A stretch of DNA of 64,000 nt from Allorhodopirellula solitaria (GTDB lineage: Bacteria; Planctomycetota; Planctomycetia; Pirellulales; Pirellulaceae): NCBI RefSeq assembly GCF_007859855.1, contig NZ_SJPK01000013.1:1-64000 (forward strand), given 5' to 3'. Numbering within the stretch: the first letter of the stretch is position 1; each line of letters starts with the position of its first letter. Shown here piece by piece: positions 1-64,000 of the stretch. A program made the position numbers and the translations under genes. The notes below the pieces were generated by a model that had not been told where the DNA came from, ran no database searches, and saw nothing but the letters and a program-made list of their open reading frames with translations.

Positions 1-160
1 ACTTGGATCTGCGTTTGGCGCAGTCGACCGAAACGACACCAAAGTGAGAGGGACCGACCGCCTCGACTCGCTGCTGAATCACCCCAGCTGGCTTGCCGAT
101 GTAACGGGCCTGATTGGATTTTGACGATTTTGACGAACGTTTCTTGGTGGCGATTGCCAT
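1..160 (-). CDS. IS110-type transposase, N-terminal fragment cut by the window edge
   Basis: The frame opens with ATG at 160 and runs off the left edge with no stop (53 codons seen). After a basic, serine/lysine-rich leader it reads GVVSVDCAKRRSK, which resembles the start of the DEDD nuclease domain of IS110-family transposases (first catalytic Asp in a V-x-x-D context). These enzymes move circular intermediates and usually lack terminal inverted repeats. The start sits about 100 bp from a truncated copy of the 318-bp repeat (257-527), so the element may have inserted into that repeat. Family assignment rests on one short motif; only the N-terminus is visible. Confidence 0.55.
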   Translation of the reverse strand, partial: MAIATKKRSSKSSKSNQARYIGKPAGVIQQRVEAVGPSHFGVVSVDCAKRRSK

Positions 161-256
161 ATCGGAGTTCCTTGATTGAAGGGAAAGTGAATTCCTTCAA
201 TGAAAGCACTCAGAATGCGCCCCTGGTAGTTTTTTAGGCTAACTTGGGGACATACC

Positions 257-527
257 AGGCATGGCTCTCGTATCCAATGATCGTTCAAAAATGCGTCCCT
301 GATGAACAAACGCTCGCCAGGGACCGACAACACCATTGGCGTACCGCTTTTGCAGGGAAACGCTGGCGACCGAGAGATCCCTTGCCAAGCCAGCACCTCT
401 GCAGAGCTCGGCTACGTTTCTCCCGGCAGTGCCAGTCTAACATTGATAATCACATCCCACAAATAAATCCTTCGATACGGGAGCCATACCTTGAAAACCT
501 CGGGCGCTCGCTTCCGTCGGATGAGCC
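257..527 (+). repeat. Truncated copy A of a 318-bp dispersed element
   Basis: These 271 bases match 46606-46876 colinearly and without length change, with few substitutions, and match 58220-58537 in inverse orientation. The first 47 bases of the full element, including one terminal inverted repeat, are missing. Upstream sequence instead belongs to the flank of the IS110-type gene. The right end retains the GTCGGATGAGCC terminus. Open frames across it on both strands are by-products of the repeat and should not be called genes. Confidence 0.85.
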
Positions 528-618
528 GAAAAAACAGGAGCTCCGACTAGTTCAACAGTCTCTCACGCGTCGGGTTACCAAGACCGCTTCGAAAACGAAA
601 GCACGTGCCATTCGCCTA

Positions 619-943
619 AGCAACGCACGATCAATTTCTGTCGTAGTGGACGAGGCGACGAGCTGTTGATTACCCACAAAATCGGATCCCCTGTCGGCTT
701 GTCCGACAGGAATCCATGTTTTGTAGTTAGGAAGGCTCAAGCGTGCACCTCGCTCCCATGGCCGAGCCGACAGGGGAACGACCATCGATGCCACGGTTTT
801 CTAATTCCAAAACGTCGCTTCCCGTGTGGCAAGCACACGGGGGAGCAAACTTGTGGGTAAAGGACAGGAGGCGACGAGTCCAAAGCCGCAGGACTCGTTG
901 CCTCGTCCACTACTAAAACCGACACTTATTCATCGTGTGTTGC
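619..943 (+). repeat. 110-bp hairpin repeat split by an insertion
   Basis: Bases 619-662 and 879-943 together rebuild the uninterrupted hairpin found at 45884-45993 (109 versus 110 bases). The middle is occupied by an inserted segment flanked by an 11-bp direct repeat, GAGGCGACGAG, at 652-662 and 868-878. The intact copy has this 11-mer once at the same place, so the duplication looks like a target-site duplication. Confidence 0.75.
663..867. mobile_element. 205-bp MITE-like insertion with terminal inverted repeats
   Basis: The segment begins CTGTTGATTACCCACAA and ends with the near-complement TTGTGGGTAAAGGACAG (14 of 17 positions pair). It is flanked by the 11-bp duplication GAGGCGACGAG. 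Inside are more palindromes: CCTGTCGGCTTGTCCGACAGG-like around 690-710, its partner near 762-774, and a GTGTGGCAAGCACAC stem near 824-838. No protein-coding frame is credible. The structure fits a non-autonomous transposon moved by a transposase encoded elsewhere. An 11-bp duplication would suit an IS4-like enzyme, but that is only a guess. Confidence 0.65.
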
Positions 944-951
944 TCACGGCC

Positions 952-988
952 CTCGGCTCACCATTGCGGGGCCAACGTCGCTAAAACG
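952..988 (+). repeat. Degenerate copy of the CTCGGCTCA 3'-flank motif
   Basis: CTCGGCTCACCATTGCGG followed by GCCA and an A-rich CG-bounded end resembles the better conserved copies at 32629-32666 (3' of rpoD) and 37418-37455 (3' of proS). Like them it lies just downstream of a minus-strand gene, here the one ending at 1093. A short stem, CGACAA/TTGTCG, follows at about 984-1006. Confidence 0.4.
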
Positions 989-1092
989 ACAAACCGTGAG
1001 GTTGTCGGTGGTGACCGCTACGCTCGAACCACTGGCCAATTCCTCGCGAGGCGGCCCTGGGCCTCTTGGGGTCTGGGGCCTCTTGCGGTCGC

Positions 1093-1647
1093 TCAGGGCA
1101 GTTCGCGCCGGTAGCGGGGCTTGCGAGCGATCGGTAGCTCGATTTGATGCTCCTCTTGAAAACGGCGTCGCTCGACAGCGTCGGCGTAGTAGGTCAACCA
1201 GGTTTCTGTGTCGTCGACACAGCGATACTCCAGTTGGTTTCCCGTCCCATCGATCTTCTTCTCGCAACACGGCAGGATATCGCGGTAGATGAGGCGATAC
1301 AGTTCACGGTCACTCAGGTGATCGGTACAGGTCAGCACGATGGACTGCGAATGCAGACGCTCAATCGTTTCGTGCAGCCTCGCTGTGAGGGAATCGTCGG
1401 CCAAGGACTCGGGGGGAGGAATGTGCAGCGGGGGGTTGAACCAATCCCGAATCGGCAGTGCTGGCGCCCGTTCCCAGGCGAGAATCGAGGACAGGTATTC
1501 GTTCTCCAGCTTCAGGGGCATGCGGGCCATCGCCGGATCGTCGATCGAATCGTCTCGATACGGTTCGAGCTCGTCGCGCAATCGAGCGTTGTCAATCATC
1601 AGATCCACTTCTTCGATCATAGGTCGACTCGCCTTACTCATATCCAT
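1093..1647 (-). CDS. Conserved planctomycete-type hypothetical protein, 184 aa
   Basis: A soluble, acidic protein without signal peptide or membrane segment. The ATG at 1647 is chosen over an upstream GTG because a GGGAAGG ribosome-binding site precedes it. The middle reads NEYLSSILAWERAPALPI and later DHLSDRELYRLIYRDILPCCEKK, followed by a TETWLTYYADA segment and a basic, proline-rich tail. To my recollection this layout recurs in planctomycete genomes as an uncharacterised protein; no function is known to me. It lies about 220 bp downstream of the kinase gene on the same strand and could be cotranscribed with it. Confidence 0.75.
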   Translation of the reverse strand: MDMSKASRPMIEEVDLMIDNARLRDELEPYRDDSIDDPAMARMPLKLENEYLSSILAWERAPALPIRDWFNPPLHIPPPESLADDSLTARLHETIERLHSQSIVLTCTDHLSDRELYRLIYRDILPCCEKKIDGTGNQLEYRCVDDTETWLTYYADAVERRRFQEEHQIELPIARKPRYRRELP

Positions 1648-1868
1648 CGTTTGCGTCACCTTCCCCAGTGGATCGAGCCCACTTGCGAGATGTTTTGCGT
1701 GTTCTCAGGACCAACTCAGGTTGGACGCCTACTAGGCTATCCAGACGCCGGGCATCGTCCATCGAGAATTGAGTCAAAATGGGCCGTTCGTCAAGAAAAC
1801 CAGCACCCGAGCTCGGCCTGATCGTTACGAGCGGCATGCTTTTCCAACCCAGCAGCGACAATCTTTGC

Positions 1869-4862
1869 CTAAAACTGATCTTCGACCCATTCCCGCCAAT
1901 CGTCCCATTCGTCCACGCTCGCCACCAGCTCGGGGAGAGCGGGCAAGCGAACGGTCCGCCCGAGATCAGGGCGTTCCATGTGCACCGAAAGCAGCCCGTT
2001 GATATCGATCTCGAAACCGATCTTGCGGGTAGGCGATTGCTCGCTCGGGTCGACTTCGATTCGATGTCGGCCGAGCGACTGCCATGCTTCGTCCTGGACG
2101 CCGGAGGATTCAACCAGGGCGAGGGTCAGGTGATCGTCCTTGGTCGCGCCACCGAGCTGGCGATTGGTGCGTGCCGGAGTGGGCGTCCCACGGGTGATGA
2201 TGGGCAGGATTTTGCGTTTGCCCCGGGCGTCGGCGACAACAAATCCGACCGAGCGAGCCGCTCGGGACTGGGCCGGCAACACATTCTCACGGTGACCGGG
2301 CAACTCCGCCTGCAGGCACGCCACGGCGCCCTCAGCGGCGTTGGTGGCGTCGAAAAAATCGACCTGCGTCTGGTCCAACGATGAAAAGACGCGTTGCCGG
2401 ATCGCGGGCAGACGCAGCAGTGGACCGTGGGCGAGACAGCGGGAGATCTCCTGGGGCTCGATGCCTGCGCGACTGCAGGCCACCGCGATGGCTTGTTGCA
2501 CGGATTCCATCAGATCGCCACACGCTTCGAGCCACTGGGATCGCGACAGGGTGACCGTCTCGGTCTTGCCCTCATGGCGAATCTCAACCTTGGATTCGGG
2601 CAGCAAAAGTAGCGAGTTCATCGCTCGCTCGCCCGCCATTTGAATTTTGGTGGCATAGATTAACTGGCTGCGATTGACCGACTTGGCGGCCATCACCTGG
2701 GGCGGATTCGATAGTTGCGATTGGATTCGGTCGACCAAACGGCTCGACCAGGCCATCACGCCGCGGTGCCAGTGGCCGGACGATGCGAGTTGCTCAATGC
2801 GATTTCCTCGCCGGCGAATCACGGCAACGTCGAGGGCTTGCCCAGTCAACCCAACGTACAAAACCGTTTCATTGCTATCCTCCTCGAGGCTGTCTTCAAA
2901 GGCATGCCGAGCGATCGCAAGGCCGCGATCAATCAAACGCACCCCCGGCAGTCCCGCGAGCCGCGCAGCGGTATGGATCCCCCGCCGGTGGAGTTGGTCG
3001 TAGCAGCCAGCGACCGTGATCGCGACCGCCTCCGGCCAACTTTCGTGACGCTGCCAATTGTTGCCCAGGACACTGTCGATCGATGCGTTACGCGTCGCAC
3101 CGCTTGCGCTAGAATCCTGCACGTCCGCTGGTGTTCGAACGCCGCGAAAGTTCACCAGGGTCCGGCCGACGAGATGCCGCAAACACAGAGCCGTCGTCAC
3201 GACCGGTGGGCACATCCGGCCCGCGATCGGACGCAGCATGTCCTCACGGCCAAAGTACATCATCTGGCAATGCGAGACGCGATGCGGATATTTGCTTCGT
3301 AGTTCGTAGGCATCCTGCCCGAAACGCAACTCAGCGGTTTCCGAATCGCGGCGAGATTTTTCCGCCACCGCGAGGCGGAACAGGGGCTGAGGTTGATCGG
3401 GTGACCCCGCCGGCCATCCCCCGCGCACGCTCCCGCCGGGACGCCCGACCGCCGTAGCCGCATGGGTGGCACTCAAATCGATGCCGAGCACACTCAGAGC
3501 ACGGGGACGGATCGGTCCGGTCGATGCGCTGAGCGCGTTGGACGTCGAACCCTCTTCGTCGATCTTTCGATGTGAGAAGTCCAGTACCCAAGCCGGTGTC
3601 GAGCGATCGTTGTCGTAGGGCGCCATGGCGCGGGCGACCTCGTCCATGGAGGCGTACCGCTCCGCAGGAGACTTGGCCAACATGCGGGCGACAATGTTCG
3701 CGAGCGTGACGTCCACATCGCGGCGATACGACATCAAGTCAGGGATCTCGCCGTGCCGATGACCATAGATCTGATCGATCATCTCGCCCGGGAAAGGCGG
3801 ATGACCTACCAACAAATAAAACAGCGTCGCGCCGAGTGAATACTGGTCGCTGCGGGCATCGGCGGAGTTAGGGTCCTCCAACTGCTCGGGCGAGATGAAT
3901 GCGAGGGTTCCCATCAAGGAGCGTTTCGGTGAACTCAGCAGACGCAGCGAATCGTAGGGCTCGGCGACCTCCATCGCTGCCGACGGAGCATGTGCTGAGT
4001 CACGGGACGATCCCGCCACCGGATCGTTAGGTTTCGCCTTGAGAGGCTCCGCTCCTTTTCCCTTAACAGGATCCGCCCCTTTGCGTGACTTGCTGTCCTT
4101 GGCGGGGTGCCATTGGCGGGAAAACCGAGCCAAGCCGAGGTCGAGCAGCTTGATCGTGCCCTCCCGCGAACGCATTAAATTGCTCGGTTTGACATCCCGG
4201 TGAATGATCCCGGCGGCGTGAGCATGGTGCAGGGCAAAGGCGGCTTGCCGAATGGCCGACGTCGCGTCACCGACCGACATCGGCCCCTCTTCGGCAACGA
4301 TCTGCGACAGCGTTTTGCCATCGACGTATTCCATCGCGAGAAAATGAATCCCCTCGGCTTGTCCGGCATCAAACGCCGTCACGATATTCGGATGCATCAA
4401 CCGCGAGGCGGCCCGGATCTCGTCATGGAAACGCTCGATCGAGCCGGTATGGTTGAGCCAACGCGAGGGCAAGACCTTTAGCGCGACGGTCCGCCCCATC
4501 GATCGATGCTCGGCGAGAAAGACTTCCCCCATCCCCCCGCGACCGAGACGCTTGCCGACCCGATAGCCGCCGACGGTTTCCGGCAAAGGAACCGAGTCGG
4601 TATCGAAAAAATCGTCCATCTCAATCGCGACCGATCCCTCACTGGACAGCAACGTGCGGGTGAACTCCTGCCGGTTCTCAGCAACCGCGAGCGGCTCGGG
4701 CTCTCTCGCAATCGTCACGTCGCTCGACGATCCGGCAGCAATCGGGGCTGCCCAATGACTGCCCCGCGAATCATCGCTGGCTCTCGAATCATCGCTGGCT
4801 CTCGAATCACCCGAATCATGTTCGCGAGGCGGCAGATCGGGATCGCGGGGGGGAACTGGCAC
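1869..4862 (-). CDS. Serine/threonine protein kinase fused to a degenerate Hsp70-like domain, 997 aa
   Basis: Domains in order: a polar N-terminus with an imperfect RASDDS repeat (about residues 21-35); a PknB-type kinase (about 99-415) with glycine loop GRGGMGEV, ATP-binding Lys in VALKVL (129), catalytic HRDVKPSN (221-228), DLG in place of DFG (241-243) and the SPE-type motif (about 324-326); then an Hsp70/actin-fold region (about 457-990). The latter starts LGIDLSATHAATAVG, matching the first phosphate loop of Hsp70, but the second phosphate motif (normally DxGGGT) reads VGLTGQALDVAV, so nucleotide hydrolysis is doubtful. The activation segment carries an unusual insert of about 60 Lys/Pro-rich residues. 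No membrane segment is seen, so the protein should be cytoplasmic. The start is a GTG and uncertain. Divergent from hemC. Confidence 0.88.
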   Translation of the reverse strand: MPVPPRDPDLPPREHDSGDSRASDDSRASDDSRGSHWAAPIAAGSSSDVTIAREPEPLAVAENRQEFTRTLLSSEGSVAIEMDDFFDTDSVPLPETVGGYRVGKRLGRGGMGEVFLAEHRSMGRTVALKVLPSRWLNHTGSIERFHDEIRAASRLMHPNIVTAFDAGQAEGIHFLAMEYVDGKTLSQIVAEEGPMSVGDATSAIRQAAFALHHAHAAGIIHRDVKPSNLMRSREGTIKLLDLGLARFSRQWHPAKDSKSRKGADPVKGKGAEPLKAKPNDPVAGSSRDSAHAPSAAMEVAEPYDSLRLLSSPKRSLMGTLAFISPEQLEDPNSADARSDQYSLGATLFYLLVGHPPFPGEMIDQIYGHRHGEIPDLMSYRRDVDVTLANIVARMLAKSPAERYASMDEVARAMAPYDNDRSTPAWVLDFSHRKIDEEGSTSNALSASTGPIRPRALSVLGIDLSATHAATAVGRPGGSVRGGWPAGSPDQPQPLFRLAVAEKSRRDSETAELRFGQDAYELRSKYPHRVSHCQMMYFGREDMLRPIAGRMCPPVVTTALCLRHLVGRTLVNFRGVRTPADVQDSSASGATRNASIDSVLGNNWQRHESWPEAVAITVAGCYDQLHRRGIHTAARLAGLPGVRLIDRGLAIARHAFEDSLEEDSNETVLYVGLTGQALDVAVIRRRGNRIEQLASSGHWHRGVMAWSSRLVDRIQSQLSNPPQVMAAKSVNRSQLIYATKIQMAGERAMNSLLLLPESKVEIRHEGKTETVTLSRSQWLEACGDLMESVQQAIAVACSRAGIEPQEISRCLAHGPLLRLPAIRQRVFSSLDQTQVDFFDATNAAEGAVACLQAELPGHRENVLPAQSRAARSVGFVVADARGKRKILPIITRGTPTPARTNRQLGGATKDDHLTLALVESSGVQDEAWQSLGRHRIEVDPSEQSPTRKIGFEIDINGLLSVHMERPDLGRTVRLPALPELVASVDEWDDWREWVEDQF

Positions 4863-4897
4863 GGTGTTTCAATCGACCCCGAATGAAGAGAAAAAAA

Positions 4898-4935
4898 GGA
4901 TGGCATTGCATAGGATAGACTATCTCGCCATCCTT
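4898..4935. promoter_or_regulatory. Perfect 9-bp inverted repeat between kinase gene and hemC
   Basis: AAGGATGGC (4898-4906) pairs exactly with GCCATCCTT (4927-4935), with a 20-bp centre that contains a second small palindrome (GATAGACTATC). It lies in the divergent intergenic region, 35 bp upstream of the kinase start. It could be an operator for either gene or a leader hairpin of the kinase transcript. Position and symmetry are the only evidence. Confidence 0.4.
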
Positions 4936-5084
4936 GGAACGCATCCATGGCGTCATCGTTCCCACTGTTTCGTGTGAAATCACAGGATTTCCGGGCTCCT
5001 TTCGCCGGCTGCGAGTTTCTTGGCGCCCCGCTCCTGTGACTTGGACAGGTCGTTTTCCTTCCCTGCTATATAGGTTTCTTTGCT

Positions 5085-6083
5085 GTGCCCAGGTCCGTTC
5101 CCCCTTCCTCCACCTCCCCCTCTGGCACTGCGGTACGGACACTGCGGATCGCGACCCGAGAGAGTCCGCTGGCGATGTGGCAGGCACGACACGTGGCGGC
5201 GGGATTGACCGCCCATGGCGTGGCCACGGAACTTGTCCCCCTCGTCAGCGGTGGCGATACGGACATGCGGCCGATCGATGGCAGTCGTCAAGTCGGTTTG
5301 TTCACCAAGCGGATCCAGCAAGCATTGGTCGACAATGAAGCCGATATCGCTGTGCACTCGCTCAAGGATCTACCCACCCAAATTGACGAGCGGTTTTCGC
5401 TCGCGGCCGTCCCGCCGCGAGAGGTCGTCACGGACTGCTTGGTTTCACCCACCGGGATCGCCCTCGCCGACCTGAGCGTCGGCGCTCGCGTCGGTACCGG
5501 CAGCACGCGGCGGATGGCGCAGCTGAAGTCGCTGCGCGATGACCTCCGCGTCGAACCGATCCGAGGAAACGTGCAAACGCGATTGTCCAAACTGGAATCC
5601 GGCGAGTTCGATGCGATCGTGCTGGCCGAAGCCGGTCTGCTGCGATTGGAAATGCACGACCTGCCTCGAACGCGTTTTTCACTCGAAGAGATGCTGCCGG
5701 CCCCCGGACAAGGGGCCCTGGGTATCGAAGTCCGTAGCGACGATGCCGAGGCCTACGCGGCCGTGAACCATCTCGACGATCAACCAACCCGATGGGCCGT
5801 CGTCGCCGAGCGAACCGTCCTGGCGGCTCTGCATGGCGGATGCTTGGCGCCAATCGCCGCGTACAGTGTCGCCCTGCCAACAGCCGATTCGCAAACGGCC
5901 CAACTCAACCTGACCGCGGTGGTGATGTCGACCGATGGGACGCAGCGTCTGGAGGAATCAGCGGTCAGCAGTTTCGAGATCGCCTCCCCACCGAGCGACG
6001 CCGCGGCCATCGAATTGGGCAGCGCTGTCGCTGAGAAACTCCGCGCCGCCGGTGCCGAAAGACTCATCCAAGCCGCCCGTTAG
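5085..6083 (+). CDS. hemC: Porphobilinogen deaminase (hydroxymethylbilane synthase)
   Basis: Polymerises four porphobilinogen molecules into hydroxymethylbilane in tetrapyrrole synthesis (cytoplasm). Recognisable segments are [16 protein letters not shown] near the start, [27 protein letters not shown] (substrate-binding Lys/Asp region), [36 protein letters not shown] and [12 protein letters not shown], where the Cys is the site that carries the dipyrromethane cofactor. The 332-aa length is normal. The start is a GTG about ten residues before the conserved core; other starts nearby are possible. Monocistronic in appearance, divergent from the kinase gene. Confidence 0.95.
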
Positions 6084-6121
6084 CATTGAAAATGCAGCCG
6101 AGTGAGGCAACGAACGATCGC

Positions 6122-6491
6122 AGTAGCCCGGGCGAAGCCTCGCACCTAAGAAACGAAGAAACTGGCTCACCGACTCAGCAAGAAGCTTAAAGACGCTGCG
6201 ATCATGCTGCTCGCAGGTGACCGCCACGGTGCAAATTCGTTCAAACCAAGCTTGGCCATTCTCACCACAGAGCGTTTGCGTCATCCGGCGATGAATCGCA
6301 ACAAACCGAATCGGTATCCGTTCACGGCCTACGGCCCTGAACGAGTGATGCCTAACGCTCTGACGCGATGTATTGTGCGCAGTCAATGGGCTGTCTTGGC
6401 AAGCTCACTGGCATCTCTAATGTGCTGGGTCTTCCCGCAGCCCTAGCAGATAGTCGAACGCATTCCTGGCACTGGTTGCTTGCCCTTCCAT
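6122..6491 (-). pseudogene. Decayed IS66-type transposase remnant
   Basis: Two fragments survive. At 6122-6305 the minus strand reads FVAIHRRMTQ then GQAWFERICTVAVTCEQHDR and SVFKLLAESV, which resembles the C-terminal region of IS66-family transposases (a pattern of the type VIDR-ITQGTRS...ERI-TV-ATC-QQGRSVF). At about 6420-6491, in another frame, ARNAFDYLLGLREDP resembles the NPFDYL segment of the same family. Stops and frame changes separate them, and no intact gene exists. The 460-bp gap between hemC and the glycosyltransferase otherwise shows nothing else I recognise. Confidence 0.45.
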
Positions 6492-6542
6492 CCATTACCT
6501 CGGCATTTGCCCTACATGATTGGCAGTGCTCAATTCCCCGAT

Positions 6543-8258
6543 TCAATTTTTCACCTGCCCGTCGACCACGTGGTAAATCGTCGTTGATTCCGACAGACGC
6601 ATTGTTGGAGATCGGCTGAGGAACCAAGAGTTCGGTTCCGTCAGAAGTTGATCGATCGATACCACCCACCATCCGTCCTTGCCGGGGCCCTCACGTGACA
6701 TGGCCCCCGTGCCGACAGTAACGTCGATCCCCAGCCGGTGGAAATCCACTTCCGAGGGAGAGTAAAGGAGGTACACGGGACGACGCTTCGGATGTTCGCG
6801 GACCCAGTGGCGAATCGCGAGCAAATCCTGGCCCCAATGAAGATTGCTATGGCTCAGATAGCGATGCCCGTTCCGCCAACCGCCAACAATCTCGCCAAAA
6901 TATGCATAGCTGCGTGGGACAATCGAAACGCTACTCAGAGCGAACCAGATCAACAGTGCGACCAGCAGCTTGCGAACTTGGCTACCTGCAAACCTTATCG
7001 GATAAGCCGCCAATAGAAATACTGCCGGAAATGCGGGAAGAACATATCGTAGGTGATGGTTGAATCCAGTTTGAGAACTGACTAGTACAAAGACCGCCAG
7101 TCCCGGTAGGATCATGACAAAAATCCCGATCATTCTCCGGCGCCCCAGTCGCCTGTGCCCACAACAATTACGAATCATCAGACCGCTACCAACCGCGACG
7201 ATCAACCAGAACGCAAGCGGAACTTTGACCAACCAAGCCACGGTGTAGTAGTACCACCAACCACCCTCTTTCCACTCGCCCATCAAGTAGGAACGCATTT
7301 TGCCCTCGAAGTCACGTTTTTGAACATCGATCCCGTGAGTGTATTCCGCAGGCAGCGGGACCGGAATCCAGCCTAGTAGAGTCCCGGAAAAACGATTGCC
7401 GACACGCGGATTCATTGTCGGACTTCCGTTGTCGATGCCGCTAAGTGTTTGGCTGATAAAGTCAAGGGCCCCGATCGGACGAAGCATTCCCCGGAAGTCA
7501 TATACCGCGTGGACCAACAGCCAAGCAAGCAAGGCCGCTACACCAATCTGTTTCCATCGCTTCGACCAGGCGTGCCTCTTTGGAGAAACGTGGCACAATA
7601 TCAAGTACATCAACAACAGTAGGGGCGGCAGCACGATCCACGTTGACTTACTTAACAACGCTGCTGCGACGCTGATCCCGAGCCACACCGCATCCCGCCC
7701 GCGACCGATCTGATACCAGCAATAGAAACTCCACGTTGCCCAAAAACCGAATACCGTCGCGCCGACGTCCGGCGTGATCGTCGCTGCGTACGCGATCACC
7801 ATAGGCGAAAAGACCCACAACGTTGCGGCAAATAGACCGACGGATGGACCACCCAGTCGGCGACCGACCTTTTCAATCAGGAATGTCCCGAAAATCGCAA
7901 TTGGGATCGCGCCCGTCCGCGCGATCGACATCCAATAGAAAATATCCGGTCCCTGTTGGCGAATATAAGCCAAGCCTAAAAATACCTCCGACCGAACGCC
8001 GGGCCCCTTTGGGAAAATTTCGTAATTCATACCGCCGCCGAGCAAAGCCACAGGAATGGCTGATAATAATCGAATCAGAGGTGGATTGACACGATAAGGG
8101 TGAAAGTCGCCGTACTGCAAACTAAACAACCCACTGGGTAGGTGCCCCCACTCGTCCCACCCTGGCCCCGTCCACCACGCCGTCACAAGCAGCATCGTGA
8201 GTTGAATCAACGACAAGGCGAAGAGAAAAATTCGATTCAAACGCCTACTGGGGAGCAT
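6543..8258 (-). CDS. GT39/ArnT-like integral membrane glycosyltransferase, 571 aa
   Basis: A polytopic membrane protein (about ten hydrophobic segments) of the PMT_2 type. These enzymes transfer a sugar from a polyprenyl-phosphate donor to a lipid or protein outside the cytoplasmic membrane. The first external loop holds WDEWGHLPSGLFSLQYGDF and PPLIRLLSAIP, the usual acidic and PPL motifs. Near the C-terminus, HWGQDLLAIRHWVREHP matches the WGQDL segment common in these proteins. Its ATG lies inside the end of the preceding Lnt-like gene (14-bp overlap), which suggests translational coupling. With the upstream DPM1-like glycosyltransferase it could form a donor synthase/transferase pair. The acceptor is unknown. 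Confidence 0.8.
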   Translation of the reverse strand: MLPSRRLNRIFLFALSLIQLTMLLVTAWWTGPGWDEWGHLPSGLFSLQYGDFHPYRVNPPLIRLLSAIPVALLGGGMNYEIFPKGPGVRSEVFLGLAYIRQQGPDIFYWMSIARTGAIPIAIFGTFLIEKVGRRLGGPSVGLFAATLWVFSPMVIAYAATITPDVGATVFGFWATWSFYCWYQIGRGRDAVWLGISVAAALLSKSTWIVLPPLLLLMYLILCHVSPKRHAWSKRWKQIGVAALLAWLLVHAVYDFRGMLRPIGALDFISQTLSGIDNGSPTMNPRVGNRFSGTLLGWIPVPLPAEYTHGIDVQKRDFEGKMRSYLMGEWKEGGWWYYYTVAWLVKVPLAFWLIVAVGSGLMIRNCCGHRRLGRRRMIGIFVMILPGLAVFVLVSSQTGFNHHLRYVLPAFPAVFLLAAYPIRFAGSQVRKLLVALLIWFALSSVSIVPRSYAYFGEIVGGWRNGHRYLSHSNLHWGQDLLAIRHWVREHPKRRPVYLLYSPSEVDFHRLGIDVTVGTGAMSREGPGKDGWWVVSIDQLLTEPNSWFLSRSPTMRLSESTTIYHVVDGQVKN

Positions 8259-9804
8259 GACATCCCTTTTGAAATGACCGATCGCAACAACATCTGAACA
8301 CCGCCAATCCTAAAACCGCGAACATGGAAAGCCACACAATCCAATCACCTGCCCATGCATAAACGCTGGTCGTTCTGCAAACCGGCACCTGATAGAGCTG
8401 CATTCCACCATGACACGCTGTTGGCTCGATCCTGCACCCTCGCGGACCAAAGGCGGCCGTCAATCCGCCGAGCGAGGACCGCACGATCGACCGCCTTGCC
8501 TCGACAGCGCGTATCCGGCAGTGTGTCATTGACAAATTTTGGAAAATACCCGATTGATCGAAAGTTTCATCAAGCGAACACGTCAGGAACAGGTCGCCTT
8601 CATCGATATCGTGCAAATACGACCACGCAAAAAAAGCATCGTAGCAAACGCCGACCTTCACTCGCTGTGGTTGATGAAACCAACGCAGCAGTTCTTCTGC
8701 GAGCGCCGGTGGCGTAGCATCACGCACGGCACCTTCGGGCAGCGCGCCCAGCTGAATCAGCGACTCCGTTCCCAGCGGCTGCGACTCGACAAATGGCGCA
8801 AGACGATGCTTCGCCTCAATACCAACTATCTTGCGATCTCGTATCTCAACGACCGCATTGATCCGATCGGATCGCCTTCCCACGCTTACCCAAGCTCCCA
8901 CGATGACGGCGCAGTCCTCCAGCGAGGAGGCATCCAACCAAAGTCGGTCGTTCGTTCTTGTCAAATGTAAATCCCCGTCCGCAAGCGTCAAGTGGATCAT
9001 TGTCTCGGCGCCCAAAATGGTAACTTCCTCGCAATCGCCATCCTTCCGTGCCTGCACTATCAGCGACTTCAGCTCCGATTCGCTGGAACTCGACAATGGG
9101 AGCGGAACCGCTACTACGGCGGCCTGGTCTGTGACGGCATTCCGAAACGACAGCGAGTTTGACGTGACAATGGCGGTCACCACGAAGCCAATGATGCCCA
9201 CGCCGATGAGCCGATCTCCTCGAGATCGCTGGCCATCTGATGCGATCACCACTCCCGTCAACAGGGAAACGCAAGCAAAGGAGAGCAACGATACTCCGCC
9301 GATGGCGGCAAGCTGAAGTCCGAATCCATCCGGCACGGTCTGGCCCAACGAACCAAACGTCAATCCACTACCGTCATAGCAGTATGCGATGGCATGTCGA
9401 AAAGTCTCGTAAAATACTATAAAGAACGGCAGAACAGTTATTACAGAACAGGATCGACCGAGCATGTGGGACATCGCGCCCATGACCCCAGCATGAAACG
9501 CGGCAAAGGCCAGTGTCAAAAGCAGCCAGATCACCCAGAGATCACCACCTTTCGATAACAGAATTCCAGCGAACAAGATGCCGTATAGAAACAGGCCTCC
9601 GAGGAATCGGCTGAGATTCGTTCCGACATGACTCCCGATAACGAAAGTGAAGTACACACCCAGTAGCGCGCCCGCAAAAAACAAAATGTCGCTACGTGAC
9701 GCAATCAAACTCCAGCCCAGAAAGCCAGAACCAGCGATCACGCACAGGGCATCGAGAAAACGTCCGCCTCCACCGCGCCGCCGCGCGCTATAGATTCGAT
9801 TCAC
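8245..9804 (-). CDS. Apolipoprotein N-acyltransferase-like (Lnt-like) membrane protein, 519 aa
   Basis: About six membrane segments fill residues 15-220, followed by an extracytoplasmic nitrilase-like region and a C-terminal membrane segment, the layout of Lnt. The nitrilase triad appears to be kept: Glu in VTILGAETM, Lys in IVGIEAKHRLAPF and Cys in VGVCYDAFF; RSSLGGLTAAFGPRG matches the segment after the nucleophile. Lnt adds the third acyl chain to lipoproteins. Overall similarity seems low, and the neighbours are not those of a housekeeping Lnt, so a dedicated paralogue acting on a local product is plausible. Start is a GTG at 9804. It lies 22 bp after the exported protein gene and overlaps the GT39-like gene. 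Confidence 0.7.
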   Translation of the reverse strand: MNRIYSARRRGGGGRFLDALCVIAGSGFLGWSLIASRSDILFFAGALLGVYFTFVIGSHVGTNLSRFLGGLFLYGILFAGILLSKGGDLWVIWLLLTLAFAAFHAGVMGAMSHMLGRSCSVITVLPFFIVFYETFRHAIAYCYDGSGLTFGSLGQTVPDGFGLQLAAIGGVSLLSFACVSLLTGVVIASDGQRSRGDRLIGVGIIGFVVTAIVTSNSLSFRNAVTDQAAVVAVPLPLSSSSESELKSLIVQARKDGDCEEVTILGAETMIHLTLADGDLHLTRTNDRLWLDASSLEDCAVIVGAWVSVGRRSDRINAVVEIRDRKIVGIEAKHRLAPFVESQPLGTESLIQLGALPEGAVRDATPPALAEELLRWFHQPQRVKVGVCYDAFFAWSYLHDIDEGDLFLTCSLDETFDQSGIFQNLSMTHCRIRAVEARRSIVRSSLGGLTAAFGPRGCRIEPTACHGGMQLYQVPVCRTTSVYAWAGDWIVWLSMFAVLGLAVFRCCCDRSFQKGCHAPQ

Positions 9805-9826
9805 CTTGATTCGTCCAAAACTGTAC

Positions 9827-10768
9827 TTACTTTTCGGCGCGTCGGCGTTTTAGCCACTTGGACCCAAAATAGAGAAATAGCAGAAAAATGCCGCTACCGA
9901 GTAGCACCAGTCGGCGGAACCAAGGATTGCTTCTCGGCATTCCGAGTTCCCCCATCGAAAATACCTCCAACGGGGCGGGCTCGAGTTGATGCTCAAGTAA
10001 GCGACACTCAAACTCGCTTGAGTAGTCCGTATTGGATACAACCGTGTCAACCGTCTTAGTTGGAAATTCATCCTGGTTCTCGCCATAGGTTATCGACGCC
10101 TGGTTTGTTCCAGTCGTCTGACCATCTTCTGCTTGGAACTGCATTTCCCATGATTGCACCCTGTAGTCCTCCGCCGTCATAACTACATTGTATTGCTTGG
10201 TTCCATCGTCGATTCGCCGTGAGAACGAACCGATGACATGGCCAGCGTCGTCACGGTTAAACTTCAAATTACGCAATCCGGGTTGCTTATTGATCCATTG
10301 GCGAATGTATGTCTGAACTTGAACCGTGCCAATTCGATTTGCCATTGACACGAAGTATTGTCCTTTTACTTTGGCGACACCTTCATCCGGATGTCCGATG
10401 TCATAAATTGCCCCTGGATCATCGACTTTTCTCGCATTGATTTTCACAAATCCTTCCGGTCGCACAATAATACGCCTAATTTCTCCACTTGCCTCTCCAT
10501 TGCTGAGGGATTGCGTATCGATACGGAAATAGCGATTGTCTCTCGCCCAGTACTCAATGAGTTTTTCCTGCGCCTCGCCGTCTATTACTTCGCGCTGACG
10601 CCAAATGAAATGGCCATTGCCGTACACTTCCTCTCGAGCGGATTGAACTTCGATAATATCGGAGTATAGACTGCGTCCGTCGGCCAGCGTGGATTGGTTC
10701 ATCAGTAGCCACGAAGCTAATAGCAATGAACGAACAAGGACGCGAAGATAAGTCTCAGTATGCATCAT
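9827..10768 (-). CDS. Exported protein with C-terminal membrane anchor, 313 aa, function unknown
   Basis: An N-terminal signal peptide (LVRSLLLASWLLMNQSTLA) is followed by about 240 soluble residues rich in beta-type sequence and ending in FRRLVLLGSGIFLLFLYFGSKWLKRRRAEK, a membrane segment with a basic cytoplasmic tail. The soluble part, with repeated YFRIDTQ/VKINAR-type strands, loosely recalls outer-surface or LolA-like folds, but I do not recognise a family. Its place between the cysteine-rich peptide and the Lnt-like enzyme suggests it may hold or guide the cluster's product at the outer face of the membrane. Confidence 0.75.
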   Translation of the reverse strand: MMHTETYLRVLVRSLLLASWLLMNQSTLADGRSLYSDIIEVQSAREEVYGNGHFIWRQREVIDGEAQEKLIEYWARDNRYFRIDTQSLSNGEASGEIRRIIVRPEGFVKINARKVDDPGAIYDIGHPDEGVAKVKGQYFVSMANRIGTVQVQTYIRQWINKQPGLRNLKFNRDDAGHVIGSFSRRIDDGTKQYNVVMTAEDYRVQSWEMQFQAEDGQTTGTNQASITYGENQDEFPTKTVDTVVSNTDYSSEFECRLLEHQLEPAPLEVFSMGELGMPRSNPWFRRLVLLGSGIFLLFLYFGSKWLKRRRAEK

Positions 10769-10851
10769 AATAAATTAGAAAAGCGGTGCGGTGTGGCGAA
10801 TCAAGGTTCCACTCCGCACCTATTGTTAAAGGCATCTATTTCCAGGGCGGA

Positions 10852-11109
10852 TTAGGCTAACCCGCCGCCGGGCGTTGTCGCGTCACAAGGACATGCGTTC
10901 TCCTCTTTCTGAGGCGGGCAACCACATGTGTTGCCGTTGACCGTTCCAGAACAGTTCCCTGTGCATTTCCTTTCATTCAGCGTCGCTTCACGGCAACTGC
11001 CGTCGCAGCCACTGCTTCCCCACGCCCATGCGTTCGTCGTCGGCAGCAATGCCGACACTAACAACGCTAATCCCAACGTGCCTATCATTCCGGACACACG
11101 ATCATTCAT
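10852..11109 (-). CDS. Small cysteine-rich exported peptide, 85 aa
   Basis: A signal peptide (about 1-29, ending in NAWA) precedes a 55-residue mature part with eight cysteines in four close pairs: CDGSC, CTGNC, CGC and CPC (CX3C, CX3C, CXC, CXC). The rest is rich in Gly, Asn, Thr and Pro. GGAGAG lies upstream of the ATG as ribosome-binding site. There is no canonical lipobox at the first Cys (SSGC). The pairing suggests disulfides, metal binding or covalent modification. It sits 39 bp after the MauE/DUF1573 fusion; MauE-type proteins are tied to redox maturation of cysteine-rich periplasmic proteins. I do not recognise the family. It is the likely substrate of the cluster, by inference only. 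Confidence 0.72.
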   Translation of the reverse strand: MNDRVSGMIGTLGLALLVSALLPTTNAWAWGSSGCDGSCREATLNERKCTGNCSGTVNGNTCGCPPQKEENACPCDATTPGGGLA

Positions 11110-11148
11110 CTCAATCTCTCCGTCAACTTGAAAATTGCATCCACGGCG

Positions 11149-12738
11149 TCATGGATTCGGATGCACCAAAGCCGTCACGCCCAGCATGAGGGTGGACGTG
11201 GAATCATCAAACAGCAATTCAGCCGATTCATGCTGAATGCCCGCAGTTGGTCCAGCGACCAAATGAATTCGGATTGATTCGGTCTCTTTTGGCGCCAAGG
11301 TGAGCGGCAGATCGTCGATCGCAATGCAGCGACAAGAACCTTTTGCTCCCAACACACGAACCGATTTGTTCGATGCGTTGCGCAGTTCAAAGGCGGTCGT
11401 CGCGGTATCGCCAGGCTCGACTCGACCGGCAAACTGCTCTTGTGATTTGACCAATACAGAGCTACCGGCAAGGTAGCCGATTGCCGATCGCGGCGAGCCA
11501 AAGCCCAATACGGCCGCTGCGAGTAGAACGGGCAAGATAAACCGAGCGTAATTCGCCACCTCTCCCAACAATCCAGGCGGCATCGACGACGTTCGACTCC
11601 ACCACCCACGCTGCAGAATGAGACAGACGCAAACAACGAAATCCAGCCCGATCATCGCCTGGATCGGTAGCCCAACACTCCCCAGACACTGGCATTGCGT
11701 CGCACCATGAGCCCACTGGAGCAACAGTAGCGAAGCGAATACACTGATCATGACAAGCAGCAATCGGTGAAGCGGGCCATGAGCAACGAAAGTCAGTGTT
11801 ACCCACCCTAGCAAACACTCAAACACACCCCAAGCGATGACAATGCTACTCGGAGCCACCCACTGCGTTGCCAATAACATCGGTTGGCCCGCTGTCGCTT
11901 TCGCCAGTCCAGCGACCATCAGGAGGCAACCAACCGCGAGTCGTGTGATGACGTAGAACCTGCTCGCAACGGGAACGCAGTACGTCTCAGAGTGGGGCGA
12001 TACAGGAGCGAACCGCCATTTTAGCAGCACGAATACGAGCCGAAAGAAGTCGGCTGACCGAATTTTCTTGCCTTCCTCAAACGAGCGAGGACGATATGAA
12101 ATTTGCGACTCGACGATTGAGATTCCACGCCGAAACAACTTCGCATTCATCTCAGTGCACAGTTCGAATCCAGTGCTCGATAGATTCAGTTGCCTTAGTA
12201 GCCGTGTGGGCAACAGTTTGTAGCAGGTTAACGGATCGGAGAGCCAATACCCGTACAGTACCCACTGAACGATTGCGACCATCCGCACTGCCCAGTAGGC
12301 AACAAAGTGCCCCCCCGGCGATTTTCCCGAACTGAGGTAACGAGAACCATAGAAAACAGCATCAGGCTTTTGCCTATTATTTGATCCTAACGCGTCCGCA
12401 TGAAGGGCCGCGAGATCGACCGGATCGTACTCAAGATCTGCGTCCTGGATCGCTATGAATTGCCCTGTCGCGACAGCGGTTCCATCTCGAACCGCGGTCC
12501 CTTTACCACCATTTGTGTCTCGGATAATGACACGCAAATCCAGTTCCTGGGCCAGAGATAGAACTATCGAACTTGATAGATCCGTCGAACCATCGTCGAC
12601 GACGATGATTTCCGCGCCAGGCAATGATTGGCGGACCGAGACTAAAGTAGCCTTGACCGTTCCTGCTTCATTGAAGCAAGGTACGACAACTGAAAGTCCC
12701 GTTCCTGTGCGACCCCGTTCTTCATCATCTTCTGCCAT
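11149..12738 (-). CDS. Fusion of DPM1-like glycosyltransferase 2, MauE/DoxX-like membrane domain and DUF1573 domain, 529 aa
   Basis: Start at ATG 12738, preceded by GGAGGT ten bases upstream; the frame stays open further but that part looks non-coding. Residues about 15-240 form a GT-A domain: SVVVPCFNEAGTV, IIVVDDGSTD, NGGKGTAVRDG and IAIQDADLEYDP (metal-binding Asp), as in polyprenyl-phosphate hexose synthases. Next come about four membrane segments with VAGLAKATAGQP and CQCLGSVGLP, the signature of MauE-like redox membrane proteins. The last ~100 residues (GRVEPGDTATTAFELRNAS, GSCRCIAI) are a DUF1573 domain, expected outside the membrane. I know of no protein described with these three parts together. 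First gene of the cluster. Confidence 0.82.
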   Translation of the reverse strand: MAEDDEERGRTGTGLSVVVPCFNEAGTVKATLVSVRQSLPGAEIIVVDDGSTDLSSSIVLSLAQELDLRVIIRDTNGGKGTAVRDGTAVATGQFIAIQDADLEYDPVDLAALHADALGSNNRQKPDAVFYGSRYLSSGKSPGGHFVAYWAVRMVAIVQWVLYGYWLSDPLTCYKLLPTRLLRQLNLSSTGFELCTEMNAKLFRRGISIVESQISYRPRSFEEGKKIRSADFFRLVFVLLKWRFAPVSPHSETYCVPVASRFYVITRLAVGCLLMVAGLAKATAGQPMLLATQWVAPSSIVIAWGVFECLLGWVTLTFVAHGPLHRLLLVMISVFASLLLLQWAHGATQCQCLGSVGLPIQAMIGLDFVVCVCLILQRGWWSRTSSMPPGLLGEVANYARFILPVLLAAAVLGFGSPRSAIGYLAGSSVLVKSQEQFAGRVEPGDTATTAFELRNASNKSVRVLGAKGSCRCIAIDDLPLTLAPKETESIRIHLVAGPTAGIQHESAELLFDDSTSTLMLGVTALVHPNP

Positions 12739-12806
12739 GGAAACTGCGACCTCCGGCTGAGGAAAAAGCGCTAGCACCGAATAACGAAGAAGTGTAACGA
12801 CAGCTA

Positions 12807-12818
12807 GGGGGGGGGGGG
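12807..12818. repeat. Homopolymeric tract of twelve G
   Basis: Twelve consecutive G on the plus strand (C on the coding strand) lie about 70 bp upstream of the chosen start of the glycosyltransferase fusion, in the presumed promoter or leader. Tracts of this length can slip and change expression or, if an upstream start is used, the reading frame. Confidence 0.8.
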
Positions 12819-13021
12819 CAAGCATCAAATGGCTGTTTCGTTGTTTTTTTCTCCGCAAGGAATCGCGGGGAAACGAATCCGAGAAGAAAACGATAAAGGG
12901 TAGAGGGGCACGATGAAGTCCAAGATGCTAACGCCAAGAAGAATCCGATTGCATCACGCCCGACCAACCAACGAGCCGACCATCACACTGGCGACAGCGA
13001 GAGTGTTCTGCCAACGAGACT

Positions 13022-13486
13022 CTAGCCCCCGAGCAGCCTCGCGTGCAGCCGCCAATGACGCGGACCCTGCAGATGCGCCCTGACCCCCACTTCGAAAAGA
13101 ACCGTCCGCTCGACCGGTGAAACCAATCCTGCGGTGAGGTGCTCGTACCCGGGGCGGCAGCGACGGGCTTCGCCAATGCGGTCGACGAGCTCGGCAATTC
13201 CCTCGCTCGGCACCGCCCAGATCACAAGGGCAGGTGAGCGACCTCCATTCTCCCGTCCATGAATTGGTTGACGAGGCAGAGAAAGGGTGTCGCGCCGGTG
13301 CAAGTGGATGCGCCAGCTTTGTGGACAATCCTCTGGCGTCGAAGCGTGAGCCTTTGGCGATCGAGCACTACGGAGCAACTCGATGAAGGACTCACGCCAC
13401 GCCATCGCCTCCTCGCCGACCCACCATACTTCTCTCTCCGGGGCAGCCGCTGCGAGCGCAGGGGCAAGGGAATCGAACCGGCTCAT
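13022..13486 (-). CDS. Hypothetical protein paired with the sigma-54-type regulator, 154 aa
   Basis: Its ATG overlaps the stop of the upstream regulator (ATGA at 13483-13486), so the two are translated together. The protein has no signal peptide. It contains EVWWVGEEAMAWRESFIELLRSA near the start and a central SPALVIWAVPSEGIAELVDRIGEA segment that could be a small alpha/beta fold. I recognise no family. The coupling suggests that it acts with the regulator, for example as a partner or sensor domain. Confidence 0.65.
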   Translation of the reverse strand: MSRFDSLAPALAAAAPEREVWWVGEEAMAWRESFIELLRSARSPKAHASTPEDCPQSWRIHLHRRDTLSLPRQPIHGRENGGRSPALVIWAVPSEGIAELVDRIGEARRCRPGYEHLTAGLVSPVERTVLFEVGVRAHLQGPRHWRLHARLLGG

Positions 13487-14889
13487 CCGACGCCACCATC
13501 GCTGAGCTTGCGGAGCAGCCGCGAGCGACTGATCCCGAGCCGCCGCGCCGCTTCGGCCTTGTTTCCGTCGGCCGCAATCATGGCACGCTCGATCAACTTC
13601 GATTCGTACTGGCTGAGCACGTCGTCGAGTGAATCGATCTGGAAATCATGCGGCGAGACGGGCCGAGGGCCGACCGTGATTACGCCATCGCTGCTGCTGA
13701 CGTGGCTGCCGGAGGATTGCGGTCGCCGGTACGAGCGAATGGCCAGAGGCAGGTGCTCGCGACCAATCCGGTCTCCCGCGACGATCTCCACAGCAAACTG
13801 GATCGCGCCCGTCAGCTCGTCCCATTCGCCGGGCCAGGGATACGACCGGAGCCAATCAATCGCCTCTCGCGATATCCGCGTCGAGCGAGCCAGCCCCGAC
13901 GCGATCAGCTCGAGGTCGTCCTGACGCGCCGCCAGCGGCGGAAACTCGATCGGAAAAACCTCCATCGCGTCGGCTAGCGATTCCTCGAGCGGCACGCTCG
14001 TGTCGCCGCGGTGAGCGGTATCGCGGCGGATCCCGATCAAGCGGAGACGCTGTGGCCACGCCGCCAACCATTCGGATAATCGCGTCTGAGCGTCGACAGG
14101 CATCTCATCGAGGTGATCCAGGCACAGCGTGCCTGTCGTTTCTGCCTGTTCTCTTAGTTCCGCGATGACTGGCGCGGCGTAGACCTCGAGCAATTCCGCG
14201 TCCATCAACGACGCGTCCAGAATGACCAACGGCTCCCCCGGGGCAGAATCATGGTGGATCATCGCGGCGATCTCGGCGGCGCCGCAGCCCGGGGGCCCGA
14301 TCAAACCGATGTGGCTGCGTATATTGCAGGCGAGTTCGACGCGGCCGCGGAGCCGCCGGGACGGTCGGCTCGTGCCCGCCAATAACAGATTGGCGTGCCG
14401 CTTCTGTCGCCCGCGAAACCGAGCGAGTTCCTCATCGAGCTTCGCCGACTGACGCACTCCCTGGACACCAAACCAATCCTGCCACGGGATTTCGGTATCG
14501 GCGAGGTAGTTGCCCAAGCACCCCAGGATCATGCCGGGTGGTCCGGCGGGTGGAGAATCTCCTGTCCCTTGGGCCGCCGACAGATTTTCCAACACGACGA
14601 AGTGGGCGACAGCAGTGCGAGGTTCGGCGGCTGAATTCCGGTCACCGTCGCCCGCAATTTCTAGGGGCACATGCAATCGCTGTGTCACATGACCGCGAAA
14701 AGCGTCACCCGTGCGTAGGGCTGCTCGATCGAGTATCAAGGAATCGGCGACCCTCGCTGGCAGGTCAGTCTCAATGCCCAGCCATAATCTCATGGCGGGG
14801 GAGAGATACACGATCTCTCCGGCTGAGTCGATCAACCACAGGCAAGCGGCGGTGGACTCCAATAGACGCGGCAATGTCCCCGAACGCAT
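13483..14889 (-). CDS. Degenerate sigma-54-activator-like regulator with Fis-type DNA-binding domain, 468 aa
   Basis: An N-terminal PAS-like segment (LLESTAACLWLIDSAGEIVYLSPAMRLWLG) is followed by an AAA+ region and a C-terminal Fis-type helix-turn-helix (GNKAEAARRLGISRSRLLRKL). The Walker A motif reads GPPGCGAAE, so the Lys and Ser/Thr that bind ATP are missing; Walker B (GTLCLDHLDEMP) has His where the catalytic acidic residue is expected; no GAFTGA loop is visible. It therefore probably cannot remodel sigma-54 RNA polymerase and may act as a plain DNA-binding regulator. Followed by a coupled hypothetical gene. Confidence 0.8.
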   Translation of the reverse strand: MRSGTLPRLLESTAACLWLIDSAGEIVYLSPAMRLWLGIETDLPARVADSLILDRAALRTGDAFRGHVTQRLHVPLEIAGDGDRNSAAEPRTAVAHFVVLENLSAAQGTGDSPPAGPPGMILGCLGNYLADTEIPWQDWFGVQGVRQSAKLDEELARFRGRQKRHANLLLAGTSRPSRRLRGRVELACNIRSHIGLIGPPGCGAAEIAAMIHHDSAPGEPLVILDASLMDAELLEVYAAPVIAELREQAETTGTLCLDHLDEMPVDAQTRLSEWLAAWPQRLRLIGIRRDTAHRGDTSVPLEESLADAMEVFPIEFPPLAARQDDLELIASGLARSTRISREAIDWLRSYPWPGEWDELTGAIQFAVEIVAGDRIGREHLPLAIRSYRRPQSSGSHVSSSDGVITVGPRPVSPHDFQIDSLDDVLSQYESKLIERAMIAADGNKAEAARRLGISRSRLLRKLSDGGVG

Positions 14890-14961
14890 GCGTCGCGGGG
14901 CTCCCGCGGTCGCGGTCGGGCGAGTCGGTGAATTCAGAGCGGGGTGGCTCCTGCCAAGAGA

Positions 14962-15360
14962 CTAGAATGTGTCGAGGATGAAGTGGTGGCCTCGATGGAA
15001 GCGGCGGTTACTGGGATAATAGTTGTGCCACTTCTTATTGTAGACCGGGATTCGCATCTCGGTGGGGTAACGGTGATACAGGCTATCACTACTCTTGAAA
15101 TACTCTTGTCCCCAAAAGTTCTGGGGGTAGTACACGTAGGGGTAGTGGTAGAACCGGTTCCAGTCGACGTTGGCCGCCGAACCGCCCCACGCTCGCCCGA
15201 AGGCTTGCTGGTTGCCGTATCCGGCACCTGGACCTCCCATCGCCCCAGCTCCGCCAGCCATTCCAGGTACAGGCATCTGGGCCGACACGTTACTAGCCGT
15301 AGCAGCAGAAAAAGCGATCACGCCGCAGGCGACGGATAGTAGGATGAATCGACGAATCAC
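14962..15360 (-). CDS. Small exported Gly/Tyr-rich protein of planctomycete type, about 132 aa
   Basis: With GTG at 15360 the product begins VIRRFILLSVACGVIAFSAATASNVSAQ, a clear signal peptide; an ATG at 15492 would add 44 residues before it, which fits an exported protein less well. The mature part has a glycine/methionine-rich stretch (GMAGGAGAMGGPGAGYG) and an aromatic C-terminus with YHRYPTEMRIPVYNKKWHNYYPSNRRFH and FILDTF at the end. I recall similar C-termini in other planctomycete exported proteins of unknown function. No catalytic motif is seen. Confidence 0.65.
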   Translation of the reverse strand: MIRRFILLSVACGVIAFSAATASNVSAQMPVPGMAGGAGAMGGPGAGYGNQQAFGRAWGGSAANVDWNRFYHYPYVYYPQNFWGQEYFKSSDSLYHRYPTEMRIPVYNKKWHNYYPSNRRFHRGHHFILDTF

Positions 15361-15523
15361 GTGAAGTTTCCCGTTGAACGTTTGGAAAGTGCTCAGAAAG
15401 GAGCGACACTCCGTTTCATCGGCACATCCCCGTCGAACGGTTGAGCCCTTTCCACATGAATATCCGGCAAGACCGGATTTCCATGTGGCCATCGATCGGT
15501 CAATGGCAGAGCGAACCGGTCGC

Positions 15524-16876
15524 TCAACGTGATTGCGAGCGTCCTTTCTGCTTGGCTTCCTCAGCCCGCGTGCGTTTCTGAAAATACAGCTTGATCGGCA
15601 CCTCGCCGAAGGGCAGGTGGTCGCGGAACCAACCCAGCAGATAGCGTTGGTAATCGTGGGTGAAGGCGTTGGGGTCGGTGCACATCAAGACGATCGTGGG
15701 CGGTTCAGTCGACACCTGCGTCGCGTAGAAGATTTTCGGTCGGCGGTTCTGATAGAGTGCCGGTGGATGCACGTCCATGGCCGCCCGCACGACCCGGTTG
15801 AGCTCGCCCGTCGATACTCGCGACTGGGCTTGCTTGTGCAACATCGCGGCATGGTTGAGCAGCGTCTTGACGTTCTTTCCCGATTGTCCGGTGATGAACG
15901 CGATCGGTGCGTACGACAACGTCGTGAACTGGTGTCGCAGGTATCGCACCCATTTTTCGGTCGGCACCTGGCCCGCATAGAGATCCCATTTGTTGACGAC
16001 GAAGATGACGGGCTTGTGGTGTTCGATCACGTACCCGACGAGTTGCTTGTCGACCTTGCTCGTTTTTTCACTGGCATCAAAGAACATCAGCACCACGTCG
16101 GCGCGGCGAACGCTGCGGGCCGCCCGGTGCGAGGAGTACCACTCCAAGTCCGTGCGCACGCTCTTGCGTTTTCGCAGCCCCGGGGTATCGATGGCCGTGA
16201 AAGTTTGCCCGTCGATCTCGAAATTGACGTCGACGCTGTCGCGGGTCGTCCCGGCAACCTCGCTGACGATCATCCGGTCGGATTCCGCGAGCGTGTTGAC
16301 AAACGTGCTCTTGCCCACGTTGCGGCGACCGACGATCGTCAACTTCATCGCTGATTCCGGGCGGATCGTTTCATCCTCGGGCGGTAACCGATCGACAATC
16401 ACTTCCATCAAATCGTCACGACCGCGGTTCTGCAGCGTGCTGACGGGAATCAACATGCCGCGTCCGAGCGTTCGGAACTCTTCCGCATGAATCTCTTGAT
16501 GGTCTTGGTCGGTCTTGTTGGCGACCAAGATCACGGGCCGCTCAACGCCCCGGAGTCGCTCGACAACCTCCGTGTCGAGCGGCATCACACCGGTCTGGAC
16601 ATCGACAACGAGCACGATCACGTCCGCCGACGCGATCGCCAGCTCGATCTGGCGTTTGACATCCGCCGTCAGGTCGTCGGCATCCTCCACGCCCATCCCG
16701 CCGGTGTCGACGAGTTCAAAATATCGGTCATCGGTCTCGATGAGCGTGGTCATGCGGTCGCGGGTGACGCCTTCGTAATCGTCAACAATCGCCAGGCGGC
16801 GGCGGGCCAGCCAATTGAAAAGACTGCTTTTGCCGACATTGGGTCGGCCGACGATGGCAACTTGAGGAACAGGCAT
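15524..16876 (-). CDS. der: Ribosome biogenesis GTPase Der (EngA)
   Basis: Two tandem GTPase domains and a C-terminal KH-like domain, 450 aa. Domain 1 has GRPNVGKSSLFN (G1), DTGG (G3) and NKTD (G4); domain 2 has GRRNVGKSTFVN, DTPG and NKWD. Der acts in maturation of the 50S ribosomal subunit. The ATG at 16876 gives the usual start MPVPQVAIVGRPNVGKS; the frame is open upstream but that part has no family features. The divergent uracil-DNA glycosylase begins 126 bp away. A weak stem (ATCCGG/CCGGAT) at about 15459-15477 follows the gene. Confidence 0.96.
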   Translation of the reverse strand: MPVPQVAIVGRPNVGKSSLFNWLARRRLAIVDDYEGVTRDRMTTLIETDDRYFELVDTGGMGVEDADDLTADVKRQIELAIASADVIVLVVDVQTGVMPLDTEVVERLRGVERPVILVANKTDQDHQEIHAEEFRTLGRGMLIPVSTLQNRGRDDLMEVIVDRLPPEDETIRPESAMKLTIVGRRNVGKSTFVNTLAESDRMIVSEVAGTTRDSVDVNFEIDGQTFTAIDTPGLRKRKSVRTDLEWYSSHRAARSVRRADVVLMFFDASEKTSKVDKQLVGYVIEHHKPVIFVVNKWDLYAGQVPTEKWVRYLRHQFTTLSYAPIAFITGQSGKNVKTLLNHAAMLHKQAQSRVSTGELNRVVRAAMDVHPPALYQNRRPKIFYATQVSTEPPTIVLMCTDPNAFTHDYQRYLLGWFRDHLPFGEVPIKLYFQKRTRAEEAKQKGRSQSR

Positions 16877-17002
16877 TTTGAGGACCGAAAGGTCGATGTG
16901 CGGGATGCGGGCGGCGTTGGGGCGTGTCTCCCAGGCGGTCAACGTTTGGGACAATTGTTCGACACGGAACTGACATGGTAGACTCTGGCCTGCTAATTCA
17001 GA

Positions 17003-18031
17003 ATGCCATGGCAGCACGAACATGCCGAAAACTCGATTTTGACCAACGATTTGAACGCTCCCCCCTCCACCGATGGCCCCGACCCCAGCGATTTGAGCAG
17101 CAAATTCGACTGTGCTGGCGATATTCTTGGTGCCGGAGGCGAGTTGCTCGCTCATTTGCATCGTAGCGGTCTGCGTTTTTTGCCACACGCCGGTGCCGAC
17201 GCAGTGAGCCAATGGACTCAGAGGCTGGCCGCCGCTGCACCGTCCCCGGACGCCGAAACTCATGCGGATACGGCACCCTCGCCGTCCGCGGCGGCGACCG
17301 ATAATCCCCCCACCTCTCCTGGGCCTGCGCCTGCGGCGACCAGCACACCTGCGGCGACCAGCACGCCTGCTCACGCCGAGCCTCCCGCCCGGCGGTTCTC
17401 GCCTGTCCCGGCTACCGTCGTCAGTTCCGCGCCCTATCCCGGTGCGCCCTTGCCTGTTGCTGAAATCGCCACCTCATTGCAAACACTCGCAACCGACGTG
17501 GCTGCCTGCACACGCTGCAAAGCACTGGCGAACTGTCGGTCGCAGACTGTCTTTGGCGAAGGCCCCCCACAACCGCGTTTCGTCTTTTTCGGCGAAGCTC
17601 CCGGAGCGGAAGAAGACAAGTCGGGACGCCCTTTTGTCGGGGCCGCCGGTCAACTGCTGACCAAAATGATCGACGCGATCCACCTCAAACGCGACGACGT
17701 TTACTTGCTCAATACCGTGAAATGCCGACCGCCGGGCAATCGGAACCCGGCTCCCGATGAGATCGCCAACTGCCGCGAATATTTCGAAACTCAACTGCAA
17801 CTGCTCCGGCCGGAGTACATCGTTTGTCTCGGTGCGGTCAGCGCCCAGGCATTGTTGCAGTCGAAATTGTCGATCGGTCGATTGAGGCAAACCTTCCACC
17901 AGTACCATGACAGCAAAGTGCTGGCGATTTATCACCCCGCGTATCTCCTGCGAAATCCCGATGCCAAGCGTGCGGCCTGGGCCGATCTGCAAATGCTGAT
18001 GAAGGACGCGGGGCTGAACCCTTCGTCATGA
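17003..18031 (+). CDS. Family 4 uracil-DNA glycosylase with long low-complexity N-terminus, 342 aa
   Basis: The C-terminal ~200 residues are a 4Fe-4S uracil-DNA glycosylase: [19 protein letters not shown] (cluster Cys), [19 protein letters not shown] (active-site loop), [13 protein letters not shown] (further cluster Cys), ECREYF-like [10 protein letters not shown] and [10 protein letters not shown]. It removes uracil from DNA at the start of base excision repair. The first ~150 residues are rich in Ala, Pro, Ser and Thr with a short repeat [14 protein letters not shown], unlike the compact form of the family, and probably form a flexible extension. Start ATG 17003. Confidence 0.92.
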
Positions 18032-18112
18032 AGTTAGAGATGTTGCCCATTCGCGGTCTGAAAACTACCCTTGGGGCGTTTTCGAAATCTCTTTGACGCC
18101 CAGGTCCACGGC

Positions 18113-18961
18113 ATGTCCGAACTGAAACGCTTATTCGCCTCGCTCGCCCAGAAAAACCGCAAGGCACTGATGCCCTTCGTCACTGCGGGTGATCCCAATA
18201 TCGCCAGTACCGCGGCGGTGATCCGAGCGGCGCATCAGGCGGGTGCCGATCTCTGCGAAGTCGGCGTGCCCTACAGTGATCCGATCGCCGATGGCCCCGT
18301 GATCCAAGCCTCCTATCAACGCGCCCTCGAAGCTGGTTTTCGCCTGCAGGGTGTCTTTGATTTGGGACGTGATCTGTCAGCCGACGCGGCCATGATGCCT
18401 CGCGTCACCATGGTCAGCTATTCGATTATCTATCGTATGGGAATGGCGAAGTATGTTGAGCGGGCCAAGCAGGCCGGGTACTGCGGCGCGATCGTGCCCG
18501 ACCTACTCGTCGAAGAGGCCGCACCGCTGAGTCAGGTCTGTCGGGATGCCGAGTTTGACCTCATCCAGCTCATCACCCCCACCACCACCCGCGATCGCCA
18601 ACGCCGCATCGCCGACCTGACTACGGGATTCCTGTACTACGTTTCTGTAACCGGAATCACCGGGGAACGCACCGTCTTGCCGACCAACCTGGTCGACAAC
18701 GTCTCCTGGCTACGCGAGCAAACCGATCTACCGGTCTGCATCGGATTCGGCATCAGCGGCCCCGAAACTGCCGCCCAGCTCGCGCCGGTCGCTGATGGCT
18801 TGATCGTGGGCTCAGCGATCGTACGCCGCATCGCCGACGCGACCCGATCTGCCCAACAAGCCGGTCAAGATCCAACCCCGGCTGCCGCCAAGATTGTCGG
18901 CGAGTTCTGCAGAGAGCTGCGCCAAGCGATCGATGAAGCAACCGTCCACGCCGCTACCTAA
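18113..18961 (+). CDS. trpA: Tryptophan synthase alpha subunit
   Basis: A 282-aa TIM barrel that splits indole-3-glycerol phosphate to indole and glyceraldehyde 3-phosphate for the beta subunit. Motifs: ALMPFVTAGDP, DLCEVGVPYSDPIADGPVIQ (catalytic Glu and Asp), GAIVPDLLVEEA, GFLYYVSVTGITGER and IGFGISGPETA with GLIVGSAIV near the phosphate site. The ATG at 18113 gives the standard start MSELKRLF; an upstream start is less likely. trpB is not adjacent. Converges with the sulfatase gene, with a 99-bp spacer. Confidence 0.96.
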   Translation: MSELKRLFASLAQKNRKALMPFVTAGDPNIASTAAVIRAAHQAGADLCEVGVPYSDPIADGPVIQASYQRALEAGFRLQGVFDLGRDLSADAAMMPRVTMVSYSIIYRMGMAKYVERAKQAGYCGAIVPDLLVEEAAPLSQVCRDAEFDLIQLITPTTTRDRQRRIADLTTGFLYYVSVTGITGERTVLPTNLVDNVSWLREQTDLPVCIGFGISGPETAAQLAPVADGLIVGSAIVRRIADATRSAQQAGQDPTPAAAKIVGEFCRELRQAIDEATVHAAT

Positions 18962-19060
18962 GCACCCCATCGTCGACCGACGAGTCCGCTGCTCGTCGCA
19001 ATGAGAATAGCGGGGATTGCACCCGATAGCACCAATCGCCAACGCTCCTTCCACAGCGGC

Positions 19061-20935
19061 TCAGTCGCGCCGGACGTAGACGTAGTAGGCGCCGCAAATT
19101 TCACTGCCCACGTCGTCTAGGAACGTGGCCCGCATCTCGATGGGGCCAGCTGAGAGCTCGACTTGAGTTTCGAATGACTGCTGATCTGAAGCGGGTTCCA
19201 AGTCGATGACTTTCCCGGCGATCTCCAGTTTGGCCGCGGCGATGGGGAGTGACTCACCAGCGACAAAGGTACCATCGGTGACCGGGGTCTCGGGAATCTT
19301 ATCGGTCAGTCGCAGGCCCGACTCCCGCGGCCAACGGCGCAGTTCGATGCGATATTGCCCGGGCTCGGCAACGCGGAGGTGCCACGTGCCATTCTTCAGG
19401 TCGCCACGACGAATCTGACGCTGCTGGTCGACAAAGACATCGAGCCATTCGCACGCCGTCAACATTGTCGGGTTCTCAGCATCGTCACCAATCACCACTC
19501 GCTGCGGTGTCATCACATCGTCCTTGACTCCGAGCCACCAGTTTTGCAAATGGGATCGCATTCGGTTGACGACCTCGGGATGCTCGGCGGCCACATTGTG
19601 ATCCTGATGCGGGTCTTGATCGATGTCGTAGAGCCGGCGATTCTCGAGCAGTCGCCACTGCCGCCACAAGACCGCCGCGCCGTTTCGCTTCGGGATCGCG
19701 GGGCTGACATTGGTATACTGCACCCGAAACCCAGGCATGCGACTGTAGTTAATCACGAGCATGCGATCGTCCAATGATTCCTGCTCACCGCGAAGCACGG
19801 GCGCGAGGCTGACGCCGTCGAGTTTCTCAGGCACGTCGTTCACCCCACTAAGGTCGGCGAGCGTCGGCAAGAGATCCTGCACATGAGTCAATTCGTCGAC
19901 GTCGCGTGATTGCCCCGACAGACCGCTTGGCCACCGGATGAAACACGGCACTCGGTGCCCCCCTTCCCAAAGCTGAGTCTTCTTCCCTCGCATGCCTGCG
20001 TTGAAGTAGTCTTGCCCCATCGTGCTGCCGTTGTCAGTCAGGAAGACGACAATCGTGTTCTCAAACAGATCGTGCTGCTTCAACGATGCATCCAACGCAC
20101 CCACGTTGTCGTCAATGCTGGCTCCCATCGCGAGGAAGCTGACGAGCTCGGACCGTTTCTGTTCACTCAAGTGCTCGACGACTGCCGGGTTCTGCTCGAT
20201 CGCTTCGCGTACCGGCCCGCGATACTTGTCCGGCACGAACCAGGGCCAGTGAGCGGCGTTGAGAGCAATATAGGTAAAGAAGGGACGATCATCTTGATCG
20301 TCGATCCACTGGGTTGCCTCTTTGAAAAAGACGTCCGTGCAGTACCCGCGATATTGCTTCCGTTCGCCATTGTGCAGATACGTGTCGGCGAAGTAGTCGT
20401 TGTCCCAGAAATCGGGGACGCTGTTGATATGCGATGAAGGAAACCACAGTGTTTCTTCAAACCCACGGTCTTGCGGACGAAACGGATAGTTGTCCCCCAG
20501 GTGCCATTTTCCAAAGATTCCTGTTCGATAGCCCGCGTCCTGGAACACGTTGGCCATCGTTTCCAAATCGTGCTTGAGCAGCGTTCGGCCGCTGCTGACG
20601 TTGATGGCGGCGTTGCGAAATGCATCCAGTCCCGTCAATAGCTGGCCCCGAGTGGGCGTGCACATCGGCGCCACATGAAAATCAGTCAACCGCACCGATT
20701 CGCTAGCGAGCCGGTCGATATTCGGCGTCTCGGTGATCGGGTTTCCATTGCAGGAAAACTCTCCGTAGCCCTGGTCATCGGTCATGATGACGATCACGTT
20801 GGGACGCTCGGGCGAGGCCGATTGCGAGGACTGCGCCGAGATCAGGACAGCGATGCTGGCAACCGCCGACGCGATTACGAGTCGAGTGAGATCGATTTGG
20901 TTCATAGCTTCACGGTTCTTAGCTTCACGGGTCAT
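19061..20935 (-). CDS. Exported sulfatase (formylglycine type), 624 aa
   Basis: Begins with a signal peptide (about 11-40), followed by the alkaline-phosphatase-like sulfatase fold: RPNVIVIMTDDQGYGE (metal-binding Asp pair), PMCTPTRGQLLTG with the Cys to be converted to formylglycine (about residue 92), GKWHLG, and NGSTMGQ around the second metal site. The C-terminal ~120 residues form a beta-type extension. Substrate cannot be told from sequence. Its ATG overlaps the stop of the nucleoside hydrolase before it (ATGA at 20932-20935), as at almost all other junctions of this operon, so it is the last gene of the ribose/nucleoside operon. An internal ATG at 20905 is an alternative start. Confidence 0.9.
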   Translation of the reverse strand: MTREAKNREAMNQIDLTRLVIASAVASIAVLISAQSSQSASPERPNVIVIMTDDQGYGEFSCNGNPITETPNIDRLASESVRLTDFHVAPMCTPTRGQLLTGLDAFRNAAINVSSGRTLLKHDLETMANVFQDAGYRTGIFGKWHLGDNYPFRPQDRGFEETLWFPSSHINSVPDFWDNDYFADTYLHNGERKQYRGYCTDVFFKEATQWIDDQDDRPFFTYIALNAAHWPWFVPDKYRGPVREAIEQNPAVVEHLSEQKRSELVSFLAMGASIDDNVGALDASLKQHDLFENTIVVFLTDNGSTMGQDYFNAGMRGKKTQLWEGGHRVPCFIRWPSGLSGQSRDVDELTHVQDLLPTLADLSGVNDVPEKLDGVSLAPVLRGEQESLDDRMLVINYSRMPGFRVQYTNVSPAIPKRNGAAVLWRQWRLLENRRLYDIDQDPHQDHNVAAEHPEVVNRMRSHLQNWWLGVKDDVMTPQRVVIGDDAENPTMLTACEWLDVFVDQQRQIRRGDLKNGTWHLRVAEPGQYRIELRRWPRESGLRLTDKIPETPVTDGTFVAGESLPIAAAKLEIAGKVIDLEPASDQQSFETQVELSAGPIEMRATFLDDVGSEICGAYYVYVRRD

Positions 20936-21948
20936 GGCTTCAGGGGGGGTTGGGAGACAAGGGCGCGCTGGATCGTCACAACTCGCGAGACGGATTTTTT
21001 GGGTAGGACGAGATAACGGTCTCTCCCGCCGGGCGCTGCTGCAAACGAGGTAAAGCCATCATCGGCAACGGTAACGCGGCCGGGTTGGCTCAGTCCAAAG
21101 TAGCCCTCATCCGGACGGACCGCATACAGGACGCTGGTCAAGTCCCAACTGGGGCGGTCGTGATCCGGCCCACAGTAGGTCAGGTAGGCTTCGGAAATCA
21201 GGTGATGTGGATGGTACTGGAAATCGCGTGCGATACTTTCGCGTGGATAGAGTGCAGCGAGGCCGATCCGAAAATCGCTCCAGACGACTGGGACGTCATC
21301 GGGCCAGTGCTGGGCGAAACGCTGCATCGCGTCGACACCGTGTTTCACATTGGCCTCAAAGTAGCGAGCGTTTCCTCGGATGGGAGCGAAGGCGCCCGCC
21401 ATCACGGAGACCATCTGAACCTTTTGCGAGACGAGCTCAAGGCCCGTGAGCGGGCTGATGTCGTCGCCGGGAGTTTCGATCAAGTCCGCTAGGTTGGTCG
21501 CCAACCCGACTTGCACAATCACGACGGAATCGTCGTCGGCATCTGCCAAGACGCGTCGCAACAACTCCACGGCGTCGGGAGCGTCGTCGCTCGACATCAA
21601 GTCATGGGGGTACCGCAGCTCGCCCTCATCGCGTTTCTCAACGAGGTGCAGGTATTTGCTCTCGCGGTGCTGGGAATCGTGCGTCACTCCGATGGGGATC
21701 TCACCCCGCCCGTAGAACGTGTTGACCGCATCGACAAAGGGAGCGGTTAACGGGTTGATCTTGGAAATGGTGACAGCATCGATCACGCACTCGTGACGAT
21801 CGGCCAAGGCGTGCAACATCGCTAACGCCAACGCGTCATCGACGTCGCCACTGATATCGGTATCAAAGATGATGTGGACCGGTTCGCTCGCGGAGACGGA
21901 GACGAGCGGTAGGGTGGCAAGCAGCAGTAAAATTCGCAGAGTCTTCAT
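20932..21948 (-). CDS. Exported nucleoside hydrolase (inosine-uridine type), copy 1, 338 aa
   Basis: The ATG at 21948 gives a signal peptide (MKTLRILLLLATLPLVSVSAS) followed by VHIIFDTDISGDVDDALALAML, the Ca-binding aspartate cluster of IU-type nucleoside hydrolases, and a later SWDLTSVLYAVRP segment with the family's Asp. It should cut nucleosides to base and ribose, here outside the cytoplasm. Start overlaps the rbsC stop (ATGA at 21945-21948). Clearly paralogous to the gene at 26555-27565: same layout and shared segments such as VNTFYGRG and WDLTSVLYAVRPD. Confidence 0.9.
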   Translation of the reverse strand: MKTLRILLLLATLPLVSVSASEPVHIIFDTDISGDVDDALALAMLHALADRHECVIDAVTISKINPLTAPFVDAVNTFYGRGEIPIGVTHDSQHRESKYLHLVEKRDEGELRYPHDLMSSDDAPDAVELLRRVLADADDDSVVIVQVGLATNLADLIETPGDDISPLTGLELVSQKVQMVSVMAGAFAPIRGNARYFEANVKHGVDAMQRFAQHWPDDVPVVWSDFRIGLAALYPRESIARDFQYHPHHLISEAYLTYCGPDHDRPSWDLTSVLYAVRPDEGYFGLSQPGRVTVADDGFTSFAAAPGGRDRYLVLPKKSVSRVVTIQRALVSQPPLKP

Positions 21949-22901
21949 TTTGATTTTCCCCAATGGCTTCGGACCGCATCGAGCATAACAGCAACGACGA
22001 TCACTAAGCCGGTAATGATTTGTTTGTTTGCATCGGAGACCCCGATCTGCGCAAGTCCCGTTCTGAGCACCTGAATGATCAGCACGCCAATGAAGGAGCT
22101 GATCACACTCCCACGGCCACCCATCAGACTGGTTCCCCCAATCACGCATGCCGCAATCGCTGCCAGTTCCATACCGATCGCACCGTTGGGATCCGCTGTC
22201 GACAGCCGTGATGTTTGGGCGAGACCGGCCAGACCGCACATCAAGCCGCTGATCCCGAAGACGGCGATGGAATAGGGGGCGGACCGGATACCCGACATCC
22301 GCACCGCCTCAGCGTTGGTTCCGATCGCGACGCAGTATCGGCCGAACACCGTGCGTGTCAAAACGAACTGGCCAATGATCACAGCCAACACGGCAGTCAA
22401 AAATGCGGGCGAAAGCAGGATGCCGGGCAGAGGTTGCCCGAACCATTCAACCCTGCTGCCGATGTAGACCGACTGGGAATCGGTGACCACCTTCGTCGCC
22501 CCGCGAGCCATCTCTAGCATGCCCAGAGTGACAATGAACGACGGGATGCGAAAGCCAACCGACAATGAGCCATTGATCATGCCGCCGACTCCCGATACCA
22601 ACATCGCCACGCCGAGCGATGGCCAGATCGACCATCCCCGATGAGCCATCAGCACGCCCAAGACTGCCGACGAGAGCGCCAACAGGGAACCGACGGAAAG
22701 ATCGATGCCGCCCACAATCAGCACCAACGTCATCCCAACGGCGAGAAACGTGAGGTCGGGGACCTGGTTGGCGATCGTTACCAGCGTCGAGGTCTGAAAG
22801 AAGTTCTCGCTACTGACGCTGAAAATAAAAATTAACAGCACCAGCACGGCGAGCAGTCCACCGTACTGGAGTAGCGATTGCGTCCAGCGGGAATTTGTCA
22901 T
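21945..22901 (-). CDS. rbsC: Ribose-type ABC transporter permease
   Basis: A 318-aa protein with about eight to ten membrane segments of the BPD_transp_2 family. Typical stretches: LTFLAVGMTLVLIVGGIDLSVGS, VGFRIPSFIVTLGML, FGRYCVAIGTNAEAVRMSGI (coupling-loop region contacting the ATPase) and ACVIGGTSLMGGRGSV. It imports ribose or a related sugar or nucleoside with the flanking ATPase and binding protein. The ATG at 22901 overlaps the rbsA stop (ATGA). Confidence 0.93.
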   Translation of the reverse strand: MTNSRWTQSLLQYGGLLAVLVLLIFIFSVSSENFFQTSTLVTIANQVPDLTFLAVGMTLVLIVGGIDLSVGSLLALSSAVLGVLMAHRGWSIWPSLGVAMLVSGVGGMINGSLSVGFRIPSFIVTLGMLEMARGATKVVTDSQSVYIGSRVEWFGQPLPGILLSPAFLTAVLAVIIGQFVLTRTVFGRYCVAIGTNAEAVRMSGIRSAPYSIAVFGISGLMCGLAGLAQTSRLSTADPNGAIGMELAAIAACVIGGTSLMGGRGSVISSFIGVLIIQVLRTGLAQIGVSDANKQIITGLVIVVAVMLDAVRSHWGKSK

Positions 22902-24406
22902 TTCACGTACCCCGAGAAACAAGCCTGCATGATCTTTTCTTGACTCCATTGATCGCGTGGGAAGGTCGCCGCCAAACGCCCGTTGCACATCACCGCGATC
23001 GCATCACAGGTTTCGAACAGCTCTTCCAAATCACTGCTGACAATGACGGATGCCTTGCCGCTGCGAGCCAACGACTCGAGTAAACGATAGATACGTTTGC
23101 GAGCGGCAACGTCGATCCCCCGCGTCGGCTCGTCAAAGAGAAACACGTCGGCGTCGCGTACCAGCCATTTGGCGACGGCGACCTTTTGTTGGTTGCCGCC
23201 GCTGAGAGTACCAACAGCTTGATCGATGCTTTCGCAACGTGTTTCCAGATCGTCAACCCATTGCTGGGAAACGTTTTGCTCGCCGCGACGATCGATCAGC
23301 CCCCACCGTGAAAAACGTTTCCGCAGGCTGCTGAGGGTCGTATTCGTTGAGATCGGTTGCGAGAGTAGCAGTCCGTTCTGCTTGCGGTCCTCGGTGACCA
23401 TCGCGATCCCGGCAGCAACCGCCTCGCTGGGGCTGCGAAATCTCCGTCCCCGTGATTCTCCCCGCAGCGCGACCTCGCCCGATGTGGCGACCTCGGCGCC
23501 GAAGATCGCCCGGAGCAGCTCAGTGCGCCCCGAGCCGACAAGTCCGGTGATTCCCAATCGCTCTCCACTACGAACATCCAACGATACCTCGCGCACCATG
23601 CCGCAATCGAGCGAACGGACGCTCAGGGCGACCTCTTCGCGTGCGTGGCTCGTGTGCGTCGACGCATCACTGCCAAGGCTCTCGCCGCTCATCCGCTCCA
23701 CCATTAGATCGGTGGTCATCGATTCCGTGGCGTGCGTTGCAACGAACTTCCCATCCCGCAAAATCGTGATTCGGTCGGTCAACGCGGATACTTCATCGAG
23801 ACGGTGGCTAATGTAGAGAATCCCGACCCCCGAATCACGCAGTCGTCGCAAATGTCCAAACAACTGTTCGGATTCACGCCCCGACAAGGCTGCCGTCGGT
23901 TCATCGAGAATCAACAATCGGCATTGCCGCGCCAATGCCGTGGCAATCTCGACCATCTGTTGCCGGCCCACCCCGAGAGTTTCGACGAGCGTGTGCGCCC
24001 GCACATCGTTCAAGCCGAATCGGTCGAGGACCTCGCGCGATTGCTCTTCCAACAGGCGACTGTGCAGCATTCCGGCGCGCTGGGGAAGACGCGTCAAGAA
24101 GAGGTTCTCGGCAACTGAAAGCGTGCCGATCAAGTTCAACTCTTGCTGGACGATTTCAACGCCCGCCGTTTCGGCGTGTTGTTTGGTAGGCGGGTCATAG
24201 TCGTCGCCTACCAATCGCATCGAGCCCGACGTGGGCCGGACCAATCCGCTGATGATTTTGCACAGTGTACTCTTGCCCGCTCCGTTGGCACCGAGCAAGG
24301 CATGAATCTCACCGCTGCGGACCTCGAAAGAGACATCGCGCAGCACCGTGACGCCGCCATAGCGTTTCGTGAGACCTCGAGTTTGCAACAACGGCGCAGA
24401 CATCAT
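22898..24406 (-). CDS. rbsA: Ribose-type ABC transporter ATPase with two ATP-binding domains
   Basis: A 502-aa protein with two cassettes. The first has GANGAGKSTLCKI (Walker A), a LGVGRQQMVEIA signature and LILDEPTAALS (Walker B). The second has a shortened Walker A-like GLVGSGRTELLRA, signature LSGGNQQKVAVAKWL and FLFDEPTRGID, the normal asymmetry of sugar importers of this class. It powers RbsC. Overlaps rbsB (ATGA at 24403-24406) and rbsC. Confidence 0.95.
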   Translation of the reverse strand: MMSAPLLQTRGLTKRYGGVTVLRDVSFEVRSGEIHALLGANGAGKSTLCKIISGLVRPTSGSMRLVGDDYDPPTKQHAETAGVEIVQQELNLIGTLSVAENLFLTRLPQRAGMLHSRLLEEQSREVLDRFGLNDVRAHTLVETLGVGRQQMVEIATALARQCRLLILDEPTAALSGRESEQLFGHLRRLRDSGVGILYISHRLDEVSALTDRITILRDGKFVATHATESMTTDLMVERMSGESLGSDASTHTSHAREEVALSVRSLDCGMVREVSLDVRSGERLGITGLVGSGRTELLRAIFGAEVATSGEVALRGESRGRRFRSPSEAVAAGIAMVTEDRKQNGLLLSQPISTNTTLSSLRKRFSRWGLIDRRGEQNVSQQWVDDLETRCESIDQAVGTLSGGNQQKVAVAKWLVRDADVFLFDEPTRGIDVAARKRIYRLLESLARSGKASVIVSSDLEELFETCDAIAVMCNGRLAATFPRDQWSQEKIMQACFSGYVK

Positions 24407-25368
24407 TTCTTGGACAAACTTTCTGCCGTCACCAAATCAACAGGCGTTTCGATATCATTGCCTGCACCCTCACCATGGATCTCTTTCAACGCCGCTTCGA
24501 TCCCAAAGACGGCCAATTGGTCACCATGTTGATCGGCGGTCGCCAACACCTTGCCCTCGCCAATGGCGTTCTGGATGGCCGTGATGTTATCGAAACCGAC
24601 GATTTGAACGTCCCCGCTGCGCCCGGCACTCTTGACCGCAGCGATCGCCCCCAGAGCCATGGAGTCATTCGCACAAAGGATTGCGGCGATATCGGGGTGT
24701 TCGCTGAGCATCGATGAGGCGATCGTGTTTGCTTTGCTCATTTCCCATTCCGCCGACTGGCTGTCGATAATCGGGATGCCCGCCTCCTCCATGGCCGCCT
24801 CGAACCCCTTGCGTCGCTGCTGCGCATTGAATGAAGTGCGAATGCCTTCGAGGACCGCGACCTGGGGCGACGAACCGGTCAGAGATTCGGCGAGGTAGTC
24901 ACCCACTTTCTTCGCACCGGCGAGATTATCCGGTCCGACGAATGGGATCGAAACCTCCTCCATCTCCAAAACGTCTTGGTCGAGTTGATTGTCGATATTG
25001 ACGACCACAATGCCTGCTTGTTTGGCGCGGCGCAGGGCTGGCACGAGCGCCTTCGAATCGGCAGGCGCGATCACAATCGCATCCACTCCGCTGGCGACCA
25101 TCTCTTCGACGAGCGCAACCTGGCGGCTGAGATCGCGTTCGTCCTTGATGCCATTGACGACCAATTCGTAGTCGTCGGCGTGCTCGGATTGGTGCTGTTG
25201 GGCACCTTTGGCCATTGTGGAGAAAAACTCATTGGCCAAGGACTTCATGATCAGCGCAACGCGAGGTTTCGACGACGCGGTGTCTGAATCTGCTGATGGG
25301 GAGGAGGTCGGTTTCGAACCGCAGCCGATCAGCAATGCGATCAAACAGAGACTCAAGATATTCTTCAT
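24403..25368 (-). CDS. rbsB: Ribose-type substrate-binding lipoprotein
   Basis: A 321-aa periplasmic-binding protein of the sugar type (Peripla_BP_4). The lipobox LLIGC at about residues 12-16 marks a lipoprotein. The mature protein has VALIMKSLANEFFSTMAKGA, VDAIVIAPADSKAL, VVNIDNQLD and IAAILCANDSMALGAIAA, the strands that line the ligand cleft. Ligand may be ribose or a nucleoside, given two exported nucleoside hydrolases in the same operon. Overlaps rbsK by ATGA. Confidence 0.94.
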   Translation of the reverse strand: MKNILSLCLIALLIGCGSKPTSSPSADSDTASSKPRVALIMKSLANEFFSTMAKGAQQHQSEHADDYELVVNGIKDERDLSRQVALVEEMVASGVDAIVIAPADSKALVPALRRAKQAGIVVVNIDNQLDQDVLEMEEVSIPFVGPDNLAGAKKVGDYLAESLTGSSPQVAVLEGIRTSFNAQQRRKGFEAAMEEAGIPIIDSQSAEWEMSKANTIASSMLSEHPDIAAILCANDSMALGAIAAVKSAGRSGDVQIVGFDNITAIQNAIGEGKVLATADQHGDQLAVFGIEAALKEIHGEGAGNDIETPVDLVTAESLSKK

Positions 25369-26294
25369 GATTGACTTTGTAAGAGAGATTCAATGGCTTC
25401 ACCGTCCGCCATACTGGCTTGGGCTCCGTGTTGAGACGCGGCCAGTGCCCCGGCAGCGTTGGCGAATCGTACGGCTTCGTACAGATCGTCTGTTTGCGAC
25501 CAGCGTGTCGCCAAGGCGCCCGCGAAGGCGTCGCCCGCAGCGGTGGTGTCGACTGCGTTGACCGAAAATGCCGCGATCAAATGCGATTCGCCAGAGCGAT
25601 GCAGCAGCGTGCCCTGATCGCCGAGAGTGATCGCGACGTGCTCAGCACCCATCTGTTGCAGCTGCGCGGCTGCCCGACGTGCATCGGCGACCGATTCAAC
25701 GGGCTGTCCCGTTAGAACTGCAGCCTCAGATTCATTGGGGCAGAGCAAGTCAACCGCCAACAATTGAGATGGAAACTCACGCGGCGCCGGCGCCGGATCC
25801 AACACGACCCGTACCCCGGCTTTCTTGGCGATGTCTATTCCCGCCAAGACGGCGTCCATCGGGATTTCGAGTTGGACCAGAATCACATCGCTCCGCTCGA
25901 TCAAGTCTTTCGACGCCATCACATCGTCGCGGGTGACCGATGCGTTGGCACCCGAAACCACCATGATGGCATTCTGGCCGCGCTGATCGACGGAGATCAC
26001 TGCAAGCCCGCTGCTTTGACCCCTGCGTTGCTCGACTGCGTCACAGGAGACGTTGTGTTGGGAAAGGTTGCCGAGCAAGCGACCCGCGAACGCATCACTG
26101 CCCACCGCACCGATCATGGAAACGCTGCCACCCGCTGCTGTCGCCGCGACAGCTTGGTTGGCTCCCTTCCCACCACAGAACTCCGTGGAAGACTCCGCCA
26201 GTACCGTTTGACCGGCGATCGGCAACTCCGCGCAGCGGACGACGAGGTCCATGTTGATGGAGCCGAGAACAACGATCCGAGGCGAAGACTTCAC
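25365..26294 (-). CDS. rbsK: Ribokinase
   Basis: A 309-aa PfkB-family kinase. It has the N-terminal GSINMDLVVR and the GGKGANQAVAAT sugar-binding signature, and the C-terminal VDTTAAGDAFAGALA motif with anion hole and catalytic Asp. It phosphorylates ribose at O5 in the cytoplasm, the step after import. The start is a GTG at 26294. It is the only gene in the operon with a large gap upstream (260 bp), filled by repeat remnants. Confidence 0.94.
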   Translation of the reverse strand: MKSSPRIVVLGSINMDLVVRCAELPIAGQTVLAESSTEFCGGKGANQAVAATAAGGSVSMIGAVGSDAFAGRLLGNLSQHNVSCDAVEQRRGQSSGLAVISVDQRGQNAIMVVSGANASVTRDDVMASKDLIERSDVILVQLEIPMDAVLAGIDIAKKAGVRVVLDPAPAPREFPSQLLAVDLLCPNESEAAVLTGQPVESVADARRAAAQLQQMGAEHVAITLGDQGTLLHRSGESHLIAAFSVNAVDTTAAGDAFAGALATRWSQTDDLYEAVRFANAAGALAASQHGAQASMADGEAIESLLQSQS

Positions 26295-26374
26295 GGGCGG
26301 AGAGGATCCTTTGCGTCAATGCAGTGAATAGCTGGCGGTAGGCTCCAGGCGAGGAGCTTCGCGCCAGATGATTT

Positions 26375-26492
26375 GGTAATGGACGAGCCGACGGGCTGTC
26401 GATTCGCATCGCGTGACCAATCAGCGGCGAAGTTCGCGAAAGCTTTTCGGTAGTGGACGAAGCGACGCGTCCCGAACAGCCAATCGGTCACG
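26375..26492. repeat. Remnants of the GTAGTGGACGA repeat in the rbsK upstream gap
   Basis: Two related stretches, GGTAATGGACGAGCCGACG (from 26375) and GGTAGTGGACGAAGCGACG (26450-26468), resemble one arm of the hairpin repeat at 45884-45993. GCGTGACC (26411-26418 region) pairs with GGTCACGC (about 26485-26492), so the segment can fold. It interrupts the otherwise tightly packed operon between the second nucleoside hydrolase and rbsK. Confidence 0.45.
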
Positions 26493-26554
26493 CAAAGCGA
26501 AAGGACTCATTGGCTCATCGACGACAATCTCACCACCGACTGCTCCTGCGCTGC

Positions 26555-27565
26555 TCACTCCGATACTGGAGGCTGGCTCGACAGTTGCACCAGGGCTTCT
26601 ATCGCGCGGCCTTTCTGTTCTTCTCGAACAATCATATACCGATCTCGACCGTCAGCCTCTTCCGAAAACGTCGTCAGCCCATCGTCGGCAATCGTAACGC
26701 GGCCTTGCGGCGAGAGATCGAAGTAGCCACGGTCAGGACGAACCGCATACAGCACGGAGGTCAAATCCCATGTTGGACGATTGTGGGGCGGCGGGTTGTA
26801 GAGCGTATAAGCTTCAGCGAGCGGGTGATGGTCGACGTAGTTGTAGTCGTTCAAAATACTCTCGTGCGGGTACGCCAGGCTTGTTCCAATTTCATAGCCG
26901 CTCCACACGATCGGCGTCGGCCAGTCCTGACAGAGCAACTTTGCCGACGGGATGTCCTTCACGATGTTGTATTCTTTGTGATCTCGCGTGAAATCGCCTG
27001 CCATGATCGAGAGCAGACGAACCTTTTTAGAAACCAACTCGGCGCCCGACAATGGGCTGATGTCATCCGGCTTGGATTGCAACAGATTTGCGAGATTCGT
27101 CGAGAAACCGACCTGAGCGATCACCACACTGCCGTCCTTCTGGGACGCGAGTGCTTTACGCAGCACAACAACAGCATCAGGAGCGTCCTTGCCCGATTTC
27201 AGGTCGTGTGGATAGTCATGCGGCGGCGCTGCGAGCACGTTGAACTTGCCCTTGTGACTCGTCACCCCACTGCGGCAAACGCCGATGGGAATGTCGCCGC
27301 GACCGTAAAACGTGTTCACCACATCTGCGAACGGCGCCGCCAGCTCGTTGTCCTTCGTAATCGTAACGGCCAACAGATCGCATTCGCCGCGCGACTGCAG
27401 CGAGTGGATCACGCCCATCGCCAACACGTCGTCGCAATCATTGCCGAGGTCCGTATCGAAGATCAATGCAACCGGGTCTTGCGTTTCCGGTTCGGCAGCG
27501 GTTGCCGGCGAAGCCGCTAAGAAAAACAGGGTTGCCAACGAGAGAAAGAGTCGTTCTGACTTCAT
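26555..27565 (-). CDS. Exported nucleoside hydrolase (inosine-uridine type), copy 2, 336 aa
   Basis: Signal peptide MKSERLFLSLATLFFLAASPATA, then VALIFDTDLGNDCDDVLAMGVI with the Ca-binding aspartates, AQVGFSTNLANLL, and WDLTSVLYAVRPDRGYFDL near the end. It hydrolyses nucleosides to ribose and base outside the cytoplasm. The ATG overlaps the lacI stop (ATGA at 27562-27565). It is a paralogue of the gene at 20932-21948; having two copies in one operon suggests different nucleoside preferences. Confidence 0.9.
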   Translation of the reverse strand: MKSERLFLSLATLFFLAASPATAAEPETQDPVALIFDTDLGNDCDDVLAMGVIHSLQSRGECDLLAVTITKDNELAAPFADVVNTFYGRGDIPIGVCRSGVTSHKGKFNVLAAPPHDYPHDLKSGKDAPDAVVVLRKALASQKDGSVVIAQVGFSTNLANLLQSKPDDISPLSGAELVSKKVRLLSIMAGDFTRDHKEYNIVKDIPSAKLLCQDWPTPIVWSGYEIGTSLAYPHESILNDYNYVDHHPLAEAYTLYNPPPHNRPTWDLTSVLYAVRPDRGYFDLSPQGRVTIADDGLTTFSEEADGRDRYMIVREEQKGRAIEALVQLSSQPPVSE

Positions 27566-28599
27566 GATTGAACCTTCGCGATAGAGTGACGTGGAATCAG
27601 TTTGACTGGAATGGTGTGGGTGCGTTTACGAGGCTTCTTGCCGGTCCGCAGTTGCTTCAGGATGACTTCAGCCGCCGTGCGTCCCAGTCGCTCGACGTCC
27701 TGCGAGACCGTCGACAAGGGAACTCGCATGAAATCGGCGAACGGCGAATCATCGAACGTGACCACCGAGAGGTCGTCGGGCACGCTCCGGCCGAGTTCCT
27801 CCGCTGCCCGAAGTGCTCCGAAGGCGTTGGGTGTGCTGAATGCAAACAACGCCGAGATCTCGGGATGGGACGTCAATAGCTGCAGGGTGGACTCATACCC
27901 GGACTGTTCCGTGAAGTTATCACCGGCCAGCAGGGAGTCGGCAAAGGTCAACCCAGCCTCTTCCATGGTCTGACGAATGGTAGTGAGTCGTTGCTGATTG
28001 GGCAGCGTACCGGGCAGGCCCTGGAGGCAACCGATCTCGGTGTGCCCGTGATTCAAGAGCTGTTGCAGACCTCGGCGGGCCCCGCCCACGTTGTCCGACA
28101 GGACACTGGTCATCGAGGTTTCCGGAAAACACCGATCGATGACCACCAGCGGAATTCCCGCGTCATCGGCATCCATCAGATGTTGCGATTCGGTCCCGAC
28201 CGGGCAGACCACCAGGGCCTCGACCCGCCGCGCCCGCAGCTCATCGACCAGTTTCGTTTCGACCGAAGTCGTTTCGCGGCTGTCCGCCAAGAGAACGGAC
28301 ATCCCCTGCGTCTCCGCTTGCAGCGTGACCTCGCGAGCGATCGCGGCAAAGAACGGGTTGGACACGTCCGGCACCACCACACCCATCAATCCGCTGCGCT
28401 GCGATTGCAACGAGCGAGCCAATAGGCTGGGGCGGAACCCTAATCGCTGGGCCTCTCTCTGCACATTCTCAACGGCTCGCTCGCTAATACGATACGTCTT
28501 GGCCCGTCCGTTGAGCGCCCGCGACGCTGTCGACACACTGACCCCTGCCGCTTCGGCGACTTGATGCAAGGTCACTGGCTGGTGGGACGTCAGGGTCAT
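27562..28599 (-). CDS. LacI-family repressor of the ribose/nucleoside operon
   Basis: A 345-aa protein starting at ATG 28599. N-terminal HTH: VTLHQVAEAAGVSVSTASRALNG, followed by the hinge helix region and a periplasmic-binding-like domain (GLMGVVVPDVSNPFFAAIAREV, FAFSTPNAFGALRAAEELG, DLSVVTFDDSPFADF). It should repress the operon it heads and release it on binding ribose or a nucleoside. An 18-bp perfect palindrome lies 20 bp upstream of its start, which points to autoregulation. Confidence 0.93.
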   Translation of the reverse strand: MTLTSHQPVTLHQVAEAAGVSVSTASRALNGRAKTYRISERAVENVQREAQRLGFRPSLLARSLQSQRSGLMGVVVPDVSNPFFAAIAREVTLQAETQGMSVLLADSRETTSVETKLVDELRARRVEALVVCPVGTESQHLMDADDAGIPLVVIDRCFPETSMTSVLSDNVGGARRGLQQLLNHGHTEIGCLQGLPGTLPNQQRLTTIRQTMEEAGLTFADSLLAGDNFTEQSGYESTLQLLTSHPEISALFAFSTPNAFGALRAAEELGRSVPDDLSVVTFDDSPFADFMRVPLSTVSQDVERLGRTAAEVILKQLRTGKKPRKRTHTIPVKLIPRHSIAKVQS

Positions 28600-28619
28600 G
28601 AAAAACTCGGCGAAAGCAA

Positions 28620-28664
28620 TGCACAAACGTTTGTGCAGAATATCAGGCGAGTTTCAAAATGCAA
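28620..28664 (-). promoter_or_regulatory. Promoter and LacI-type operator of the ribose/nucleoside operon
   Basis: TGCACAAACGTTTGTGCA (28620-28637) is a perfect 18-bp palindrome with the central CG typical of LacI-family operators. On the minus strand it is preceded by TTGCAT (28664-28659), a 16-bp spacer and TATTCT (28642-28637), a plausible sigma-70 promoter whose -10 abuts the palindrome. Bound repressor would cover the transcription start. Confidence 0.7.
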
Positions 28665-28821
28665 CCCCCCGGGGGCCGACGGCGATCCCAAAACGGAACA
28701 CCCATCACGCCGAGGTAATACTCGGCGGGCATTTCCAAAGCGACTGGCGGGGCCTCGACAGGAGCGGATGAGTCCACAACCGAACTCGCTCTCTCCGACA
28801 CGCCGATCGGCCCCGTATCGC

Positions 28822-30384
28822 CTAGACGTCGGAATTCGTGCTCGAACCAGTCCGGGTTCGATCCCAAAAGGCGACTGCGAAGAGCACAAAAATAGCCGCC
28901 GCCATGATCGCCGGTGACAACCAAAAATCGCGCCACTGGGCCATCGTCTCGGCTAAAATCCCTGGATCAAGCGATTCGGGGAGGTGCCGCGAAAACATCT
29001 GGGTAAAGCTCTCTAAGAACGAGACCGGCTCGGGTTCCCCTCGCGCCTCAGTGAGCGCCTCGACATACTGAGGTGCCGCAGTGACCTGCTTGCCGTAGTC
29101 ACCGAAGGTCAAGTTCAAGGGGATGCGTCCGAAGAGGTCACCACCCGCCATGATGCGATACCCAAAAAACATGCCCACGCCCTGAGTCAGGAACACGAGC
29201 AACCCTTGGGCCTGCCCACGAATCGCTTTCGAAGCCTTGGCATCGGTGTACATGAATCCGGTGACAAAGAAAAAGTCGTAACAGACACCGTGGATCGCCA
29301 CAGCGGCCAGCAACATCCAGGTAGTCTGCTCAGCAGCTCCCCAGGCGAACAACAGATACCGCACCACCCAACAGGCCATGCCAATCAAGATCATGATCTT
29401 GACGCCGAGACGCCGAAAGAAAAACGGAATCAGCAGCATGAAGAAAATTTCCGACATCTGCCCGAGCGTCATCGTGGCTCCCGGCTCGACGAAGCCTGTC
29501 TGGTTAAGATAGGTCGCTGTCATCCCGTAGTAATACGCCAGCGGAACGCAGATCAGGGTCGAGCAGAGAGCAAAGACAAAGAAATTCCAATTGGCGAGCA
29601 ATTTGAATGCATCGACCATGAACAGGCTCCGCAAATCCATTGCTTGACCTCGCAGCGGCGGCGGTGTATTCGGCAGGAAAAAACACAACACGCCCAAAGC
29701 TAACGAACTGGCTGCACCGAGCCAGAAAATATTGTACGAAGCCGACCAACCAAGCACGCCCAGGGTCAATCCGGCGACAATCCAACCGATCGTTCCCCAC
29801 ACACGAATCTTGGGAAATTGATCCTGGCTCGGCAAATGGGTGAAAGCAATCGTATTGCCCAGCCCGAGCGTCGGCATGTAACAGAGCAAATGCGCCAGAA
29901 TCATCCACACGAGTAGCTTTCCAGCTGCATTCTCGGTCGACTGCAGCTCCAGGTAGGCCTCGGCGCTGTAGCTGCCACTGGCTCGCATTTCGGCCGCCGA
30001 ATCGGCAGCGAAGGTCGACGCCGCCTCGGCAATCCCCGGAATGAATAGCATGATGACCCCGCCCAACAACATCAACGCGCCCATCACCTTTTCAGAGGCG
30101 AAGAAGCGGTCTGCCACCAAACCGAGAAAAAGAGGGGCGAAGATGGCGGCAATCGGCGCCGCCTCGTAGGCACCGCCAATGAACGCCCCGAGCAGGTGCG
30201 CATCCATCGCGGCGCTGAGCGTCGCAAACCACGACCCCCACGCAAAAAACTGCAAAAACATCATCGCCGAAAGTAAAAGCACGATCGTCGACGCCGACAG
30301 GTGCGTCAGGGGAGCATCGTCGGTAGCATCAGCATTCGGGTGAGATGTCGATGAGTCAGCCGAATCATTCGGTGATGTGGACAT
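28822..30384 (-). CDS. Nucleoside:H+ symporter family permease (NupG/XapB-like MFS), 520 aa
   Basis: A twelve-segment major facilitator protein. ATG at 30384 gives a polar, Ser/Asp-rich N-terminus and then the first membrane segment (MMFLQFFAWGSWFATLSAAM), a pattern typical of the nucleoside:H+ symporters. FPKIRVWGTIGWIVAGL and KASKAIRGQAQGLLVFLTQGVGMFFGY are further family-like stretches. An extra loop of about 45 residues lies between segments 3 and 4, and another follows segment 10. It should import nucleosides whole, in parallel with extracellular hydrolysis and ribose uptake by the next operon. About 180 bp separate it from the operon promoter. Confidence 0.85.
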   Translation of the reverse strand: MSTSPNDSADSSTSHPNADATDDAPLTHLSASTIVLLLSAMMFLQFFAWGSWFATLSAAMDAHLLGAFIGGAYEAAPIAAIFAPLFLGLVADRFFASEKVMGALMLLGGVIMLFIPGIAEAASTFAADSAAEMRASGSYSAEAYLELQSTENAAGKLLVWMILAHLLCYMPTLGLGNTIAFTHLPSQDQFPKIRVWGTIGWIVAGLTLGVLGWSASYNIFWLGAASSLALGVLCFFLPNTPPPLRGQAMDLRSLFMVDAFKLLANWNFFVFALCSTLICVPLAYYYGMTATYLNQTGFVEPGATMTLGQMSEIFFMLLIPFFFRRLGVKIMILIGMACWVVRYLLFAWGAAEQTTWMLLAAVAIHGVCYDFFFVTGFMYTDAKASKAIRGQAQGLLVFLTQGVGMFFGYRIMAGGDLFGRIPLNLTFGDYGKQVTAAPQYVEALTEARGEPEPVSFLESFTQMFSRHLPESLDPGILAETMAQWRDFWLSPAIMAAAIFVLFAVAFWDRTRTGSSTNSDV

Positions 30385-30516
30385 AGAGTGTTCACGTGGT
30401 GGGAAGGGAGAGGGGGTACCCGTCCGAAAACGACGGGGCTCGCATTGTAGCAAGTCGTCCTCGGTTGTTGGTATTCCCTCCCAGCGAACTAGGTTGAGAT
30501 AGCTGCTCGGACACCA

Positions 30517-31557
30517 CTATGCAGCTTTCTTGGCACGGATGTCGCCGTCTTCGCTTGCGGGTGAGAAGGGCAGAATTCGGATGTCTGAGTTCGACTGCTC
30601 GCTAGCTCGCTGGCGCTGGTACTCGCGCTCACGCACATACACGCGGCACACCTTCTCCATCACGCGCTGTTCGCTCGACATGTGCCTGACGACTTCGCCT
30701 GTCGCTGCGAACTCATCAATCATCGCATTGACTTTCTTCCGCTCGAGGCGGTGCTCGAGGCTGCGCAGGAGAAGGTGCCGGGGCGTCGACACCCCCGCCG
30801 AGAGCAACGGCAGCACGGCTCCGCGACGCGGCAGTGGTCGGTCACGAGCCCGTTCGGCATCTTCGGCCGTTCGTTCGAGCACCCGGGCCCATCCGGTGAT
30901 GCAGAGACCGATCAATTGCGACACGCGATCGCGTGAAACGTCATCCCACGCCGCAGCCGGGTTTTTGCGAGCAGCCTTCAAATCGTAGTGCGCTAGCAGT
31001 GTGTCGCGGTATTCGTGGGCCACCCCGGAAGCAGTTAAGATGGCTTCCCCCAGCCATCCGGGCCCGTCGGAGAGCTGGAAGACCGTGCGGCTGGTGTCGG
31101 CTTGCCACTGCTTTCGCAGCGAAGCGTAGGACTTCGTCACGCTCCATTCCAGCGGTCGGTGCAGAATGCGATCGACCTTGGATTGCGAGGTATGCAGCGG
31201 CTGGATCGGGTCAGTAAAATAATGGCTGAGCACGCCGGCGGCATGGGCGGCATCGCCCCAACGATTCGTCCGCAGGTATCGCTGCAGTCGTTCGTACCAT
31301 TGATGGGCCACCCGTGGGGCGCCTCCCCAATAGCCGTCATCGACATGGATGACATGATTGTGAAAATCACGAAATCGGAGATCGGGATCTTTGGCGCCCG
31401 CCAGGTACCGCGAGTGATTGCTCAGCAGATGCCTGCCCAGCCGCACGCCGGCAGCGGAGCGAATCAGGGGCAAGGCATCGAGCGCGAACCGGTGGTGCGT
31501 GCTGCGGCAATGCATCGCCCGCAGGATCGAAAGCAGCGGCGTTTGAAGTCCACGCAT
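30517..31557 (-). CDS. Zinc-dependent phospholipase C / S1-P1 nuclease-like protein, 346 aa
   Basis: His/Asp-rich segments FHNHVIHVDDGYWGGAPRVAHQWY and WGDAAHAAGVLSHYFTDPIQPLHT match the all-helical, tri-zinc fold of phospholipase C and P1 nuclease. No signal peptide is seen, whereas secreted enzymes of this fold have one, so the role may be intracellular or atypical. The C-terminal ~100 residues are basic and charged (RKKVNAMIDEF, REREYQRQR) and do not belong to the catalytic fold. Ribosome-binding site GAGAAGG precedes ATG 31557. I recall similar proteins in other planctomycetes. Confidence 0.65.
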   Translation of the reverse strand: MRGLQTPLLSILRAMHCRSTHHRFALDALPLIRSAAGVRLGRHLLSNHSRYLAGAKDPDLRFRDFHNHVIHVDDGYWGGAPRVAHQWYERLQRYLRTNRWGDAAHAAGVLSHYFTDPIQPLHTSQSKVDRILHRPLEWSVTKSYASLRKQWQADTSRTVFQLSDGPGWLGEAILTASGVAHEYRDTLLAHYDLKAARKNPAAAWDDVSRDRVSQLIGLCITGWARVLERTAEDAERARDRPLPRRGAVLPLLSAGVSTPRHLLLRSLEHRLERKKVNAMIDEFAATGEVVRHMSSEQRVMEKVCRVYVREREYQRQRASEQSNSDIRILPFSPASEDGDIRAKKAA

Positions 31558-31587
31558 CCTTCTCTCACTTTCTGTATCGGCTGATCG

Positions 31588-31974
31588 TCAGGCGGCCCGA
31601 CGGACTCTGCCGGGGCCGCGGACTCTGCCTTGCGACACGGACGACGCAACGCCATAGGCGGACGCCTGACGAGCCAAGCGTTCGCGTAGCGAGCGGCCAA
31701 TACGCCCTTCGTCAAGCGAATCATAATGGGCGACCCGCTCCGTAAAGCCTTCACGGCAGAGCGGACGGAACTCACAATGCCCAGCCGGTGGCGGCACATC
31801 GCCATAGAGCGACTGCAGACGAAAGGCATGATCTTTCTCAGCAATCGCGTAGTAGAGGTCGTACATCTCGTCGGTCGAGAAGCCGGAAACGTCCAACAAC
31901 GAGTCAATAGCCACGGCAGCGTCCTTGCTTGAAGCCTGTCCCGAAAGGGGTCTGACCCTCTGGAGACGAGTCAT
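31588..31974 (-). CDS. Small hypothetical protein, up to 128 aa
   Basis: Lies 30 bp upstream of the phospholipase-like gene on the same strand. Readable segments are STDEMYDLYYAIAEKDHAFRLQSLYGD and CEFRPLCREGFTERVAHYDSLDEGRIGRSLRERLARQ. The first ~12 codons fall inside a REP-like palindrome, so the true start is probably further in, at one of the later codons. The C-terminus is Arg/Gly-rich. No family recognised; a genuine small gene or a decaying one are both possible. Confidence 0.45.
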   Translation of the reverse strand: MTRLQRVRPLSGQASSKDAAVAIDSLLDVSGFSTDEMYDLYYAIAEKDHAFRLQSLYGDVPPPAGHCEFRPLCREGFTERVAHYDSLDEGRIGRSLRERLARQASAYGVASSVSQGRVRGPGRVRRAA

Positions 31975-32024
31975 TTGAGATGGTTTTTAACAGCCTCGCC
32001 GGAGAGGGTCAGACCCCTTTTCGG
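31941..32024. repeat. REP-like palindrome with GGGGTCTGACCC arms
   Basis: CCGAAAGGGGTCTGACCCTC (31941-31960) is repeated almost exactly in inverse orientation at about 32003-32024, with about 40 bp between. GGGTCTGACCC-type cores are common in REP elements tied to Y1 (TnpA-REP) transposases; no such gene is in this window. The rest of the 700-bp gap to rpoD holds a further CCGAG-bounded imperfect palindrome near 32224-32258, a 15-bp triplet repeat and the 3'-flank motif, but no gene I can support. Confidence 0.6.
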
Positions 32025-32520
32025 ATAGGCTTTCGAGGCAGTGGGCGGGGGAACAGTCTGACACCGGACCGAACCGGCCCATGCCCTGCCCCCGTTTCGA
32101 CGTAAGACTGCGTTGAGTCTCGCAAACCTGATCCCGGGGCGGCAAGATGAAAAATCGCAATCCCCAAACATCAGATTGCTTAATCGGCACGGATTACCAC
32201 CGGGCGGGCACGAAACGGGCTTTCTCCGAGATTTGGGGTCCCCTGGAGGGGCCTCGGCTGCCGAACTATGACAAATAGCCGGCGCGGTCAACCAAGTGGA
32301 GGACCCGACGCCAGTCCGAAGTGGTCGGACCGACGAGCTGTCGTGGTGTGGGATTGCGGCAGATTTCGTGGGTTCGAAAACTCTCGATGTTGATTAAGAG
32401 ACGGCGGGGCGGCGTTTGGGCACGTCGCTCCCGCCTCTTTTTAATCTCTCTCCAACCGCTCGGCTCGGTGAGGCCGCTCGGCACTGCTGCGATCGCCACC
32501 GAACGATCCGATGCAGCCCA

Positions 32521-32565
32521 TCTCTTAGCAGGCTGTCTCTTCGCAGCCCGTCTCTTAGCAGCCGG
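32521..32565 (+). repeat. Three tandem 15-bp repeats
   Basis: TCTCTTAGCAGGCTG, TCTCTTCGCAGCCCG and TCTCTTAGCAGCCGG follow each other without spacing, downstream of rpoD. No function is apparent. Confidence 0.7.
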
Positions 32566-32628
32566 CGAGTTATTGAGCCGAAACGCGCAAGCGACCGGGT
32601 GGGCGGCGATACCCAGGGCCTTACGGGC

Positions 32629-32666
32629 CTCGGCTCAACATTGCGGCGCCAGCACCGATCAAATCG
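32629..32666 (+). repeat. CTCGGCTCA...GATCAAATCG motif 3' of rpoD
   Basis: A 38-bp segment matching 37418-37455 at 32 of 38 positions with no gaps. It ends 9 bp before the last base of rpoD's stop. The same placement behind proS suggests a repeated 3'-end element. Confidence 0.6.
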
Positions 32667-32674
32667 ACAGTCCG

Positions 32675-34483
32675 CTAGGCCGCTGGGTTGAGGTAGGACG
32701 ACAGCCGCTCGGCCCGCGATGGACTCTGCAGTTTCGCCACCGCTTTGGCTTCGATCTGGCGGACGCGTTCACGGGTCACCTTGAAAATGCGACCGCACTC
32801 TTCGAGCGTGTAACTGTACCCATCGACGAGACCGTACCGCAGCCGAATGATCTCTCGTTCGCGGAACGTCAGCGTCTTGAGCAACTCGTCGATCTTGTTC
32901 CGCAGCATGCCGCTGGCGGCCATCCGGACAGGGTTGTCATTCTCGTTGTCTTGCACGAACTCACCGAAGCTGCTGTCTTCGCCTTCGCCAACGGGGCGAT
33001 CCAAGCTGACAGGGTGGCGACCGATATCCATCACCCGGCGCACTTCTTCAATCGCGACATCCGTCGCCTCTGCAATCTCCTCATAGGTCGGCTCGCGACG
33101 CAGCGTTTGCGTGAGCCGCTTTTGAGCCTGACGGAGTTTGCTGAGCACATCGATCATGTGCACGGGAATCCGAATCGTGCGGGCCTGATCAGCGATCGCT
33201 CGCGTGATCGCTTGGCGAATCCACCAGGTTGCGTAGGTGCTGAATTTGAATCCTCGGCGATATTCGTATTTATCCACTGCTCGCATCAGGCCCGTGTTGC
33301 CTTCCTGAATCAGATCGAGGAACGACAGCCCGCGATTGCGATACTTCTTAGCGATGGAAACAACCAAACGAAGGTTGCCTGCACTGAGCTCACGCTTTGT
33401 CGCTTCGTACTGGTCAAAGAACTTCCGCGTGCGAACCATGCGGTTGTGCAGGCTACGAGGACTCTCTTGAGTCACGAGCATCAGCTCCCGCAGTTCCTGG
33501 CGGAGATCCGCCGCTTCATCCCGGCTCAAAGCGTCGGTACCGAGTGAATCAAGACGCTCGCGGATGAAATTCATCCGTCCTGAGATCTTTTCCAATTGAT
33601 GCAGCAGTGGCGTGACACGGCGGCTTCGCAGGCTCAGCTCCTCGACCATCTCGAGGCATTTGCGGCGGCGGCGCAGGAATCGCTTGCGGACTTCCGCCTT
33701 GAGCCGGGGCGAAACACTGCGGCGGACGAGCAGTTCAAAGTCCGCTTGGTTCTGCGCGATCATCGGCTCGAGTGTCCGCAGGTTATGGGGCATCCGCTGT
33801 GAAATTTGTTCCTTGGTCAACCGCTCGGTCAAGGAAACCTTGATGGTGCGGTCAAACGGCAACTCACCGCTGTGGACTTTCTGAAGCACCTCAACGGTCG
33901 CACGCAATGCGTAGTCACTTTCGAGCAAGGCACGGCGATACTGCTTACGCGTGATTTCAATCTTCTTGGCCAGCGAGATCTCTTGCTCACGGGTGAGCAG
34001 GGGAATCTCCGCCATCTGGCTCAAGTACATGCGGATGGGATCGTCGCTGGCCTTCGGCAGGTCAGCGGACGTGCCGAGCGTCGCGGTGTTGGAATCCTCG
34101 GCGTTTACCAATGCCAGCGCAGCCGCTCCACTGACGTCCTCCGCTTCCACTTCCGCCTCGAGGTCTGCTGCGTCGACGGCCGATGGTTCGAACTCCACGT
34201 CAGCGATTTGAACTTCGCTCGCAGCGACGTCACCATCGATCGCCTCGGGCAGCGTCGCGGCGGCGGCTCGAAGCGTCTGCGTGGCCGCTGCCATCCGTGC
34301 TTTCTTTTCAGTCGCTTCGATCAGAGAAATGCCACGCCGCTCCAGAGCCAGAAGAAGCGTGTTGAGTTTTTCAGGATTCACATCCTCATCGGGCAGGTAT
34401 GCGTTGACCTCATCGAAGGTCAGGTAACCATCCTTGGTACCACGGGCGATGAGTTGCGTGAGGTCTTGGTCCATCAATTGCAT
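32675..34483 (-). CDS. rpoD: Primary RNA polymerase sigma factor (sigma-70)
   Basis: A 602-aa sigma factor. Region 1.1-like N-terminus ([27 protein letters not shown]), region 1.2 [22 protein letters not shown], a non-conserved insert, region 2 [48 protein letters not shown] (core binding, -10 recognition), region 3 and region 4 [13 protein letters not shown]...[23 protein letters not shown] (-35 recognition). An acidic linker rich in Ala/Glu (about 75-140) lies between 1.1 and 1.2. Two close ATGs (34483, 34474) can start it. Downstream of dnaG, as in the classical macromolecular synthesis operon. Confidence 0.97.
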
Positions 34484-34673
34484 AATTCTAACTTCGTGTT
34501 AAAAGGGTCACGCCCCATCATGGGACGCCGAGCTGGGTATGGATCGCTTAGCCGACGAGAGCGGGAACGCTCGCCGGCACCATCCAGCCCCTACTCAAAA
34601 GCGGGAGATCGAAAGGGAAAGGGAGAAAAAAAGAACAGTAAAAACCTGGGACATTGGTGAAGGAAGTGAGGGA

Positions 34674-36800
34674 TTAACGGGGACTGTGTCGAATGCGTTC
34701 GGCATCGATGATCGCTTGCAACACGGCCATCTCTTCGTCTTCCGCAAGCGTTGCCGATTCGAGCTTGACGATCTGACGTGACTTCTCAGCTTCAAACTCG
34801 CGCTCATGAAACCGCGTCAAGATCGAGGCGTATCGCTCGTGAGGACTCTCGGTCATGCGTTCGCCACGGAGATCAATGCGTTGCTGCAAAGTGACGATTT
34901 GGCCTTTGAGAAATTCGTTCTCGATCAGCGTCAAAAGCGCCTCGGCATCGAGATCCCGCCCGTCAAAGTCGAGTTGCTGATAGGCGGACAGCAGCATTTT
35001 GGCAGTGACGGATTGCAACCAGTCGGCATCAATTGCCTCGATCGCCATAGCCGCCACTTCGGGGCTTTCCAACAGCGTCTCGAACAGCTCACGGTCCATC
35101 CCCGACAGGGCTGCTGACTGCGACGAATCCGCATCTCGAGAAGGGCTGGGTGAGCGTCTCGGCGATGCCATCGGGACCACTGAATCATCGATCCCAAACA
35201 TCGCAGCGTCTTCCATTGCTGCCGACGCAAAGGGATCGTCGATCACCACGGCCGAGGTGGAATCATCGTTGGCCCGGGGCGAGCCCGTGGTTGCGGGAGA
35301 CGTTTTTTGCTGCTGCTGATAACGAGCCTTCTTGGCTTCGCTCTCTTTCCGTGCAGCCCGCAGGGCTTCGAGCCTCCGCGACAATCGTTCCACCGGTAAC
35401 TCAAACGTGCGGCTGATTCGCATCAACAGCTGATCGACTCGCAGCGAAGTGCGATCATCATTCTGTGGAACCTTAACCAATAATGAGAGTAGGGACTCGA
35501 TCGCTGCGGTCACGCGGTGCGTGTCGCGAGTCACATCGACGCCATCGGTCAAACGCGCGATTTTATGGTCGACCGCGTCGGGTGCTGATCTCGCTAGTTC
35601 CAGGAGAGCATCCTTGGATTGCGCCGCGAGAAAATCGGCAGGGTCGGCATTGTCAGGCAGGGTGAGAATACGCAGGTCCGCCTCCGCTGTTACGAACAGG
35701 TCGAGTACTTCCTCGGCGCGCCGTCGGCCCGCATCATCGCCATCGAGGACGAGCACCACCCGCGACGCAAATCGCTTGAGCATCCGGACGTGCTGCTGCG
35801 TTAATGCGGTACCCAGCACAGCGACGGCGTTGTCCACGCCAGCCATCCGGGCGGCGATGACGTCGGTGTACCCTTCCATCACCAGCACTTCACCCGCACT
35901 GCGGATCGCATCGCGGGCCAAATCCAATCCGTATAGCTCCGACGACTTGCGGTATAGAAGCGTTTCGGGACCATTGAAGTATTTCGCCCCTGCAGTCACG
36001 CTGCCGCCCGAAGCCGAGGCAATTCGTTCGGCAATCGCGGGGATAATCCGCCCGCCTAACGAGATCACTTTGCCGTGTGCGTTGTTGATCGGAAACATCA
36101 TCCGACCGCGGAAGAAATCGTAGCAACCCGTGGTAGCCGGAGTGCTACCGTTTGCCGAGGCCCGCGCATTTGTTGACGCCCGTGACTTGGCGACACCGCA
36201 GGCGACCGCAACGGCTTCAGAGTAGTTTTTGCGTTTCAACAGGTTGACGGCAAAATCCCACGAGTCGGGTGCGAAGCCGATCCGGAAGCGGCGACGTGTT
36301 TGATCGTCGATGCCACGTGAGGCGAGATAGTCCCAAGCGGCTTTTGCGTCATCGCTCTTGTGAGCTTCGAGCTGTTCGTAGTAGGCCTGTGCTACTTCCT
36401 CAATGGCTGCTGCTAACGTCGCTTTGTCGTCCGGGCTGCCTGGCTGTGTTTTGGGGCCGCGACGAAACTCGGGCAATTCAATCCCAGCCCGTTCGGCTAG
36501 CATCCGTAGGGCCGCGGGGAAATCGAGCCCTTCCCGCTGCATCACAAAACTGAAGACATCCCCGCCAATGTCACAAACCCAGCATTTCCACGACTGCCGT
36601 TCGGGATTCACCGTCATCGACGGTTTGGTGTCGTTGTGGAACGGACAACGGGTGACAAAGTTCCGACCCTGGGGGCGCAACTCGAGATCCCGGCCGATGA
36701 CATCCACGATGTCCGACGCGCTGCGCACTCGCTCTTTTACGTCGAAGTCCGTCTGGAATGTCAAGCCAGCGCTCCTGCTAGTAACGTCGTCACCAAACAT
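34674..36800 (-). CDS. dnaG: DNA primase
   Basis: Makes RNA primers at the replication fork. The 708-aa protein has the CHC2 zinc finger (CPFHNDTKPSM...CWVCDIGGDVFSF; Cys-His-Cys-Cys), the RNA polymerase core region (SLGGRIIP, KYFNGPETLLYRKS), the TOPRIM domain (VLVMEGYTDVIAARMAG and VLVLDGDDAGRRRAEE) and a C-terminal helicase-binding region. Between about residues 495 and 560 is a low-complexity Ser/Asp/Ala-rich linker. Gap to rpoD is 190 bp with nothing recognised in it. Confidence 0.96.
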   Translation of the reverse strand: MFGDDVTSRSAGLTFQTDFDVKERVRSASDIVDVIGRDLELRPQGRNFVTRCPFHNDTKPSMTVNPERQSWKCWVCDIGGDVFSFVMQREGLDFPAALRMLAERAGIELPEFRRGPKTQPGSPDDKATLAAAIEEVAQAYYEQLEAHKSDDAKAAWDYLASRGIDDQTRRRFRIGFAPDSWDFAVNLLKRKNYSEAVAVACGVAKSRASTNARASANGSTPATTGCYDFFRGRMMFPINNAHGKVISLGGRIIPAIAERIASASGGSVTAGAKYFNGPETLLYRKSSELYGLDLARDAIRSAGEVLVMEGYTDVIAARMAGVDNAVAVLGTALTQQHVRMLKRFASRVVLVLDGDDAGRRRAEEVLDLFVTAEADLRILTLPDNADPADFLAAQSKDALLELARSAPDAVDHKIARLTDGVDVTRDTHRVTAAIESLLSLLVKVPQNDDRTSLRVDQLLMRISRTFELPVERLSRRLEALRAARKESEAKKARYQQQQKTSPATTGSPRANDDSTSAVVIDDPFASAAMEDAAMFGIDDSVVPMASPRRSPSPSRDADSSQSAALSGMDRELFETLLESPEVAAMAIEAIDADWLQSVTAKMLLSAYQQLDFDGRDLDAEALLTLIENEFLKGQIVTLQQRIDLRGERMTESPHERYASILTRFHEREFEAEKSRQIVKLESATLAEDEEMAVLQAIIDAERIRHSPR

Positions 36801-37476
36801 TTGCAGATCTCGTCTTGGCCGAGAGCTGCTTTGTTTGTTACCGACACAATTGCGGTTTGAGTGAATCGGTCGACCCGATCGATCACGAATGTAATCGTAT
36901 CATCACCCGTCCTAGGTGACCGGCTCGCGGGATCAATAACAGCCAGGACAAGTATGCCGAAGCAAGCCTCCTGTGCCGCGTGACCCAAACGAAAAGCCGA
37001 GGCAAATTTCGAATTCGGTACGTCCCTGTAGCGTCGTGTCTCAACCGGGGCGGGTCATCTCCCTGTCACGCCGGTTGACCGCTTCGTTACAAGCAAGTCA
37101 ATAGTTTGGGGCTGGCTCGAAAACGCGTCAATAGCAATCGGCATGGAAACTTGAGGCGAAATTGAAAAAGCCGCAAAAAACCTGCCCGAGCACGCGGGCC
37201 AACGATCGAGTGAGCCGAGACGCACAAGCTGGCTGTCGAATTGTTCGTTGCCAACGAAAGATGTCTTCGGCAGGCGGCCGACGCGTCCGCCGCCTGCGTT
37301 TATTCTGCGACGGCATTGCTCATTTCGGACGCCACCGCGATGCCTTTAAAATCCAACACGCTGGATGTACCCACGACAAACCCGGCTGGACCGCTAAATC
37401 GACAAACCGTTACGACACTCGGCTCACAATTGTGACGCCAGAATCGATCAAATCGGCCCGCCAAGACGCCTGCTCG
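36801..37476. other. Intergenic region between proS and dnaG
   Basis: No gene, tRNA or other structured RNA is recognised in these 676 bp. The part near 36801 must hold the dnaG promoter, but no convincing -35/-10 pair stands out. The part near 37476 holds a copy of the CTCGGCTCA motif. Confidence 0.5.
37418..37455 (+). repeat. CTCGGCTCA...GATCAAATCG motif 3' of proS
   Basis: Matches 32629-32666 without gaps at 32 of 38 positions and lies 21 bp beyond the end of proS. On the transcript it would read as its complement, starting CGATTTGATC. Confidence 0.6.
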
Positions 37477-38979
37477 CTAGTACGCCTTGGCAAAGACAGC
37501 CTTCTTCTCCGCAGGGCGTCCCGTCAAAAAACAGGTGCCGGGCGTCGTGTTGTCTCCTCGCGGAACACACCGGATAGTCACCTTGAGCTCCTTCAACAGC
37601 GGCTCCAACGCATCTTCGTCGGCAAAGTACGCATGAGCGAACCCGCCGTGAATTTTGTCTTCATTCTGCGTGCTGAAGAAGTCACGGAAATCCGCTTCGT
37701 TGGTGATCGTGACCGTGTTGGATTCTCGCAGGTGCAGGGCGGCGGCGAAGAGCTCGCTCTGCAGCGTCTCGAGCTTCGTGCCAATGGTCGAAACCAGCTC
37801 GCTGCGCGATATTCCAAAGCTCTTGGGCTGGTTCCGAATCCCACAAAACACGGTCCCCGCAGCGATGTCCTTGGGGCCGATCTCCAACCGAATCGGCACG
37901 CCGCGTTTGACGTGGTACCACTTCTTTTCACCGCCCCGGATATCCCGGTCGTCGATCGTGACCCGAACCGGAGCTCCCGCGTAGCTTTGCGCAGCGATCT
38001 CGTCCCGCAGCGACTGAGCTTCGGCCATCACCTCAGCACGCGAGTCCCCTTTATAGATAGGTTGGATCACAACATGGGTGGGTGCCAAACGCGGCGGCAG
38101 CACCAAGCCATCGTCGTCGCTGTGGGTCATGATCAGAGCCCCGACTAACCGGGTGCTGACGCCCCAGGAAGTGGTCCATGCGTGCTCCACGCCGCCCTTC
38201 TCGCTCTGGAACTTGATGTCTTGCGCCTTCGCAAAGTTTTGCCCCAGGAAGTGGCTCGTCCCGGCTTGGAGAGCCTTGCGGTCCTGCATCATCGCTTCGA
38301 TAGAAAGCGTATCGACTGCACCGGGAAAGCGTTCCTTGGCAGTCTTGCTACCAACGATGACCGGCATCGCCATCCAGTCCTGGGCGAAATCGCGATAGAC
38401 ATCGACCATCTTTTCCGTTTCTGCAATCGCTTCGGCTGCCGTCGCATGGACCGTATGCCCTTCCTGCCACAAAAACTCTGCAGTCCGCAGGAACATCCGG
38501 GTCCGCATCTCCCAACGCACCACGTTGGCCCACTGGTTGATCAGGATCGGCAGGTCGCGGTAACTCTGCACCCACTTAGCGTAAGTCGCGCCAATAATCG
38601 TTTCGCTAGTCGGGCGCACAATCAGAGGCTCTTCCAGCTTCCCCGCCGGACGCAGGCCACCGTCCGGGTTGGGCTCGAGCCGGTGATGCGTCACGACCGC
38701 GCACTCTTTGGCGAAGCCCTCGACATGCTCGGCTTCCTTTTCCAGGTAGCTCATCGGGATGAACAGGGGAAAATACGCGTTTTGGTGCCCGGTGGCTTTG
38801 AACATGTCGTCCAGGGCGCGTTGAATGTTCTCCCACAACTGATAGCCCCATGGCTTGATCACCATGCATCCACGCACCGATGAGTTCTCGGCCAGGTCAG
38901 CGGCCTTAATCACCTGCTGGTACCATTCGGGATAATCGACCTCGCGGGTGGGGCTGATCGCGGTTTTTGGTGCTGGCAT
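37477..38979 (-). CDS. proS: Prolyl-tRNA synthetase, archaeal/eukaryote-like type
   Basis: A 500-aa class II synthetase that charges tRNA-Pro. Motif 2 region RWEMRTRMFLRTAEFLWQEGHTVHAT, motif 1 region with YFPLFIPMSYLEKEAEHVEGFAKE, and motif 3-side GLVLPPRLAPTHVVIQPIYKG leading into the anticodon-binding domain. It lacks the editing insertion of the usual bacterial form and ends in a C-terminal Tyr (VFAKAY), as in the short type-3 enzymes. The ATG at 38979 gives MPAPKTAISPTREVDYPEWY; upstream open frame is proline-rich and probably not translated. The 297-bp gap to carA shows nothing recognisable. Confidence 0.95.
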   Translation of the reverse strand: MPAPKTAISPTREVDYPEWYQQVIKAADLAENSSVRGCMVIKPWGYQLWENIQRALDDMFKATGHQNAYFPLFIPMSYLEKEAEHVEGFAKECAVVTHHRLEPNPDGGLRPAGKLEEPLIVRPTSETIIGATYAKWVQSYRDLPILINQWANVVRWEMRTRMFLRTAEFLWQEGHTVHATAAEAIAETEKMVDVYRDFAQDWMAMPVIVGSKTAKERFPGAVDTLSIEAMMQDRKALQAGTSHFLGQNFAKAQDIKFQSEKGGVEHAWTTSWGVSTRLVGALIMTHSDDDGLVLPPRLAPTHVVIQPIYKGDSRAEVMAEAQSLRDEIAAQSYAGAPVRVTIDDRDIRGGEKKWYHVKRGVPIRLEIGPKDIAAGTVFCGIRNQPKSFGISRSELVSTIGTKLETLQSELFAAALHLRESNTVTITNEADFRDFFSTQNEDKIHGGFAHAYFADEDALEPLLKELKVTIRCVPRGDNTTPGTCFLTGRPAEKKAVFAKAY

Positions 38980-39276
38980 AGGAGTGGGGGCAAAAGGGGT
39001 GCGAGGAAGCGGGGAGATGAAGCGAGCGAAAGACTCTGGCACGCCCCTCGGCAAAGGCGTAGCCTACGGGCGAGGCCAATCACCGGAGGCGATCTGTCGA
39101 TCCAACCGCGCGGTTGGATGCGGAGCCGCCGCCCCTGGGTGGGACAGCGTCACTCGGGGTGGAAATTCGATCATCCGCCCGAGCGGGAAGCCGAAAATCG
39201 GCTCGGGGCGTTCGCCCGGTTGCCACAGCAAAACCGTGGCGATTGCGAAAGCGATCTATTCCAAATCGCGAGGTGC

Positions 39277-40458
39277 CTAGGCACTCGCCCCAGCAGTAAG
39301 CTGGCGCTGGAACTGCTCGAACAGATAGTGGCTGTCGTGCGGTCCCGCTGCTGCTTCGGGATGGTATTGAACTGCGAAAACGTCGGCGGTGCGATGGCGA
39401 ATACCTGCGATCGTATTGTCGTTGAGGTGCCGGTGGGTGACCTCAAGGCAATCCGGTAGATCTTGGTCGTCGACAGCAAAGCCGTGGTTCTGGGTCGTGA
39501 TCTCGACCTTCTCAGTCGCCAGATTCAACACCGGTTGGTTGGCGCCGCGGTGGCCGAACTTCAACTTGAACGTCTTCGCCCCGCATGCCAAAGCGATCAG
39601 TTGATGGCCTAGGCAAATGCCAAACACAGGAACCTTCCCAATCAACTCGCCAATCGTTTGGTGAGCGTAGGCCAGCGGTTCGGGGTCACCGGGGCCATTG
39701 GACAGAAACACCCCATCGGGCTGAAGGTTTAAGATTTCTTCTGCGGACGTGTTGCCCGGCACGATGGTGACGCGGTTACCTCGCGAGCGAAGGTGCCGGG
39801 GGATGTTCCACTTCATGCCGAAATCCATGCAGACCACGTGCGGCCGATCGGAATCCTCGATCCCGTCGGCGTTGGATACGATTTTGGCACCCCGAGCACA
39901 CTCGGTCGCGGACCATTCATCGAGTTCGGTGGTCCACTTTTCCTGCTGGTTCGGCATCACCTTTTGAACGAGGTCGCGACCAACCAAGCTCGGGGCCGCC
40001 TTTGCCTTGGCCACGAGCGAGTCATCGTCGAGGTCTTCCGTCGAGATCACGCCCTGCATCGCACCGACGCTGCGAATTCGACGCACTAGCGAGCGAGTAT
40101 CGATCCCCGCCAACCCCAACACATTGTGCTCGCGAAGGTAATCGCTCAAGGATGCCTCGGAGCGGTAATTGCTCGGGATCCGGCTCTCGTTGCGGATCAC
40201 AAAGCCGGCCAACGCGGTCCCGTGCCTCTCGACATCGATCGAATTGACCCCGTAATTGCCGATTTCCGGGTAGGTCATCGTGACGATCTGGCCGCAATAG
40301 CTGGGGTCGGTCAGAATTTCCTGATAACCGGTCATCGAGGTATTGAAGACAACTTCCCCCGTGACCTCGCCGCTCGCACCGAGCGATCGACCCAGGTAGA
40401 CAGTACCGTCGGCGAGCGCGAGTTTTGCCGGTCGCGAGTGATTATTCGAATCAGTCAT
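39277..40458 (-). CDS. carA: Carbamoyl-phosphate synthase small (glutaminase) subunit
   Basis: Releases ammonia from glutamine for carbamoyl phosphate synthesis (arginine and pyrimidines). The 393-aa protein has the N-terminal CPSase domain (ALADGTVYLGRSLGA, VVFNTSMTGYQEILTDPSY, GLAGIDTRSLVRRIR) and a class I amidotransferase domain with VFGICLGHQLIALACGA (nucleophile Cys), and HPEAAAGPHD with the catalytic His. carB is not in the window. A hairpin lies in its leader (40478-40507). Confidence 0.96.
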   Translation of the reverse strand: MTDSNNHSRPAKLALADGTVYLGRSLGASGEVTGEVVFNTSMTGYQEILTDPSYCGQIVTMTYPEIGNYGVNSIDVERHGTALAGFVIRNESRIPSNYRSEASLSDYLREHNVLGLAGIDTRSLVRRIRSVGAMQGVISTEDLDDDSLVAKAKAAPSLVGRDLVQKVMPNQQEKWTTELDEWSATECARGAKIVSNADGIEDSDRPHVVCMDFGMKWNIPRHLRSRGNRVTIVPGNTSAEEILNLQPDGVFLSNGPGDPEPLAYAHQTIGELIGKVPVFGICLGHQLIALACGAKTFKLKFGHRGANQPVLNLATEKVEITTQNHGFAVDDQDLPDCLEVTHRHLNDNTIAGIRHRTADVFAVQYHPEAAAGPHDSHYLFEQFQRQLTAGASA

Positions 40459-40477
40459 TTAGCAGGCGTTCAAGTGG

Positions 40478-40507
40478 GTGATGGGGAGTCAACGTCCCCA
40501 GTATCAC
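40478..40507. promoter_or_regulatory. Hairpin in the carA leader
   Basis: TGGGGA (40482-40487) and TCCCCA (40495-40500) pair across a 7-base loop, extended by GTGA/TCAC with a small bulge. It ends 20 bp before the carA start. It has no U-run after it on the minus strand, so it is more likely a regulatory leader element than a terminator. Confidence 0.35.
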
Positions 40508-40543
40508 TTTGAAAAACAATCTTTTCTAGGGGGTGAAACGAAG

Positions 40544-41464
40544 TCACGATAATCCGGCAGCACCTAACAGCTCGGCGACGGCATTTTCGACGAGTTTCCA
40601 TTCCGATGGGCTGATCGAAGTAAGCAGAGGCATGATCGGGCCCGTCCGTGAAATGCCCGCGATCTGGACCGCGTCGTGCAGCACTCGGATCGGGTTGATG
40701 TCGTTTCGCAAGTCTTCCAATCCGCAGAATTTCTCCCGGATGGCCTCCGCCTCCTCGTATCGCTGCGCGGCGATCGCCGCGAGCATCTGCATGCTCAGGG
40801 CAGGAGCGATGCAGATACACCCCGACGTGAACCCTGCCAAGCCGAAATCTCGCATGTGAATGATCGCCGGCTGCTCACCGATGCCGCTGACGATCCGGTC
40901 CGGCCCCACCGCATCGATGATCTCACGCAGGTAGTTGTCATCGGCCGGGTCGTCACGGACGACCGCGTACTTGATCGCCGAGACCAGCCCGTCATCGACC
41001 AGTTCGCGGACCTGCTCGGGTTCCATGTACCGGTCGTGCTTGATGTACAGCACGATCGGCTTGCCGAATGCCTCGGCAAACTTTCGCGTCCCTGTCGTAA
41101 TCCCGCTCGACGTCGCAATCGCCTCTTGCGGCAGCACCATGACTGTTGGGTAGTCGAATTCGCGGAGGATCGCCGCTTGATCCATCATCGTCCCGTAGGC
41201 AGGGCCGACCGAGGGGATCACCGTGGTAGCTTCGCTGGAGATCTCCGCGAGCATCTCGAGCATCTCGGCGTACTCGCTCAGTGCGATGTGATAGAGCACT
41301 GCATTGCCACCGTAGAGCAGCGTCGTGACACCACCCTGTTCGAGATACTCGACCATCCGCCGGTTCTCAGCGTGGTCGATCGCGAGGTCGCCGGTGCGTG
41401 CCAACGGAGGCACGGCGATGACCGAACGTGCCAAGAGATCGTGAGTAATCGGTTGAATGTTCAT
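40544..41464 (-). CDS. Dihydrodipicolinate synthase/KDG aldolase-family protein, 306 aa
   Basis: A class I (Schiff-base) aldolase of the DapA superfamily, as judged by GGVTTLLYGGNAVLYHIALSEYAEML, VIPSVGPAYGTMMDQA and IVLYIKHDRYM with VSAIKYAVV (the Schiff-base Lys). It begins one base after the stop of the IlvD/Edd dehydratase, so the two form a sugar-acid degradation pair: dehydration to a 2-keto-3-deoxy acid, then aldol cleavage or dehydration. It is less likely to be DapA itself given this partner. Exact substrate is unknown. Confidence 0.8.
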   Translation of the reverse strand: MNIQPITHDLLARSVIAVPPLARTGDLAIDHAENRRMVEYLEQGGVTTLLYGGNAVLYHIALSEYAEMLEMLAEISSEATTVIPSVGPAYGTMMDQAAILREFDYPTVMVLPQEAIATSSGITTGTRKFAEAFGKPIVLYIKHDRYMEPEQVRELVDDGLVSAIKYAVVRDDPADDNYLREIIDAVGPDRIVSGIGEQPAIIHMRDFGLAGFTSGCICIAPALSMQMLAAIAAQRYEEAEAIREKFCGLEDLRNDINPIRVLHDAVQIAGISRTGPIMPLLTSISPSEWKLVENAVAELLGAAGLS

Positions 41465-41465
41465 G

Positions 41466-43208
41466 TTAGAAAATATCCGGTTCAGGTGTGGGTTGACCAT
41501 GTTGAAGAAAATCGAAGTCACAGCCGTCGTGGGCTTGTGTCACATGCTTACAGAACAGCTGCCCATAGCCACGCTCGTAGTAAACCTGGGGTGGCGTCCA
41601 TGCTGCACGGCGGCGAGCAAGTTCCTCGTCATCGACGAGGAGATCGAGACGCCGCTCGTGGACGTTGAGCTGAATCGAGTCACCCGTCTGCACCAGCGCC
41701 AAGGGGCCACCGAGGTGCGATTCGGGCGAGACGTGGAGGATGCACATGCCGTAGCTCGTACCGCTCATCCGGGAATCAGAGATGCGGACGAGATCTCGCA
41801 CCCCAGCCTTGAGCAATCGGTCCGGAATCGGCAGCATTCCCCACTCAGGAAATCCGGGAGCTCCGAGTGGGCCGGCGCTCCGCAGGACGATCACCGAATC
41901 GGCGGTGATCCCGAGGCCCTCGTCGTTGAGCCGCGCCTTCATGTCGGCGTAGTTCTCGAATACGACCGCCGATCCGGTGTGATCGAATAGCCGTGGATCG
42001 GCGGCGGACGGTTTGACGACGCAGCCGTGTGGCGCCAAATTTCCTCGCAGAACAAAGGTGCCGCCCTCGCGATACACAGGATTATCGAGTGAGCGAATGA
42101 CATCGTCGTCGTAGACTTCCGCCTCAGCAATATTTTCGCCCAAGGTTGCCCCGCTAACCGTCAGGCAATTTGTGTCGAGCAAACTCTCAATCTGCTTCAT
42201 CAATGCGGTCAAACCACCCGCGTTGTAAAAATCTTCCATCAAGAACTTCGCTCCCGATGGACGCACGTTCGCAACCACAGGCGTCAGACGGGAAAGCTCA
42301 TCGAAGCGATCGAGCGTGAGCGGAACCCCCGCCCGCCGGGCCATCGCAATGATATGAATGATCGCATTGGTGGAACCACCGATCGCCAAATCCGTGATAA
42401 CCGCGTTGTCAAACGAAGCTGCGGTGAGGATGCGCGAAGGCTTCAGGTCTTCCCATCCCATCTCAACAATGCGTCGGCCGTATCGGGTTGCCAGCCGAGA
42501 GTGCTCCGAGAGTACCGCCGGAACGGAGGACGCCCCCGGCAGTGACATGCCGAGCGACTCGGCCACAGCCGTCATCGTTGACGCGGTGCCCATCGTCATG
42601 CAGTGACCAGGAGACCTCGCAATGGAATCTTCGATTTGACACCAGGATTGGTCGCAGAGGTTGCCTGCCCGCCGTTCGGCCCAGTACTTCCAGGCGTCGC
42701 TGCCACTGCCGAGGGTCTCCTTTTTCCAGCGAGCGTTGAGCATCGGCCCGGCCGGGAAAAACATTGTCGGCAAGTCGGCACTGATGGCACCCATCAATAG
42801 CGCCGGAGTCGTCTTGTCGCATCCACCCATCAAGATTGCCGCGTCGATAGGATGACAGCGCAGAACCTCTTCGGTCTCCATGGCGAGCAGGTTGCGGTAA
42901 AGCATCGTCGATGGCTTCATCAACATCTCACCGAGCGACATCATCGGGACTTCGACGGGAAACCCACCGGCCTGCCAAACGCCTCGTTTGATTTCTTCCG
43001 CCCGTTCCCGCAGGTGAGAGTGGCATGTGTTAAGATCACTCCACGTGTTGAGAATCCCGATAACGGGCTTGCCCCGATAGTCGTCATCGGCAAGCCCCAT
43101 CCCCTTGAGCCGTGATCGGTGCCCGAACGATCGCAGGTCGTCGGGACCAAACCAACGATGGCTGCGAAGAGTCGTGGGGTCGCGTGGCGGCGGCGGGGAA
43201 GTCGACAT
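41466..43208 (-). CDS. IlvD/Edd-family sugar-acid dehydratase (pentonate type), 580 aa
   Basis: Iron-sulfur dehydratase with NTWSDLNTCHSHLRERA, ILMGGCDKTTPALLMGA and SPGHCMTMGTASTMTA, which carry the three cluster Cys. The tail LFCKHVTQAHDGCDFDFL resembles L-arabinonate/D-xylonate-type dehydratases rather than dihydroxyacid dehydratase of branched-chain amino acid synthesis. It converts an aldonic acid to its 2-keto-3-deoxy form. Cotranscribed with the aldolase at 40544-41464 and divergent from the GntP permease, 82 bp away. Confidence 0.85.
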   Translation of the reverse strand: MSTSPPPPRDPTTLRSHRWFGPDDLRSFGHRSRLKGMGLADDDYRGKPVIGILNTWSDLNTCHSHLRERAEEIKRGVWQAGGFPVEVPMMSLGEMLMKPSTMLYRNLLAMETEEVLRCHPIDAAILMGGCDKTTPALLMGAISADLPTMFFPAGPMLNARWKKETLGSGSDAWKYWAERRAGNLCDQSWCQIEDSIARSPGHCMTMGTASTMTAVAESLGMSLPGASSVPAVLSEHSRLATRYGRRIVEMGWEDLKPSRILTAASFDNAVITDLAIGGSTNAIIHIIAMARRAGVPLTLDRFDELSRLTPVVANVRPSGAKFLMEDFYNAGGLTALMKQIESLLDTNCLTVSGATLGENIAEAEVYDDDVIRSLDNPVYREGGTFVLRGNLAPHGCVVKPSAADPRLFDHTGSAVVFENYADMKARLNDEGLGITADSVIVLRSAGPLGAPGFPEWGMLPIPDRLLKAGVRDLVRISDSRMSGTSYGMCILHVSPESHLGGPLALVQTGDSIQLNVHERRLDLLVDDEELARRRAAWTPPQVYYERGYGQLFCKHVTQAHDGCDFDFLQHGQPTPEPDIF

Positions 43209-43290
43209 GGATGGATTTCAACTCAATACGTGTTTGATTCGGGGAGTGCCCCCGTTCGATTTCTTAAAACATACATGCGCAACTGATCGA

Positions 43291-45021
43291 ATGCCCCCGC
43301 TCCTGATCCTCTTTATTGGCATGGTCGTCGTTTTAGCGGGAATCGTGGTCTTTCGTTGGCACGCGTTTTTATCGCTAATCGCAGCCGCCCTGACAATCGC
43401 GCTGCTGACCTCACCAACCACGCTCGTTCGCCACGAGATGCGGCAATCCAGCGTGGTGGTCAATGCGGAGGATCTGTCAGCAGATGCGATGACGCCTGCA
43501 GCAGTCGATAGGCACCAACTTTTCGACGGAGTTTACCAGATCATTCGCTCCCCAGCAGATGAGCGCGATGCACAAGGCTCCTCCCTGGGCCCCATCGGGA
43601 CGCTCAGCATCAGCCACACGGCGGACGGCTCGTTTCACGCCGCTGCAATGGATCAGGTCTCAATCACGAGCACAGCCACACTGAAACCCGCTGATCGATT
43701 GGTTTCGAGTCGCGACTGGGCAACAATCTCCGAACGATCGCAACGCAGCGTGGGGGAACGTGTCGCGGCAGGTTTCGGCGACACATGCCGGAAGATTGGA
43801 ATCCTGATTGCCATGGCCGCGATCATTGGCCACTGCTTACTACGCAGCGGTGGCGCTCAACGCATCATCGACACCGCCTGTTCTCTGATGGGTGACTCAC
43901 GAACGTCAATCGGATTTGTCATCAGCGGATTCGTGCTGGCGATCCCCGTGTTCTTTGATACGGTTTTCTATTTACTCATCCCGCTGGCCAAGGCTCTCTA
44001 TCGCCGGACGGGTAAGAACTATCTGCTCTATGTGATGTCCATTGTCGTCGGCGCCACCATGGCTCATTCCTTGGTCCCGCCGACGCCGGGACCCTTGCTC
44101 GTGGCGAGTGAGTTGAATCTAGATCTCGGCATCGCTTTGAAAGCGGGGCTTCTTGTGGGCGCCATCTGCGCACTCGTCGGCTACGCGTATGCCGTGATGA
44201 TCAATCGCCGCTGGAGCGTCGAGCCGACCCTCGAACAGGAAGCGTTTTCAACCGATTCTGAATCGAATTCACCAACAGACACAGAATCTTCGCAGCCGCT
44301 ACCGTCGCTCTGGTTCTCACTGCTGCCTGTCGTACTCCCGCTCGTGCTCCTGGCCAGCGGCGCGAATTGGCAGGCCCTCGGTGGCGGGACTTCGGAGGAG
44401 ACGTCGACGCAGGTGGCTCCGTGGGTCGAGACTGCCATCGAGTTCGCCTCGGACAAAAATATAGCGTTGACGCTCTCGGCGGCCGCAGCCCTGCTGCTCC
44501 TCGCGTCGTCTCCACGGCGCGACAATGTGCCGCTCGCCAAACACGTTCAAGCTGCCCTCTCCGAAGCGGGCTCGATCATCCTGATCACTGCGGCCGGCGG
44601 CGCCCTGGGCGCAGTGATCCGGGAAACAGGCATTGCCGAGGTGCTCGTCGATGCCATGCCGGCCCATGGGTCGGGGGTGATGGTCCTATGCGTGGCCTTC
44701 TTCGTCACCGTCCTGATTCGGTTCGTGCAGGGATCGGCTACCGTCGCCATGATTACCTCGGTCGCAATTGTCGGCCCCATGGCCACAGCAATGGCGCTGC
44801 CCTTCCATCCGGTCTATCTGTTCCTCGCGATCGGCTGCGGCTCTAAACCGCTACCCTGGATGAACGATTCCGGGTTCTGGGTGATCGGCCGACTCAGCGG
44901 CATGACGCCCAAGGAAACCCTTCGGAGCTTTTCAGCCACGTTGACGGTGATGGGCTTCGCTGGATTCTTGGTGACCCTGATCGGAGCCACCCTCTGGCCG
45001 ATGGTCGGTCCGGTGAACTGA
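43291..45021 (+). CDS. GntP-family gluconate/sugar-acid permease, 576 aa
   Basis: A polytopic membrane protein of the gluconate:H+ symporter type: SGFVLAIPVFFDTVFYLLIPLAKAL, AHSLVPPTPGPLLVA, and AIGCGSKPLPWMNDSGFWVI, where the last two are family signatures. Between segments 2 and 3 it has an extra hydrophilic loop of about 95 residues, and a second acidic loop (about 320-345). It should import the acid used by the divergent dehydratase and aldolase. The intergenic region holds a small CGGGG/CCCCG stem (about 43237-43252) that may be an operator. Start ATG 43291. Confidence 0.9.
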   Translation: MPPLLILFIGMVVVLAGIVVFRWHAFLSLIAAALTIALLTSPTTLVRHEMRQSSVVVNAEDLSADAMTPAAVDRHQLFDGVYQIIRSPADERDAQGSSLGPIGTLSISHTADGSFHAAAMDQVSITSTATLKPADRLVSSRDWATISERSQRSVGERVAAGFGDTCRKIGILIAMAAIIGHCLLRSGGAQRIIDTACSLMGDSRTSIGFVISGFVLAIPVFFDTVFYLLIPLAKALYRRTGKNYLLYVMSIVVGATMAHSLVPPTPGPLLVASELNLDLGIALKAGLLVGAICALVGYAYAVMINRRWSVEPTLEQEAFSTDSESNSPTDTESSQPLPSLWFSLLPVVLPLVLLASGANWQALGGGTSEETSTQVAPWVETAIEFASDKNIALTLSAAAALLLLASSPRRDNVPLAKHVQAALSEAGSIILITAAGGALGAVIRETGIAEVLVDAMPAHGSGVMVLCVAFFVTVLIRFVQGSATVAMITSVAIVGPMATAMALPFHPVYLFLAIGCGSKPLPWMNDSGFWVIGRLSGMTPKETLRSFSATLTVMGFAGFLVTLIGATLWPMVGPVN

Positions 45022-45049
45022 ACCGGATCGATAGCGCAGCGGAAAGGGT

Positions 45050-45122
45050 CCATCAGAAATCATTGTGGGTTTCGCTGCGGTGAGCCAAGTGTGCGGGATT
45101 TCCAAGGGTCGCCGTGGCGTCC
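45050..45122 (+). repeat. 73-bp repeat, copy 1
   Basis: From CCATCAG through ATTGTGGGTTTCGCTGCGGT, AGCCAAGTGTGCGGGATTT and onward, this matches the reverse complement of about 47096-47173 with few changes in the core and more at the end. It begins 28 bp after the gntP stop. The remaining sequence to 45390 holds nothing else I recognise. Confidence 0.7.
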
Positions 45123-45390
45123 GAAGCGTTTGGTCACTCACAATTAACTGTGGTTGCATCAAAGCGCCGGGAGAAGCGGAAGCAAGCTCCAATTGTCCGC
45201 TGGCCAGGTCAGTGCTTTCGTCTCCAAACACTCACTGCATTTTGCTTGACCCCCGAATCCAGCCCTCTCATACTCAAGCGACGCTAACCCGTGATAAGAC
45301 TCTCTCGAACCGGCGATAACACTTCTCGCGACACCGAGGGAACTGAAGGTCCAATCGGCGATAATTACCCCGTTATCCGACTGACGAACC

Positions 45391-45876
45391 ATGACAGAAA
45401 CTTTACTCTTCGCTCACCGTAACGGTCGACGCATCTTAGCACTTCGGGCAGCACGGATCATTCTTATCTTCGCGGCCACCGAACTACTGCTGACTTGCAT
45501 TGGCAGCGAACTAAATATTGGAGTCATCGCCCATATAGCGTTTTATGGTATCGGTTCGTTCACCCTGGCCGGGATACCTCGCAGGGTTGCATTTGACGGC
45601 AATCGCTTCTCGATCAAACTTTTTGGGGCTTGGCTCAGATGGGCGGCCAATAGTCCGCCGCAAGCAACGCTGGCCGAGCCATCGCTACCCGGCGATCTTT
45701 GTCGTGTCATACGTTGGTTTCCGCTCACTACTGGCTCGCAGCGACTGATACCAACGTTCGATCTGGTAATACGGCATGACCAACTTCGTTCCCTCAGCCA
45801 CTGGGCTGCACCTGCTAGCGACTCACCTGCTGACAACAATGGCCTGCACCGGAGCCGAGCTTGCACGCTTTTTTGA
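45391..45876 (+). CDS. Possible small membrane protein, 161 aa
   Basis: Two hydrophobic segments near the N-terminus (ALRAARIILIFAATELLLTCIG and GVIAHIAFYGIGSFTLAGI) are followed by RRVAFDGNRFSIKLFGAWLRW, which could begin a small beta domain. The last third is low in recognisable structure and ends at the edge of the hairpin repeat, so the C-terminus may have been altered by that insertion. No family recognised. Confidence 0.4.
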   Translation: MTETLLFAHRNGRRILALRAARIILIFAATELLLTCIGSELNIGVIAHIAFYGIGSFTLAGIPRRVAFDGNRFSIKLFGAWLRWAANSPPQATLAEPSLPGDLCRVIRWFPLTTGSQRLIPTFDLVIRHDQLRSLSHWAAPASDSPADNNGLHRSRACTLF

Positions 45877-45883
45877 AGTGGTT

Positions 45884-45993
45884 AGCAACGCACGATCAAT
45901 TTCTGTCGTAGTGGACGAGGCGACGAGTCCAAAGCCGCAGGACTCGTCGCCTCGTCCACTACTAAAACCGACACTTATTCATCGTGTGCTGCT
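45884..45993 (+). repeat. Intact 110-bp hairpin repeat
   Basis: Two perfectly complementary 23-bp arms at 45908-45930 and 45940-45962 surround a 9-base loop (AAAGCCGCA). Outer parts also pair imperfectly (AGCAACGCACGAT with ATCGTGTGCTGCT). The same element, carrying an insertion, is at 619-943, and single-arm relatives occur near 26375 and 26450. It would form a very stable cruciform or RNA hairpin. Confidence 0.85.
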
Positions 45994-46112
45994 TAGTCAA
46001 AATTCCTGGCCCCGTGATGCCCCACGCTACCCAACTGGTATTCGCGCCTCATCTGCGTTCGAATCGTGCCGATAAATACAACGCTTCATCTGTATTCAAA
46101 GGACGCTTTCGA

Positions 46113-46508
46113 ATGCGACACAACGAAACTCTGCTCGACATTGCTGATTGGATGACCGATCCTCCGACCGGCGGTCCTATCCAGATGTGGTCCGTTGGGG
46201 GCATTCTTGCGTCGGTCGTCACATTGTACGGACTGTCATGCTGCCTAACCCAGCGAGCAACAACGCTGAACATGACAATGAGGGGCTTCCCATCTCTGGG
46301 ACGCGGCCTTTGGTTGGACATTACTGGCATTCATGCTATCACATTTGGCCTAGTCATCACGTGCGTAGGGCTATTCATCCATTTCCAATGGTTCTGGGGC
46401 AACCACAAGCGGTTGTTGCCGTTCCACGAATTCGGCAAATACACTGCTGCCTTTGGCGTCGTCGCCGCAATGCTCGCTCACGTATTCACGATGATGACGC
46501 GGACATGA
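46113..46508 (+). CDS. Small membrane protein of unknown function, 131 aa
   Basis: ATG 46113 follows AAAGGA-like sequence. Three membrane segments are visible: MWSVGGILASVVTLYGLSCCL, DITGIHAITFGLVITCVGLFIHF and FGKYTAAFGVVAAMLAHVFTMM. The loop RGFPSLGRGLWLDITG and the WFWGNHK segment are distinctive, but I recognise no family. The gene ends 50 bp before copy B of the 318-bp repeat. Confidence 0.6.
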   Translation: MRHNETLLDIADWMTDPPTGGPIQMWSVGGILASVVTLYGLSCCLTQRATTLNMTMRGFPSLGRGLWLDITGIHAITFGLVITCVGLFIHFQWFWGNHKRLLPFHEFGKYTAAFGVVAAMLAHVFTMMTRT

Positions 46509-46558
46509 ACGTGGCGATGAGCCAATAAGTGCACCGAAGCACGGGTGGATTGAAAATA

Positions 46559-46876
46559 GGTTCATCCGACGGACGCGTGCGCAGAGCACCGCGGAAGTTT
46601 TTTTGAGGCATGGCTCTCGTATCCAATGATCGTTCAAAAATGCGTCCCTGACGAACAAACGCTCGCCAGGGACCGACAACACCATTGGCGTACCGCTTTT
46701 GCAGGGAAACGCTGGCGACCGAGATATCCCTTGCCAAGCCCGCACCTCTGCAGAGCTCGGCTCCGTTTCTCCCGGCAGCTCCAGTCGAACATCCACTATC
46801 ACATCCCACAAATAAATCCTTGGATACGGGAGCCATGCCTTGAAAACCTCGGGCGCTCGCTTCCGTCGGATGAGCC
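46559..46876 (+). repeat. 318-bp dispersed element, copy B (complete)
   Basis: Begins GGTTCATCCGACGGACGCG and ends CGCTTCCGTCGGATGAGCC; the two ends form imperfect inverted repeats about 65 bp long (both also carry GGCATGGCTC-CGTATCCAA inside). Copies are at 58220-58537 (inverted, equal length) and 257-527 (truncated). The long terminal inverted repeats, lack of a transposase and constant length suggest a MITE-like element. Confidence 0.85.
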
Positions 46877-46979
46877 TGAAAATAGGCCATGACAACGTCG
46901 TTCGCCCGTGCTGGCTAAACCGCACCGTTCTGGTATCGAAGAACTACAATCGTGCTGGTGCTCAGTAAAACAGTGCTCA

Positions 46980-47410
46980 TGCTCGATTCGGAAATGGGCA
47001 CTGATGTTCGATCCAATTCTCGACCACGATCGACTCGACGTTTGTCGTCTCTCGATTGAATCCACCACTGATGTCTTCGCCGTTTCGAAGGAATGAAACG
47101 GACTCCACCGACATGCCTTGAAAATCCCGCACACTTGGCTTACCGCAGCGAAACCCACAATAGTTCCTGATGGCACAATAGATTGAGATCGAAATGCAAG
47201 CGGATCGTCTCGATGTTGACTAAGATAGCAATCAAGCTTCGCAGCGTTTCGGAATCACCAGGTGCGTATGCTGTGAATGTCGATTGCGAGCACGAGCACC
47301 GCGATGCTGAGCACGAGCACGAAGACGACCAGAATCCGGAACCAATAGCTGCCCCGAAGGACGCGGCGCCGTTTCTCTCCAGATCATTGCGCAACGCGAG
47401 TCCTCGGTGA
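46980..47410 (+). pseudogene. Broken four-helix-bundle protein gene
   Basis: At about 47003-47093 the plus strand reads MFDPILDHDRLDVCRLSIES then TTDVFAVSKE and a stop. This resembles the N-terminus of four-helix-bundle (23S rRNA intervening-sequence-type) proteins, which start FDHEKLDVYRLSIEYV-like. At about 47180-47330 a second frame reads KCKRIVSMLTKIAIKLRSVS and then a His/Glu-rich CEHEHRDAEHEHEDD tail, as at the C-terminus of such proteins. The middle is lost, and copy 2 of the 73-bp repeat occupies the gap. The segment 47411-47578 holds nothing recognised. Confidence 0.5.
47096..47173 (-). repeat. Repeat, copy 2, inverted, inside the four-helix-bundle pseudogene
   Basis: Reverse complement of the repeat at 45050-45122, best conserved over 47116-47161. 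It lies exactly between the N- and C-terminal remains of the four-helix-bundle gene, so it probably arrived with, or after, loss of the gene's middle. Confidence 0.65.
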
Positions 47411-47578
47411 ATCCAGCCGTTTCCCCAAACAGGACAAGTTCATGCACAGTCTTTTACGCCTGCCTACTCCTCTGCTTTGCATCACGAAACTTACGTAACT
47501 CAGGCGATCAGCCGAACCGATCCAGTTGTTTTTTCACGCCTGACATGTGGATAGATCGCAATTCGTTGCCCGACTGAA

Positions 47579-48154
47579 ATGACTGACCGCAAACGCAATG
47601 CGAAACTCGGTTGGTGGATTAGCTCCGTCGCCATCACTTGCGTGTTGCTTCTCCGTGGTCACTATCTGCTCGGGCCATCGGTTGGGATCACGTTCGCGTT
47701 CATGACGCTCGCCATAGCCGTGATCGGATATCGTTACCTTTGCATCCAAACTCCGACACGAACCGGGGTCGTAATGTTCTCGATTTTCGCGATGACCTGC
47801 ACGGCGATCATGTTTACGCCCGCGACCTTCAGTCCCGATGTCCAGCATTTCATCAACAAGTACAAAAATGACCGAACCGCTCGACGCGAATTGGCTACGT
47901 TGCTCGAAGAAAATGCAGATTACCGCGACATCAGATTCGAAACTGAACAGCTGAAGGTTGTTTTTGTCTCAATTCGTGGGACCGTGCCGAATGGTGGTGT
48001 GATCGACAGCCTTCTTGCCGATCTATCTCGTCTAGACTTCGTCCGATACTGCAGTCTTGACGGTCGTCTGACTGCCCGCGACACCGGGGCGGTTCACGAG
48101 TTTTCGGATGACCATCTTCACTTTGATACAGAAAACGATGCGGATAACCAATGA
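47579..48154 (+). CDS. Membrane protein of unknown function, 191 aa
   Basis: Three membrane segments (WWISSVAITCVLLLRGHYLL, VGITFAFMTLAIAVIGYRYL, TGVVMFSIFAMTCTAIMF) are followed by about 100 soluble residues, including RRELATLLEENADYRDIRFE, LKVVFVSIRGTVPNGGVIDSL and an acidic C-terminus. The soluble part alternates strands and helices and could be a small BON-like or secretin-like module, but I cannot place it. Start ATG 47579. Confidence 0.6.
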   Translation: MTDRKRNAKLGWWISSVAITCVLLLRGHYLLGPSVGITFAFMTLAIAVIGYRYLCIQTPTRTGVVMFSIFAMTCTAIMFTPATFSPDVQHFINKYKNDRTARRELATLLEENADYRDIRFETEQLKVVFVSIRGTVPNGGVIDSLLADLSRLDFVRYCSLDGRLTARDTGAVHEFSDDHLHFDTENDADNQ

Positions 48155-48383
48155 CGATTTGACTTCCGTTCAGGAAGCCCGATTGATCTGCCTTTCCACT
48201 TGAGCTTTGCTTCCAGCGGCGGGCCTCGGGTGCTCTGATTCACTTGTGTTTCGGTCGTACGCACCGAATCCACTTCTTGATTCGTGAGAGTTGTGGCAAA
48301 CGCAATATCCTCCGCCACCACTACCTGGGTGTGGCGACAAAGCCGGGTGCACGATCTATGTAGGGAGCATTTTGGTACGTTGC

Positions 48384-49064
48384 TCAGCTGGGGTCCTCAC
48401 GCGACCCAGCGTCGATCTCGAGCGAGTCAAAATCGACATCGTCCAGCGGCGACAACACGGGAGAGTCTTGGACTTCGATTGACATGGGATCTCCGACCGG
48501 CGGCGATAGCGGTCGCTCAGGCTCCGAAGGCAACCCAGCGTTCTCCGCTCGCCATTGTTGGATCTCTTCTTCGGTGGCGATGCGAACCTGCAGTTTTCCT
48601 GAGTAGACGCGCACGACGCTGACCAGCGTTCCTGCATCGATCGGCAGTCCCGTGCTGATCGCATCGGTTCGGTGGCCGGCCATTTTAATCTCGCCGCTGG
48701 GATAGAGGTTCGACATGGCCGTGCCAACATGCCCGACGAATTCACTCAGCGGCGTGCCATCGTTCGTTGCAGGCTCAGGGAGCGCCGAGTCGGCTTCGAG
48801 CGTATCGCGGTTGAGCATCCGCCGACCGATCTTGGTGCTCGGCCATAGCCGGATCAGCAAAGCGATCAGAATCGGTGTCGTGATCAGATAGACGAGAGTG
48901 AGCGTCAGAGCCAGGGAGGCGCTGTAGGTATAACCGATGATGATCGAGGTGACGCCCACAACCGCTGCGGTCAACCCCAGCATCCCGCCGCTGGGGATCA
49001 AAATCTCCGCGATCGCAAGGGCATAAAAGGCGATCAGTAGCCCCACTGCATAATACGCGGGCAT
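48384..49064 (-). CDS. Short NfeD-family membrane protein, 226 aa
   Basis: Two to three N-terminal membrane segments (YYAVGLLIAFYALAIAEILI, LTAAVVGVTSIIIGYTY, LTLTLVYLITTPILIALLI) precede a C-terminal OB-type beta domain (EFVGHVGTAMSNLYPSGEIKMAGHRTDAIS, GTLVSVVRVYSGKLQVR). This is the protease-free half of NfeD. Its start overlaps the stop of the long NfeD gene by one base, so both form an operon. The C-terminus has a Pro/Asp-rich tail. Confidence 0.8.
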   Translation of the reverse strand: MPAYYAVGLLIAFYALAIAEILIPSGGMLGLTAAVVGVTSIIIGYTYSASLALTLTLVYLITTPILIALLIRLWPSTKIGRRMLNRDTLEADSALPEPATNDGTPLSEFVGHVGTAMSNLYPSGEIKMAGHRTDAISTGLPIDAGTLVSVVRVYSGKLQVRIATEEEIQQWRAENAGLPSEPERPLSPPVGDPMSIEVQDSPVLSPLDDVDFDSLEIDAGSREDPS

Positions 49065-51388
49065 TATTCGTCCACCGCTTCAACGACAATGCGATTGCCG
49101 TGGACCTGGATCACCCGGATGCTTTGCCCGGGATCGATTGCCGCGCCGTCGCTGATAACGCCCACAGTTTGCTCGCCAAATTTTGCCTTGCCCGAGGGCC
49201 GCAACCGCGTCGCGGCGACCCCTGTTTGCCCTGCCAAATGATCGAAGTCAGCGACTCGCTCGAGCCGATCGAGGTCCGCCGCAGGCGCGTCCATGGCCAG
49301 CCCCGTCGCGGCAGCAGCCTGCGGCAAGAAGGCGCGCACGGCCAAAAATCCAATCACCAGTCCCCCCATGGCTCCCATCGCCAGCCAGACCCCGTGTGCC
49401 AATTGGTTGGCCTGATAACTGTTCTGGGGGATAACAAAGGTTTGGCTCATCAACACCACACCCAATACCGTCAACGCGAGCCCACCGAAACCGAAGATCC
49501 CCACCCCCGGGACCACGAAAATCTCGATCGCTAAAAACGTCAGCCCCAAGCCGAACGCTAGCAGTTCCGCCCACTCAGCCGTCCCGGCAAGAAACTTGGT
49601 CCAGAAAAAGAATGCGAAGCATAGCGCGGCCAGGAAACCAGGGATCCCGAGACCGGGGGCACTCGCTTCCGTCGACAACATCATGAACCCAAACAGGAGC
49701 AGCCCGAACGCCAGCCCATCGTGCCGCCCGATCCGCTCGACCCACCGCACCAGCCCCCGGTCTGCGAGCTGGGCGGGGACAGTCGCCAGTCCCACCGAGG
49801 CCGCAACGGCCTTGAGCGAATCCGTCGTCTCATCGACCAATCCCAATTCAATCGCCTGCTGTGCCGATAGCCCCTCGTCCAGTTCGATGAGTTGCTCGCG
49901 ATTCCAGTCGGACCGACCTCCGGCCTGGGCGTCCTCGGTCTCAGCAGCCAGCTCGCTCGGCACGGCGTACCGGATCCGTCCCGTCCGGCGGTTCACATAG
50001 CGGTACACGGTGAGCGTGGGATCGAGTAGACCGCGGATCAGCACTTCGCTGCGCCCCGTTCGGTCCGCTAAAAATTGAATCAGCTCGCGTTGATCGGCTA
50101 CCTCCTCGGGCGTCATGGCATCCGCTCCGCTGCCGCCGAGCTTCGCGTCGGGGTGCATAGCCAACGGTCGACACGCCAACGCGATCAACGCGGCGTCGCC
50201 CCGGGCTTCCCGGGAAACGTAGCCGGCGACGTTGCGTATCGATGCACTTGGGTCGGCGAGCGTCGCCGCCAAGGAGATGCTGCTCGCCAAGTCGCCACCT
50301 GGGGAATCGATCTCGACCAGCCACGTGTTCGTGCCTCCCGACTCCGTCGTCGCAGCGAGATTCGATAGCCAGCGATGGACGCGATCGCCCCGGATCGTGC
50401 CTGTGACTCGCAGCAACGCCCCGTCGGCATCCTCGACGGTGTCGCTCGAGGTGTTCCGCAGCTTGGCCAACCCCAAGCGATCGGCGACTTCGCCAGAGGA
50501 ATCCACGATAGCCGCCGCCGCTCGAAACTCCCGCAACTGATCGGCGCTGAGCACCAATGGCTCACCCGCCGGTGAGAGGATCTCTTCCTCGACAATTGTA
50601 CCCTCGCTGCGATACTTCTCGAGCTGCTCGCCGAGGACGAGCTCGGGGGCGCCGTCGGACAACCGGACGCGGGCGACCGCCTCATCGGGATTGACTAACC
50701 CAGCGACAATCTCGGGTGGTAGCAAGCCTCGCCGCTTGGCAATCGACTGGAAAATCAAGGCGGTCGTTTCGTCACCAGCAACCTCGCCGTAGGTCGCATT
50801 GCCAATCGATCCATCGGGCGACACCAGAATGGACTCGCACGCCAAAACCAGCAACACTTCGCTGCCGCGCACCGGAGTCTCCACCCACGCGATCGGCCGA
50901 ATGTGTTTGAGATTCGATCCGGAAATCGCGCGGGCGAGCTTGAGCGAATCTTCGAGCGGTGTACTGCTCTCTCGCGAGACCGGCTCGCCCGATCGATCGC
51001 CCCCGCGAATGTCCTCAGCCCGGCGATCCCGGTCCGGGTGAGCGAAGTGAAGCACTACACTGACCCGCTGGCTACGGCTGGCGTCGGGTGAGCTAGGAGA
51101 GTTGCGAGCCGCCTGAGACAGTCGTGCTAGCTGTGCGCTAATCCGCTCCGTGTCCCGCCCCGTCAATGGGCTAGGGATCTCAACGAGAAAGCCTTCGGTG
51201 AGTGTCTCGGCCTCGTCCGGCGATTGAGCCATCAAGGAAACTGCTGGCTCGCCCCCTGGAACGCCCCACAGCAGCAGGCAGGCTGCCACCCACCGGCTTG
51301 CAGTTTTAATGACAAACCGGCAGCCGGCCTGGTTCCGAGGCTGCGTCGGAAGAACGGTAGAACGTGAGTGATCGAGCATACCCGTCAT
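49064..51388 (-). CDS. Long NfeD-family protein: ClpP-class serine protease region, membrane segments and OB domain, about 774 aa
   Basis: After a signal-like segment (VAACLLLWGVPGG) come two ClpP-like stretches: one around VLLVLACESILVSPDGSIGNATYGEV and a second, better one with TWLVEIDSPGGDLASSISLAA and ALIALACRPLAMHPDAKLGG. Four membrane segments follow (for example LAFGLLLFGFMMLSTEA and ALTVLGVVLMSQ), then an OB-type domain (GQTGVAATRLRPSGKAKF, GQSIRVIQVHGNRIVVEAV). NfeD proteins handle membrane-associated proteins, normally with a flotillin/stomatin partner; none is adjacent here. A GTG at 51397 is an alternative start. Confidence 0.82.
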   Translation of the reverse strand: MTGMLDHSRSTVLPTQPRNQAGCRFVIKTASRWVAACLLLWGVPGGEPAVSLMAQSPDEAETLTEGFLVEIPSPLTGRDTERISAQLARLSQAARNSPSSPDASRSQRVSVVLHFAHPDRDRRAEDIRGGDRSGEPVSRESSTPLEDSLKLARAISGSNLKHIRPIAWVETPVRGSEVLLVLACESILVSPDGSIGNATYGEVAGDETTALIFQSIAKRRGLLPPEIVAGLVNPDEAVARVRLSDGAPELVLGEQLEKYRSEGTIVEEEILSPAGEPLVLSADQLREFRAAAAIVDSSGEVADRLGLAKLRNTSSDTVEDADGALLRVTGTIRGDRVHRWLSNLAATTESGGTNTWLVEIDSPGGDLASSISLAATLADPSASIRNVAGYVSREARGDAALIALACRPLAMHPDAKLGGSGADAMTPEEVADQRELIQFLADRTGRSEVLIRGLLDPTLTVYRYVNRRTGRIRYAVPSELAAETEDAQAGGRSDWNREQLIELDEGLSAQQAIELGLVDETTDSLKAVAASVGLATVPAQLADRGLVRWVERIGRHDGLAFGLLLFGFMMLSTEASAPGLGIPGFLAALCFAFFFWTKFLAGTAEWAELLAFGLGLTFLAIEIFVVPGVGIFGFGGLALTVLGVVLMSQTFVIPQNSYQANQLAHGVWLAMGAMGGLVIGFLAVRAFLPQAAAATGLAMDAPAADLDRLERVADFDHLAGQTGVAATRLRPSGKAKFGEQTVGVISDGAAIDPGQSIRVIQVHGNRIVVEAVDE

Positions 51389-51520
51389 TATAGGCACCTG
51401 ATCGATCCCTGTCGCAGCGGTTGCCTCGCATTCTCAGATCCGGTAGTGACCGCGATTCAGCCGCAGGCATCGTCGTCATGATCGACGCCTCAACTTCCGC
51501 AGTCCGCCACAGCGAGGGAG

Positions 51521-51976
51521 CTACCGTTGGGATCTGCTTTTTCGCTCGGGCTTGGCGAGCAAGTGGATGGGGGGCACAGTGGCAGATCCGCCATGGAAAG
51601 TGCGGCGGCCGTCGATGGTGTGGTCGAAAACGAAGGCGCCCGTTGGGATCCCTTTGCGGGGGCTGAGACGGAGAATCGCTGGGTGGCCGCACTGGTGGCA
51701 GCGAATGCGAAACCCGTGCTGATCGAGCATCGACTGGATCGCCGCTGCCAGAGCTCGGTTGTGCTCGACGGAGCCCATTGAGCGGCCCACGAGATCCTGA
51801 AGTTTCCCCTGCAAGGTCAGCCGAATCGAACGCTGGATCCGATTGACCTCCTGTTGCAGAAGCTCCAGCACCTCGGCCGCGGGCACCAGCGGCTCTGGCC
51901 CATCGGCCTGCTCCTCAGGTTTGGCGCGGGAGAGCGCGACGAGATGTTCCAGCGGTGCGTTCAAGACGGAATCCAT
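51521..51976 (-). CDS. Zinc-ribbon-like hypothetical protein, 151 aa
   Basis: ATG at 51976 begins MDSVLNAPLEHLVALSR. A helical middle (LELLQQEVNRIQRSIRLTLQGKLQDLVG) is followed by RIRCHQCGHPAILRL and FVFDHTIDGRRTFHGGSATVP. Only one CxxC is clear, so a full zinc site would need His or a dimer. I recall the RCHQCG...FDHTIDGRRTFHGG pair in other planctomycete proteins of unknown function. It is divergent from the GAF-HlyD operon and shares its promoter region. Confidence 0.7.
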   Translation of the reverse strand: MDSVLNAPLEHLVALSRAKPEEQADGPEPLVPAAEVLELLQQEVNRIQRSIRLTLQGKLQDLVGRSMGSVEHNRALAAAIQSMLDQHGFRIRCHQCGHPAILRLSPRKGIPTGAFVFDHTIDGRRTFHGGSATVPPIHLLAKPERKSRSQR

Positions 51977-52037
51977 GCGAGCGGGGTGGCAATCAACGGT
52001 AGGTAGCAAAAATTCGCCAAAACTGACTAGACATTAG

Positions 52038-52056
52038 GTTATACGAAATGTATAAC
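52038..52056. promoter_or_regulatory. Perfect inverted repeat upstream of the GAF-HlyD operon
   Basis: GTTATACGAAATGTATAAC has 7-bp perfectly complementary arms around GAAAT and lies in the A/T-rich divergent region, about 60 bp from one gene and 127 bp from the other. A second palindrome, GTTTTATAAAAC, follows at about 52071-52082. Both look like binding sites for dimeric regulators, or promoter parts. Confidence 0.5.
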
Positions 52057-52182
52057 TAGTCCAGTCCCACGTTTTATAAAACCTCCTGTGGCGAGAGCAA
52101 GCTACTTTTCATTACCGTCGCCGCTTTCGGCAGATTCTCCTGCGCTTCCCCGCGTCCTCATTCGCTCCAGATCCCCAGCCCT

Positions 52183-54234
52183 ATGTCGGTCAATCAACAA
52201 TCGGTCGAAGAAACCAAGGCCCAGATTCGAGGTTTGGTCAATGAAATCGCTGCGCTCACCAAGAGTGGCTCGACGGCATCGGAGTTTTACCCAGAGCTAC
52301 TTTCGCGAATCATCACGGCTTTGGCCGCAGCCGGGGGCGCCATTTGGCTGCTTGACGAGGACAAACAGCTCCGTCTGCAGTACCAAATCAATGCCGAACC
52401 CTCGATTTTGGCGGCCGACAGCGACGACGCTACCCGACACCAGCGGCTGATCCAGCGGGCTGCCAATGCGGGGCAATCGGTATTGGTGCCTCCCTACAGC
52501 GGCACGACCGACGGCGATGCTGAGGGAAACCCGACTCGCTATCTGCTCGTTCTCGGTGCCCTCCAGCACGATGGGCAGAAGGACGGCGTGATCGAGATCT
52601 TCCAGCGTCCAGACACGGCGCCGGAAACCCAGAAGGGCTACCTGCGATTTCTGCAACAGATGTGCGAACTGGCTGCCGAGTGGCTACGCAGTCAGAAGCT
52701 GATCAAACTGGGCGACCGCCAAACGCTCTGGCAGCAAGCGGATTCATTTGCTCGGGCCGCCCACGAATCGCTGGATCTCAAAGAGACAGCTTATATCGTG
52801 GCCAATGAAGGTCGCCGTTTGATTGGTTGCGACCGGGTGAGCGTCGCGATCAAGAAGGGTCGTAAGTGCAAGGTCGAAGCGATCAGTGGTCAGGACACGA
52901 TCGAAAATCGGTCCAACATCGTCTCGGCTCTGAATGTCTTGGCCACGCGGGTTGTCGCCGCAGGTGAGCCCCTGTGGCATGACGGGTCGACCGAGGATTT
53001 GCCACCGCAGATCGAGGAAGCCTTGGAAGATTACGTCGATCTGTCCTACGGCCGGAACCTGGCGGTGCTGCCGCTGCGGGCGCCCCAGCGGAAACTCGGT
53101 CAAGACAAGGAGACCGGGGCAGCGGGTGAAGTGGACCGAGACGACGCCCACCGCGGTGAGGTGATCGGTGCTCTGATCGTCGAGCAGATTGAAACGGACC
53201 TGCCGGCTGATGTGTTTCGGACCCGCTGCGATCTTGTCTACGAACACGGCACTCGCGCGATCGCGAACTCCCAAGCCCACACAAACCTGTTTTTGATGCC
53301 GTTGTGGCGAACGATTGGCCGCGCCACCTGGGTGCTCCGCGCTCGCACCCTGCCCAAAACGCTTGGGATCGTCGCGTTGATCCTGGGCTTGATCGCCGCC
53401 GGCATTTTCATCCCGCTGGATTTCGACTTGGAAGCCGAAGGGACGCTCAAACCGGAAGCCCGCCGGGAGATATTCGCGGGCATTGACGGGGAAGTCCGTG
53501 AGGTGCTCGTCGACCACAATTCAACGGTCACGCAGGGGCAACCGCTCGTACGGATGATCAACCCAGATATCGAAGTGGAGATCACCGAACTCGAAGGTCA
53601 GATCTACACAACGATGGCCGAGCTGCAGCGTGTTCGGGGCCAATTGAATCAACGCGACTCTCTCAAACGCGCCGAAAAACGAGCTCTCGAAGGCGAGGAA
53701 ATCGAACTCGAAACCAAACTCGAGGCTCAACGGGCAAAGCTGACGCTCAAAAAAGAACGCGCCGATGACCTGATCGTGCGGTCACCTATCGATGGACGCG
53801 TCGTTTCCTGGGAAGTCGAGAAACTACTGCTCAATCGTCCCATCACCACGGGCCAGGTGCTGATGGAGATCGCCGATCTAGACAAGCCGATGTATCTCGA
53901 AGTCGAAATGCCTGAAAAACGAGAGGGGCACTTGGATCAATACATCCATGAAAACGACTCCAAGGAACTCGAGGTCACTTATATCCTCGCCTCCGACCCA
54001 GACCAACCGCTCACCGGCACCCTGCCGATCGACAACATTTCGCTGCGAGCTGAATCGAGTGAAGAACACGGCTCGATCATCAAGATGCGAGTCCTGCCCA
54101 ACCAGGCTGAACTCCGAAAACTAGCACCGAGCCCCGGTACGAAACTAACCGCAGACGTCAAGGTTGGCCGTCGTGCCAGCGGGTTCGTGCTGCTCCACGA
54201 AGTTTACGAGTGGTTCGCCAAGTTTATTTTCTGA
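52183..54234 (+). CDS. GAF-GAF-membrane-HlyD fusion protein, 683 aa
   Basis: The N-terminal ~375 residues are cytoplasmic and hold two GAF-like domains (about 30-165 with GGAIWLLDEDKQLRLQYQI; about 175-370 with LKETAYIVANEGRRLIGCDRVSVAI). One membrane segment (about 393-412, TLGIVALILGLIAAGIFIPL) leads to an HlyD-type adaptor: lipoyl half-motifs (GEVREVLVDHNSTVTQGQPL, RSPIDGRVVSWEVEKLLLNRPITTG) around a long coiled coil (about 470-545). HlyD parts normally bridge an inner-membrane pump and an outer-membrane channel; a GAF pair on the inside suggests that a small ligand controls it. First gene of a four-gene operon. Confidence 0.82.
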   Translation: MSVNQQSVEETKAQIRGLVNEIAALTKSGSTASEFYPELLSRIITALAAAGGAIWLLDEDKQLRLQYQINAEPSILAADSDDATRHQRLIQRAANAGQSVLVPPYSGTTDGDAEGNPTRYLLVLGALQHDGQKDGVIEIFQRPDTAPETQKGYLRFLQQMCELAAEWLRSQKLIKLGDRQTLWQQADSFARAAHESLDLKETAYIVANEGRRLIGCDRVSVAIKKGRKCKVEAISGQDTIENRSNIVSALNVLATRVVAAGEPLWHDGSTEDLPPQIEEALEDYVDLSYGRNLAVLPLRAPQRKLGQDKETGAAGEVDRDDAHRGEVIGALIVEQIETDLPADVFRTRCDLVYEHGTRAIANSQAHTNLFLMPLWRTIGRATWVLRARTLPKTLGIVALILGLIAAGIFIPLDFDLEAEGTLKPEARREIFAGIDGEVREVLVDHNSTVTQGQPLVRMINPDIEVEITELEGQIYTTMAELQRVRGQLNQRDSLKRAEKRALEGEEIELETKLEAQRAKLTLKKERADDLIVRSPIDGRVVSWEVEKLLLNRPITTGQVLMEIADLDKPMYLEVEMPEKREGHLDQYIHENDSKELEVTYILASDPDQPLTGTLPIDNISLRAESSEEHGSIIKMRVLPNQAELRKLAPSPGTKLTADVKVGRRASGFVLLHEVYEWFAKFIF

Positions 54235-54288
54235 CCGCCCGCGATTCATTGACCTCCCCTTTGTCCATTGCAGTCTACTGCCCCATTG

Positions 54289-55224
54289 ATGCTTATGACC
54301 CGCTCTCCCATCCGAAGCCGACTCCTGATTGCGGTTTTCGTTGCTTTGACAGCGTCGCTGGCAAATACTTCGGCGCCCGCTCAGCGTCCATCCAATCCGC
54401 CCTCGCCTGGCGAAAGGGTGGTGGCCGACCGCTGTTCGGTCAAATTCATCCGCAACGTCAATATCCCCGCCGAGGTCGAAGGCAAACTGATTGAGCTGCG
54501 ATTTGAAGAAGGCATGGATGTGGTCTCCGGCGACGTGCTCGCAGTTGTCGATGATACCGCTGCGAAGCTAACCGTCGAATTTAAAAAGGCTCAAGAGAAG
54601 GAGGCGATGCTCAATGCGGACAACGATGTCAATGTGCAAGATGCCAGAAACACCCGCGAACTCGCCGAAGCGGAAGCGGAATCTCACAAGAAGCTTTATG
54701 ACGAACAAGCCATCCCGTACTGGGAAATGAAGAAGAAGATGCTCGAGGCAGTACGTGGGGCGTTGAAAATCGACCTGGCTGAGATGCAAAAAAAGATCGC
54801 CATGGCACAGTACGTCGGCAAACGCAACGAACGTGAGATTGCCGAATACGAACTCGAACGCCGCCAGATCCTTGCTCCGTTTGACGGATATGTCGAAAAC
54901 CGCATCGGCCAACAGGGGGAATGGGTGCAACCGGGAACCCCGATCGCAACGCTCGTGCAACTCGATCGAGTCCGGGTTGAAGGCGTCGTCGATGCGCTGG
55001 CATTCCCTGGCCGCGTGCGAGCCGGTTTGCCCGTCACCGTTCAGGTCTTCACATCGAGCAACCGACAGGCCCCCATCGTTGTCGAGGGAAAGATCGGCTT
55101 CGTCGGCAGCGAATTGGATCTCAGCCACCGGGTGCGAATCTGGGTCGATATCGAAAATCGCAAAGACTCCAGTGACGCCTGGATGATCAAACCTGGAATG
55201 GATGCCGAAATCATCTTTGAATAG
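54289..55224 (+). CDS. HlyD/RND-type periplasmic adaptor, 311 aa
   Basis: Signal peptide (SRLLIAVFVALTASLANTSAPAQ), then PAEVEGKLIELRFEEGMDVVSGDVLAVVDD (first lipoyl half), a coiled coil rich in Lys/Glu (about 90-185), and ILAPFDGYVENRIGQQGEWVQPGTPIATLVQLDRVRVEG (second half and start of the beta-barrel). It should form hexameric periplasmic tunnels. No pump of RND or ABC type is encoded nearby. A second ATG at 54295 is possible. 54 bp after the GAF-HlyD gene, 55 bp before the M50 gene. Confidence 0.85.
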   Translation: MLMTRSPIRSRLLIAVFVALTASLANTSAPAQRPSNPPSPGERVVADRCSVKFIRNVNIPAEVEGKLIELRFEEGMDVVSGDVLAVVDDTAAKLTVEFKKAQEKEAMLNADNDVNVQDARNTRELAEAEAESHKKLYDEQAIPYWEMKKKMLEAVRGALKIDLAEMQKKIAMAQYVGKRNEREIAEYELERRQILAPFDGYVENRIGQQGEWVQPGTPIATLVQLDRVRVEGVVDALAFPGRVRAGLPVTVQVFTSSNRQAPIVVEGKIGFVGSELDLSHRVRIWVDIENRKDSSDAWMIKPGMDAEIIFE

Positions 55225-55279
55225 CAATCGCTGAGACGCGCGGTACCAAAAACATTCTCCTCATTGAACCCATTTCTTC

Positions 55280-57517
55280 ATGCCCACTCTTGCGGAATCA
55301 CTGGTAAGCAGTTCGTCACGTGCGCTGACGGTGCGCCGACGTCCTGACTTGACCGCGAGCCGGCACCAATACCAAGGCCAAGGCTATTGGGTGATGAAGG
55401 AACCCGTGGGACTGCAGTACTTCCGCTTCCACGACGAGGAGTACTTCATTCTCAACATGCTCGATGGGCATGTCAGTCTCCAGCAGATCAAGGACGGATT
55501 CGAACAGCGTTTCGCTCCCCAGAAAATCACTTTCGGCGATTTGCAGCAGTTTATCGGCATGCTGCACCGCAGCGGATTGGTGATCAGCAACTCACCCGGC
55601 CAAGGCAAATCGCTACGCGAACGAGGACGGACCAAGAAGAACAAAGAACTCCTCGGCAAGATGTCCAATGTGTTTGCCGTGCGGTTTCGGGGCATTGACC
55701 CCGAACGAATTCTCAATCGAATGCTGCCGATCGCGGGATGGATCTTTACGGTCCCCGCATTGATATTCTTTGCCTGTTTGCTGCTGGCCGCTGCCTTATT
55801 GCTCGCGACGCAGTACCAGACGGTCTACGCGAAACTACCGACGTTCCATCAATTCTTTGCCGCTGATCGCTGGATCATTTTGGCGGCAACGATGGCGATC
55901 GTGAAAGTCATCCACGAATTCGGCCACGGGCTCAGTTGTAAAAAATTCGGCGGGGAGTGCCACGAGATCGGCTTCATGCTGCTCGTCTTCACGCCTTGCC
56001 TGTACTGCAACGTATCCGACTCATGGATGTTGCCCAATAAATGGAAGCGTATATGGATCGGTGCTGGAGGGATTTATGTCGAAATGATTCTGGCATCGAT
56101 CGCGGCTTTTGTCTGGTTCTTCAGCGAATCGGGCACCACGATCAATGACCTCTGCTTGAACATGATGTTCCTCAACGTGGTCAGCACCGTGCTCGTCAAC
56201 GGCAACCCGTTGTTGCGATTCGACGGTTACTACATCTTGATGGATTATCTTGAGATTCCCAACCTGCGTCAAAAGAGTACAGAGGTGCTCAAACGCTGGT
56301 TCCAAGAGACTTGCTTGGGATTGGAATTGCAAGACGATCCATTTTTGCCTCAGCGCAACCGGTTCATGTTCGGCATGTTCACGATATGCAGTGTGATCTA
56401 CCGCTGGGTCGTCGTGTTCTCGATCGTGTGGTTTGTGATGCAGGTGCTCGAACCGTATGGTTTGCAGGCACTTGGGCGAATTCTCGCTGTGATTGGGTTT
56501 TCGGGACTCGTTGCCCAACCCATGATCCAAACTTGGAAATTCATCCGTACTCCTGGGAGACTCGCAAAAGTGAAACGTGGCCCCCTCCTGACCTCGCTCG
56601 CCGTGGCCGGTGTCGTGATCGCTGCGGTTTGTTACATCCCGCTTCCTCATCATATCGACGCCGCCTTTGAAATTCGTCCGAGCCGCGCCGGCACCGTCTA
56701 CGCTGGCACTGTCGGCCGCATTGTCGAGACCGTCCCGGTGGGCACACGCGTGACCAAGGGACAACCCATCGCAGTTCTCGACGATCCCGAGCTGACGATC
56801 CGGTTGGCTGACCTGCACGGCGAAGAACGATTCGCATCGGTGCAGTTGGAAAACCTGAAGCTGCGTGCCCGAGAAGAAATGGCAGTCGTTGCCCAGATCG
56901 AAACGCAAAAAGAAATGCTGCAGTCGATTCGGTCGCTCCAAGCCAAAACGCAAGAGGAAGTGGACCGCTTAACGATCCGTGCCAAACAGGACGGATTCAT
57001 CCTGCCGCCGCCGGAACGGCCGAGCAATGACCCTGGCGATGGTCGCTTGCCGGGATGGACCGGTACGCCGCTCCAGGAAGTCAATCGCGGCGCGCTGTTG
57101 ACGGCGGATGACATGATCTGCGAAATCGGGGCTCCCGACGGATTCGAAGCTGTATTGATTATCGATCAGGGCGACCGTCAACTCGTCCGTGAAGATCAAT
57201 CCGTTGACTTGAAACTCGACTCCCTCCGGCTGAAGACGTTCCATGGCAGTATTGAGGAGATATCCAAGAACCCGATGGATGCCGCCAGCACGTCCATGTC
57301 CAGTCAAACGGGCGGCGATTTGCAGACTGAAATTGACCCCGCGACAGGACAAGTCAAACCAAGGAGCGTGTCCTACCAAGCCCGTGTGCCCCTGGACACT
57401 TCCGATATGTTGTTGCGACCAGGCTACCGGGGTGCAGCGAAAGTACATGTCGATCCGATGTCACTTGGTCAACGCTTATGGCGCGTGATTATCAAAACAT
57501 TCAACTTTGATTTTTAG
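55280..57517 (+). CDS. M50 (site-2-protease-like) membrane metalloprotease fused to an HlyD-like domain, 745 aa
   Basis: Residues about 30-110 form a PqqD-like winged-helix segment (YWVMKEPVGLQYFRFHDEEYFIL...FGDLQQFIGMLHRSGLV). Then membrane segments enclose HEFGHG (His212, Glu213, His216) and NGNPLLRFDGYY (Asp315), the zinc ligands and catalytic Glu of M50 proteases. After further membrane segments, a C-terminal HlyD-type part follows (VGRIVETVPVGTRVTKGQPIAVLDDPEL, coiled coil about 510-570, then a beta domain). PqqD-like plus M50 plus HlyD recalls enzymes that cut and export modified peptides, but no peptide or radical-SAM gene is adjacent. Confidence 0.85.
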   Translation: MPTLAESLVSSSSRALTVRRRPDLTASRHQYQGQGYWVMKEPVGLQYFRFHDEEYFILNMLDGHVSLQQIKDGFEQRFAPQKITFGDLQQFIGMLHRSGLVISNSPGQGKSLRERGRTKKNKELLGKMSNVFAVRFRGIDPERILNRMLPIAGWIFTVPALIFFACLLLAAALLLATQYQTVYAKLPTFHQFFAADRWIILAATMAIVKVIHEFGHGLSCKKFGGECHEIGFMLLVFTPCLYCNVSDSWMLPNKWKRIWIGAGGIYVEMILASIAAFVWFFSESGTTINDLCLNMMFLNVVSTVLVNGNPLLRFDGYYILMDYLEIPNLRQKSTEVLKRWFQETCLGLELQDDPFLPQRNRFMFGMFTICSVIYRWVVVFSIVWFVMQVLEPYGLQALGRILAVIGFSGLVAQPMIQTWKFIRTPGRLAKVKRGPLLTSLAVAGVVIAAVCYIPLPHHIDAAFEIRPSRAGTVYAGTVGRIVETVPVGTRVTKGQPIAVLDDPELTIRLADLHGEERFASVQLENLKLRAREEMAVVAQIETQKEMLQSIRSLQAKTQEEVDRLTIRAKQDGFILPPPERPSNDPGDGRLPGWTGTPLQEVNRGALLTADDMICEIGAPDGFEAVLIIDQGDRQLVREDQSVDLKLDSLRLKTFHGSIEEISKNPMDAASTSMSSQTGGDLQTEIDPATGQVKPRSVSYQARVPLDTSDMLLRPGYRGAAKVHVDPMSLGQRLWRVIIKTFNFDF

Positions 57518-57695
57518 GGAACTTTTAATCATTACTCTTTGTCGAACTACAAACGCTCATCAACCCGTCTTCGGACGAGTTTGAGATTCCACCTGAACCG
57601 CCGGCGCGCTGCGAGTTCGGGGGAATTCATACGAATGAAACGAAACGCGTCACTTCCATAACCTTTCCCTTTCTCACCTTTTGGAGAATTTTTAG

Positions 57696-58106
57696 ATGGC
57701 AGACGACAACAAGAACGAATCGGAAGAAAACGAAGCGGCAACCGCAACAGCAACCGCCGAGTCGAGTTCGCCAGCAGCGAAGGCTCAAACGCCTCCGCAA
57801 CAACCGGTTCAAGTTCAAGTCGAAGATCAGAACGCCCTGGCAACCTATGCAAACTTTTGCCGCGTCACCGGATCACCTGAAGAACTGATCATCGATTTCG
57901 GTCTCAACCCACAACCAATTGGTGTGCCCAAGGAGCCGATCCAAGTCAAACAACGGATCATCGTTAACTTCTTCACCGCCAAACGTTTGTTGGCCGCACT
58001 GCAAATGTCAGTCGCCCGTCACGAATCCGTCTTCGGCGTGCTCGAGACCGACATCAACAAACGCGTACGTCCCGGCCTGCAACAACAACAGCAGCCGAAG
58101 TCGTAG
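57696..58106 (+). CDS. DUF3467 family protein, 136 aa
   Basis: A small soluble protein with a disordered Ala/Thr/Gln-rich N-terminus (about 1-45) and a DUF3467 core: TYANFCRVTGSPEELIIDFGL, then VKQRIIVNFFTAKRLLAALQMSVARHESVFG, and a Gln-rich tail (LQQQQQPKS). The family is common in planctomycetes and has no known function; the pattern resembles bacterial proteins suspected to bind a beta-rich partner. GGAGAA precedes the ATG. Last gene of the GAF-HlyD/M50 operon, 179 bp after the M50 gene and just before a strong terminator. Confidence 0.88.
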   Translation: MADDNKNESEENEAATATATAESSSPAAKAQTPPQQPVQVQVEDQNALATYANFCRVTGSPEELIIDFGLNPQPIGVPKEPIQVKQRIIVNFFTAKRLLAALQMSVARHESVFGVLETDINKRVRPGLQQQQQPKS

Positions 58107-58140
58107 TGCCGCTCAACACCTGAGCTATCACAACGCACGA

Positions 58141-58177
58141 AAAAACCACCCGGCTAACAGGCAGGGTGGTTTTTTTT
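58141..58177 (+). terminator. Rho-independent terminator of the GAF-HlyD/M50/DUF3467 operon
   Basis: AAAAACCACCC pairs with GGGTGGTTTTT across a 12-base loop, with seven further T. It begins 35 bp after the DUF3467 stop. Confidence 0.9.
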
Positions 58178-58219
58178 GGTTTCATGGAAACGACAGATAT
58201 CGCTAGAACTCAAGACAAA

Positions 58220-58537
58220 GGCTCATCCGACGGAAGCGTGCGCCCGAGGTTTTCAAGGCATGGCTCCCGTATCCAAGGATTTATTTGTGGGATGTGATTA
58301 TCAATGTTAGACTGGCACTGCCGGGAGAAACGGAGCCGAGCTCCGCAGAGGTGCTGGCTTGGCAAGGGATATCTCGGTCGCCAGCGTTTCCCTGCAAAAG
58401 CGGTACGCCAATGGTGCTGTCGGTCCCTGGCGAGCGTTTGTTCATCAGGGACGCATTTTTGAACGATCATTGGATACGAGAGCCATGCCTCAAAAAACCT
58501 TCCGCTGTGCTCTGCGCACGCTTCCGTCGGATGAACC
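58220..58537 (-). repeat. 318-bp dispersed element, copy C (complete, inverted)
   Basis: Reads as the reverse complement of copy B (46559-46876), equal in length, from GGCTCATCCGACGGAAGCG to the matching GTCGGATGAACC. It sits between the terminator of the M50 operon and the Hsp70-family gene. Long open frames across it are shadows of the repeat. Confidence 0.85.
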
Positions 58538-58572
58538 AAAACAAACGCATGACACGCGGCGATTGGGAATCG

Positions 58573-61539
58573 TCAACGCAGTTCAATGCCGAGGGGAAGC
58601 GACTCACCGAAAATAGCGGCCTGTTCCTCATGGTCGAACTGGCCGCCCTCTTCGACGAGCCGCAAGAAATGAGCAGGAGCTTGGATTATGCGAAGCTCTC
58701 TGAGCACTCGTTCGCGAGTGTCCTCATCGACGTCGCGAAAGCGATCATGGCAGCGACGTGCGATCTGAGTCAGCGCCAAAGCCGCCGCTTTATCGATTTG
58801 CTCGGACAGTCCCGACTCACTGGATTTCTCCTGGGCAGAGGTTTGCAATGCTGGTGAGGCGAGAATACGAGTGAGAAATCCAGTCGCCTGACTCGAACCG
58901 ATGACCAAGTTGAGCGGACCGTAGGTCGGGATACGCGTCGCCAAACGGCCGATCACCCATAGCAACACGGGGTACAGCGGACGCAACTTCTTACGTTCGA
59001 GTTGAGCCAACGCGGCACGCGTCCACAGCCTCTTTTCATCGACGCTGAGGTGTTCGAGTGATCCCACCAAACGCCATCCCTCACGCGTTTCGGCCGCCTC
59101 GATACGTGTGCTGCTGCCCGCCCCACCGACCAAGGTCTTTCGTAGCACACTGGAGAGTTGCGATTGCTGACCGGCGGTCAGCCCACCTGCGATCCGCCGC
59201 CACAGGATCAAGGTTTCGGCTCGTGTTTGGGCGTCGTCGTGTGCGATCTTGCCAAACAACAGACGCCACGTCTGAGCCGTCCGCCAGTCATCGACGGCGA
59301 CACCGTACCCGGGACGCAGCGAATACCCCAATAGGTTCAGCCAACGTGATTCATGGGCAGGGGAACGCCGACGCGCTGGCTCCACCGCCATCAACGATTC
59401 CCAGATGCCACGCAACAACACCGGCGGCCAGTTGGCCCGGCTGATCTCGAGCGAGGACTGCAGCCGTTTGACGAGCTTGGATGGTTTCTCTGTTGCACTC
59501 CCAAAGACGGCGTTGATCTCCTGCTGACACGCCAACAGAGTGTCTTCATCGACTATCCCCGAGGCTTCACCGCCCCCGTGATGAGCTTCGCGATCGGTCT
59601 CCAGCGTGGCCCGGATATCAAACTCGAGTTTCCACCGCCTGGCGCGTCCCGAGGTTGGTCTCGACCTCTCCTCCGCGGCGGTGTCTTCGACGCAGTACAC
59701 ACCGATGGTTCCGATTTCAGAGAGCTGTGTTTCGATCACAATCTTCATGGTCGATTGATCGCGTTTTTTACGATTTTGCAGCGCCGTATGGATCGGCGGC
59801 AGGGGCGTCATCTCCTTTTCGTCAATCGCGACCACCTCGCCCACGCGGTCCGCCAATCGCGTGCTGCTGGCCCACAACGGAAAGCTCACTGGCACACCCA
59901 CGCGCAGTTCCATTGGCAGCGAGTCGATGCGGTAGCTCTGGCCGGGCTGAGCATCGGCTGGGATCACGCAGACCGCGCGCGGAGGGGTTTGAGAGATCTG
60001 CATGAAATAGGTTCGCGCCAAATTGGCCGCGATCCGGACACCCTCGCCACGACGGACGCGGGCATAGTACGCGGCTCCCTGGGCGACCGCCAAGTCGAGC
60101 CTCGGCGATTGCAGGGCTTCGGGTTTCCAATCCTCCTGCTCGCCCGCGAACCAAGCCGCCAGACATCCGAGCACCCGAGACTGGATCGACGAAGAACGCA
60201 GCACACCACCGTTGAACAGGACGAGGTCTACCCGATCCGAGTCGCCGCCACCCTCATCGATTCCGGTCGTCCGGTGCATCCGCAGAAACTCCGCCAAATG
60301 CTTGGTGATCGCGGGGTCGGCGGCATAAGGAAGACCGAGTTCTTGAAACCCACTCTGCCCGCTCAGAACGGTTGACTCCAATTCCACGTCGGGAAAAAAA
60401 CCTTCCAAAATCACCCGGTCGATTTCAGCGGCGGTGACCGTCAGTGAAAGCGAGTCGCCGATTAGGGAAGAGCCTTCACCGGCGAGGTGGACCGTGGTTT
60501 CGGCCGGGCGATCCGGCGAGAGCATCAACTCTTTGACACGTCGGGCGTCAGCAATCAACTGTTGCCACCGGCGAGCGGGCAGCGGTTCGTCCAATTTCGC
60601 TTCGACTGCCTTGGCGATGGCCAAGTCAAGATTATCGCCGCCGAGAATCAGATGCTTGCCGACTGCGACTCGATGAAACTGCACCGCGCCGGCGGCTGGA
60701 TCGCCGGGCGCCGGATCCGTTTGCCCAGCATCCTCGAGTAGCTCGTTAGATGATTGGGCGCGCGAATCAGCGGGACGAACCCGAATCAAAGTCAAGTCGG
60801 TGGTACCGCCACCGATGTCACACACGAGTATCAACTGGCCCACACGAACGCGTTGAGTCCAGTCGTCACCATGCCGATCCAACCATGCGTAGAACGCCGC
60901 TTGCGGTTCTTCGATCAATTGGATCCGCGGTAGACCAGCCTTGCCTGCCGCGGCTACTGTCAATTCCCGAGCGACTTCATCGAACGAGGCAGGCAGAGTG
61001 ACGACCACGTCTTGCTCAGCCATCGGGTGTTCAGGGAAGACGTCGTCCCAGGCGGCCCGCAGGTGTCCGAGGTAGGCAGCCGACGCCGCCATCGGCGATC
61101 GTCTTTCCACATCCGCATCCCCATGCCAGGGCAATAGGTCTGCTGTGCGATCGACACCTTCGTGTGATAGCCAGCTCTTGGCCGATGCGATCAAACGGCC
61201 CGGCTGCGATGTGCCCGCGGCGCGGGCGTACTGACCCACCCGAACATTTGGCGGATCGATGAGAAACTCCGCCAGTCCTCGGTTGGCTTTCGCGGCCTCA
61301 GCCGCAGCCGTTTCCGTCTCTGTTAATGTGTAATGAAACGACGGCAAGGTGCTGCGAGATTCGATCGTATCAACATCGACCCACTGGGCAACCGAGAAGA
61401 CCTCGACGGACCTCTGGTCGCTCTCGGTGTCGACGAAGGCGACCACACAATTGGTTGTGCCCAGGTCGATTCCGATGCAGTATCGCGGCGGTATGGCATC
61501 AGGTGAGTCAGAAACGGATGGATTAGCCGGATCGGTCAT
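58573..61539 (-). CDS. Large Hsp70-family protein with C-terminal extension, 988 aa
   Basis: The N-terminal ATPase domain is intact: IGIDLGTTNCVVAFVD (about 22-37, phosphate 1), DVVVTLPASFDEVAREL, LIEEPQAAFYAWL and LVCDIGGGTTDLTLIRV (phosphate 2). The rest (about 540-988) is not the normal substrate-binding and lid region; helical segments such as VGSLEHLSVDEKRLWTRAALAQLERKKLRPLYPVLLWVIGRLATR recall the DUF3731-type extension of some large Hsp70-like proteins. No J-domain or GrpE gene is near. ATG at 61539 gives MTDPANPSV. Its chaperone clients are unknown. Confidence 0.88.
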   Translation of the reverse strand: MTDPANPSVSDSPDAIPPRYCIGIDLGTTNCVVAFVDTESDQRSVEVFSVAQWVDVDTIESRSTLPSFHYTLTETETAAAEAAKANRGLAEFLIDPPNVRVGQYARAAGTSQPGRLIASAKSWLSHEGVDRTADLLPWHGDADVERRSPMAASAAYLGHLRAAWDDVFPEHPMAEQDVVVTLPASFDEVARELTVAAAGKAGLPRIQLIEEPQAAFYAWLDRHGDDWTQRVRVGQLILVCDIGGGTTDLTLIRVRPADSRAQSSNELLEDAGQTDPAPGDPAAGAVQFHRVAVGKHLILGGDNLDLAIAKAVEAKLDEPLPARRWQQLIADARRVKELMLSPDRPAETTVHLAGEGSSLIGDSLSLTVTAAEIDRVILEGFFPDVELESTVLSGQSGFQELGLPYAADPAITKHLAEFLRMHRTTGIDEGGGDSDRVDLVLFNGGVLRSSSIQSRVLGCLAAWFAGEQEDWKPEALQSPRLDLAVAQGAAYYARVRRGEGVRIAANLARTYFMQISQTPPRAVCVIPADAQPGQSYRIDSLPMELRVGVPVSFPLWASSTRLADRVGEVVAIDEKEMTPLPPIHTALQNRKKRDQSTMKIVIETQLSEIGTIGVYCVEDTAAEERSRPTSGRARRWKLEFDIRATLETDREAHHGGGEASGIVDEDTLLACQQEINAVFGSATEKPSKLVKRLQSSLEISRANWPPVLLRGIWESLMAVEPARRRSPAHESRWLNLLGYSLRPGYGVAVDDWRTAQTWRLLFGKIAHDDAQTRAETLILWRRIAGGLTAGQQSQLSSVLRKTLVGGAGSSTRIEAAETREGWRLVGSLEHLSVDEKRLWTRAALAQLERKKLRPLYPVLLWVIGRLATRIPTYGPLNLVIGSSQATGFLTRILASPALQTSAQEKSSESGLSEQIDKAAALALTQIARRCHDRFRDVDEDTRERVLRELRIIQAPAHFLRLVEEGGQFDHEEQAAIFGESLPLGIELR

Positions 61540-61699
61540 GGAGTGAGCGTATTGGTGGTGTTGGCGGACAGCAACCGACGTCTCCAATGCTCGCGCGACA
61601 TCGCATCACCGCGCATCCGCGACGCCACGCGTCAGGAATCACTGGCTGCATCGATTCAGTAGAAAAGCCTACGCAACATGACGCTCAAAGGCTAGAAGA

Positions 61700-63010
61700 C
61701 TAGGCATCGCCGAGGCATTCGCTCAGCACCCGGCCTTCGGATCGGGCGATCGGCCTGCCAATCGGAGTGTCGTATTCATGAGCTGGATCCAACCCCAGGG
61801 CGGAATGGATCGTCGCGTGGATGTCAGCGATTTCCACGGGGGCCGCCACGTGACCGTCGGGTCCCGTGGCGTCGGTCGCCGCGGAGGTGGCCCCGTGGAC
61901 GTAGCCTCGCCGAAATCGTCCACCGGCCAACAGCGTACTGAACCCATGCGGCCAATGATCGCGACCACCGGCCGGATTGATTTGAGGCGTGCGTCCAAAC
62001 TCGCCCCCACAGACCACCAAAGTCGATTCGAGAAGTCCACGCTGTTGCAAACGCGTTAGCAACGCTGCCAACGCAGGGTCGAGTTGCTCACAGGCCGAAG
62101 ACTGCAACGCATGATTGTTCACGTGAGTGTCCCAGCCACCCAAGGTGACCTCCACGCAGCGGACGCCCACCTCGATCAACCGTGCCGCCGCCAAACAGCC
62201 ACGTCCAAACGGGTTGTCGCCGAACGCATCTCGGGTGACAGCCGATTCTTGAGCTACTTCGAACGCCGATAGCTGATCACTCGACATCATTCGCCGCGCC
62301 GCTTCCGTGCTCGCCATCTGCAGGGTGCGATTGGATTGCAAATCGACAAGGCGTCGGCGGGCGAACTGCTTTTCGAGAATCTCACTAAGATCGTCGAGTC
62401 GGCGTCGATATCGTTCCTCGTCGACTCGCGGCCGCACGTCCGGGACCGACGAGAGCGGGTCACCGGTTTTAAAAGCATCGAATCGAGCGCCAAGAAAACC
62501 ACCTCGTGCTGGCGATCCACCCGGCAGGATCGAGATATGCCGGGGGATGTCGGCCCCCGCATCATCGGCATCACACAACACCGCACCGACAGAAGGATGG
62601 ATCAACGTCGGATCCGGACGATATCCCGTCTTGATATTGTAGATGGCACGCTCATGGTCGCCCTCCTTGCCGACGACGCTGCGAATCAACGTCGTCAAGT
62701 GCATCTGTTCGGCCACGCGAGGCAGAGTATCGGCGATCGACACGCCCTTTAAACTGGATTGAATCGCCCGCGTGTCGCCACCTGACGATTGATCTGGATG
62801 AGGGTCGAAGGTTTCCAACTGGCTCGGGCCGCCTTCGAGCCACAGCAAGATCACGCTGAGCGGCGGTTTACCTGGATCAGGCTCCTGCTCGGCTGCGATC
62901 GCCAGACGCCGCGCCAATGTCGGCAGCATCCATCCGCCCGTGCCGCCGAGGAAGAGTCGGCGCGAAAAATGCAACCGAGGATTGCATATCCGTGGAATGG
63001 TTTCGTTCAT
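61700..63010 (-). CDS. DUF1501 family exported protein, 436 aa
   Basis: N-terminus SRRLFLGGTGGWMLPTLARRLA looks like a Tat signal. The core is an alkaline-phosphatase-like fold of the DUF1501 type: LSVILLWLEGGPSQLETFDPHPD, LTTLIRSVVGKEGDHERAIYNIKTGY, GVRCVEVTLGGWDTHVNNH, VVCGGEFGRTPQINPAGGRDHWPHGFSTLLAGG and DIHATIHSALGLDP. Role unknown; members pair with DUF1549/DUF1553 proteins throughout planctomycetes, as here with the gene 33 bp upstream. Confidence 0.92.
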   Translation of the reverse strand: MNETIPRICNPRLHFSRRLFLGGTGGWMLPTLARRLAIAAEQEPDPGKPPLSVILLWLEGGPSQLETFDPHPDQSSGGDTRAIQSSLKGVSIADTLPRVAEQMHLTTLIRSVVGKEGDHERAIYNIKTGYRPDPTLIHPSVGAVLCDADDAGADIPRHISILPGGSPARGGFLGARFDAFKTGDPLSSVPDVRPRVDEERYRRRLDDLSEILEKQFARRRLVDLQSNRTLQMASTEAARRMMSSDQLSAFEVAQESAVTRDAFGDNPFGRGCLAAARLIEVGVRCVEVTLGGWDTHVNNHALQSSACEQLDPALAALLTRLQQRGLLESTLVVCGGEFGRTPQINPAGGRDHWPHGFSTLLAGGRFRRGYVHGATSAATDATGPDGHVAAPVEIADIHATIHSALGLDPAHEYDTPIGRPIARSEGRVLSECLGDA

Positions 63011-63043
63011 GATGGGTTCCTATTGAGTAACCTCTTCAATCAA

Positions 63044-64000
63044 TCAGTGATTCCAAGCCATCTCACTGCTATTGAGCAGTACCCAGACCAAATCCACAAT
63101 CGCTGCTCGACGTATCTCGGCATCGGTAATCCGGGCGGCAAAATGCTCGCTCTCCAATTCCGTCGGATATCGATTCAAATTTGCTAGATACAATGATTCA
63201 ACGACGGCTGCTTCGTCCGCAGCAAACAATCCCACGTGAGCCGAAGTGTTCAGGACTGGGTTCCAACTCGACGTTTCACTGGTCAGCTTCCCATTGAGTA
63301 ACACGAGTCGCTGTGGAATGGTAGCGGTTTCTCGCTCAAACTCATCTTCGCCGAGATCCCCGTAGCGAGTGAGAAAGTCGTTGCGGCTTCCAAACTGCTG
63401 CAGCTGCAGCAACAACGACGACTCGCGGTCGAGCGTCTTGACTCGTCCAGCTTGAATCACCGCCCCGGCAACTTGCTCGGCGCGGAGACGCGTGATCGGG
63501 AACGCTGCCATCGCTTGTTCGTGACGCGCTGTGATCTCGAACGCTCCTTCACCCGATGGCGATTGACTGTCCACTCGAAACGCGGGGCTGTCGGTGATCA
63601 ATCGGATCAAGTGCCGCATGTCGTAGCCAGAATCGATGAAAGCGTGCGAGAGCGTCAGGATCATCGGGTGAGGGGACTCATCGAGCGGAAGGTCATCGAC
63701 CGAAGCTGATGGCGGACCGCCAAATAACAATGTCCAAACGCGGACGACGAACGCGCGAGAGAACTGAAGGTTTTCGGGATGCGTGATCCATTGGGCCAGT
63801 CGCTTTCGATCGTTCGCCTCACTGTTTGGTAACAGGTCTCGGCGAAAGGGAACCTCCGGTGCTACCTCCTCTTCTTCCGTTTCGTAAAGATATTGGTAGT
63901 GGTACTTTGCCTGCGAATTACGGATGCCTTGCAAGCCCTTGGCTTTGGCGGCAGTGAAAAATGCCGCGAGCCCATGGAAATCCTGCTGCGTCCCGCCTCG
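63044..64000 (-). CDS. DUF1553-type protein (C-terminal part, cut by the window edge)
   Basis: The frame is open from the right edge (RGGTQQDFHGLAAFFTAAKAKG) to the stop at 63044, so about 318 C-terminal residues are seen. Segments DRKRLAQWITHPENLQFSRAFVVRVWTLLFGG, HPMILTLSHAFIDSGYDMRHLIRLITDSPAF, RLRAEQVAGAVIQAG and LYLANLNRYPTELE are typical of DUF1553, the C-terminal part of large planctomycete proteins that often carry a cytochrome-c-like domain upstream. Function unknown. Probably cotranscribed with the DUF1501 gene. Confidence 0.88.
   Translation of the reverse strand, partial: RGGTQQDFHGLAAFFTAAKAKGLQGIRNSQAKYHYQYLYETEEEEVAPEVPFRRDLLPNSEANDRKRLAQWITHPENLQFSRAFVVRVWTLLFGGPPSASVDDLPLDESPHPMILTLSHAFIDSGYDMRHLIRLITDSPAFRVDSQSPSGEGAFEITARHEQAMAAFPITRLRAEQVAGAVIQAGRVKTLDRESSLLLQLQQFGSRNDFLTRYGDLGEDEFERETATIPQRLVLLNGKLTSETSSWNPVLNTSAHVGLFAADEAAVVESLYLANLNRYPTELESEHFAARITDAEIRRAAIVDLVWVLLNSSEMAWNH

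Follow-up and report, generated by a model that had tools for sequence, protein, structure and literature searches.

A recurrent planctomycete gene cassette that may make, fold, and decorate a small cysteine-rich exported peptide

Why should two glycosyltransferase-like genes and a divergent acyltransferase-like gene lie beside the gene of a small, cysteine-rich exported peptide in Allorhodopirellula solitaria? The source genome comprises 6.8 Mb in 62 contigs, of which a 64-kb stretch (hereafter the window) was analyzed. All five open reading frames (ORFs) that the initial annotation had placed at 6543-12738 were found there, all on the minus strand. They were also separated as it had described, with short gaps (22, 83, and 39 bp) and one 14-bp overlap, which lies between the Lnt-like and PMT-like ORFs. 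The features are:

11149..12738, minus strand: GT2-MauE-DUF1573 protein (P0005), with a GT2 domain, a MauE-like membrane part, and DUF1573; an alternative longer TTG start is possible at 12858
10852..11109, minus strand: exported peptide (P0004) of 85 aa, with 8 Cys and a C-terminal CxC
10785..10820, minus strand: stem-loop (-18.0 kcal/mol), then a T-rich stretch, between the peptide and anchored-protein genes
9827..10768, minus strand: anchored protein (P0003), exported, with a LolA/LolB-like predicted domain, one C-terminal membrane helix, and a basic tail
8245..9804, minus strand: Lnt-like protein (P0002), a divergent apolipoprotein N-acyltransferase-like membrane protein with E267, K332, and C387
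6543..8258, minus strand: PMT-like protein (P0001), a PMT_2 / GT39-like polytopic glycosyltransferase

The GC content per kb was 0.49-0.56 across 6001-13000 and 0.58-0.65 in 14 of the 17 other kb up to 24000. Five relatives in the genus retain the genes at 13483-14889 and 14962-15492. A clean empty site was not found in these five (a sixth stretch was too short), and neither hemC nor a cassette match was found on the other side within ~12 kb in them. A sequence search with the peptide gave matches at an E value of 1 or less in 11 of 13 genomes of the genus, where the window copy was the only convincing one.

Both the GT2 domain (84.7 bits, cut-off 23.3) and DUF1573 (Pfam accession PF07610; 31.7 bits, cut-off 26.1) were recovered in P0005. 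The best solved match of the GT2 part was a dolichol-phosphate mannose synthase (E value 1.1e-11), in agreement with its earlier description as DPM1-like. The claimed fusion to MauE was upheld less directly: the Pfam MauE family (Pfam accession PF07291) matched six of seven aligned members, with a best E value of 1.9e-10, but not the window member at an E value of 1 or less, and the latter is labelled MauE-like because of these relatives. In the seven-row alignment, one CxC is invariant in the MauE part and another in the DUF1573 part. With a GT2 model built from the window and the fetched stretches L057, L059, and L096, matches under 1e-60 were found in the window, L055, L057, L059, L096, and L098. 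A plasmid search at an E value of 1e-20 returned three records, each matching the GT2 part alone.

Relatives with cassettes were found within the same family, in Pirellulaceae bacterium KatS3mg111 (G154) and Planctomycetes bacterium CA13 (G098), which also hold the four loci found by a GT2-MauE-DUF1573 profile search. The order of GT2-MauE-DUF1573, 8-Cys peptide, P0003-like, and PMT genes recurs in both (L055 and L057 in the former, L059 and L060 in the latter). Two cassettes lie in tandem in L059, and some cassette gene copies of these two genomes are shortened or frame-broken. Related cassettes also recur in distant planctomycetes, where such a peptide accompanies a DUF1573-type protein, often fused to MauE, and in most cases an anchored protein resembling a lipoprotein carrier. 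More distant homologues of the MauE-DUF1573 part were found in 9 of the 149 family genomes, with similar neighborhoods around many of them, and the seven-row P0005 profile had matches, mostly partial, in 139 of the 392 phylum genomes.

In the fetched sequence, 25 of the 47 MauE/DUF1573 ORFs were accompanied by a small, Cys-rich, exported ORF that starts between -60 and +250 bases from their stop, compared with 6 of 460 other genes; four of these six control ORFs look like further family members. The effect is large, while the p value of 5.6e-24 is too small because the 47 include near-copies (L055/L057 and L092/L093) and one gene fetched twice (L055/L101). Of the 34 ORFs with a DUF1573, 24 had such a Cys-rich ORF beside them, as did 1 of the 13 without it, and the 22 matches that had no such peptide divide into 12 lacking DUF1573 and 10 having it.

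The expectation that the peptide always travels with the full set of enzymes held in part. Peptides do accompany MauE/DUF1573, often together with PMT or GT2, but among the 21 peptide-bearing stretches, some of them on short contigs, an Lnt-like gene was found in three and a PMT-like gene in nine. A MauE match was not seen beside the peptide in eight (L095, L098, L099, L132, L134, L135, L136, and L147), five of which end at a contig or fetched-stretch edge, with the neighboring sequence in view for L099, L132, and L147. Additionally, at L145:4053-4493 and L151:5205-5666, near DUF1573/MauE matches, there are Cys-rich peptides of greater length whose leaders differ and which may represent another type of precursor. 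A second stretch of the window genome (L094; C1:714000-732000) holds, at 530-10338, two peptide sets, MauE, two DUF1573, a PMT-like gene, and a DUF1559 gene.

The window peptide resembles the product of a coding gene, as six relatives from two other genomes have the same leader type and 8 Cys each. An alignment of the seven revealed a common leader and six invariant Cys columns among the eight Cys of each. In a set of 24 different peptides, which have 7 to 14 Cys beyond residue 32 and were chosen without regard to a terminal CxC, a CxC was located no more than 14 residues from the end in 20, where 5.4 (sd 2.0) were expected from shuffled cores. No credible family match was found for ten peptides against NCBIfam or in seven more Pfam runs, and neither the window peptide nor P0003 matched a curated family at useful scores in Pfam or NCBIfam. 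The layout is RiPP-like, in that a precursor with a common leader and a variable Cys-rich core adjoins a candidate modifying enzyme, the MauE-DUF1573 protein.

The leader was found in four copies in the KatS3mg111 genome. Two paralogous peptide genes of this genome are identical at 88 of 90 leader nucleotides (the first 30 codons), while their cores agree in 91 of the 194 columns aligned. The similarity is confined to the ribosome site and ~36 leader codons, and the sequence on either side is unrelated. At L055:14860-15120 and 16579-16860 (minus strand), a near-identical leader module is joined to unrelated cores and flanks, as if the leader had been swapped or converted as a unit.

The anchored protein was correctly described as exported and membrane-anchored, and it carries a LolA/LolB-like half-barrel fold in its predicted structure besides, which alters the mechanism from the version first proposed. 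The list of fold matches also includes the non-Lol chains DUF1329, ependymin-related, porins, and ApoB, and a fold by itself does not identify a ligand. No Lol family matched P0003 at an E value of 1 or less in Pfam or NCBIfam. Homologues of P0003 were found in 6 of the 149 family genomes, including its own. Its profile had two matches among the 392 phylum genomes (own included), a count that is too low because no more than five candidates per genome were scored, and a single-protein scan of genome contigs found nothing. P0003-like genes also occur with no peptide, in L056, L058 (at a contig edge), L062, and L059:8166-9257. In the genus of the window, at L061:8850-9400 (minus strand), a P0003-like gene is preceded by an apparent C-terminal piece of a peptide, resembling a decayed cassette.

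These features could also describe a secreted bacteriocin-like antagonist, with the LolA-fold protein as its private immunity partner or export chaperone and the enzymes serving to harden the peptide. The diverging cores behind a constant leader in the two KatS3mg111 paralogues are consistent with this account, as are the pairing of peptide and anchored genes (three pairs in L055), the low GC content of the cassette, and the IS66 genes that adjoin one remnant. However, recombination alone could explain the leader pattern, and the peptides tested had no family match. The antagonist is an unlikely explanation.

The stem-loop that follows the peptide gene in the window has counterparts of -21 to -31 kcal/mol after the six other peptides of its subfamily. 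Stem-loops of -20 kcal/mol or better were found 3' of 12 of the 24 peptide genes, compared with 13 of 85 control gaps (p 0.0008). This excess is exploratory, because the T rule was dropped after a stricter first test for terminators, with a strict T-run and -8 kcal/mol, had shown none (2 of 24 peptides and 14 of 110 controls). It would fit a surplus of the peptide relative to the products of the downstream genes, a suggestion that is equally exploratory.

DUF1559 pilin-like genes were found in 11 of 19 cassette stretches (L055, L057, L059, L060, L090, L094, L096, L098, L136, L143, and L144), compared with 4 of 25 control stretches (p 0.009). This co-occurrence raises the idea that the peptide contributes structure or adhesion to a surface appendage or matrix and is assembled together with the nearby pilin-like DUF1559 proteins. 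In contrast, no DUF1559 gene was found in the 64-kb window, which lies outside the 19 and brings the count to 11 of 20 when added, and L055 and L057 are near-copies. Some of the contacts are also chance, because the DUF1559 family is large in planctomycetes, and an appendage role appears quite improbable.

The Lnt-like protein reached 83.6 bits against TIGR00546, or 84.7 when the genome was scanned, and stayed under the cut-off of 132.9, while it retains the Glu-Lys-Cys triad noted earlier, with E267, K332, and C387 aligned to the housekeeping copies. Seven chosen genomes, among them all four in which a cassette Lnt was known, were scanned with TIGR00546, and each had one gene over the cut-off, a separate housekeeping Lnt. 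The next-best genes (99.2, 94.1, 84.7, and 66.7 bits) were exactly the four cassette or remnant copies, located at peptide cassettes in the window, L099 (G443), and L136 (G493) and at a remnant in L054 (G154); all others scored 46.5 bits or less. A tree built from 14 Lnt-like proteins placed the seven housekeeping copies in a separate group (86/88), while the cassette copies were on long branches compatible with one or several origins. The reading of P0002 as simply the general Lnt of a genome that has no housekeeping copy therefore falls away, because genomes with a divergent Lnt-like gene repeatedly have a housekeeping Lnt as a separate gene. Homologues of P0002 were found in 5 of the 149 family genomes (own included) and were strong in the window genome and KatS3mg111 only; three further Lnt homologues (L063-L065) had no other cassette part nearby by the models used.

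The GT39-like assignment of P0001 was borne out by a PMT_2 match (Pfam accession PF13231) of 46.2 bits, over a cut-off of 26.1, and D35 and E36 are invariant in the six-row family alignment. The PMT model was built from the window, L054, L055, L059 (two), and L060; L094, L095, L096, and L132 were found independently of it, and L057 is a near-copy. A PMT-like gene is also present in the peptide-less L054. There, at 4291-8124, IS66 transposase genes directly precede a shortened Lnt-like gene and the PMT-like gene, and no peptide was seen. The enzymes may thus be kept where the peptide is absent, as had been named as a ground for rejection, but the one such case lies beside transposase genes and its Lnt is shortened. 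That the enzymes glycosylate the envelope and acylate lipoproteins in general, with the peptide as a bystander, in keeping with the general cellular roles of the GT2, PMT, and Lnt families and with the Lnt-PMT pair of L054, is very improbable given the separate housekeeping Lnt in all seven genomes and a peptide position right after DUF1573 far above the control rate.

The peptide had been proposed as the substrate for disulfides and for sugar and/or acyl groups. The gene association argues for this proposal, while the modifications themselves are putative, and two properties of the peptides fail to support it. A pattern search for lipobox-like sites was negative for the window peptide, which counts against its ordinary lipoprotein acylation and allows for another substrate, and such a site was found in one of four peptides from Lnt-bearing stretches. 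By eye, the Ser/Thr content of peptides near a PMT gene was not distinguishable from that of other peptides. The PMT and Lnt enzymes may act on the peptide, on the anchored protein, or on something else.

On the evidence of sequence and predicted structure, the account favored here, held with somewhat more confidence than doubt, is that the five-gene cassette makes, folds, and decorates a small Cys-rich exported peptide outside the cell membrane. Its core would be the peptide, DUF1573 (often with MauE), and the anchored protein, with the sugar and acyl steps as optional modules. The leader would send the peptide through Sec, and the MauE-DUF1573 protein would insert or sort its disulfides, perhaps starting from the terminal CxC. 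The LolA-fold protein would hold or carry the peptide at the membrane, as LolA and LolB hold acylated proteins. The GT2 domain would charge polyprenyl phosphate with a hexose, which the PMT would transfer to Ser/Thr of the peptide or the anchored protein. In some cassettes, the one in the window among them, an acyl group may be added by the Lnt-like enzyme, which would provide a ligand for the LolA-type pocket. PMT, Lnt, and MauE enzymes work on the outer side of the inner membrane; because all cassette enzymes but GT2 would do so, Sec export followed by disulfides and then by optional sugar and acyl groups is the economical order.

A broader reading is more tentative and somewhat less probable than not to hold as a whole. 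It envisages ribosomal peptides whose maturation takes place entirely outside the inner membrane and which form a class found across the phylum, each with its own membrane-anchored LolA-fold receptor and a core diversifying behind a constant leader. The paired CxC motifs of a MauE-DUF1573 relay would form the disulfides, and some members would in addition be glycosylated in a polyprenyl-dependent manner and/or acylated by a second Lnt dedicated to this task. Peptides missed by sequence search can be found with a gene-order rule, which asks for DUF1573 (MauE may be absent), a CxC-ending peptide, and a LolA-fold anchor, and DUF1573 gains a testable role. One small peptide may here be the common client of Lnt, PMT, and a Lol-type fold. 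Four planctomycete genomes carry a divergent second Lnt beside the housekeeping copy, and unusual substrates of Lnt can be tested directly in this setting.

Compared with known systems, P0003 is alike to the Lol carriers LolA and LolB in predicted fold but differs in its C-terminal membrane helix and in having no Lol match in Pfam or NCBIfam. In mycobacterial Ppm1, dolichol-phosphate-mannose-synthase-like and Lnt-like enzymes occur together, a pairing shared with the cassette, where the genes are separate and the GT2 is instead fused to MauE-DUF1573. A MauE-type protein also occurs in methylamine dehydrogenase maturation (MauE/MauD), whereas that of the cassette is fused to DUF1573 (in the window, also to GT2) and its proposed substrate is a free peptide. 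In that maturation, MauE has been speculated to assist the formation of disulfides within an enzyme subunit (cited in PMC7794033). No paper on the planctomycete system was found among the matches listed in a literature search, whose scope excluded most subscription papers. The decRiPPter study describes three Streptomyces candidate RiPP families with MauE, in each of which the cluster's precursor has at least eight Cys, and its authors propose a role of the MauE homologue in precursor modification (PMC7794033). These families belong to another phylum, their likeness is one of description and not of sequence comparison, and the passages that describe them name no DUF1573, LolA-fold partner, PMT, GT2, or Lnt (PMC7794033). 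With a MauE homologue beside a precursor gene of at least eight Cys in both, they are the one close parallel to the planctomycete cassette among the matches listed (PMC7794033).
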